This document shows, one piece after another, positions 1 to 64,000 of a stretch of DNA of 64,000 bases (position 1 is its first letter; every line of letters starts with the position of its first letter). The stretch is from Manis javanica. Its lineage: Eukaryota; Chordata; Mammalia; Pholidota; Manidae. The translations under genes and the position numbers were made by a program. Below the pieces are notes generated by a model. The model was not told the origin of the DNA, searched no databases, and saw nothing but the letters and a program-made list of their open reading frames with translations. Location of the stretch: NCBI RefSeq assembly GCF_040802235.1, contig NC_133174.1:107575647-107639646 (forward strand), written 5' to 3'.

Positions 1-295
1 GAAGCCAGACACAAAAGACCACATATTTGTAAGTCCATTTATATGAAATGTCCAGAAAGGACAAACCCCTAGATATACAAAGTAGATCAGTGGTTGTCAG
101 GGTCTGGGGCATGATTGGTGGGCAACATGGAGCAAATGCTAGTATGTATGCGATTTCTTGGGGGTGACAAAAATGTTCTAAAATTAATTGTGATGGTTGC
201 ACAACTCTGAACATATTAAAAGCCTCTGGATTGTGCAAATTTAAACTGTACAGTATGTGAATTGTATCTCAATAAAGAGGAAAAACAGAAGAGGA
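1..295 (+). mobile_element. L1 3' end fragment (old)
   Basis: It has the usual mammalian L1 3' features: a GTGGTTGTCAGGGTCTGGGG-type segment, a run ending in GTATCTCAATAAAGAGG, and diverged sequence in between. It lies downstream of DOCK10. Confidence 0.75.
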
Positions 296-973
296 AAAAT
301 GCATGTTGGAGTAAGTTTTAAAATGCCATATACACAGGCAAACTCTTTGAAGAATTTAGTCACAACTTCAATCAGGAGTTGGATAAATATACATATACTT
401 AGGGACCATTACGTGGTTAGGGACTAGAAAGCATTTATTGTTACTGGAACCAGATAAACAAAGCAGTCTTACTGGCCAGCTCCCAGGAAAGGGCACTAGC
501 CTTGTTACACAAACTCACTCTCCATCCCCAACCAACTTTTATTCTCCTTTCCCTTTGTGTTTTGATAGATGAAGTAGTGTACTCTTAGACTAAAACTGAG
601 ACTCAAGGTAGTCCACTGTTCTGTGGCTTAGAAGCCTGAAATACGTATGATTATTAATATTTTGAAGTTTAGAAATTCCTGTTATTATAATACATTGCTT
701 AGGTTCTTCACCTCAGATAAAACTAGTATTTATATAATAAAAAGCTTACGTTGTTATTATGCTGACCTATTTTGTTTGTTAATTAACCAGTGAGTCATCT
801 GTAGTTCTGATATGTTGGTCAAGGTTCCAAGGCTGTTGCTACCACTTTTGTTTTCTATTTTTAAAAAGCTGTTTATAGTATTTATATAGGCAAATCATGT
901 AAATATGGTAACAATAACAATCCCATCTATAGACATGACGCCATTGGCAACAAGTGGTTACTAGGAAAATTAC

Positions 974-1300
974 ACTGACCCTTGAACAATATGGGTTTGA
1001 ACTGCACAGGTCCATTTATATGTGGCTTTTTTCAATAACTGTATTGGAAAATCTTTTGGACATTTGAGACAATGTGAAAAAAGCATCTTTTCTCAAAGCT
1101 TACTTTATTGTAAGAATATAGTATATAATACATACAACATACAAAACATGTGTTAATCAGCTGTTTATGTTATTGGTTAAGACTATTCAACAGTAGGCTA
1201 TTTTAAGTAAAGTTTTGAGGGAGTCAGAAGTTGTACATGGATTTTCGACTGTGCAGGGGAGTTGGTGCTTCTAACCACTGCTTGTTCAAGGATCAATTAC
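974..1300 (+). mobile_element. Tigger-type (MER8-like) DNA transposon
   Basis: Inverted ends TGACCCTTGAACAA (976-989) and TTGTTCAAGGATCAA (1283-1297) frame about 325 bases, with internal TTTACTTTATTGTAAGAATA-like sequence that I associate with the MER8/Tigger group. It is too short and diverged to encode transposase. Confidence 0.7.
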
Positions 1301-1789
1301 ACTTATTTTCTCTATGGGGTTATCACTGTGGTGATAAACTAACACTACCAATGGTGACTTATTCACATTTTACAGTATGTCCAAAGACTACCAAAATAAT
1401 AGATTCCAGGGGAAACTGGACTCAAGCTTAACTGCAAAACAATTAGTTTAGCAGAAATGTATTCTTTAACATGAATCAGTTTGTAGAGGCCAAATCACTT
1501 GATGAAATCATTAAATTACATAAAGAATACCTAACACATTCAGTGGTTCAAAACATTTTCCTGGCTTTCTCTAGTCTAGCCCACCTTGTTCTCTATAGCT
1601 TGCTGCCCTTAGCCTGACAGTTGGCAAAATATAACCCAGTAAAATCATGCCATAACCTGGAGAACCCATTGGCCACAGGATACAAAATTATCTTTAACTT
1701 TTCCTTTTTAGACATAAGTCAGTCCAGTGTTTCTACATAAGGTCTCTTGTACTTGTCACTTCTCCCCCATTCTTGTTAGTATCTAGGGA

Positions 1790-2445
1790 TTTATGGACTC
1801 ATAAGTGGATTACTGCAATAGCTGTCTAATTGGTTTCCATCTCTCCTCAAATACATCGGGCAGCAATGTAAAGGTTAAACCTCTAAAAGTAACCCTAAAT
1901 CAGGTGATTGTTTAAAAATCTTGACTGGCTCCCCCATGTTTACTGGGTAAATGCCAAACACTATTAGCCTGGCATTCAAGGCCTTCCAAAATCTAGGTCC
2001 AATTTTTCTTCCTGGATTTATCATCTACCATTCCCTTGAACAAAACCAGCTTCTTCACCATCCCCTGAACTTCTGCTAATTCTCTTTGCACATTTGCTCA
2101 AGATGTTCCTCCTGCCTAGACTACTCTCAACTTCGGAAGCCTGTGCAATGTTTACTTTTGTCCATGAAACTATCCCTGAATATTACAGTAATAGTCACAG
2201 TAATATCTCATTCCCTGAATGTGATTAGCAGTTATGGACAGTTGTCATTCATTTGGCAATACTCATATACAACTTCTCTTGTCTTACATGGCTAATTCTT
2301 GTCTATTACTTAATTTTGTATACATCTTGCCTCTTCAACTAGATTGCAAGCTCCTTAAGGACAGGGGTCATTTACTACACTTAAAAAAATTACCCACAGT
2401 ACCTAACACTGCACTGTGGGAATGTGATAGGTACTAGTTATTGAC
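1790..2445 (+). repeat. LINE L2 3' region
   Basis: It shows the L2 landmarks in order: TGGCTCCCCCATG, then TAGCCTGGCATTCAAGGCC, then CTTTGCACATTTGCTCA, then a GCAAGCTCCTTAAGGACAGG end. It is ancient and carries many substitutions. Confidence 0.85.
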
Positions 2446-3143
2446 AAAAGAGCACTGGAGTTTCCCCAATATGCCTCATTCTCAGATGGCTACACCCACT
2501 CTAGGTGACAGTTCCTTATATATATATATATATACCAAATTTAATCACTTTAAAGGTTAAACAGGTTACTCCAAGTTATAAAGGAATTATAAACTGACTC
2601 TGAAATACTTCCAAATCCCCTATTAAAATACAAAATTACCTTTCAATAAATAATTGCATGCTCTCCTGAAGGCTTAAAAATGACAGTAAATAAAAATGGC
2701 CAGGTCAGGAGTATAACCTCTCAAATTTACTTGATTACAAAGTATTAAAAGAGCCAAGCCTCCATGCAATCCACTTACAATTCAGTGACTTTTTTGTTCT
2801 GTAAAATTGGCTAAACTATATAAGGAAAATATGTCCAGAACTTAAAGTTTACATGAAAGGCAGCCTTAATTATATGGATAATTCAAGCTAAAAAAGTTTT
2901 TTAGATCTTGGTTTCTCCTGAATAATTTAGGCAGTCCCAAGATTTCTTCATAGCTAGTAGTTCCAAAATCTGTGGTGGTTATGTATACTGACCCAAGAAA
3001 TGTCACAACCATCAGATTCTATCAAAAGGCTCATTAACCTTGTAAACTGAAGAAAATAATCATTACAAAATGCCTACCTCAGATGCTGCTGCTAAAGCTT
3101 TGGAGTTGCATAGGATGGTCTGACTGCAAATTCTCAGAGATGT

Positions 3144-3876
3144 TTTATTTATGGATCACTCAGATGCTGAAGCTTTGGCATCAAATGCTGCTTGCTAGGA
3201 AAACCTATGCCACCTAAGAATCCCTCATGTTATAGACCAGAGAGAGACCAACTCAATTATCTAGCATCATCGGATCAAAACTGGAAGGAACAGTAAACTT
3301 GGTTATCTCTATGTATATCCTTTTCTTGTGTAACTTTCCTTTTTAAATAATGCTTTTGTTTCCTTTAGCCCAGCTTCACTATTAGTAGGCAAGATTTCAG
3401 ATTACCTCCCCAATTTGAAAATATCCATGTTTTATGGAAATACTATCAATTTTTTTCTCCAAGGATTAGTATGTTAATGAATTCAAGCTTCCTGTCAAGA
3501 AATGCTAAGTTCAAAGTATTATTTCCTTCACTTCTAATTACAAATAAGTTTTACCTTTGTGTTCCATTATATAATTTTACACAGTACCATTATTAAGCAG
3601 TAATTAAGCATACTGAATTAACATATTTGAGCTCTACTTCTCAGTATATAGATTTACCTAAAAAAGTACAAACCAAGCACAGTGGTGCAATTTTCCAGGC
3701 ACTTTCAAGTTGCTTAAATATTTACAAATATGTAAGCACCCTGTTTGAAAGCATGAAAATTTTGGTGTCAGGAGTAAACACTCCATGTATATCAAATCTT
3801 TAAATTTTAACATTTGCACAGCTCCAAATATTCCTGAGAAAGGTCAGTCTTGCTGTAACTTTGCATCTTCATGGCC
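3144..3876 (-). other. Probable DOCK10 3' UTR and poly(A) signal
   Basis: The stretch after the stop codon is AT-rich and free of recognisable repeats. A minus-strand AATAAA at 3144-3149 would give a 3' UTR of about 730 bases, a plausible length for this gene. Other AATAAA-like words occur nearby, so the exact end is inferred. Confidence 0.5.
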
Positions 3877-3999
<123 letters not shown>

Positions 4000-5044
4000 C
4001 TAAAACAAAAGAAATTTGCATGCTTATCATGGAGCAATATAGCTGCTGCCAAAAAAGTATGTGTATATGAAATTACAGGCATGTTCCAACTTGTCATGGA
4101 CACTTAGCTATTTAAAATGACATAAAGCAGAAAGAGCAAAGAATAACATTACCGACTCAAGTCTTCAAAGCTGTATTACAAAGGCAGCATATCAAGAAAG
4201 CAGAAAAGATCTGGTTACTCATTAGGAAACACAAAGATTGTAAAATGCACAATTCAGTAAAAACCGAGATGTAGTACAATCTTTAAAATATTTTTAAACA
4301 GATGGTCATAAGGAGCTCTTAACAGTGGTTCTCAGAATCACCTGCGGGGCTTTTCAGTGTAGATACCCATGTTCCTCTGAAGACTTGGCAAACAATATTA
4401 AATGAAGATACAAGTCCTAAGTGCAGATTTCTAAAGATACACTGTACTTATATAAGCTAATTGATACAGAAGATTTTCCTAAAATTTCATATCCCATAAG
4501 CACATAAGCATACATATTCATATTAGTATAGCCATTTTAGAGATTACCCATTTTACATGATGATAGCAACAGAGACCTTATGCTTAGATTAGATGGAAGA
4601 GAAGAACAGCACACATATACAACCTCTTTACTATACAATCCCTACTTAGAGCTTAAGCTTTCAATACTTGGCTCTTGAGTTACCTCTGAAAATTCAGGAC
4701 AAAACTGTACATTGGTCTAAGGTGGCAGTAATAAATCATGTCATTTGTGTTGCTACAAAGGATGTCTTATATAAAGTCCGTAACAGAGAAATCGCCTCTT
4801 ACAAAAATCATAACTCATGACACTAATCTGAAAGCATAGTAGAGGTTTAAAAGGTAAATAATTGATTAATCAGATGTCAGATGTGACAAGCAAATTGGGT
4901 ACTTGTGAAGAAAACAAAACATACCAAGCAGACACTACAACGGCTGCCAGCAACTCTATCGGATAAAGAAATCTGTTAAACAGCTTTAAAATAATATAAA
5001 TTCCTTTTAAAAAGTCAAAAGCTTGAAGAAGCTTTTTAAAGGAC
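4000..5044. other. Unassigned intronic sequence
   Basis: AT-rich intron sequence. Apart from a short TGGTTCTCAGAATCACCTG fragment near 4325, which resembles the hAT-Charlie family seen at 58695, I recognise nothing. Confidence 0.5.
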
Positions 5045-5960
5045 TATATATTTTGGTATACTATTAACACGTTACATTGGAAAAGGCCAAGAAACAGATA
5101 CATGAAAAGATGCTCCACATCACTAATCATTAGAAAAATGCACATCAAAATCACAATGAGGTATCACCTCACACCTGTCAGAATGGCCACTATCCAAAAG
5201 ACAAGAAATAGTAAGTGCTGGTGAGGATGTGGAGGAAAGGGAACCCTCATGTACTGTTAGTACAGCCACTATGGAAAACAGTACGGAGGTTCCTGAAGGA
5301 ATTAAAAAATGGAAATACCACAAGACCCAGTAATTCTACCCAAAGAAAACAAAAACACTAATTTGAAAAGACATATGCACCCCAATTTTCATTGCAGTAT
5401 TAATTATTTACAATAGCCAAGACATGGAAGCAACATAGGTGTCCACTGAAAGGTAAATGGATGAAGAAGATGCTGTATATATATACAATGGAATACTACT
5501 CAGCCATATAAAATGGAATTAAGCCATCCCTGACAACATGAATGGACCTAGATGGTATTATGCTAAGTCAGAAAAAGACAAATACCATATGATATCCCTT
5601 ACATGTGGAATCTAAAAAAACATACCAAAATGAGCAAACAAAACAGAAACAGCCTCATAAGTACAGATAATAAACTGGTGGTTGCATAGAGAAAGTTGAT
5701 GGGGGGCACTGGGTGAAATATGCGAAGGGGATTAAGAGGTACAAACTTCCAGTGACAAAATAAGTAAGTCATGGGGATGAAAAGAGCAGCATATGGAATG
5801 TAGTCAATAATATTGTAATAGCTTTGCATGGTGACAGATGGTAACTACACTTATCATGGTGAGCATTTAGCAATGTATGTGTTGAATCACTATGTGTACA
5901 CCTGAAACCGTTATGTTGCATACCAACTATATTTCAATGTTTAAAAAGCAAAAATACTTA
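5045..5960 (+). mobile_element. Old 5'-truncated L1 (ORF2 end and 3' UTR)
   Basis: It reads through the mammalian L1 ORF2 C-terminus in broken frames (ATGGAATACTACTCAGCCAT and GAATGGACCTAGATGGTATT) and ends in 3' UTR ATTTCAATGTTTAAAAAGC. There is no intact ORF. It lies in the GC-AG intron. Confidence 0.9.
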
Positions 5961-8441
5961 CATGTGATTAAATAAAAATAAAAAATAGAAAGAAATAACA
6001 GGGCCAAGAAATATCCAGGCCATATTTTTTTGTCAAGTAATCATTTATGGAGGTTAACAGAATAATTCATATTTCAGTATACAGCTACAATTTTGTGTTA
6101 TTATATTTTCCTTTGGGAAACAGTATGTCTCAAAGTATATGACAAAAAAGGCTATCATTTATGAGAATCTAATAGGAAATATTAGATTTGTTTCACAAAA
6201 ATTCACTATAAAGTCAACATTTGCCCAAAGTAACATACACCTGAATATATGCATTATGACAGGACAGCTTGCATAAATACAGATCAGTAGAAACTAAGAT
6301 TAGCTATCAATATATAATATCAAGGGTCTAAAATATTAGTCTCTGCAACTAAATAAAATAGCCATGGTACTTATGGGAATTAAATGAGAGATGGGTTGGA
6401 AATATGACTTGTAAAATCCATCCTTCAGGGGAAAAAGAACTTTTATAAAATGACTGCCCTACAACCCAGTAATTCCACTTCCAGGCATTTACCCGAAGAA
6501 AACAAATCCCTGACTTAATAATATGGGTAACTGTTGAACCACTGTGTTGTGTACTTGAAACCAATGTAAGATTGGATATCAATGATACTTCAATAAAAAA
6601 AACGACTGCTCTAAATCTTGATCACAGATATTGCAGTAAATTTTGCTTTCAATTTGAATAACTTAGAGTTCAAGGTTAGGTCATGCAGTTGTATGCAGAT
6701 AACTGTAACACAGTACACACTGGCTTAAAACAACATGTGTTAATTGTTTACATCTTTCATGGAGGAGCATTTGCTGTTTTTTTTCCTATGCATTAGGAAG
6801 CTAGAAACCCATAAACTGATCAGTTTCTAGGAACAAATTATGTACTCTATTTGATACAAGCATACCTCAGAACAGTAATGGTGAGGAAACGTATACACCC
6901 ACTGGACTCACGGACTGAGCTTGAGATAGACAACCAAAGAAATGGATGGGTTCCCTATCTAATCCTAATCCTGATCATCCTACCTGGCTGCTTTGGGAAG
7001 GACACAAAAAGGCCCTCTGACAGCTGAGCAGCAAAGGGATGCCTTGGGACACTCGGCACCCATTCCCAAGTGGGCTAACAGAAGTAAAGATGGCAAAAAC
7101 AAACAGCACCGATTCAAGCCAAAAAAATTCCCAGACATAAAGAATGGGTAAGAAGGAGACTGATAACTGGTCTCACTGAACAGATCGGATGGTGGAAGTC
7201 TGGCAGATTGAGTTCTCCATACTGAGATGAAAAATGGTTAGAAAAGTAAACTCCTGGTCATTGAAAGCAATCTTGGGCTGTCACTAAGTTTCCCACAGCC
7301 CTTTCTAAGAGAAAGCATACAAAATCAATTCAGAGAGGTAGAGTTTGATTCAAAAATCAACCAGCTTTTGTTTTCCTAGAAATCTCTCTTCCTTTCCCCG
7401 TCATTCCCCTGCAGTGCTTTGGACACCAACTGTCACAGCCTGTTTGTAAATATGCCTTTGGTGTGACAGTCTCGCATAAGGGAGTGCCTGCCAGCAATCA
7501 CTGAAATACAGATACCAGGACAAAGTCCTCTTTTCTGGAATCAGCTTTAAGAATGTGTTCCCTTGTTTCTTGTGAGGAGTCTTGCTTTCTTAAAAACTGA
7601 GAGTTTGAAGAGTTTCTGCAGCAAATATTTACCTTATTGGGTGTTTCATTAGTAAGGAAATAAGGGAGGCTTTCTGATAAGCTCTTTAATAGGCTCAGTC
7701 TTGGAAGGCTCAGACCATTGTGCTGTGACTTTTACAAATGTGAAGACAGTAAAATACTTAAGAGACAATCCATGGATAGAATGGCTGAAACACAGATCTC
7801 AGCATCCCACTACAGGAATGAATTTTGCCAGGACATTTCAGGAGTACTCCAGTTTTAAAGGAAGTAGGTATAATAAAAGTCATAATTATTTAATTATGAC
7901 ATAAATTTGGTTGCATGTGGTAAACAGGTCTTCTGCATTTTTCAAGATGCTTTACTAAGTAAGTTGTAGTTGTCATTAACAATTGTAGATTAAAATGCAA
8001 ACAAGTTTTATGAAAATAGTTTTACAGGTTGTGTATCAAGACAATTCCTAAGGTTTGGAAACCACTCAGGATCTCACCTAAATGGTAGTATCTAGTTTCC
8101 TACAGCCAAGATAGGGATATTCATTTAGGGATTTGGCTACTGAGCCAATTATTTCACTTCTTTAGGATCCTTCTTGAGAGATTCCTATCCATGTTCATGG
8201 TAGATCAGTTCAGTCGGTTGCTTCTAATGGCATTGTGATACAAAGCACAAAATGGTTTATTACTGATAATTGCTTTAGCAATTGCTTCAAATTTGATTTA
8301 CAATATGTCATTTAAATGATTAAAGATAGTATGAGCAAATTTTAAAATGTAGACTGAGTAATGCATCTCAAATAGATTTTGCTAAGTAACACTTTATGGA
8401 CCCCAGATCATGTTTTCATTTTCAAGCACCCTAGTACTTGC
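5961..8441. other. Intronic sequence, otherwise unassigned
   Basis: Apart from the L1 piece at 6425-6600, this part of the last DOCK10 intron holds no gene or repeat I can name. Confidence 0.5.
6425..6600 (+). mobile_element. Internally deleted L1 3' fragment
   Basis: A short piece of ORF2 (CAGTAATTCCACTTCCAGGC) runs directly into an L1 3' end with a CAATAAAAAAAA tail. The two are separated by a large internal deletion compared with the copy at 5045. Confidence 0.7.
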
Positions 8442-8580
8442 CTGCTCGTGGATAATGTCAGACAATTCTTTCACCATTTCTCTGAAATTTGACTTTAGCC
8501 CTTCATGGTACTCTATTTGATCCTCTTTAATTAGCCGCTCATTTAACTCAAGTGCAATACTGCATGCTTGTATGAATTTC
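8442..8580 (-). CDS. DOCK10: DOCK10 window exon 22 (GC donor)
   Basis: A 139-base exon: one base completes the Arg codon, then 46 codons (visible residues 891-936) from [17 protein letters not shown] to SDIIHEQ. The acceptor is CATCCACAG. The donor reads GAGCAG|GCAAGT, a GC donor with an otherwise perfect consensus. It ends the DHR2 core helices. Confidence 0.96.
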
Positions 8581-8766
8581 CTGTGGATGAAGATCAAAGA
8601 TGAAGGTTTTATTATTTACCCTAGAAAGTCACACTGATAATCAATATTCACGTTAACTATAGCCTGCCTAGGAGTATTTCGAACCCTGTGTTTCCTCACT
8701 GTGCCATTGCTAATGGCATTTTGTAAGTCTGAAATATCTTTTCCTTTCTTTTCCCTTTGGCTTCTT

Positions 8767-9170
8767 ACCTGGCTCAACAAGCGGAGAAAGACAAGTACCA
8801 AATGATTTCACTCAGATGTGGAGTATAAGAACGAAGAAAAAACTGAAGGAAAAAACAGCAGCAGAATCACAGAACCCAAGAATGGACTAATAGTTACCAA
8901 AGGGAAAGGGACTGGGGAGGATGGGTGGGAAGGGAGGGATAAGGGGGGGGAGGGGGCCTTACAATTAGCATGTATAATGTGCGGGGGGCACGGGGAGGGC
9001 TGTGCAACACAGAGAAGACAAGTAGTGATTCTACAGCATCTTACTATGCTGATGGACAGTGACTGTAGTGGGGTATGCAGGGGGGACTTGGTGATGGGGG
9101 GAGTCTAGTAAACATAATGTTCCTCATGTAATTGTAGATTAATGATACAAAAAAAAAAAACCTGGCTCAA
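8767..9170 (+). mobile_element. Young 5'-truncated L1 with target duplications
   Basis: An 11-base direct repeat ACCTGGCTCAA (8767-8777 and 9160-9170) flanks the last 380 bases of an L1 with an A tail. The 3' UTR shows the GGGAAAGGGACTGGGGAGGA run, a poly-G block near 8943-8955, the GGACTTGGTGATGGGGGGAG motif and the GTAGATTAATGATAC end. Confidence 0.95.
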
Positions 9171-10329
<1,159 letters not shown>

Positions 10330-10578
10330 CTAAATTACAAAAGGAAAGACATGACAAGAGTTGTCCCAATGTAACCAAAAAGCAATTTTTGCATTATCTT
10401 AAAAAAAAACCCAAATACATTTAAAAATCCATTATCTGAGAAACATATTTGTTCTTCTTACTCTAACTTTATTTGAAAAATGATTAACTAAAGCAAATAC
10501 TGCAATGATGTTCTGAGAAGTTACCTAATGATTTTCTGATTCGCACACATGGGGCATGGCTCTAGTCTGAGGGATTTA

Positions 10579-10983
<405 letters not shown>

Positions 10984-11315
10984 TTACTATCTTAAAACCA
11001 TTTGTTCAAACAGCCAGATAAAAGAAAAAAATTCATGGTGCTTAATTCTCCCCATGCTTTCTCTAGAAAATACCTTAGCACCTTATTACTTCAGGAATGA
11101 GGGAGAAATTCTCTTTATGAGACACCTTGGAGCAATCATTACTACATATGGGAAAACTATATCGTTTATAACACAGCCATATTTATGCAAGCTAGTGACT
11201 GAACAGCAGAACAATGAATGATTAGAATTTCAGTTACATTTTCCTGCTGGCCACCTGCTACTTGTGTGTATCAAAAAGGACCAAGTCAAACAAGGAGTCA
11301 TCATGCAAAGTCCTA

Positions 11316-11531
<216 letters not shown>

Positions 11532-11954
11532 CTATAAAGTAAGAAAGTTTTGAGTTTTATTCAGTGGCAGGGGAAAGGGGTACAGGTAAGCTACTAACAC
11601 CTTTGAGATCAATTGAGGAACATGGCCATTAAGCTTGTGTTCCCAAGTGAATACACACCTGGAGGAGGTCTTTGCTCTTTTTTAAAGGATCATTTCCTTT
11701 TGGTCATAAAGAAGTTACAAAAACCTGTTTAGATTACAGAAATGTAGGAAGAAAATAAAAACTGCAATCCTACCACTAAGCAATGACCGTTATTTACATT
11801 CTCATGTTTCCCTCCTATCTTTATTCTATGCACGTTTTATTTACAAAACTGAGATCATACTGAACATTGTTTTATAATCTGATTCCTTAAAATATATTAA
11901 AATGGTTAACTGTACATTTAAATTCCACCTCAATAAAAATGTATTACAGAGAGG

Positions 11955-12490
11955 ATTCTGAGAAGGTGGCAGAGCACTAGCAATCTATCTTCCTGTCCAG
12001 GTAATAGTTAACACTAGCAGAATCTCTCTGATACAACTGTTTTGTAACTCTGGGGTATACTGAAGGCTTGCAGCTTCCAGGAAGGCTTGGACAGAAAACT
12101 GCAGTTAATTCCAATTTCAGTCAATTTCTGCTCTTGGCACAATGGCAGACCCACCCCCCAGCCCCATGGCAGGCAGCTGGGCCCATGTTGCCCAAACAGC
12201 TGGCCAAGAAGGACCCTGTCTTCAAAATACTGGGGAGCTGTGCTCTGATTGCTGCTTCTGTTCAGAGATGCAAAGGGGCTGTAGTCATTGTTGTTGCACC
12301 ATCCTCCATTATTGCAAGCATCCCACCTCTGGCTGAAGTGACTTCCAGGAGATCTGGAAGACCAGCACCTTCCCCACCCCTTTTATTTTTCTCCCTTTCC
12401 CCTCTTGGGAGCCAAACAGTTAAGACTAGGATATTCAAAAGCAACTACATATACGAAGGAAATGAGAAAATCATTGTGCATGTTTAGGGT
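11955..12490 (+). mobile_element. L1 5' UTR-like fragment
   Basis: It begins GAGAAGGTGGCAGAGCACTAG and continues with an order of segments resembling mammalian L1 5' UTR (an AACTCTGGGGTATACTGAAG-like block). The open frame across 12068-12487 has no recognisable protein and is taken as UTR. It may belong with the AT-rich L1-like tail that ends at 11940. Confidence 0.5.
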
Positions 12491-12499
12491 AACGTACAG

Positions 12500-13319
12500 G
12501 CTCAGAAAAGACCTGAGAAGACCCTAAGTTTATAGCACAGGCTGATCCTTGGCACAGAGACAGCCCATGACAATGAAAACACACATACACACACACACAG
12601 CAGCAATTCTGTATATCCACAAGCAGTGTTTAGGATGGTAAGAGTGGGTACTGTTGACTGAATTAATCCTATCCTGTGGAGGATGGGGACCACAGGAAAG
12701 CAGACTGGTTCTATTCTAGAGACATAAAATTATAATAGTTATGGACCATTTCATGAAGAGTCTAAATGTCATGTTAAGTAGCTATGCCGCTGGAGGCAAA
12801 TCCCAGAATGGTCACTGTTGGAGTTACAGCCTGTGGGCCCTAATACCTCCCCTCCAGCATTCTCTCCATAAATCCTAGAGGATGCCCAGGACCCTCTTCC
12901 AGTGTTCTCCCAACTGCATTTGAAATGTGCCTTGGGGTGTGATGACTTGGTCACAATCTTTGCAATTTCTGATAGTCAGGCTTTTTTGTGTTTAATGTAG
13001 GAAGCAAAAACGAACAAAGACAACAAAAAACTCTCATGAAACAGTCCCTGTACCCTTTTTTTCTCTACATATACAGGAGGATGAAATAGGAATAAGACGT
13101 TTCTTAGCATCTTTTAACTTCTCCAAATCCACTCTACTTGTTCTTACATAACAACCTAAAAAAGCCTGTCTCCACAAACCTTAACCTTCTTTTCTCTCCC
13201 ATTAAAAAGCTAGAGTTCTGCTGAGACACTCCAGGTGATAGTTGAGGTAATTACATGGCTAAGACAAAACATAGATGGGAAATAAAAAAAGAGGCCAAGC
13301 CTGAATTTAACCTTACAAA
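12500..13319. other. Unassigned intronic sequence
   Basis: There is a short CA-type microsatellite near 12580-12600 and nothing else I recognise. Confidence 0.5.
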
Positions 13320-13870
13320 GTAAAATATGTATATGGTAAAACATTCAAACAGTACACAAGGTTATACATGAAAGTAAAAATTTCTTTCTTCCTAGGTAGG
13401 GCTTCAGTCCCTCTACTCAGGGGTAACCATGGTTAACAATTTTGTATGTATCATTCCAGAAATTTCCTAAGCATATACAAGTAAGTATATGGGATTATCA
13501 GTTTTTACACAAATGTGCTCAGCCCATCGATAATGTCCTGCACCTCACCTTTTTTTTCCCTCAGTAATAGATCTTGAAAGAGTTGCAAGTGTTGATATGA
13601 ACTTATCTCAAGTTTTTAAATGCCTAGGTTACTACATCCATTATATATATATATGCAATGATATTTTTTTTAGCCATATGGTCATTTTAGATTGCTTCCA
13701 GGTTTCTGCTGCATACATAAATTATACAGCACTGAACAGCTTTAAACCTGTATCTTTATGTGTAGATGGACGGGTTAAAATCTTAAATGTGGTATTGTTG
13801 GGTCCAAGGAAACACATTTAAAATATTAGAAAATATTGCCAAACTGCTGTCCAAATTGTGGCCTTAAATA
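13320..13870 (-). mobile_element. Old L1 3' UTR-like segment
   Basis: Blocks such as TGGTCATTTTAGATTGCTTCC and GTTGGGTCCAAGG are diverged forms of a common L1M 3' segment read in reverse. The orientation is inferred. Confidence 0.55.
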
Positions 13871-14321
13871 GATTCTGTTCTCTGACAAGGTGAAAGAGTG
13901 TTTTTAATTTTTACTTTCACACATTATGAAAGAAATAAGGACTTCAAAAGCAGCAGCTGCTTATTCTCTCCATTGCCTGTTGGGAATGACTAAAATCCTG
14001 TGCACACAAAGATCAGAAGTCCAGCTGCCTGATGGTAATTTGTCACCAGCAGTTGTTGGCCAGGTTTTCAGAGGCAGAATAAAGTAGAAAACTGCATGCA
14101 TGTTGTTCAACAAGCCTGGCTTTCCATTTATAGTATCAGGAGTGTGGCCACAAGACTAAGACTATCAGGCTACAAAGAGATAAACTCTTCTGCTTTCTTA
14201 GTTCAATAAAATACCACAAAATCGTGAAACTGGTAAGGAAAGAAGCCAAAAGGTTATGCCAAATATTAATGAGTTTTTAATTTACTGGCACATCTATTTT
14301 TAAATGTCTAAGGAGTATGTT

Positions 14322-14365
14322 CCAGATAAAACTGCCTCCCAGAGATATAGGTTAGTCTACAAAGT
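14322..14365 (+). repeat. Donor copy of a 44-bp exact duplication
   Basis: The 44 bases starting CCAGATAAAACTGCC and ending TCTACAAAGT occur again, identical, at 15059-15102. This copy sits in otherwise unassigned intron. Confidence 0.95.
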
Positions 14366-14904
14366 GAAGAGATCATTGTCGTGGTAGACAATGAAGTATC
14401 CTTACCACTGCCATAGGCATTTTGCTCTGGCGATGCTGCCCAGTGACTGTGAAGAGCTTGTACAGCACCAAGCACATCGCAGTTGCTCAGTACATGCTGC
14501 TGTGGCCTTCAGGCCTTGCACTATATAGACCCTTCCTACCTTAAAAATCAGCTCTCATCCTGGGCACAACCACAGCAACTAAGGACAGTCAAGTATTCCT
14601 AATGTGTTTTCCTTCCCAAAATTCTGTCTACAGGGAACCACACATTTCTAAAGAAGAGCCTCTCTTGCTGGAACCTTTCTCACCCTGCCTTGGCAGGGCC
14701 TGGTGGGATGGATAATCTTTAGGGCAAGACCCAAGGCATCTCTCCTAGACTTACTTCATTGCACATTTGACTAATGAACTAAGGATATCTTAGAATACAA
14801 TGTGGGCTCCAAAAATATCTTAATCATAAAGTATGAAATTGAGAGTCACGATGCAGGACAGCACTCATAATAGTTAACCTTTAATAAGCATGCTGGCTTC
14901 TATC

Positions 14905-15150
14905 ATTATTAGTGAATGCTTTTTATGTACCAGGAACTCTAATCACTTTCCATATGGTAGCTCATTTAATACATGTAACACCACCATGAGGCAGGCACTG
15001 TTATTACCTCTATTTTACTAATAAAAAAATTGAGGTACAGAAAGGTTAAGTAACTTGCCCAGATAAAACTGCCTCCCAGAGATATAGGTTAGTCTACAAA
15101 GTCCCATTGCTAGCAAGTGGTAGAGAATGGAGGTTTGAAACTTGTTGTGA
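14905..15150 (-). repeat. MIR with an inserted 44-bp patch
   Basis: Reverse MIR core with TTGAGGTACAGAAAGGTTAAG and AACTTGCCC. Where a MIR should continue AAGGTCACACAGCTAG, the sequence carries the 44-bp duplicate (15059-15102), then resumes with GCTAGCAAGTGGTAGAG. Confidence 0.85.
15059..15102 (+). repeat. Recipient copy of the 44-bp duplication
   Basis: Identical over 44 bases to 14322-14365, in the same orientation, 737 bases away. It replaces about 10 bases of the MIR, with no poly(A) tract or target-site duplication. Confidence 0.95.
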
Positions 15151-15250
15151 CTCCAAAACCCCTGTCCTTTCTTTCACTATCTGGACATGCTCTATCTCCA
15201 TACTTCCCTTCTGCCAGTGAAAAAAGGAAAAAGTCAGGAGCAATGTACTA

Positions 15251-15445
<195 letters not shown>

Positions 15446-15964
15446 CTATTATAAAGTAAAACACATAAAATTTGTAAGCAGTATGGGGAAACAGCACTTA
15501 AAGAAAATCGAAATAACTAGAAATGATATATCTGAAATACAATTTAAGTAAAAGTACTAATAAAAACCACATGCATATATTCATCTTTTTACTTCAAATA
15601 AATGAGAATTTTCAATTCGGAGTCATACAAACATATTATCAGGCTGGAGATTTCCACACCAGATCTTCTTCATTCCCTGTAGGCTTACCTCTTTTTTATT
15701 TGCAAGCTTTTGGTACTAGATGGTAAATACATACTTAAAGAAGCTTCCGAGAAAATGAAACCAAGGACAAAATTCCAATCTTACATGTTAAACTCTGACT
15801 TAATGGATTTAGATTTGGGGACCAAAGTGAACTTTACACTTACAAGAGAAGTTTCCCGCTGCTGTGACAGGCACCCCACCGAGACAGACTCCCAGTACTG
15901 ACAACTGCTGCTATAGTAATCTAATAACTCGAATGTTTTAAAAGAAAAGCAACTATATGAACTA

Positions 15965-16204
<240 letters not shown>

Positions 16205-16294
16205 TCACACCCCGACCCCCATTTTCACAATTAGACAAAAGTCCTCAACAACTTTAGGTGCAAGGATAGAGCTTAAAGTGGTAAAATGACACTG

Positions 16295-16991
16295 TACTCC
16301 TAAATATTACATCTACTAGGATGGCTTTAACAAAAAACCAAAAATAACAAATACTAGTCAGACTGTGGAATGTGTACATTGCTGATGAGAAGGTAAAAAG
16401 GAAAACAGTTTGGTGGTCACTCAGAGAGCTAAACATAGAATTACCATCTGACCCAACAATTCCACTTCTAGGTACATACCCAAGATAAATGAAAATATTA
16501 TTTCCATACAGAAACTTATACATGAATGTTTACAGCAGCACAATTCATAATAGCCAAAAGGTGGAAACAACTCAAATGTCTCTCAGTGGATAAGTGGATA
16601 AATAAATTGGGGCACATCCACACAATGAAATATCATTCGGCCATAAAAAGTAATGAAACGCTGATACATGGTATGACTTGGCTGAACCTCTAAATACTAT
16701 GCTAAGTGAATGAAGCCAGACACGAATGGTCATATCTTTATTAATCCTTTTTAATGACAGATCTAGAACAGGCTAATCCATAGAGACAGAAAGCAGATTA
16801 GTGGTTACCAGGGGACGGTGAGTGGGGTGGAATGATTACTTAGTAGGTATGGGTTTTTTCTGGGGTGATGAAAACCAGAAAGAGGTGATGGGTGCACAGT
16901 ACCATGCATGCACTAAAGGATACTGAATTGTACACTTAAAAGTGGTTAACCTCAATATGAGGTATATGAGTTTCACCTCAATTTTTAAAAA
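16295..16991 (+). mobile_element. Old 5'-truncated L1
   Basis: It contains the ORF2 end (CCCAACAATTCCACTTCTAG) and the 3' UTR block TAGTGGTTACCAGGGG followed by a GAATTGTACACTTAAAAGTGG end. Frames are broken. It lies between window exons 16 and 17. Confidence 0.85.
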
Positions 16992-18470
16992 GGGGGAGCA
17001 CAGAAGCAGAAGTTCTTTCTCTAAAATTCTTTCCATATTACATCCTAAAGTTGAGCTCAATTTGAGGCAACTTTTCCGTGCCTTTTTATGGTTACTATCT
17101 CTGAAAGCCCATCCCATAAAGATACACTGAAAAATTACACACCAGCTTCCTAGAAACAATTACTTCATCTCGTGCAGAACGCTATGGGAGCGATACAGAC
17201 CCTTATACCCCTGCAAGGAAATAGAAGTAGTTCCCTTACAGAAAACATCATTTCCTTTAATGTGTAGAGAAGATAGCCTTTTCTTTCAATCCTGTTAGTT
17301 GACTGAGCAGCAAAATGCTCCCTGGATTTCTAATAGCCTATCTTCAAACTATGAGTAAGAAATTGGATATTCTGAAAATGTTACAAAGGTTCTTAGGATA
17401 TAATGCTTTAATAGAAAAGGGGCAATGCCAATTCTTGTCTTGTCTCATGGGCTATTCTTTGCCACTTATATGACCTAGATTTAATTATTTTAACACTTGT
17501 TTATTAATATAATCATTTGAACTCCACTATGATTTTTCAGGCATGCGCAGTATGCTCCAAAAGTATGGGTATGACAAAGAGAGGAAAAGCTGAGTGTGAT
17601 CAGAGACACCTTGAAGCACAGATTAGGACACTATGCAGATGACATTAAACGTATGTGTTTTCACTCTTGGAAACTTCAACAATGACAGACTATTTGCTAT
17701 ATTTAAGGATAAACTGCTTTGCTTTTTTTTAAAAAAATGGCTCAAATGCTACATCACCACTTGCCAGCACAGGAGGGACAGAAATTATAATGTGGACCGA
17801 GAGACTTGATATAAAGAATTCCTGTTCAGTGCCCATGACAACAGCTGTTCATTGCACTATTATTCTTTATTAATTGCCTTTTAGCATCGGTTTTATCTGG
17901 CAGACTAGACTGGAAATATTCCTCATAATAGGGCTGCTACCACTGTCTCATTACCTCCCCCATTGTCATCTGCCAGCACCTTTAGGATCACCATCAAATC
18001 GCAAAGAATAAAATCATGTCTCTGCCTCTTCTGGGGCACCGTGGAAATTCAATAGGTTTTTTAAGTGAAGGTTTAGTGAGGACAACACTGATTATTTTAT
18101 GCCATGAGGGGAGATAAAATAGGAGATTGCTAAATAACATTTTGAGAACCACTGGTATAATCAAAATGTAAATTTCTATTTTGGATGTTTTACCCTGAAA
18201 TTTGTTTGGAAATTTATGTGTATATAAGGTAGGATTCTAATTTCAGGATTTCACAGGATTTTTAAGGATAGTGACTTTCAAATTGGACCAATGTATCAAA
18301 ATGATACACTGTTATCTATATTCTCTAAAATAGAAATGTCATCATAACGAAGAATATATTCTTCAGAGGACACATAGTGGCTTAGCAGTAACATAACTGT
18401 ATTAGTATTTTTTGCAAGACCAAAATAAAACACAGTATAGGCCAGTGATGCAAATGTTTAAATTACCTAC
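16992..18470. other. Unassigned intronic sequence
   Basis: AT-rich intron with no repeat or ORF that I can support. Confidence 0.5.
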
Positions 18471-18593
18471 CTCAAACTCACGACGTTTCTCATAAATTGG
18501 AATGATCAACTTGGAAATCTCAGAAATTACTTCATAACGTTCGGCTTTCCATAAGCCATCCACACATTGTTCTAGCAACTCCAGCAGAACTTC
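18471..18593 (-). CDS. DOCK10: DOCK10 window exon 16
   Basis: A 123-base exon of 41 codons (visible residues 595-635), phase 0, from [20 protein letters not shown] to YEKRREFE. Acceptor TCATGCAG and donor GAG|GTAGGT. It covers the conserved [16 protein letters not shown] helices of DHR2. Confidence 0.97.
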
Positions 18594-19458
18594 CTGCATG
18601 AAGAGCAAAGTGCAATCAGGAATTACAGATAATTTTAGCATTCTGGGAAATAAATGCTGAACTACTTCAAGTTAATAAAGAACAAACAGAATGTACTAAA
18701 TTTAATGAAATGCACAGGAGTATACTTGTGTGCCTATTTTCTATATCAAACACTTGAAATATTTAAAATTGAAACTGTTCTTAAAAATATGAAATTAATA
18801 TTGACAATAGTAAACTACATCTATTTATTTTGCTTATTTATACAAGGAAGGTGTTAACTACTTACAAATGGTAACAAATTGGGAAGGAGGATCTTTAAAA
18901 GGGGATGTATTGTTTGTTCCAAACTGAGAATGTCTAATAAGGTCTAAGCTTATACATGCCCATTATTTTTCCTTTATATCAAAATTATATTTACACATAA
19001 GTCTTAAGAAAATTTGACAATTTTCATGCTGTTGTATCAGTGATAGACATTTATTTAAATAGTATGATTTTGCTAAAATACAGTTCCTTCTTGACTGTTG
19101 GTTCTAAAATTAGTGAGAATGATAGAATAACTCAAGATTGAGATCTCTGACCTTGCCAGGATGGTAACAACTGCCATAAAAAACCTATTTTGTGAGCCAT
19201 CATCTCATATTTTCAACAATAAGAGGATGAAGCCAATTACTGATGCTATCCATAAGTTAACAACTTGTTTCTTTCTTAAAGGGATGTTCTTCAGACTTAC
19301 AGAACTGATTGCTAAAATGGCCCTTCCTTATGTCCTTTAGACAGTTTTAAATTCATCCTCTTCCCAAACTAGCTCTTTGACTTGCGTTTTCTATCTAGTC
19401 AGTAGCAACATCCTATAAACCCTTAGGTAGAAAACTAAGAACAGTTTTGACTTTATCC

Positions 19459-19889
19459 TGTTATAGGTTGAAATGCGTCCCTCAAAAAAGATATGGTAAA
19501 GTCCTAACGCCCAGTACCTCCGAGGGTGGCCTTATTTGGAAACAGGGTCACTGCAGATGTAATTAGTTAAGGTGAAGTCATACTGGAGAGTGAGGTGGCC
19601 CCCAATTCAACATGACTAGTGTCTTTATAAGAAGACTGAGACATACACAGAGAACACCAAGCGACTGGACAGATGCAGCTACAAGCCAAGGAATGCCAGA
19701 GATCAACAGCTACCAGCAGAAGCTAGGAAGAGGCAAGGAAGGAGGCTACCCAGTGTCCCAGAAGGAACACAGTCCTGATGACACCTTGATTTCAGGATTC
19801 TAAGCTCTAGAAATGTGAGACAACAAATTTCAGTTGTTTTAAGCCACCAAGTTTGTGCATTTTGTTATGGCAGCCCTAGGAAACTAACA
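19459..19889 (+). mobile_element. Solo LTR of MaLR-like type
   Basis: Starts TGTTATAGGTTGAAATG and ends GGAAACTAACA, with a GTCTTTATAAGAAGA box and an AGCCACCAAGTTTGTG segment typical of old MLT/MST-like LTRs. I see no clear target duplication. The subfamily is from memory. Confidence 0.7.
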
Positions 19890-19984
19890 TGCTCTTTTTA
19901 CTCATCTCTGATCAGTTCACCACCAAGATCTGACAGTTTTACTTCCTAAGTATTTCTCAAGGCTGACCCTTCCTCTCATTTCTA

Positions 19985-20540
19985 CTCTCATTACTAAAGT
20001 TTGAGAACTCATTTTCTTTTTCCAATTGATCTTCCTGCCTCCAGCCTTGGCACTTTCAAATGTATCTGTCATAGAGTGCAAATTAAAATACAAACCAGAC
20101 TATGTCCCTCTTCCTTTCTTAAAATCTCATGAAGGCTCCCCATCATGCACAAAACAAAGGACAAGTACTTTCATTTGGCACACAAGGCTTGCAATGATGT
20201 GGCCGACACTTCAGTCATCTCATCATTCACTATGCTCAGCCTTGTACTTTATGCTCCAGTAACAATGAATTAGTAGTTCCCCTGAAGCACCATGGTGTTG
20301 TCCTTGGTACCTTTGTTCATGCTGTTATCCTCTGCCCTTTAGTCTCTTTCACTTTATCAGCCTCTTTAAGACAGTTTAGGTATTACCTCTTCCAACATCC
20401 TTCTGATCAGCAAGAGCAGCAACACACTAGACACCTTTTTTCCTACTCTGATAATTCACTGGGTTAAATATTTATCACTATACTTGCCCATTATCTATGT
20501 ATCTGACTTTCCAAATAGGCTGTGACTCTTCCACAGTAGG
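19985..20540 (+). repeat. LINE L2 3' region
   Basis: CATGAAGGCTCCCCATC and CACAAGGCTTGCAATGATGT follow the order of the L2 3' region, diverged. It abuts an old L1 on its right. Confidence 0.7.
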
Positions 20541-22506
20541 AACAATCTTATCCATTACAAACTAGTGAATCCTAGGAATGTAAAGTTTGTTTACAAATAG
20601 GAAAAAATTCAGTGTAATAAGCCACATAAACAGTAGAAAAGAGAAAAATGGTATCCTCAGCAACTGATGCAGAAAAAGCATTTGAAAAAACCCAACATCC
20701 CTTCATGACACTAAAAAAGAACTTTCAGGGATGAAGGAATAGAAGAAACCTTTCTCAATCTGATAAAAGGCATCTAGTAGAAACCTACAGGCTGAATGCT
20801 CTTCAAAGTTTGAGAACAAGTTAAGAGTGTCTGCTCTTTCCACTTGCATTCAACACTACATCGAAGGTTGTAGCCAGAACAATAAGAAAAAGAAACGGCA
20901 TACAGACTAGCAAACATGAAACTGTCCGCACAGATGATATGACTGTGTGTAAAAATCCTAAGAAATATACAAATATTAAGACCATAAGAGGACTCAGCAA
21001 GGTTGCAGATTGTAAAATCAACATACAAAACCTATTGTATTCTATATCCTAGCAACAAATTGAAAAATAAGCAATACTGTTTATAGTATTACAGTAAATA
21101 TAATCTGTGCAAAACATCATTTATCTAACAATAAATCCAGCAAAAGATTTCTACCCTGAAAAATCACAAAATTTTGATGGGAGAAATTAAATGTTCATTG
21201 ACTGAAAGGTTCAACGTCGTTAAACTCTCCATTCTCCATGTAGTGATATATAAATTTAACAAAATCCCTAAAAGACTTCCAACAGGCTATTTTGAGGAAA
21301 TAGAAAAGATTATTCTAAATGTTATATGGAAATTCGAAGGATAGAGAAGAGCCAAAATGACTTTGAGAAAGAATAAAATGTGGAGGACTAACACTACCTG
21401 ATTTAAAGACTTACAAAGTTATAGTAACTAAAACAGTGTATTATTGCTGTCAAGATGGGCAAACAGGTTAGTGGTACAGAACAGCAACCAGAAAGAAATA
21501 GCCCACACATATATAAAGAACTGAAATATGACCAAGGTGCCAAAGTAATTCAATAGGACAAAAGGAAAGTTTTATTTTTCCCCAAATGATGTGGACCATC
21601 TAAACATCTGCCTAGAAAAAAAAATAAACCCTAACCTCTACCTCATTTCATGCTCAAAAATGAATTTTAGATTATAAACCTAAACATAAAACTCAGAGAC
21701 AAATTTATAGAAGAACATATAAGACAGCATCCTCACAATCTTCAGGTAAGCAAATACTTCTCACACCAGACACAGAAAGAACAATAAACAATGGTAAACT
21801 GTACTTCATCAAAACTGAAACTTCCTGCTCATTAAAGACTCAATGAAAAAACGAACAAGTCAAAGACAAATCAGCAGCACATATACCTGACAAAGAACTT
21901 ATCCAAAATACAGAAAGAACTACCATGAATCAAAAACAAAAAACTGAACAATGCAATTTCTAAAAATGGGCAAAAGACTTGGACAAACATTTCAGAAAGG
22001 AAGATATACAAAAGGCAAAGCAGCACATGGAAAAGTGTTCAACATCATTAGTCAATTAGGGGATTACAAACAAAAAAACAATGAGATACCAATTCATGCC
22101 TAACAAAATGGCAAAAATAAAAAAAGACTAGCAACATCAGATGTTGATAAGGAGGTGGAGCAACTGAAATTCTCATCCATTGCTAGTGGGGTTATAAAAT
22201 GGTTCAACCACTTTGAAAAACTCTTTGGAAATTTCTTATAAATTTAAATGTGTAATTTTGTTAGGATCCAGCAATTTCACTCCTAGGTATTTAACTAAGA
22301 AAAATGAAAGCATATGTCCACAAAAGGTCACAGAGCACAAGGCTTAAAGCAGCCTTATTCCTAATAGTCCCAAACTGGACACAATCCAAAATCCACCAAC
22401 AGAAGACTGTATTAGAAAAATCATGTCTCAGCACAATGGAATATTATTTGGTAATGAAAAGGAACAAACTTGATATACTCAACAACATGGCTCTATTTCA
22501 AAAACA
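20541..22506 (+). mobile_element. Old L1 ORF2 segment
   Basis: About 2 kb of L1 reverse-transcriptase and downstream ORF2 sequence in broken frames. One recognisable piece is AAAAAGCATTTGAAAAAACC near 20675. It ends at AACATTA, where a younger L1 starts. Confidence 0.85.
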
Positions 22507-23245
22507 TTAGGGAATGTAAATTAGTTCAACCATTGTAGAAAGCAGTATGGAGGTTCCTCAGAATGCTCAAAATAGACTTACCATTTGACCCAGGAATTCC
22601 ACTTCTAGGAATTTACCCTAAGAATGCAGCACTCCAGGTTGAAAAAGACAGATGCACCCCTATGTTTATCGGTGCACTATTTACAATAGCCAAGATATGG
22701 AAGCAACCTAAATGTCCATCAGTAGATGAATGGATAAAGAAGAGGTGGTACATATACACAATGGAATATTACTCAGCCATAAGAAAAAAACAGATCCTAC
22801 CATTCCCAACAACATGGATGGAGCTAGAGGGTATTATGCTCAGTGAAATAAGCCAGGCGGAGAAAGACAAGTACCAAATGATTTCACTCATATGTGGAGT
22901 ATAAGAACAAAGGAAAACTGAAGGAACAAAACAGCAGCAGAATGACAGAACTCAAGAATGGACTAACAGTTACCAAAGGGAAAGGGACTGGGGAGGATGG
23001 GTGGGAAGGGAGGGATAAGAGCGGGAAAAAGAAAAGAGGGCATTACGATTAGCATGTATAGTGCGTGGGGGGCATAGGAAGAGCTGTGCAACATAGAGAA
23101 GACAAGTAGTGATTTTATAGCATCTTACTATGTTGACGGACAGTGACTGTGAAGGGGTATGTGGGGGGGGGGACTTGGTGAAGGGGGGAGCCTAGTAAAC
23201 ACAATGTTCTTAATGTAATTGTAGATTAATGATACCAAAAAAAAC
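22507..23245 (+). mobile_element. Young 5'-truncated L1 abutting the old one
   Basis: The last 740 bases of an L1 of the same young type as 8767-9170, ending GTAGATTAATGATACC and a short A run. It contains the C-terminal 113 codons of ORF2 in frame (22563-22904). No target duplication is visible. Confidence 0.92.
22563..22904 (+). pseudogene. L1 ORF2p C-terminal fragment
   Basis: The 113-codon frame matches the L1 ORF2 protein tail: DPGIPLLGIYPK, then YTMEYYSAIRKK, then a stop. The first Met is internal and the element is 5'-truncated, so no functional retrotransposon protein can be made. Confidence 0.9.
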
Positions 23246-23289
23246 CTGAATTCATCATCTTCCCTGTAAAATCACCCATCTGTTGTTTT

Positions 23290-23820
23290 CTGTAATATCC
23301 AAACCCAAATCTCAGAGCGACCTTGACTCTTCCCCTCCCACAGCCAGCAAGTCTTCCCCTTTTCCTCATAGTGTTTCCTGCATCTGTCACCATCTGGGTT
23401 TAGGCCCTGAATGCCTCACGTCCATCCGTTAGGGCAGCCCTCTCTTTAGCCTTTGCCTCCAGCCCCTATCCATCTACGTCCAGTGCATCTCCCACATTAC
23501 CACCACATTAACCTTTCCTCTTCCTTGCTTTCATCTGGCCATTACTCCGCTCAAAAACCTTTGCTGGCAATTCAGTATTCTACTGAATAAATCCCAAATA
23601 TTCAAGGTTTCTCAAAATCTGACCTCAACTCTCACTCTTCTCTATGTGAACCCACTGGTTTAGCCAAAGGGATCCACTCATTGTGCCCCACACATGCCTT
23701 ATACTTTCCCACCTCTTAGCTTTTGTCCCTGCTAGTCTCCTCCTCAGAAGGCCTTCAGGGGTCCTCATTCTTCAAATCTCTCTCTAATCATACCTCCTCT
23801 GTTTTATCTCAGCTCAAAGG

Positions 23821-23857
<37 letters not shown>

Positions 23858-24045
23858 CCTTTGACCTTGCATGGAGCATACTGTTTGTATTATTCAAATG
23901 GTGCTGTCTTGTTTCTTCCTCCCATCTCATTTAGGTGTATTATCTCTTCAGATAGACATTGAAGGTCAGGGACTAGCCATATCTAACTACTTCATAGCTC
24001 CACTGTAAGTCCTTCTCATAAGTCAATAAACATTTGTTGCCTGAT
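23290..24045 (+). repeat. LINE L2 3' region with (CT)n
   Basis: L2 landmarks include CTCAAAAACCTTTGCTGGC and an end at AATAAACATTTGTTGCCTGATG. A (CT)17 run at 23822-23855 interrupts it. Confidence 0.8.
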
Positions 24046-29990
<5,945 letters not shown>

Positions 29991-29994
29991 TATT

Positions 29995-30475
29995 AATCGG
30001 TACATAATGATATATAAAATTCTAATGTACGTGCTGATTTGATACACATATATACTGTGAAATGATTACCACAGTAGCGTTAATCACCACACATAATTAT
30101 CATTTTGGGGGAGGTAACAACATTTAAGATCTATCGCTCAGCAACTTTTAAGTATATGGTATTAACTATAATCACTATGCTCTACATTATATCTCCAGAA
30201 CTTATTCATCTTGTAACTGAAAGTTTGTACCTTTTGACCAACAACTTCCCATTTTCCCCATCCCCCAGCAATTCTACTCTCTGTTTCTAGGAATTAAACT
30301 TTATAGATTCTACATAAAAAGATTACATGGTATTTGTCTTCCTCTGCCTGACTTATTTGGCTTACCATAATGCCTTCAAGGTCCATCGATGTTGTCATGA
30401 ATAGCAGGATTTCTTTCTTGGAATAATATTCCATTGTATTTAGTGCCACAGATTGTTCATCTATTCATATAGACC
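29995..30475 (-). mobile_element. L1 3' end, minus strand
   Basis: Read in reverse it shows the L1 ORF2 end (AATATTCCATTGTA on the plus strand) and the 3' UTR GGGGGATGGGGAAAATGGG block. Confidence 0.8.
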
Positions 30476-32110
30476 CACCTTACTAATTAGCACCCTTTTG
30501 TTTCAGCTTGCAGAACTCCTTTCAGCATTTCTTGTAAAGAAGGCCTAGTGGTGATGACCTCCCTCAGCTTTTGTTTGCCTGAAAAAGTCTATGAGCTTCC
30601 TGAAAGAGTCCCAGATTTGGGACATTCTCAGACATTATTTCTTTGAATATGCTTTCTGTCTCCTTCATCCTCTCTTCTCCTTCTGGGACTCTGATGGTGT
30701 CCAACAGATCATGCAGGCTTTCTTCACTCTTTCTCATTCTTTCTTCTTTGTTCTCCCCTAACTAGGCAATTTTAAAGGTCCTGTCTTTTAATTTACAGAT
30801 TATTTCTTCTGCACGATCCACTCTGCTGGTAATAGTCTCTATTGCATTTTTCACTTTATTCATTACATTCTTCAGCTCTAGAATTTCTGCTTGGTTCTTT
30901 TTTAAGATTTCTCTCTCTTTAACTTCTTGTTTTGTTCGTGTATTGTTTTCCTGAGTGTCTTTTTTGTTTTATTGTAGCTCACCGAGCCACTTAAGACAGC
31001 TATTTTGACTTTTTTTCAGGCAAACTGCAGATCATTGTCATCCACTGGTGGTGTCACGTTTCCTTTAGTTTTCACGTTCCTTAAAGTCTTGTGTTGCTGT
31101 CTTCACATTTGAAGGAGCAGTTACCTCCAAACTACTGAGTGCCTTTGGGAGAGAACTACCTTCCATCTGCCCAGCTAGGGATTCTGAGGCTTTCACAGGC
31201 CATCTAATGGATACTGTTCCACATTGCTTGATCCCCTTTGTGGAAAAATTCCTAAGCTTGTATGCCTTCCCTCTCTCGCGCAACATACCAGGGCATGTGC
31301 CAACAAGCTCCCCTTTTGCTTTCCCAAGAGTGGTGCTAAAGCTCAAGTTTGTGGTCTCTGTCTGACTCACAGATTCTGGCCAACTTTCTCTATGTGCTCA
31401 TTAGCCATCTGGCAAAGCTTACAGTCAACCAGTATCAGGAAGACATACCACTGGGGGTGCCTGTGGGTCAGCTGGAGGGCTTCTTGATGGAGAAGATCAC
31501 GGGATGCAGTTAGCAGGATTGTGTCCCTTTAATGTACTCTGAGAGTCCATCTGCAGCTCTCCCACCTCCAAGTTACGCAGCTCACGACTGAGCACTCTTG
31601 ATGGGGTAAGAGAGAAATGGGCCTCTTTGGCAGTACCTTGTACTGCTGGGGAAGCCAGGTCCCCACTCAGAGTGCTCTCACTTTTCCCTACAGAAGAGAT
31701 CAAGGGCAAGAAAGTCTCTCCTGGCACTGAATTGTGCCACCTTGAAGAAAGGGGTGACACAAGTCAAGTCAAAATTTTTCCTTATTACTCTCTCCAACGC
31801 ACCCAAACTTGTATTTGGTTTGCTCCAACAGCATGCTGGAACTTCTCTACCGCACACCTGGACTTCCACCAAGGCTCTCTTATCTATGGCAAGGTTCTCC
31901 AGGGGCTCTTGGACTGTAGCTGAGAGGGGCCGCAGCCAGTTCATGGGCCACTGCACGATCCACAGCCAGGACTGAGCTCTGCCAGCCTATTACCTGGCGC
32001 ACTGGTGGGCGCGATTCTGCCTAGGTCCCTTTAAATATGGTGCTGGATCCCCAATTGTCGGAGGTACACAAACAAATAATGTCTTATTCAGCCATCTTGC
32101 TGATGTGCTG
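30476..32110 (-). mobile_element. HAL1/L1-lineage 5' half, minus strand
   Basis: Read in reverse it starts with AAGATGGCTGAATAAGACAT at about 32100, runs through a GC-richer UTR and then an ORF1-like stretch whose reverse includes CTCTAGAATTTCTGCTTGG. Several 80-100-codon frames overlap but none is recognisable. With the L1 3' end next to it, this resembles a half-L1 lacking ORF2. The assignment is provisional. Confidence 0.5.
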
Positions 32111-32542
32111 CCTCCCTTTTAACACCAAGGTATTATTGCCCTAAAGTGGCTGCAGAGATATATAATCTGTGAGCAGTTGTTAGTGAAGTTGGGGTAGATG
32201 AGGGCAAAGTAAGTCATTTGTATTATCCAGAGCATTTCATGAGCCCTGAGAATAATTTAATTTGTGGCAGTCTTCCAGGGAGACAGTCTGGAAAAATAAA
32301 CATTGAGCATTGGGCCTGGCCCTGTACTATTTAACTTATCCCTGTACTCTTCATGAACACAGAGGGCAAAACGAACAATCTGGTTTTCTTTTACAACAGC
32401 TTCTCTTTAACACCAAATGGGACTAAAGGTGAATGTATTTTTCAGAGCTCAATTATATCACATTCATAGCTGCAAGCTACAAAGGTAAGAACCCCTGTGC
32501 TAATGGAAATGCACCCCATCTCAAAGAAGAGAAATATCTTAC

Positions 32543-32600
32543 TTTTTCGATGAAGAAACTCTGCAACCAAAGCTGCTACATGGACATAGCACATCGCTGC
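32543..32600 (-). CDS. DOCK10: DOCK10 window exon 14
   Basis: A 58-base exon with 19 codons (visible residues 540-558, AAMCYVHVAALVAEFLHRK) and one base of a Lys codon finished 8 kb away. Acceptor CTTTCTAG and donor AAAAA|GTAAGA. It encodes a lobe A helix of DHR2 involved in dimerisation in the family. Confidence 0.95.
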
Positions 32601-32903
<303 letters not shown>

Positions 32904-33144
32904 CTAATTCCAAAACAAACAGAAAAGACATGTTTATCAATATTACTGATGTGCTCTAAGCCTTGGCATCCAATCCTGGGAATGGAATAACATGGCTCAT
33001 ACTCCTTGTTACAGTGGTTGGTATTTGCTTCTTGACCTGTGGCGTATCTAAAGAGCTTTTCTTTTCAATTCGTTTTTTAAAAATATCCAACTAGCTCAGG
33101 CTTTGAAGGCTCATCTGAACTTGACAACAGCATATTCACAATAT

Positions 33145-33500
33145 ATAAAAGCATGGACTCTGGAGCCAGACTATCTGGTTTTGAACCCCAGCTCCTCCAC
33201 TGTGAGTTCTACAGCCATGAGAATAATCTATATTCGCCATTAGTGTGTAATTTGAGTTACAACAGTAACTAAACATAGACAGCTTACATGTATCAGGGAG
33301 TTGTCTAGGGGCCTTATGTTTTAATTTTCATAACAACCCTATGAATTAAATACCATTATAATTCATTTTACCAAAGGGAAACTGAGGCACACAGCCTCAG
33401 TAGCTTGGTTAAAGTCTCCCAGTTGGTAAGTGGTAGAGAGAGGATTTACACCCAGGCAGTCTGGCTCTAGAGCTAGCCTTCTTGGCCACACTCCTTCTCA
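33145..33500. repeat. Two MIR fragments in opposite orientation
   Basis: A plus-strand MIR head (GCATGGACTCTGGAGCCAGA, 33145-33226) is followed by a minus-strand MIR (33262-33500) with GGGAAACTGAGGCACACAG and CCCAGGCAGTCTGGCTC. Confidence 0.85.
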
Positions 33501-35300
<1,800 letters not shown>

Positions 35301-36014
35301 TCATATGAAATGCTTCTTTTAAAGATTATGGTTTCATTGTAGTCTATTTTCTTCACACATGAGGGGTTTAAATTCTTCTAGTGAAACAGTGACTTCAGAG
35401 GCTCCAGTTTCAAATTTTATTGGGACCTGTCTTGATTAGATGAGAAAATGTTTTCAAAACTCTTAGCACAAAGCTGATGGACAGTAACCGTAATGTGGTT
35501 GTTAGGGGGGACCTGATATAGGGGAGAGCATAGTAAACATAGTATTCTTCATGTAAGTGTAGATTAAAAATTTAAAAAAAAAAAAAAAAGAAAGAAAGAA
35601 AGAAAGAAAGAAGGAAAAGGGGGATTACTCCTTAACAGGATAAAACTATTGGTAAATCAAAGATCAACGCATGCTTTAAATATCCTTAATGTTGATCACT
35701 TAAAGGGTGTCAGATGATCAGCTATGGAGGTACTCTCTTCTGATAATATTCCTTTCTCTTAATAAAAAAAAAAAAAGCAGTTCCTCTGTGCTGACCTCCA
35801 ATGAGTTCTGCACAGTGGTATAGAGGGCATGTCAAAGTGTGGGCAAAGGGTCTGTTTGTTCCTATGCAGGAGATCAAGGCCTAGCTTGGATACCCAGAAA
35901 ATGAACTAAGATACGATATGAGGAGGAGCTTCCGGCATCAGCACTCTCTGGAGGACTTGTGCCAGGGGATGATCATCAAAAAGCCTCCACAGGGATTCGG
36001 ACGAGGCTGCGGTT

Positions 36015-36456
36015 GTGGCTGCATCCAGCCCACCATCTCCTGGACTTGCCATAAGAATGAGGAGGGAGATGTCTAGGCTGGCATGTGCATACAGTGAGAC
36101 AACGAATTTGACCGGATCTGTACTGTTGGAACTCAACCAGGAGTTGGGAGGGGTGCAAGTTGTAGCACTCCAAAATCTCATGACTATAGACTATCTATGG
36201 TTAAAAGAACATATGGGATGTGAACAGATCCCAGAAATGGGCTGCTTTAATTTGTCTGATGGTTCAAGTACAGTTGGACAATATCCATCATATCATAGAT
36301 AAATTTTCACAAATGCCTAGGGTGCCTAAATGGTTTTCTTGGCTTCACTGGAGATGGATGGTAATTATAGATTTGCTTTGTTTATGTCACCGTATTCCTA
36401 TTATGTTAATATATGTGTGCAAATTAGTTAGTAGTTTAAAACCTATACATACTTAA
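36015..36456 (+). pseudogene. ERV env transmembrane-subunit remnant
   Basis: Two overlapping frames encode a retroviral env C-terminal part: a LQN-type helix, a short disulphide-loop region and then a Trp-rich membrane-proximal and membrane-spanning stretch. They are offset by a frameshift and have no start or surface subunit, so no functional env can be made. It lies within the transduced segment. Confidence 0.6.
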
Positions 36457-37089
36457 GGTACTATACAAGAAGATATGTCAAAGAAATAATCAATCCTCCC
36501 AAGTTTCCTTCATATGCTACATCTATAGCTTTTCTTCTTCCTTCCTAATTACAACCCTTAAATAGAATTCGTGCCTCATATCGAATTTACCGAGTATCAT
36601 AATTCCTCCAGGTGGTAAAGATACCTTGAGACAAGTGCTGGGCATAGAAGCCACAGGGCATAAATCTGCAAAGAAGTAAAAAGCTAACCTTTGCAAACAA
36701 TATGGCTTCTCTCTCACTTACCAACTTTACATTTCCCTGTATGGCCCCGGAAGATGACTGGTTAGCCAGAGACGGGTAAGATTCCTCAAGGGAGGAACAA
36801 CCTAAGACAGGCACAGTCGCAGGGGGGCCATCAGGTGAGAATTTGGGGATCAACAGAGGTGAGGCTCAGAACCTCACCCCCCCTGCTTTGAGAGAAATCT
36901 TCTGCATCCGTGGATGTCTTGATGCCCTTGTCTAGCCTGGATTAATACTTAGTCCATAGGCACACACCTGATCATCTGATCATCTACATTTGCCTTCTTA
37001 CAGCACTAAACTATGTTTTCTACCTTTATCTTGCATCTACCTACCACTTCAGCATTTTATTAAAAATAAAAATAATAATAGTAGTAGGA

Positions 37090-37413
37090 GAAATGGGGGA
37101 TCAACATATAGATCAAGTACAAAAATCAAACGAATATTCATATTTGACCTGATTGTTTATAGGTCATATTGCATGATCAAAACCGAAAGTTTCTGTGATG
37201 ACTGCCCTTGTACTGTTCACCATGTAAGAATTTATTCACTATGTAAGAATTCGTTCACCATGTAAGAACTTGTTCGTTATGCTTCAGAAGATTGGAGACT
37301 GACGAGAATTAGGCTTGAGATGGATTAATGATTGTACATTGAGCGTTGACCCCCCTATACTGAATTTTATTGTTAACAACCATTTGATCAATAAATATGA
37401 GAGATGCCCTCTC
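37090..37413 (+). mobile_element. ERV 3' LTR part with short tandem repeat
   Basis: A GGAGAAATGGGGGATCAAC purine tract is followed by LTR-like sequence ending at a poly(A) site. At 37215-37275 a unit like TTCACCATGTAAGAATT repeats three times at about 19-20-base spacing. The exact LTR start is uncertain. Confidence 0.6.
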
Positions 37414-37799
37414 AAAAAAAAAAAAAAAAAAAAAACTCTTAGCACAGCTAGATCTAAAACTGTTCTCATAAAAGTGAACCTGTGTAACAGTGGTCAGGTC
37501 TCTACTCTGAATATGCTTGCTAGGAAGTAGCTCTGGCAAAGATGGGACTAAATGACATTTTTCTTTGGTGGTTTCTCATTCCTTCTCACTAGTCGATTTC
37601 AGCATGCCGAACTCCAAAAACTCCAGCACCTCAGCTCTCTTTTTTTTTCTGACTAGGGCCTACCTAGTTTAGATAGCAGTATATATAATGGTCTTTGATG
37701 GCACATTTTAATCTCTCAAGCTCCTTTGATGAATGTCTGAATGATTCATGCTAAGGTGTTAATGGCTGGATCCTTTTTCCCTGAACCTGGGAAGCAGAA

Positions 37800-38045
37800 T
37801 ACTTAGGAGCTTTGAATACAGGCTCCAGAGTCAAATCTTGACTTTATCAATTATTTACTGTGTAGCTCTGGGAATTATTTAACACTTCTGTGCCTCACTT
37901 TCCTCATCTGTAATGCAGGGATGGTAACAATACCTACTTTATAGAGTTACAAGGATTAAAGAAATCACACATAATCTTGACCCTTTATTGAATATTCACT
38001 ATGTGCCAGACATGGTTCTAAGACTTCATATTTATTAGTTCACTT
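37800..38045 (+). repeat. MIR
   Basis: MIR order is clear: TACAGGCTCCAGAGTCAAAT, then TTTCCTCATCTGTAATGCAGG, then AGAGTTACAAGGATTAAA. Confidence 0.85.
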
Positions 38046-38494
38046 TAATTTGAATAAAGGACCTGAGAGGACTGATGCTTTGACCCAGAAGAAGGGACCC
38101 TAATGGGGAATGTCAGGCATACTGGCACACTAACTGCAGAAATGTTTAGGGGGAAGGTGGTATTCGAGTGACACCTTGTAGAAAAGCCAATAGTAAAAGT
38201 CCTAACATGTAATGCTGACCCTAGTATCCAAAAGTAACTACATGACAGGTTTTTATAGGAAGCATATACTCCTATCAGATTTTCACATTACTGATGACAT
38301 GTCTAAAAAGCTGTTTGTGGCAGCTGCCCCATTTATAACTCAGTTTCTGATAAACAACTCTAATGAGACAGAGCATGGCAGTGAAGATATAAATCTGTCC
38401 AAGGATTTCCCATATCACAAAGAGGCCTACTGAGCCAAGAAGTCCCAACTGTGGTTTAGCTCAGAGCTGTTTCATCAAATACGCAACAAACACG

Positions 38495-39030
38495 CAGATA
38501 TTGACTGACAAGTACCATGTACTAAATGTCTATTACACTGTAGACACTGTACACACACTTCAGTTTTAACCCTCATGATAACCCTGCAAGGGGAAACACA
38601 CTTGGCTTCATTTTACAGATGAGGCAAACAGTTAAGATAGATTGAATAACTTGCCTAGGAGTCACCCAGTGACTAAGGAAGTAGTTGATTTATGATTGAA
38701 GCCCAGGTAGGTCTGATGCCAAAGTCTATGCTTTGTACTAAACCTTGAGCTGTCTCTCATGTTTCTATTAACTGGGGCATGCTGAACCACAAAAAAAACG
38801 CAAACTGTATTACTAGGTATGGAATACTGAACAAGTATTTTGTTTGTTATTTAATCAGCTCATTTAGTCCTCACAAGAACCCTATGAGGTAGGTATGCAT
38901 GTTTACCATCATTTTACATATGAAAAAACTGAGGCACTGAGACACTAAGGAAGTAACTTGCTTGAGGTCACACAGAGTGTAGGAGACCTGGGATCTGAGC
39001 GAGAGTCTATGCTCTTAACACCTATGCTCC
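38495..39030 (-). repeat. Two minus-strand MIRs in tandem
   Basis: The first (38495-38745) has ATTTTACAGATGAGGCAAAC. The second (38850-39030) has AAAAACTGAGGCACTGAGAC and GAGGTCACACAGAGTG. Both are reverse-orientation MIR cores. Confidence 0.85.
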
Positions 39031-39032
39031 AG

Positions 39033-39240
39033 AGCAGTGCTGTCCAATAGATACACCAGAATATCATTTCATTCCAGAGTCAATATAAAACAGTTAAGAT
39101 ACTTTACTTTTTTGGTACTTCATCTTCAAAAGCCAATGTGTATTCTATATTTACAGCTCATCTCAATTTGGATTAGCCACACTTAAAGGGCTCAACGGCC
39201 ACATGTGTCTAATAGCTATTGTACTGGACTGTGTAGCTCT
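39033..39240 (+). mobile_element. MER5A-like hAT-Charlie element
   Basis: It starts CAGTGCTGTCCAATAGATAC and carries GGCCACATGTGTCTAATAGC near the end, the layout of the nonautonomous MER5A family. Confidence 0.75.
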
Positions 39241-39241
39241 A

Positions 39242-39487
<246 letters not shown>

Positions 39488-40544
39488 CTAAGGAACAGGA
39501 AAAACATACCTAAGTATCTGAAAACCCAATCATAAAAATCAACCAACTATCAAGTGTCTATTATGTTCTCACTCAAAATGATGCCGGGTGTTTGAGGATA
39601 CAAAACCAACCTAAGGCCAGGGCTCTGATCTACAGAACCCGGGCCAATTAAAAACAAAGACCAGCATGTGTCAATGACAGAACAATGTCTTAAAGTCAGT
39701 ATACAAATCACTATGAAAATGTGAGTACCGACAATAAATGCTACAGATCTGAGAAGAGCGCATGATGGTCTGGAAGAGGTGATAAGTAGGTTCTTAAGAC
39801 TATGTATTGAATGAATGACTGAAATGATGAATAAATCGTAGGTCTCAATCAGGGCCTTAAAAATGGGAAAGAATCTGTATTACCTACTCTTTTGCTCTAT
39901 ACTTAAACAGTTCCTCATATTATGAACTTCCATATGCTGAGAAAATTCTAACAGGAATCTACTCAGTGAGTAAAGTTGACCTTTTAACAAAATGAGGAAC
40001 AGATGAAGTGTACACATACAGACATACACTCCTGTATCTTCTACTCATAGGCCGTGTTGATTAAGATACATGTTGGCACAGAAGAAGAATACAAAAGTGA
40101 CTGTCCATCCTCAAAACAGCCACGCCAGGGGGCTGTTCCTTTGAAAATGTATTTAGTCTGCTTTGCAGAAGATCAACTATCCATGTGACAGAAGCTTGTA
40201 ATAATCTCCTGCTCTTATGTGTCTAGGCAAGCAAGTAGGAAGTTCCTTCAGGGTACACAATGGATGTTTTTCAGAGAGTGTGAAGCTAGAGGGCCACCTT
40301 TTCAAAATTATTTCTTGGGAATCTTGAAGTTAGACCCATGTTATAGGAATCTATCTTCTTTTTATCACCTTAACACCAAGTGCAAAGCTATGCAGATAAT
40401 GAATGTCTAATAAAGGTTTTCTGATTGGCAATTGGGAAATCTCATCAAGAGTTTCACCAGATTAAACCAAATCTTGCTGGGCAAGATACTCTAACACAGC
40501 TGCAGTGTAATTTACCTACCATATGTAAGCTGCTACCTATGTCA
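39488..40544. other. Unassigned intronic sequence
   Basis: No gene or repeat that I can support. Weak L2/MIR-like words occur near 39550-39620. Confidence 0.5.
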
Positions 40545-42050
40545 TTTCTTGGAGTGGGCAATGGCCAAAAGCACTGACCTCCTCACTGCCAGTTCCAATG
40601 GCCCCCCTTTATCCTTATCTTACCAGACCACTCTGTACCCCACAATAATGTCAAAACTCTTTTCTCCTTTGATTTCCATGATATTCTTCTTTCTGGCCTT
40701 TCTTCTTTCTTCTATGACTGCTCCCTCTCATCTCTACAGTTTCCTCTTCTAACCCCCTGTAGGTTGTTTTTCTCCAATGTATTACTTTTCTGGGGGGGCT
40801 GGCGGGTTTTCCTCTATATACTCTCCAGGGGAAAATAAACCACTCCCATGGCTTCAACTACCACTCATATGTTGGTGATCTCCCTAGTCCACTATGCTCC
40901 AGCTATACTAGGTCTCTCCGTTCCCAGAATTTCAAGCTCTTTCCCAACTTGGGCTTTGCATACATGACCTCCCTGGAGTATTTTTCCTTGAGCTTTTTAT
41001 ACAGCTGGCCCCTTTTCATTATTCAGGTCTCATTTTCCAAGTCATAAACCTATCTAAAGTAAGGTACCTTCCACAGGATAGCTGATTATTCTCTATCGCA
41101 GAACCTTGAATTTATTATAATTACTATTTTATTTACTTGTTTTAATGTCTCTCTCCCTCCCCACTAGACTGAAAGCCTCCTGAGGGCAGAGAATGTATTT
41201 CTTTTGTTACTTCCGCCACTGTATCTCTAGTACCTGGTATAGTGCTGGATGGAAAGAAAGTGTTCAATAAATAAAAGTATAGATGAATGCATGGATGATG
41301 AACTCCAAGTCTAGCTCCCCGGAGCAAAAATCTTTATATCCAATTGTCAATCCTAACAGCTCTAACTGGATGTCCTATAGACACCTTATATTCAATAGGC
41401 CCACAAAACAGAACTTACTCACTTTTACCCCAAATGTAGTCTTTTTCCTGTATTTCACCATCGTATCCCACTATCCAATCAGCGAACTGAGGACCCAGTT
41501 ATGTAAATTCTACCTCCTTACCATGTCTCCTATCTGCCTTTGACTTCCCATCTCCACTGTCACTGACTTCCTGGGGCCCTCATCTCCTATCTAGCCTATT
41601 GCAACAAGTCCTCTTACTGCCTTTAGTATCACCCAATCCATCTTCAACAGTACTTTTTAAAGAGATTTTTCCCTGCCTGCATAATTTGCTCTTAATACAA
41701 ATCTGTTACTACCTTACTCCCTGATGCCTAAAAGATGATGTCTACCTCCTAAGATGAGAACACAGTCATCAGGTCCCCATTTCCCTCTTCAGTCTCATCT
41801 CTTGCTGAGTCGAGTCCATACTAAACCGTTGCTCCATGGCTATACAGAAACTTTTGCTGAATTAGAGCATTTCCTCTCCTCCTGCCCACCCTCAGTTAGC
41901 TGAATAAACTTCGTCTAGCCTAATGGCATCTGTGGATGTGCACGTGTGTGTGTTCCCCACTAATGGACAGTAAGCCCTTGGACTGCATCCCTGACAGTGT
42001 CTAACACTAGTAAGTACCTACTCAGTAACTGTTCTGTGAATTATTTCTCA
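40545..42050 (+). repeat. L2 split by a second L2
   Basis: An L2 central part (40545-40880, with CACTGCCAGTTCCAATGGCC and CCATGGCTTCAACTACCACT) stops at GTTGGTGATC. A different L2 3' end (40881-41285, with AGACTGAAAGCCTCCTGAGG and CAATAAATAAAA) then intervenes. The first L2 resumes at about 41293 (GATGATGAACTCCAAGTC) and runs to about 42050. Confidence 0.7.
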
Positions 42051-42210
42051 ATCTCTTTCCCTTAATTTCTTGTAACATGCTTGTATTGAACTCAGTCTTC
42101 CACATGTTTCTTTATTCACAAACTGTATTAAAGAATGGCAATTAAAAAACAACCTTTAAGCCCACCTAATTTCTACAGCAATTAAATGCAGTAAGCTGCC
42201 ATACACATAA

Positions 42211-42296
42211 TGACAAAAAAGGTTTGCACGCTCAGCTATCCCAAATCAAAAAAGTGACAAAAAAGTTTTGCATGCTTAACTATCCCAAATTAATTA
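42211..42296 (+). repeat. 44-bp tandem duplication
   Basis: TGACAAAAAAGGTTTGCACG at 42211 recurs as TGACAAAAAAGTTTTGCATG at 42255. Both units end in CTATCCCAAAT, with a few substitutions between copies. Confidence 0.8.
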
Positions 42297-42763
42297 ATTT
42301 GTCTTGGAGTGACACGTGCCAGAGTGGAAGCCTAGCCTGTGCCTTTCCATAATTTTAACTCCACCTTGGTTCATGATGCTTTTTAACTATGTTTAAAAGA
42401 TATAAAAAACAGACCAGAAATAAATCCTTGCCATCTGTTTCAGTGATACTTATTTCTAAAAGCCTAGCCTGAGGTTTTTTTTTTGAGATCAAGTAAGTGG
42501 CCTGAAAACTTGGAGCCCATGGGTACAATTAGCACTGAGAGTTAAGAGTCATCCATTTGAACCCATATTGAGTGCCTATCACTTGCAAGATACCATATAA
42601 GACCTTGGGGTTATAGAACTTGGTCTCTGCATCCAAAGTGCTTATCCATGAGTGCACTGCCCGCTTACATGTGCTCAGCATGACAGTACTTTAAAAAGCA
42701 GCAAAATAGAAGAAAACCTGGCAGAGCTGGTAATCTGAAAGTGACACTCTTCAAGGGAGCCTA

Positions 42764-43123
<360 letters not shown>

Positions 43124-43948
43124 CTACAAAATATTTAAAAAAAAAACCAAAACACATTTTGCAGAAACAGTCTATGTCGCTCCTCTCCCCCAAGAATGAG
43201 AGAACTGACTTTATCAGTACCTGTTTCTCAAGCCACTGCTTGATAGTTTCAAAAAAACTAGAATTTTAATATAATTTCAAAACATTTATGCCATCTTTCA
43301 ACTTGGAAATCTCAAAATGCTACATAAACTATATTGACATTTAATTCTATCATTTTAAACAGATGAAAACACATTATTTTTCCAATGTAACAGCAAACCC
43401 AGAAGTAGCATGGGAAGAGTACTATTAACCTAACCATACTGCTTCTCAATTAAGAAACTGGCAAATTATAAATAGATACAAGGCAATCAGCTGTTGTATT
43501 CCTCTGAGGAAGACTAAATAATGTAAGCATTAAGGAAAATATCAATTCTAGTTTTAAGTCTACTATATAATTTACTTTTAAAAGTATGTTTAGTAGAAAA
43601 TGTGTTTAGCCACTGGTGACAAATTAAACTCTCTGTGAGTAGAGATAATACCAGGTATCACAATTGAACAGACTTTGTAAACTGTTTAAATGCTCCTTGC
43701 AAGACATTAAAAAAGAACAAAAAATTGTAGAAAAGTATCTACTGGTTTATGAACCTTCTTAGGTTAACTTCTCTAGCTTTACTCTCTAATCCTTCAAGAA
43801 ACTAATCAGCAGGTTAACAACTTGGTGAAAACAACAGTAGAAAACCAAAATAATATACAAAGTTGTGACAGATCTAAGGGGAACGTGAACAGCCCGAATT
43901 CCTGAATAGTATGAGATTCTCTGGCTCCTTCCTTCGTCTACTTCCAAG

Positions 43949-44905
43949 CGTGGTGTAGTGGATAGATGCACGGACTCTTGAGACAGCTGGCCTAGATCTG
44001 AATCCAGACTCTGCTACTGACCAGCTATGTGATATTAACTTCCCTGTGAACCTCAGGTCCCTCATTTTTAAATGGGAATAATATCGATATCATAAAGCTA
44101 TTATGAGGATTAAGAGTAGGCCGGTACTCGTATTTTTAAGTTTATTGGGGTATGATTCACACACTATAAAATTTACCTACTCCAAGTATATGACTCAATT
44201 ATGTTTAGTAAATTTCCAGAGTTGTACAACCATTATGACCCACTTTTTGAGCATTCCCATCAACTCAAAAAGAGTGGTGCCCGTCTGCAATCTCTCCTCT
44301 TTCCCAGCTCCAGCCCCATGTCTTGCCAATGGGTTTCAGCCCTGGGCAAGTTCGCTATGGAGTCAGTGTGACCAAAGAAAATGACAGCAAAATGTTCCTG
44401 GGGTGAAAGGGTTATACCCAACTTTATTTCCAGGTGGCAGGCAGTCACTAAAATCCCATTCACTCAGAGCGAGTCTGCATGCAGCAAGCCGGTCTCTGCC
44501 TCTGGGCCCCTCTGTCCACACTGCTGTCCTACACAGCTGTTCTCTGGGCCTCTCTGCACAGTCGTCCCGCACAGCCGTCCTCTGGGCCTCTCTGCACAGC
44601 CGTCCCGCACAGCCATCCTCTGGGCCTCTGTCCTTGGCACTGCCACCACTCGAGCCTCTGCTCCGCTCTCCTGCAGCCTTGCAGCCCTGCCACTGTGGGG
44701 CGCCCAGAGCACCGGGCGGGGCTCTTTACACAGAGTCAACAGCTGTCTATTGCCCACAGGTGTGCAGTGAGAGAGTCAACCAGGGCCAGGTGAGAATCCT
44801 GGCAACAGGAACTTTCATTTTATCCACACCCCACAATAAAATAATGAGTTAATATTTGTAAAGCACTTAGGATAATGCCTGCCATCTACAAAGATGTATG
44901 TTTGT
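43949..44905 (+). repeat. MIR interrupted by L1 and LTR
   Basis: The MIR head and core (43949-44116, CACGGACTCTTGAGACAGCT to ATTATGAGGATTAAGAG) continues at 44835-44905 (AATGAGTTAATATTTGTAAAG). In between lie a minus-strand L1 3' fragment (about 44125-44318) and a complete solo LTR (44319-44828). Confidence 0.75.
44319..44828 (-). mobile_element. Solo LTR, copy A
   Basis: Read on the minus strand it begins TGTGGATAAAATG, ends GGCAAGACA, and is flanked by the exact 5-base repeat CCCCA (plus-strand 44314-44318 and 44829-44833). It has a degraded TATA region (GTGTAAAGAG) and an AATAAA signal (44423-44428). A 38-base unit (GGCCCAGAGG... ending TGTGCAGA) is tandemly repeated around 44512-44640. 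Frames across it on both strands are repeat artefacts. Confidence 0.92.
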
Positions 44906-45543
44906 TAAATAAACAAGAAGCATCTGAATAGGAGAAAGGAATACAATGCAAGCCTTGAGATCAAATATTTTTATTTACTGGCACAATGAAAAATGAACTG
45001 GGGCTGCATTTTAATCACAACAAGCTTAATACTTCATGAAGGGATTCTGCACCTATTTTTTACTAGTATCCAATTCTGTCTTCCTTCATAAGCCTTTCTG
45101 AAAAGCACAGGCCAGGTTTCCATAGTAAATCAGGCAGGTCGAAGCAATTAACTGCACTACTTAGAGGAGGGGAAAGAAAACAAATTACCTGTATGACTCC
45201 GGTGGAAGCAAGCCCAATTGCTCGCTTTTGATTTCTCCCACCAACGTTAACTCACACTACAGTTATACGGTTCTTAGTTTTCAAAGTACTCTCACATCCG
45301 TTATCTTTCTACTTCATCAACAACCCTGCAAGACCACTGCTTTACCTTTCTTCTTTCTTCAATCCTAGCGATGATGATTTGTACCGAGAGGCAAACATCT
45401 GAAAAATGAAACCACAAAGCGCCCGACTAGGGAAGCCAGCTGGCCTGCCTGGACACCGTCTAGCCTGACAAGACATGGGTATTCAGGCAAATTGATTAAA
45501 TCATAACTTGGATTAAACACTTTGGGTATTTTAATAGAAGTAT

Positions 45544-46036
45544 TGTGCATAAGATGAGAGTTCCTGTGGCCAGATTTCTCACCTGGCCGTGGTTGACTAG
45601 CTCACTGCACACCTGTGGGCAACACATGGCTGTTGACCCTATAAAAAGAGCTCTGCCCAGTGCTCTGGGAGCGCCACGGTGGCAAGGCTGCAAGGCTGCA
45701 GGAGAGCAGAGGCTGGAGTGGTGGCAACGCCAAGGACAGAGGCCCAGAGGACGGCTGTGCGGGACGACTGTGCAGAGAGGTCCGGTGGACGGCTGTATGG
45801 GACAACTGTACAGAGAGGCCCAGAGGATGGCTGTGCGGACAGAGAGGCCCAGAGGCAGAGACCAGCTTGCTGCATGCAGACTGGCTCTGAATGAACGGGA
45901 TTTTAGTGACTGACCTGCCACCTGGAAGTAAAGTTGGGTATAACCCTTTCACCCCAAGACCGTTCTGCTGTCATTTTCTTTGGTCACACTGAATCCACAG
46001 CGAACTTGCCCGGGGCCGAAACCCATTGGCAAGACA
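45544..46036 (+). mobile_element. Solo LTR, copy B
   Basis: Same family as copy A in the opposite orientation: begins TGTGCATAAGATGAG and ends GGCAAGACA. Flanks are AGTAT and AGTGT (five bases, one mismatch). It keeps a TATAAAAAG box at 45640-45648, but its poly(A) signal is changed to AGTAAA (927-932 of the 45 kb block). It carries fewer 38-base units than copy A. Confidence 0.92.
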
Positions 46037-46290
46037 AGTGTGAAAGAAAAACCTTTAAAACATGAAAATAAAACCACAGAGTTTAACAGACGGAAGAGAG
46101 CTTAAGGGCTAACTAGTCCACTCCCCTTACTTTATGGATCAGTCTCGGTGAGTTCCCAAGCTCACACAGTGGCCAGACCAGCTATGCCATCCAAGTTCCT
46201 GACAGCTCATTCGGGGCTTGTCACTCTGCTGCCTCTGACTAGTTGATTTTTGTGTAACGATTTCTTTAAAATGCTACCAACTGAATTTTA

Positions 46291-46437
<147 letters not shown>

Positions 46438-47691
46438 TTAATTAAAACTGCCTGACACAGAGGTTCACAAACAGTTTTAAATGATCCCCTCTCCCCACAG
46501 AATCAGAGAGAGACAAGCAAGAAGAAAGGAGGCTCTCAAAACCTGCAGACCTACTGAGTTTCACTGTCTTTCCGCCTTAATCAAACACAGTCCTGGTTAA
46601 TCCATTCCACTCATTTTTATTTTGGCTCCGTATCAATAGCTCTGCAACACATAATAAAGCGCCCACTTCTTTGGAGACAAGATTTCAGTGATGAATGACA
46701 GTGATGTAACTTGGAAATAACACGGGAGGCACTTTGGGCTGGGCTGATTATCATGTGTGCAAAACAGAAACTCAGATATATTACATACAGAGGCACCCTA
46801 TGGCCGGATGTTTTCAATTATGCCAGTAATTTGAAACTTGTTTCTAAATCCAAAGGGAAATGAAGCATGTAGGCCAATGGAAGGAATCAGGTTCCCTAGA
46901 TTTTCACAAGTGACAAGCACAAAGTTGAATGCTGTAAGACTTGCATTTTTTTTAAAGGTCTTAGTAGGCTGTTAGCTCAGGGTCCATCTGCTCAAGACAT
47001 TTGTTTTTATTATTAGCCCTTATCACAGAGCTAGTCTTGCTGGTTTCCTTTTCTGCAACCTCCAGAGGTCTATACTTAAATCAACGTTTTCTCACTCTTT
47101 GGCTTTTTACTAGTATTTGCTTTTCAGAGCACAGCTTCCATTTATATAACCCTCCAGCTTCCCCAGCTGGGCAAGATTTCTCTCCTTGTCCTATTCGTCT
47201 TGTCAATACTTCAACCTGTATAAAATATACCTTTGTCAAAATAGTATTTACAGTCCTTTCATTTCTGCAGTCAGCTTAGCATGGTAATCCCTTAAAGTCA
47301 TCGAAAAAGCAAATATTATATATATATACTAGCAGATGTCATATATACTACATTATGTTGAGATGCCATTATTGGCATTAAAGTTTAACAGGAGGAATGA
47401 AGGACAGTCAGTGTAAAACAGTATGAGGAGAGCAACAATTAAGTGGGAAAAGGTTTAATACTGCACTAAGGAGAAAAACCACCATTACCTAAAATTGCTT
47501 AAACAAATCCATGCATATTTTATTTGACATTCATACGATGAAAACATTATTTATGAACACTTTAGAGATATGCAAATATATCTACATATGGGAAATCATT
47601 TCCAACCATACTGGGGAGCTAAGCTGGGACTTCTCCAACGCTAAATAGCATTACATGTCTGTTTTAAATGGGTACCCTACACACAGTTTTA

Positions 47692-47874
<183 letters not shown>

Positions 47875-48220
47875 CTAATAATGCACCTTAATGTTAGGTT
47901 TGTTTAAACTAATAAATGATTTAGGTTTCCACATACTGTATTATGCTTAATTGCTTTGCTTTAATAAGGGGTCCCTGGAAATTGTATGAAGTTTTAATGT
48001 ATGCAGAAATAGCTTTAGCTACAGGAATATAAAGGATTTAGGAAGAGTTTCTCACTTCCCTCCTTTTCCTCAAAAACACTAGAGTAAAGTGGCCCATGCT
48101 CTAGTAAGATTCAGTCTTTTCTGAGGAGGTGAGGAACAGCAAGAGTCAGAAAAACACAGTGAGCAATGATCCTCAGAGCTGAAATGAGGCAGGGAGAAAT
48201 CCTGGAGTTAGATGTTCAAG

Positions 48221-48364
48221 AATGAATGTGTCCTACTACGCTGATGAACAGTGACTGTGAAGGGCTATGTGGGGGGGACTTGGTGAAGGGGGCAGCCTAG
48301 TAAACATAATGTCTTTCATGTTACTGTAGATTAATGATACCAAAATTTAAAAAAAATGAATGCG
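48221..48364 (+). mobile_element. Very short 5'-truncated L1 with target duplication
   Basis: About 125 bases of the young L1 3' end are flanked by AATGAATGTG (48221-48230) and AATGAATGCG (48355-48364). It has the GGGGGGGACTTGGTGAAGG motif and an A-rich end. Confidence 0.88.
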
Positions 48365-49264
48365 AATCTAATCTGGACTTGAGTTAAGCTTGGATCACAA
48401 GTTTCTACTCTGTAAACGTATTTATGGCTAGGTTTTGCAAATTTGTTTTCCTTTAATTTTAGGGTTCCATTAAAAAATTACAAGTGGGTCATACAGGAAC
48501 TAGGGAACAAAAAGAGTTTAACCATCCTTTAATAAACACAGTGGGAGAGTAAGCAGAATCTTAGACGTTAAGGCTCCTGGTGATAGTTTTCATGGGGAAA
48601 GACAATGGAAAATCATCACCTGAGTTACCTATTGTTAGTTCCAAAGACTCACCAATAAGCCCTGTCCAACTACCTTGTTAGGTTTTGGAAGTGCCATAAA
48701 ACTTAACTTTAAAAAAAGGACTCTATTTGAGTTCCTTTACTAACTAAACTCTACCCCTAGAATAGATAATCTTATTGAAATAAGTAATCTTTTTCTTAAG
48801 GTTCCTCAAACCGTAAGTATTAAGTATTTATTTCCCAGACCACAGCAACAAGAAGAAATAGGTAATATATGATTCGTGTCCCAATTGTTGTTGGGGATTT
48901 CTATTAACCCTAGTCAAGGAGGTGAATATTGATAGGTTGTAAATAAAACCACAGACCTTACAGCTGTCCTCACATCACAATTTCCTGCCTTCCCCCGGAT
49001 CTAGCCCTTTCTCACATCCTTCAGAAAAGACAACCACCTGCTCTAGGGCTAGAACAGAAACTCTGCATATCCATCTAACCATTACCCTTTGGAAAACTAA
49101 AATCAGTTCACAGGAGTTTAAACTTTGACTTGAGATATGTTCAATAAATTGTTATCTTCTTGTTAACTCAACTTTAATGATTGAGGGTTTACACAGCAGA
49201 GTTAAGACTGCCCTCTGTTGGAAGAGAAGGAAAAGAGTGGAAATTGCAACGTGATGGGAATTAC

Positions 49265-49312
49265 CTTGCTATGTTTCTTTTCCCCGTGTATCTAAAATGA
49301 AACAGACATACT
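49265..49312 (-). CDS. DOCK10: DOCK10 window exon 7 (48-bp microexon)
   Basis: A 48-base exon with acceptor CTTTCTAG and donor CAAG|GTAATT. It completes the Glu codon, adds VCLFHFRYTGKRNIA (visible residues 221-235) and ends with two bases of an Arg codon. The family normally has Met where this copy has Thr (RYTGKR), a single ATG-to-ACG change. The phases match both neighbours exactly. Confidence 0.92.
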
Positions 49313-49689
49313 CTAGAAAGAAAAATAATAACATGTTAGTAAGATATTACCATGCTCTGCATTCTAACAAGTAATATTTGAAACTCGTGTTACAAAGACT
49401 GGCCTATTTAAATCCTGCTGCAATAATATATGTTTTGGTATACAGAAAGAAATGCATACATAAACAACATACCATGTCTATGTTGACTGGTTACAGTTAC
49501 ATTAACACCAAAACGCCCTACATCTTCATATACAATTCTAATCACATAAAAAGAAACTTGTCAATGCAAACCATCTTTTGGGCTCCATAATGTATCATAG
49601 CAAAGATCTCTACCTTAGTCATTCATACCAAAAAAGGTTCTTAAACCCTAAAAACTGGGGCAGTTGCTGTATGTTTTAAATGGCAGTAA

Positions 49690-50010
49690 AATACTTTCTA
49701 TTACTGAAAATCTCAAACACATACATAAGCAGGGAGGACAGCGTACAAACTCCCACACTCCCAGCACCCACCAGCCCCAACAATTACCAACTTTTGGCCA
49801 CTCTTGAGAGCAGGGGACCCGTTCAGGACAGGTTAAACCTCTATCCAGAACAGGAGGTCCCCTACTCTCCCCCCCTCCAGTCTCCCTATCTTCTGTATTT
49901 CTTTTGTATTTTTTAAAAGCAAATCCCCAACATTATATATACATCTACACATTCACTAATAAATATTTCAGTATAGTTCATTTTTTCTAAAAATCTAACT
50001 GCAAAATTCT
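49690..50010 (-). mobile_element. Old L1-like fragment
   Basis: The run with CCCCAACAATTACCAACTTT and AAGCAAATCCCCAACATTAT matches a common old L1 3' region read in reverse. No ends are defined. Confidence 0.5.
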
Positions 50011-50639
50011 GAAAGAACTAGTATCTATGCATTGATTATCTTCTGTGTTCTGACAGACATACAATATCATATGGGTGTGCTATTTACTTAAAAATTTCTT
50101 ACATTTCATTTTAACTTTTCTTTTAGCTTTCAATAATGATGTAAAAATGACGCAGCAAACATTACGGGACAACCTCACACCTCCACTGAGGAAAAAAGAC
50201 TACGTTTTCCCTGAGTGCTTGGAATGGAGGTACATTCTATGTACATGCATTTCTGAAGTGGGTAAAATTACTCAGCTCTACAGAAGAGTACAAGTTCCAA
50301 TCATTTAAGCTACTCCATTAAGCCAGCCTCTGCTCCAAACGAGTGATTTAGGACAGCTGATGCCACTCCCTGTTTTCCAGATCACTTCTGGTTTCATAGA
50401 AAGACTCCTGCTGGGCTGTAAAGATGGCCTGTTATTAGCTAGTTTCTATAATATCACAAGTATTCCATCTCCATGTTTTCTTTTTCTGCTATCGATGTGT
50501 GAAGAACCTATATGCCCACCTTCCAGTTATGTTATTAGTAATAAGCTGTTGAAAACGGAAAAAAGGTAATTTACTATGTATAAAAACTAAGCTCCCCCAA
50601 ATAATGGGAAAAGTTTTGAAAATAAGTTCATGTCACTTA

Positions 50640-50756
<117 letters not shown>

Positions 50757-51201
50757 TTATCAGTGAACCCCAAAGTACCAATAACCTAGCTTCACCAACC
50801 ATCAACACATCGTCAGTTCTGACTCATCGAGATCTTCTCCTATCTCACTGCCCAATACACACCCGGTGTTCTTTTGCATTGATTCCAAATATATAATTTA
50901 CTCTGTAATTATCTCAACTTCAACAATTATTTTTACTTTGTAAATGTTTTTTAGAATGGCTTATTCTAATCTATCATCCTGAAGACAGAAAGGAAATAGA
51001 CCTGGGGTTTTTAATGAACTTTAATGCAAACGTACATGTTTATGGGCATTTTTCCAAAGAGAGAGTTAAGTACCTTTGCCTGCCATTCAAACGGCTCTGT
51101 GAATCAAGATGTTCGAGAGATTTAGACTTTAGAAGAAAAGACAGGTAGTGGTTCTTTTTCTCTTTGCCTTTGAACTACCAATTCCGAAATCGTGGCAATA
51201 A

Positions 51202-51203
<2 letters not shown>

Positions 51204-51271
<68 letters not shown>
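51204..51271 (+). repeat. (CA)34 microsatellite
   Basis: A pure CA/TG run of 34 units. Poly-His and Poly-Cys/Val frames across it are not genes. Confidence 0.98.
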
Positions 51272-51274
<3 letters not shown>

Positions 51275-52119
51275 GTTAAAAACAAAACAACAGGCCTCAA
51301 AAATGGAGCTGCTGATGCTAAGCCCCATGTCACCAAACCAAGACTTAGTTTCTGCTCTCTCAGAAATGGAATCTTAAACTAATCAATCAGAAATAAACTG
51401 ATCAGCACTAGCACTAATCTTGATAGAGCCCTGCCATCCCCTAAAGGAAAGTAACTTTGCAATAACCAACTGCTCTTCACTGCCTAATATAAACTTCCCT
51501 GTTCCCACTCACTTTTGCCTATAAAAGTCTTTCACTTTGTACAGCGCTCCTTGGGGCTCCTTTCTACTCTGCTAGACTGGATACTGCTTTATTCAAATGG
51601 ATTCTCATTCAAATAAAATGTTTTAACATGCCTCAGTGTATCTTTTAACAACATACCCACACACAGAACTATTTCAGATATAAAAATCCATCCGTGGAAC
51701 TGATCCCATATACTCTTTTCACCTGTATCTTTATTTCCAACATGCCCACTTACTGAGATTTTTTTAAAAAAGAAAGAAAATATTGCCACCACTTCAATTT
51801 CCATTCCTTTTTAATGCTAGTTGTAGAACTAATGGTGTCAGCAGGCCCTTCCCTAAATGGAAGACTCTTGCGGGTATCACAAAAGTAGGCAAATGTCAGC
51901 ATTGCCAACCCAGTTCAAGCCTCTGCAAGACAGGGAAGTTAGACTAGGCAATGTTGACTCTATGCGGGGGTGGGGGATGGGGGTGGGGATTTTGACTTTA
52001 CTTCCAGTTGTTTCTAAGACCCTGAGTATTGATAGGTTTCACTGATTATGCAATACTGATCAAGAAAAGTGCTAAAATAGAATCAAACTAGATTTGTTTA
52101 AAAACAAAGTGAGTGAGGA
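51272..52119. other. Unassigned intronic sequence
   Basis: Sequence between the microsatellite and the CpG-rich leader. A G-rich GGGGTGGGGGATGGGGGTGGGG run lies at about 51966-51987; nothing else is recognised. Confidence 0.5.
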
Positions 52120-52517
52120 CTTCAGGTGCATCCACCGGTTCCTCCCACTGCCCCCGCGATACCTTTCCGCTTGGAGAAGCCCGAGGTCTCCCAGAAGTCA
52201 CTGGGTTTCCTGTCTCTCCTCAAGCACACCGGCAGGCGCCAGCTTCCTTCAAGTGCCGGCTTTCCCCACCAAGAAAAGCCTGGTGCCTCCTGTTCACCAA
52301 AACCTGCAGAACCTTCAGGCGATCCCTGAGCACCTGAGCACCCTGCCCGACCCTGGGACCTGAGGCAGCTTCATAGAAGGTCTGTAAAAGGGGTGAAGGT
52401 TTCTTCCCTGCCGCGGCTCCGCTCTATAGTCAGGGGCTCCTCCGCCATTTTTCTGGGCGGTACGTTCGCAAGCCACGCGGTCTCAACTGTTCCAAATCCC
52501 ATATCCGTTGAGACACA
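52120..52517 (+). promoter_or_regulatory. CpG-rich leader/promoter of the CtIP-like gene
   Basis: About 400 bases upstream of the ATG hold roughly 20 CpG dinucleotides, in a region otherwise nearly devoid of them, with motifs such as GCCGCGG and GGGCGG. No TATA box is evident. All three plus frames stay open for about 70-90 codons, as expected in GC-rich DNA, so I treat it as promoter and 5' UTR rather than coding. It could also act as a bidirectional promoter. Confidence 0.5.
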
Positions 52518-53843
52518 ATGGAGGCAAGGGACAGGGGTGGAGACGACAGTAGAGATGTGAAGAAACCTCCACAAAGAGGTGAAATGCAAGTAACGGTATG
52601 TGACGTGACATCTAACAATTTCGAAGAAACCTGGCGGAAATTAAAAGAGGTCCATGACAAAAATCTACACCGTTTGCACACAAAATTAACCAGTTTGATG
52701 AAAGAGCAAGCGACAAAAGCAAGGGCACGCTACAAAGCCAAAATCAAAAGACTGACTGTACAACAGCAAGTTTTCAAAGAAATCATTCGTGACTTACGAG
52801 ATCGGTTAAATGCAAAAAAATGTAACTTCTGTACAATGAATGAAACACAGAGGAATACACTGCAGCAAGAATTTCATAATATCCAAGAAAAAAATACTGG
52901 GCTGATTGCTAAGCTGACTGCAAAAAGGGATAAATTAAAAGAAGAAAATGAAAGACTTCATGAAAAACTAAAACTGTATCAGCCACACCTTCATGCTTCG
53001 TTTTCTGACAGCGATGATGACTCCGATTCTGATACTCAAATCGCTGTACCGGTTAGAGCGCTTTCCTCAGGCCAGACGCTTACATCTGGAACTCAGGGGC
53101 ACCTGCCTGTCAAACTGGTACAGCAACCAAATACTGAAAAGGTGGTGTCCGGAGGAAAAATGGAAGTGCAACACAGTTCAAACTCTCCAATTCCTTTTGA
53201 TAGTTGGGACCTCTTTGGGGTGCCAGAGACGCCCTTTGAAACGACATCCTCTAATACCAGGAAGCCTGCCTCAGGAGGCAGTGCCAACCAGCAGTCAACC
53301 AGAGATTCTCCTTCAACATTTACACTTCGTCCTCAAAGGGAGTATGGGCTTCAAGGGGTCTCCCACTTGCCAAAGGTCAAGCTCAGCCAGTCTGAAAGGA
53401 AACAGATCTCCACACAAGGTGAAATACAGACTGACTTCTCTTGGAGCCTTTCCAGTATTTCTAGTGGAAGCCTAGAGCTCTTATCAGAAGAAAACCCAAC
53501 TATTCTAGTATCGGAAACTTCAGAGGAAGATACACGTGGTTCTGATAGAAGGACACGTCCTCCTTCACAAGAGGCAAAGCCCTCTTTAACTGCATTTCCT
53601 TTTGACTCTACTTTGAAATCTAGTGGGAAAAGATCAACGATTGGTGACAGTCAACACAACATTGGGCTTTCGGTGAGAGATGGCAGTTACCAGAAACCTT
53701 CCAGTGAACAATCAGCTCTGAGGGAGAAGACTGATGAATCTGCAGGTGCACAGTGTGATGCTGATAAACCTCAAGGGGATACCCAAACTTTCAACGTGAG
53801 GTATTCATTAAAGAGAAAAGCCAAGTCACAGTCACAGAGGTAA
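52518..53843 (+). CDS. CtIP/RBBP8 N-terminal-like protein, intronless, nested antisense
   Basis: A 441-codon open frame inside a DOCK10 intron on the opposite strand. The ATG has a strong Kozak context (ACAATGG). Residues 35-155 form a charged coiled coil whose layout matches CtIP residues about 20-140: FEETWRKLKEVHDK, then a CNFC pair at Cys102/Cys105 matching the CtIP zinc CxxC, then LQQEFHNIQEKNTGLI and LKEENERLHEKL. In CtIP this part forms the tetramer used in DNA double-strand-break resection with MRE11-RAD50-NBS1. An acidic Ser/Asp run follows at 162-172, then a Ser/Thr-rich disordered region and a basic end. Nine SQ/TQ sites (173, 192, 290, 299, 350, 378, 422, 437, 439) suggest ATM/ATR-type phosphorylation. 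The CtIP C-terminal Sae2-like domain is absent. I do not recognise a named gene. It may be an old retrogene with kept coding capacity, or a recent relic that is still open. Confidence 0.8.
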   Translation: MEARDRGGDDSRDVKKPPQRGEMQVTVCDVTSNNFEETWRKLKEVHDKNLHRLHTKLTSLMKEQATKARARYKAKIKRLTVQQQVFKEIIRDLRDRLNAKKCNFCTMNETQRNTLQQEFHNIQEKNTGLIAKLTAKRDKLKEENERLHEKLKLYQPHLHASFSDSDDDSDSDTQIAVPVRALSSGQTLTSGTQGHLPVKLVQQPNTEKVVSGGKMEVQHSSNSPIPFDSWDLFGVPETPFETTSSNTRKPASGGSANQQSTRDSPSTFTLRPQREYGLQGVSHLPKVKLSQSERKQISTQGEIQTDFSWSLSSISSGSLELLSEENPTILVSETSEEDTRGSDRRTRPPSQEAKPSLTAFPFDSTLKSSGKRSTIGDSQHNIGLSVRDGSYQKPSSEQSALREKTDESAGAQCDADKPQGDTQTFNVRYSLKRKAKSQSQR

Positions 53844-53943
53844 AAGTAACTTTCCCTCACCTCTTTTCTTCTACAAGAGGACAGTCTTCCTATCAGTTTG
53901 GACTGTGTAACTGATCATCTTTGACTCTTATTCTATTTCTCAG
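53840..53943 (+). other. Possible 104-bp intron across the stop codon
   Basis: The stop TAA lies inside AGAG|GTAAAAGT, a good donor. At 53921-53943 a pyrimidine-rich stretch ends TTTCTCAG|GA. Removing this piece would give AGG ATA TAA, adding one Ile before a new stop. Spliced and unspliced products would therefore be almost identical. Confidence 0.35.
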
Positions 53944-54290
53944 GATATAACAGGCAATACGACATAAAAAAGCCTGGCAAATGACTAAGACTTTGAAACA
54001 GTGAATTACTGCCAGTTAAAACAACTACAAACAGAAGGAAATTCATTCTTCAGAATCCATCCATTTCCATATGAAAGTATAAAGTCTGCCATCGTTGTTG
54101 AAAATAAGTTCCTACTGTTGATAAACCAATAAAGAAGAAAACCAAGAAAAGACCTGAAGGTTGTGGACTTTTGTAAGAGTTCACCATTTAAATGCCTACA
54201 GAGTGACTAAAATATTTACTGCACAAGACAGCTGTACAATATATCCATTGAGAAGGATCCAGAAGCAGATGCTTTTTCACAATAAAGTGG
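53844..54290 (+). other. 3' UTR and poly(A) signals of the CtIP-like gene
   Basis: Two AATAAA hexamers follow the stop, at 54128-54133 and 54281-54286. A GT-rich stretch at about 54565-54600 could act as a downstream element for the second. I see no unambiguous poly(A) tract with target duplications to prove retroposition; an A-rich run at 55287-55316 is a weak candidate. Confidence 0.4.
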
Positions 54291-54739
54291 CTGTTGTAAC
54301 TTTACACTTATCATACAACATGCCTTCATATATACAAGAAAGAGACTGTATACAAGTTACGAAAAATGTGCTTCTAAAAATCAAAAAGCAAGAATAGAAG
54401 AAAGAAAAACCTAATGAACAAACATCAAATATTTAGCAAGCAAGATTGACATTTACAAGAGGAGGAGGAAGTTTGAAATTCTCAAGAAACGAAGTTCTGG
54501 TTTTACCCATGACATCAAACAAAGCAGCCAGAGACTTCTCACAGCGTGCAGAGTTTTCGTATACAAGTGTGTGCGTGTGTGTGCACGTGTGTGTGTTAGA
54601 GTGGAGAACTAGTCAGTGATGCATCTCCCATTTTTTTCCTTTTCTCTCTCCCTCCCCCATCCTCCTTTCTCTGGGCTGTGGTGGTATTCACTATTTTTTT
54701 GTTTTCCTTTTTTTTCCCCCATGTGCCTCTTGGGTCTTT

Positions 54740-54950
54740 TCTTTTTTTTTTTAACTTATTGAGTGAACTTATGTACCATGAAACTCACCCATTTTATTAA
54801 GAGTGCACAATACAACAGTTTATAGTACAAAGAGTTGTAATGCCATCACTACAGTCTTAGAATATTTTCATCACCCTTAAAAGAAACCATACATATTAGC
54901 AGTCCCTTCCATCCACATTTCCCCACTTTCACCTTGTAGGGTGACAAAAA
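54740..54950 (-). mobile_element. Old L1 3' UTR fragment
   Basis: AAACTCACCCATTTTATTAAG and TTTTCATCACCCTTAAAAG match the reverse of an old L1 3' UTR block, the same kind found at 44125-44318. Confidence 0.65.
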
Positions 54951-56160
<1,210 letters not shown>

Positions 56161-56182
56161 CTATTTTTTCATTAGTGCTGTG

Positions 56183-56535
56183 TGTGTCCATCAGTGTAGT
56201 AAGATGCTATAGGGTCATCACCTGTCTTCTCCCGACCTACCTCTATTATGAGTGCTAATTATAGTGCCCCTTAATCCCCTTCTCCCTCCCTCCCCACCCA
56301 CTTTCCCCCCTACCCCCCACCCCTTCCCTTTGGTAACCACAAGTCCTGTCTTGGAGTCTGTGAGTCTGCTGCTATTTTGTTCCTTCAGTTTTTGCTTTGT
56401 TGTTATGCTCCACAAATGAGTGAAATCATTTGGTATTTGTCTTTCTCCACCTGGCTTATTTCACTGAGCATAATACCCTCTAGCTCCATCCATGTTCTTG
56501 CAAATGGGAGGATCTGTTTTCTTCTTATGGAGAGC
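56183..56535 (-). mobile_element. Young L1 3' region lacking its terminal bases
   Basis: In reverse it carries the ORF2 end (CTAGCTCCATCCATG on plus) and the G-rich 3' UTR, here C-rich on plus (56275-56330). It stops before the final 90 bases present in the other copies, so it may be a deletion or a premature polyadenylation product. Confidence 0.8.
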
Positions 56536-56611
56536 CTCTTACTTATATAAAAAGAAAGACTGCTGTAGCCTACCACATCACTAGGGTTATCCTGTGTTTT
56601 GGGGTTCTTAC

Positions 56612-56721
56612 GTTTTCACCCGTGCTGCCCTGATCTGGAAATCCTGTCATTCCTTCGGGGACAAGGGAACCTCTTGAATCTTCCCTCTTAATTCCATGTC
56701 CGTTTTGAAAAGACACGTAAA
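56612..56721 (-). CDS. DOCK10: DOCK10 window exon 4
   Basis: A 110-base exon: two bases finish the Val codon, then 36 codons (visible residues 125-160) from [10 protein letters not shown] to DQGSTGEN. Acceptor TTTTTCCAG and donor AAC|GTAAGA. It is a polar linker of low complexity within the helical region. Confidence 0.93.
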
Positions 56722-57289
56722 CTGGAAAAAAGCCAAGTCCTTGTTAGCAGTGGGTCAAAATATTTAGTCAAAGATATTTTTACCAGTAAGTGTTAGGTTA
56801 ATTTAAGTAAAGATATATTAGAGAATAGAATAGATCTTGGTCATCTAAAATGAGAAATATCAAAACACCACATGAAACCAACTAAAGGGCGAGCAATTTT
56901 TTACCTCTTGAAACCCTTTTTCTATGTGTGAAACTACAAGAAATGCCCTGGAAGTAATAAATTAAAGCCATGCAATTGGAGAGAGAATTTTGTAGAGAAG
57001 GAAACTTGGGCCCCAAAAAGGGAAGTGTTTTGTCCAAGACTGAAGACACGTGAGAGGCCAGGAAACCAGCGTTCTTCTTGTTATCCTCTATTTTCTCAGT
57101 ATACTAACCCACAGTTTAAACTTTAGACAAGTGAAACCTAAGCAAAGAAATGTGGCTGTAAGTGTGAGTCAGAATTTAAACTATGGAAGAGATCATGCTG
57201 TGTATAATTTTTATTGTGAAATATTTCAGAAATACAGGGTACATTTCTGAACAGCCATGCAACACATAATCTTTATAGGACTTAATTAC

Positions 57290-57365
57290 CAGTGTCTTTG
57301 TCAGCGCTCAGACTCCCTCTATTTGTAGGTGAAGTGAAGCCACATGCAAACTCATCCCTGGATGC
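57290..57365 (-). CDS. DOCK10: DOCK10 window exon 3
   Basis: A 76-base exon with acceptor TTATAG|GCA and donor ACTG|GTAATT. It encodes 25 residues (visible 99-123) from ASRDEFACGF to SADKDT, plus the first base of a Val codon completed by the next exon. It is a serine-rich, probably disordered linker, and the donor is weaker than the family consensus. The short reading frame was found by matching the missing segment of the family and checking splice phases. Confidence 0.9.
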
Positions 57366-58690
57366 CTATAACACAATGCAATACCTCTGTCATTTCAACA
57401 GATCCCATAAGCTAGGGTAAGAAATCGCAATTAACAGAACGAGATGGTACCCTAATATTTGAGAAAGCTCACTGTGAAAGTCAATCAGCTATCAGTATTG
57501 GTATTCAGGTGATATCACCTTAACAAGCAGATACTACCATACTCTCGTAACTATGACCCCAGGCCAAGTGATGTAAGTCTAGATGGCTGGTAAAAGCTGC
57601 CACTGGTACAGAGTGAACAGGATTCAGTTCCCCTCCTTGGAGCCAGGGGCAATACTAGAAGGAGGGGTATGGCTAGAAGCCCACTGCAAAAAAAAAAGAC
57701 AAGTTAAGTACTTCCAAATATCACTGCCCAATGTTGTGGAGTAAGCATAAGCATGAGTTACTGTATTTGTGAAGAAAGACCAGCCTTTACACCTAGGTAA
57801 AGGGTGCAGATTCCACATTTGGCTGATTTCCATAATTGGAAGCTACAGGTAATGCAGCTATCACGGAAGCTTAAAAGCAGCTTTCTCAGGAACCCAGGGC
57901 AGGCTTGACAAATCAACTGGACATCTGATAGGGAAAATTGCCAAACGGAGCTGGAAAGGACACAGTTTAACCTACCACCCCACAACATAACATGACTACT
58001 GAAAGTGCAAAGGTGACATTAAGCCATAGACAACATGGAGTGAGGGTGGGACAGGAGCGAACACTCCTACTGGGAAGACTTCACGGTGTACAATTTTGAG
58101 CATATTTTAATAGGGTGACTGGTAAAAGGAAGGGAGCATATCCAGAAAAGTGTAACCAAGAGTCTAAAGGGTTTGGAATGACACATCAAGTGGAGATATC
58201 TGGCCTGCAGAAAGCTTAGAAGGCACATTTGGGTGGAGTGATCATGTGGCGGTGGGAATAGATGTGGTGTTCTACATATCTCTAGAAGGCAAAACTAGGA
58301 TAAGTGGATGGAAAACCTGTTAGGTCTAATGTGAGAAGGAAAGTTTTAATTGTTAAAATGGCAAAAGGTTTTGCCAAATGGGAGACTGATCACCTCCAAA
58401 GTTCCTTTCAACTCCAATATTCTAAGGTCGGGGGGTGGGGGGGTGGGGGAAGCACAGATCAATTGTAATGAGCTAAGAGCAACTCTCCAAGAAGTGCCGA
58501 AAGGAGGCTGTCAAGGGAAGGCAGAAGCAAAGGAATACAGTTTAATCCCTGGTGCCTAACACTTTGTTAGTGCAGAATCGTTTGTTGACTTTTCAAGCTG
58601 AATAAATATCTGAAGCCATGTAACAGTGGCAAATTTTCAAAACAAAACTTTGGGTAGAAGGGATTCCTGGTGTTTCCTTGGACCTCATTG
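57366..58690. other. Unassigned intronic sequence
   Basis: No gene or clear repeat. A G-rich run GGGGGGTGGGGGGGTGGGGG at about 58430-58450 could form a quadruplex. Confidence 0.5.
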
Positions 58691-58694
58691 CTCT

Positions 58695-58850
58695 GTGCGG
58701 TCCCTGTACTAGAAGCAGCCAAAAGCTTGTTAGAAACGCATAATCTCAAGCTCCACCCCAGGCCTACTGAATTAGAATCTGTTTTAATAAATTCTCCAGG
58801 TGATTCACATAAATGCACATCAAAGTTTGATAAGTGCTGCTCTTGGAAAA
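58695..58850 (+). mobile_element. hAT-Charlie-type MER fragment
   Basis: AGCTTGTTAGAAACGCATAAT, CAGGCCTACTGAATTAGAAT and TGATTCACATAAATGCACAT are in the order of a common nonautonomous hAT element whose exact subfamily name I cannot recall with certainty. Confidence 0.7.
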
Positions 58851-58977
58851 AGTGAAAGTGTAAATTTGGAGTAGGAAATGAACTATTAAGATTGAGACCA
58901 TACAGCCACTTGACCCCAATTCCAAACAGAGTTGAGAAAACAGGGTAAAACACCAATAGAAACACATTACTACTTAC

Positions 58978-59094
58978 AGAATTAGGCATGGCTGCACAAG
59001 AATACAAGGTATCTCGACCTGCCAAGCGCTGTATATTTTCCAAAAGCAGTCCAACAAATGGGAGGTACAATTGTGCAATTTTGGCTTGCTGGTT
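58978..59094 (-). CDS. DOCK10: DOCK10 window exon 2
   Basis: A 117-base exon of 39 codons (visible residues 60-98), phase 0 at both ends, from [14 protein letters not shown] to YSCAAMPNS. The acceptor is TTCTGAAAA read in reverse (TTTTCAG) and the donor is TCT|GTAAGT. It encodes the conserved DOCK helical segment with [14 protein letters not shown]. Confidence 0.95.
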
Positions 59095-60029
59095 CTGAAA
59101 AATGATCATCAAAAGCTTAAAAGGTCTATAACTTATATATTTTACAAATAAAGTTGGGTCCATCTATCACTTTAAAGATTCAAAGTCAGTGATTATCCAC
59201 AGCAAAGTAGTGAAGCGTGTGTCTATTTGCACTTACAGTCTCAAAACTACCACAGAGCTTTCATGGTATTTGGATTATTTATACATGATACAGGGTCAAA
59301 TCCCATCCCTCAAACATAACCACATCAAGTAAAAGGCAAAAGTCTATTTTTAATAGCAGTTGACCTATAAAGCAGATAGTGTTAGTCCTACTCCTTAACT
59401 CCAGTGAGTTTCGTTAGCACTTACTCACTGCTTCCCCACCCCCACCCCCGTGCATGCATGGATGACAGATGGTCGATATACATTAGCTGAAGGAATGAAT
59501 AAATGGAAGAAGCAAAAAAATGATGAGTTGCTATAGTCATTCAAGAAACACTTTGTTTTGATTAAGGCACTTAAGAGAATGTGATCTTCACCCCCTACAT
59601 CAAATGTAAGACTTGGCAGATCAGTGTATTTGTGAATAAAGCTGGCCACTGGTCTTAATGCACTACCTCTTACACAAATTTACTTATTGCTTTACTCAGC
59701 TATGGACATTCCTTATCAGATAGGTACATACACTGAAGGCAGCAAAAACGGTGGCTGTGATGGCACAAGAGTTGCCCTCCATGTTTCAGGACTCTGGAAG
59801 GTCTGTCTGGAGACTTAGATTACCTAAGGCCCCCAGGGCACAGTGGTCAATCTATAGAATACAGAAGATCAAAAGTATCTCCTTGTTGCTTTAGTTTGCA
59901 TTTGCTCTTGATGTTGAACAATTCTTCCATCTGTTAATTGGCCATTTGTACTTTTTTGTGAATTTCAGGAGCCCTTAACAGACTTACTTTTAGCATTATC
60001 ACCCTGCCAGTAATAGTCTCTTTTGCTAG

Positions 60030-60118
60030 GAGATGCTGGTTCAGTAGATCTGAGCTGGGTCCTCGGAGTCTGTACCAGATGATGCTAATGTGCACAGAGG
60101 TTTGAGAACGACTGATCT
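60030..60118 (+). mobile_element. Second hAT-Charlie-type MER fragment
   Basis: GGTTCAGTAGATCTGAGCTGG and ATGCTAATGTGCACAGAGGT are a short, diverged relative of the element at 58695-58850. Confidence 0.55.
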
Positions 60119-60167
60119 AGTCCAACTTCCTGCCCAAGGCAAGAGTGGCCCTTACCTGCATCCCTGA

Positions 60168-60335
60168 CAAATGGTTTGTTTTGTTTTGTTTGTTTTCTGC
60201 TCATTTTTTTTTTTTCGGTATCATCAATCTACAATTACATGAGGAACATTATGTTTACTAGGCTCCCACCTTCACCAAGTCCCCCGCCACAAACCCCATT
60301 ACAGTCACTGTCCGTCAGCGCAAATGGTTTGTTTT
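60168..60335 (-). mobile_element. Short young L1 3' end, minus strand, with target duplication
   Basis: CAAATGGTTTGTTTT occurs at 60168-60182 and 60321-60335. Between them are a T-rich tail and the reverse of the L1 end (CGGTATCATCAATCTACAAT). The insert is only about 105 bases of L1. Confidence 0.9.
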
Positions 60336-60648
60336 TAAACTACTTAAGCTCTCCAGCCTTTTCACAGGTTCTGTTAGGAAAGCTGGTCAGCTGCTTTCCA
60401 CCCTGTAGTTCTTCCTGCTAGGTGTAGCTCTGCCCTTTGGAACTACAAAGAGTAAGTCTTTCGCTTTTACGTGGCAACCTTTCAGATCTGGAGGCAGTTA
60501 CCATGAATTGTCTTAATTCACTCTTCACAAGGCTAAAGAGTAGCCCTTATTACTTTCCTGTATTGTTCCCATGGCTGTTTCAGGATTTGTCACCACATGA
60601 TTGCTCTTTATGATGTTCTCTAGTTTTGTAGTGTCCCACTTAATATTT

Positions 60649-60830
60649 GAGAGGCAGTACAGTCTAGTGGTTAAGGGCACCAATTTTAGATTTCAGACCC
60701 ACATGAATTCCAGCTCTCCCATTACTAGTTCCTTGATGGTGACCAAGTCAAATCATGGTTTTCTCTTTGGTAAAATGGGGATAATATACAAATGACATTA
60801 ATTCATGTGATGTATTTAATACAGTATTTA
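60649..60830 (+). repeat. MIR
   Basis: Starts with the tRNA-derived head CAGTCTAGTGGTTAAGGGCA and ends GGTAAAATGGGGATAATA, followed by a (TA)n run at about 60834-60857. Confidence 0.88.
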
Positions 60831-61019
60831 TATACATATATATATATATATATATATAAATGACATATAGTGAGTTTCACTGCTATTATTAGTGTTATTG
60901 TTTCTAGATGGGAGTCCATTTTAGTGCCAATAGTGAGTGATCACTAGGGAATGAGGTACTATAGGTGACACACAGGAACACAGGAAGACATACAGTCAGT
61001 GCAAAAGAAAAGTTTTACC

Positions 61020-61390
61020 TCAAAAAAGACAGAAAACAACCTAAGAGCCTATTAAAACAAGACAGGTTAGATAAAATAAGGTACATCCATATGATGGGAC
61101 ACTAAGCAGATTTTTTTTTTATAATGTGGTAACATCTAATTTCAGGATGTATTATGAAATGAAAAAAGAAGCCTGCATAAGGGTTTCTATTTTATATATA
61201 TATATATATATTACATATAGGGTTATGCATGCCTGAAACAGAAGTCTATACAAACTGGTAACGGCTGCTTCTGGAGAGTGAATTGGGCCATGGAGGTTAA
61301 GGAACGGGAAAAGAGGCATTTTGATACACTTTTTTCCCCCCAGTGGGTATATGGATTACTTTTTGGAAAAAAATTACAAAGGTAAAAAAG
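61020..61390 (+). mobile_element. Old L1 3' end
   Basis: AATAAGGTACATCCATATGAT, then ACTGGTAACGGCTGCTTCTGG, then a T/A-rich end with a (TA)n run at about 61193-61210. Frames are broken. Confidence 0.75.
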
Positions 61391-63695
<2,305 letters not shown>

Positions 63696-64000
63696 TTATA
63701 AAAGTATTAAAAAATTACAGTAGCATTAAAATACTATATTATTTAGCAATATGTCATCATGCTAGCCAGAGCTGTAATTTTATTATTGCTGAATCTGAAC
63801 AAATTATGTTATCACACAGAATGAGCATGCAAAATTTTACAAGACAGAAGCAGTCCTAAATAGGGCTAGATGATACCCTTAATGAAAATTTCGATTGGTA
63901 AGACAGTCCCTAAGGTTCTTTTTTCCCCTAAATTCTTTTTAACCTTAGGAATCTCAGGATAGAACACAGAATGAAAGGACACTACATTTGACAATGCCTT

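Follow-up and report, generated by a model that had tools for sequence, protein, structure and literature searches.

An intact and conserved RBBP8 (CtIP) retrogene very probably lies within DOCK11

A long open frame running antisense through an intron of a DOCK gene raises the questions of what it descends from, whether it is still used as a gene, and what its protein would do beside the CtIP that it resembles. The frame lies in a 64,000-nucleotide stretch of Manis javanica DNA (the window), for which an initial annotation had proposed a possibly undescribed CtIP-like gene nested in DOCK10. The frame and its immediate surroundings are as follows.

52518..53843 (+): single-exon ORF, taken from its open frame and its homologues as a retrogene of the N-terminal half of CtIP
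52300..52599 (+): CpG-enriched leader and start region, a candidate promoter or 5' UTR by its CpG content and the ATG-free stretch 52300-52517
54128..54286 (+): candidate polyadenylation signals, AATAAA hexamers at 54128 and 54281

The frame is uninterrupted over 441 codons plus the stop codon, exactly as first described. When the window was shuffled 20 times with its dinucleotides preserved, the longest ATG frames were 91-179 aa, and this maximum of 179 aa rules out a chance ORF. The strong Kozak start (A at -3 and G at +4) was confirmed as well, and so was the CpG-rich leader, where two sections covering 52300-52599 have CpG observed/expected ratios of 0.65 and 0.84 against 0.20 across the whole window. 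A scan of 52300-52517, upstream of the ORF, found no ATG, and Rfam (at the gathering threshold) and tRNA scans gave no matches.

The host gene was identified by mapping DOCK exons on the opposite strand.

50708..55976 (-): DOCK11 intron of 5269 bp with the ORF antisense within it (exon mapping, splice sites by eye)
55977..56088 (-): DOCK11 exon upstream of this intron, matched part ending in MISE (exon mapping)
50640..50707 (-): DOCK11 exon downstream of this intron, matched part beginning with DTLLTYWNK (exon mapping)

The antisense nesting in a DOCK intron had been recognized correctly, with the ORF inside 50708-55976; the gene named, DOCK10, was the wrong one. Against human DOCK9, a minus-strand exon at 10.9 kb scores 67.5 bits, and against DOCK10 it scores 50.6 bits; the host is therefore not the DOCK10 orthologue, since such an orthologue would not match DOCK9 better. 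A provisional DOCK11 C-terminal sequence maps to the minus strand throughout, as 21 ordered pieces that descend from 59094 to 3889. When the window exons were joined and searched, Dedicator of cytokinesis 11 was the best among the named rows in the best 120 of 155 matches; in the same set, DOCK11 matched with 84% identity over 100% of the query in a rail and 96% over 70% in the marmoset, and human DOCK10 with 59% over 71%. These three results rule out DOCK10 as the host. The homologues of the ORF from a sheep hybrid, the dog and the clouded leopard sit on contigs of 145.9, 127.1 and 128.5 Mb, respectively, sizes that we take to be compatible with X chromosomes. DOCK11 of sheep is X-chromosomal (PMC9126029, partial text). 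Two repeats were also observed on this stretch. Within the DOCK11 gene there is an imperfect inverted repeat (44319-44828 and 45544-46036) whose arms of ~0.5 kb are 85-93% complementary in their main pieces, each contain a 38-bp tandem repeat and are separated by a spacer of ~0.7 kb, and an exact 44-nt direct repeat occurs at 14322-14365 and 15059-15102, 737 bp apart.

In the N-terminal third of the ORF protein, the following features were placed.

52620..52973 (+): CtIP_N domain at residues 35-152, in which two long helices flank a CxxC hinge (Pfam PF10482, 4.4e-19; AlphaFold)
52614..52658 (+): residues 33-47, counterpart of the CtIP tetramerization motif 18-32 (alignment of 29 sequences)
52821..52832 (+): CxxC, residues 102-105, counterpart of the CtIP zinc ligands C89 and C92 (kept in 27 of 29 sequences)

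A Pfam search matched the full CtIP_N profile at residues 35-152 with an E-value of 4.4e-19, bearing out the CtIP N-terminal coiled coil with its CxxC that had been read from the sequence, and SAE2 (PF08573) was absent from the Pfam families found in the ORF protein, in agreement with the lack of a Sae2-like C-terminal domain noted at the outset. CtIP chains in the PDB match the protein by sequence (7bgf, 1.7e-10; 4d2h, 0.005). The AlphaFold model places the CxxC loop between helices 33-100 and 109-157 and is confident in the coiled coil alone (mean pLDDT 51.6); Foldseek with this model gave no PDB match.

The relation to CtIP extends beyond this domain, and the description as a CtIP-like gene, right about the N-terminal domain, was incomplete in missing an RBBP8 retrocopy whose homology continues past the stop codon. 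Without any intron, the ORF follows CtIP collinearly from residue 16 to about 456, and a frameshift-tolerant alignment of the locus places CtIP 16-717 on 52608-54421, again intronless, with the ORF-tail part of that alignment standing without a shuffle control. Since the human CtIP gene is split into 19 exons that span 93 kb (PMC3188555, partial text), an intronless and collinear copy points to a processed retrocopy. In the tail of the ORF, the majority consensus of the homologue family, searched against CtIP 146-480, is collinear with CtIP 153-456 at a score of 146, which none of 500 shuffles reached (mean 68.7, best 109). Single tails match CtIP more weakly, only five of 29 members having no shuffle of 200 as high (seven of 200 for the window copy), and CtIP did not stand out from shuffles in searches with profiles built from the tail alone. 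Past the stop codon, the alignment continues into a degraded segment.

54034..54421 (+): decayed remnant of CtIP 579-717 with three frameshifts and two in-frame stops (frameshift-tolerant alignment)

This remnant scores 104, where the best of 300 shuffles reached 64 and the best of 102 segments taken elsewhere in the window, on either strand, reached 55. Its pieces 579-640 and 686-717, for which the CtIP letters are provisional, each outscore every one of 200 shuffles and 102 segments. Piece 641-685, with letters confirmed by a PDB chain, is at chance level when taken alone (109 of 200 shuffles scored as high, as did 54 of 102 segments), yet lies at the expected place. Further downstream, CtIP 718-897, which holds the Sae2 domain, was searched for and found at chance level only (83 of 200 shuffles reached its score, and so did 37 of 102 segments). 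A homology confined to the N-terminal domain is rejected, as both the tail consensus and the post-stop remnant match CtIP.

From this sequence evidence, we conclude that the ORF and the remnant are an old processed retrocopy of RBBP8. The paralogue RBBP8NL (RBBP8 N-terminal like), which we take to carry the CtIP N-terminal domain without a Sae2 domain, could have been the parent instead, given that domain in common. This parentage is highly improbable, in that the collinear matches to CtIP 153-456 and 579-717 reach past the N-terminal domain and support an RBBP8 origin. A search for a target-site duplication, in the form of any 10-20-base word common to 52001-52520 and 54401-54800, found none, as is expected because the copy is old. 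No poly-A tail was assigned at the retrocopy, the end of which is an A-rich stretch; as a speculation, internal priming on the mRNA at this stretch could have lost the Sae2 domain at birth.

A retrocopy may be no more than a relic, and we therefore asked what has become of it in other genomes. Homologue searches found 29 proteins (P0002-P0030) of 331-453 residues, 28 of them 402-453 aa long and one (P0030) 331 aa. P0002 equals the window protein except for V81I and was left out as near-identical from the alignment of 29 sequences, which comprises P0001 and P0003-P0030. PF10482 is present in 29/29 homologues, and in a 19-member alignment (A1) CtIP_N was found in all 19 and SAE2 in none at E up to 0.1; as a positive control, the same profile library detects SAE2 in a provisional human CtIP sequence. 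Five homologues carry organism names (dog, clouded leopard, fin whale, a sheep hybrid and Pyrenean desman), and no primate or rodent is among these five. Dog and sheep belong to Laurasiatheria. The clouded leopard, fin whale and Pyrenean desman are placed in the same group by taxonomy look-up. Most homologues lie on contigs of 1.4-4.7 kb, and such contigs are not in themselves proof of transcripts.

The two closest relatives, at 90% and 83% identity, have an intact ORF, so that the disruption in close relatives that could have marked a dead copy was not seen. On the locus alignment of CtIP 16-717 with 52608-54421, five lesions were counted in the 388 nt of the remnant and none in the 1326 nt of the ORF, a split with a chance of ~4e-8 at equal rates. 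These counts, together with 29 homologues, make it quite improbable that the locus is a pseudogene or a non-coding antisense transcript whose frame is open through chance or recent origin, even though evolution in the family is fast, with members 30-91% identical to the window copy, and P0030 has only 331 aa, as one would expect of such a relic. The similar intact copies in several mammals suggest, as far as sequence can tell, that the truncated protein is still used. We hold it very likely that an intact and conserved RBBP8 retrogene resides in DOCK11, and the retrogene is real and probably functional.

The family has entered databases under other names. The entries 'DNA endonuclease RBBP8-like' of dog and Neofelis nebulosa and 'DNA endonuclease RBBP8' of Galemys pyrenaicus, 436-445 aa long, belong to the same family, and their names presumably stem from automatic annotation. 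The retrogene family appears in no paper among the matches listed in the literature search, and RBBP8, DOCK11 and CtIP are absent from the main text of a dog retrogene paper (PMC6802060). The initial wording of 'undescribed' thus stands for the literature searched and falls for the databases, where the automatic RBBP8(-like) names exist for dog, clouded leopard and desman.

To see which parts of CtIP the family has kept, we compared it position by position with the parent. In the counterpart of the tetramerization motif, the equivalents of CtIP F20, W24, L27, K28 and D32 are invariant in 29/29 sequences (the L27 equivalent being L42), that of H31 is kept in 28 and those of E29 and K21 in 25 each. 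At S18, D22, L23, T25 and C30, five of the 15 motif positions, no member shares the residue of CtIP, and taken whole the motif has no special likeness to CtIP, with 16 of 123 equal-length windows, the motif itself included, scoring as high. The CxxC is retained in 27 of the 29 sequences, the window copy among them. In the coiled coil, segments of residues 33-145 show the CtIP residue in 34-49% of members on average, and where CtIP has 39 hydrophobic positions in the aligned region, the family majority is hydrophobic at 30. CtIP further carries an LxCxE motif that binds Rb, a PLDLS motif that binds CtBP and an S327-P-V-F motif that binds BRCA1. The tail of the family has the following features in this region and near the C-terminus.

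53004..53021 (+): acidic SDSDDD, residues 163-168 (conservation rank 11 of 279 tail windows)
53511..53528 (+): SETSEE, residues 332-337, a conserved block beside the aligned place of CtIP S327-P-V-F
53811..53822 (+): KRKA by the C-terminus, roughly collinear with CtIP SKRKK, a possible nuclear localisation signal (KRK kept in 24 of 29)

LxCxE and PLDLS were each found in 0/29 aligned sequences, and the family consensus at the SDSDDD block aligns with CtIP LECEED, the site of the LxCxE motif. An S..F pattern inside residues 300-350 occurs in five of 29 members and is absent in the window copy. In the consensus alignment, the CtIP SPVF letters drop into a gap beside the family's SETSEE, around which residues 331-338 have a mean pairwise identity of 0.82 (rank 2 of 277 tail windows). 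KRK lies among the last 30 residues in 24 of 29 members, and [ST]Q stands at 173-174 in 23 of 29. The retrogene is hence like human CtIP/RBBP8 in its tetramer-motif residues, CxxC hinge, coiled coil and collinear middle to about 456, and unlike it in being intronless, in lacking LxCxE and PLDLS (0/29) and in having a C-terminal half that is absent or decayed, with no Sae2 domain found. By descent it belongs to the CtIP family, yet its architecture is not that of a working CtIP.

These features suggest how the retrogene may act. An ancient RBBP8 retrocopy inserted antisense in a DOCK11 intron and was probably retained as a protein-coding gene. The surviving ORF corresponds to about CtIP 1-456, taking in the tetramerization helix, the coiled coil with the zinc hinge at its CxxC, and some of the disordered middle; the remaining CtIP frame decayed or was never copied, leaving the protein without the DNA-binding, MRN-interacting Sae2 domain. 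Such a truncated protein would build dimers and tetramers of the CtIP type, either by itself or together with CtIP, and mixed tetramers would carry fewer Sae2 domains, so that MRN-CtIP resection might be lowered or retuned wherever the gene is expressed. Precedents from truncated and disrupted CtIP are consistent with this. The L27E substitution abolishes CtIP tetramers and leaves CtIP deficient in homologous recombination (PMC8205527, partial text), CtIP without the residues past 782 or 608 tetramerises and loses efficient DNA binding (PMC11317151, partial text), truncated CtIP of Seckel-2 is dominant negative (PMC3188555, partial text), and a stapled peptide of the tetramer motif inhibits CtIP (PMC7895427, partial text). 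The retrogene resembles the truncated CtIP of Seckel-2 and Jawad syndromes in its C-terminal truncation with the oligomerization half retained (PMC3188555 and PMC11317151, partial texts) and differs from those variants, which are mutations of RBBP8 itself, in being a separate gene in several species. Because of the truncated-CtIP precedents, a protein with the tetramer half alone would most likely form CtIP-type tetramers without Sae2 and damp or retune resection. We put the probability of this CtIP-mixing mechanism, in which the retrogene has been kept as a natural equivalent of CtIP truncated at its C-terminus and its protein joins or mimics CtIP tetramers, at roughly 45%.

The same retrogene might instead form homotetramers only, as an independent scaffold on which SETSEE, SDSDDD and TQ recruit phospho-binding partners such as NBS1, with no mixing with CtIP. 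The absence of LxCxE and PLDLS in 29/29, the family-specific SETSEE block at rank 2 of 277, the [ST]Q at 173-174 in 23 of 29 and a coiled coil far from that of CtIP (CtIP residue in 34-49% of members over 33-145) would all fit such a scaffold; the five invariant tetramer-motif residues are all those of CtIP, however, so that mixing would be possible, and we regard this alternative as plausible but doubtful. In the opposite direction, the protein could recruit CtIP positively, as CtIP 1-296 does when tethered to a break. A CtIP 1-296-Cas9 fusion suffices to stimulate homology-directed repair rather than block it, and its authors speculate that endogenous CtIP is recruited (PMC5859065, partial text); the ORF covers the equivalent region. 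CtIP 1-296 requires the CDK sites S233, T245 and S276 for this effect (PMC5859065, partial text), whereas the retrogene tail is much diverged, and recruitment of this kind is unlikely. For the truncated-CtIP reading itself, the Cas9-tethered result means that the effect on resection may go in either direction (PMC5859065, partial text).

Where the gene would be expressed is a matter of conjecture, and given X linkage and the habits of retrogenes our guess is the male germ line. Conditional loss of mouse Ctip in the testis depletes germ cells (PMC12453631, partial text). A bolder and rather unlikely extension is that many placental mammals carry an X-linked, germline-expressed retrocopy acting as a natural dominant-negative CtIP that tunes meiotic or premeiotic DNA-end resection; if so, lineages that perhaps lack the retrogene would regulate resection without a natural dominant-negative. 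How a cell processes broken DNA ends depends partly on CtIP, and a separate gene made of the assembly half only, with key tetramer residues frozen amid fast change, would let CtIP dosage be studied as a natural experiment and would give species-specific regulation of DNA-end resection.

Several lineages of the family depart from the common pattern. First, P0018 and P0019, the latter from the sheep hybrid, have lost the second Cys of the CxxC and the KRKA tail, and these losses suggest a relaxed or changed function in their lineage. Second, a separate clade of P0020, P0028, P0029 and P0030 is without about 11-12 coiled-coil residues before the CxxC. Third, the clade of P0001, P0003 and P0004 has a long stem branch of 0.53-0.65, in the N-terminal domain too, which we read as accelerated evolution in the lineage of the window copy.
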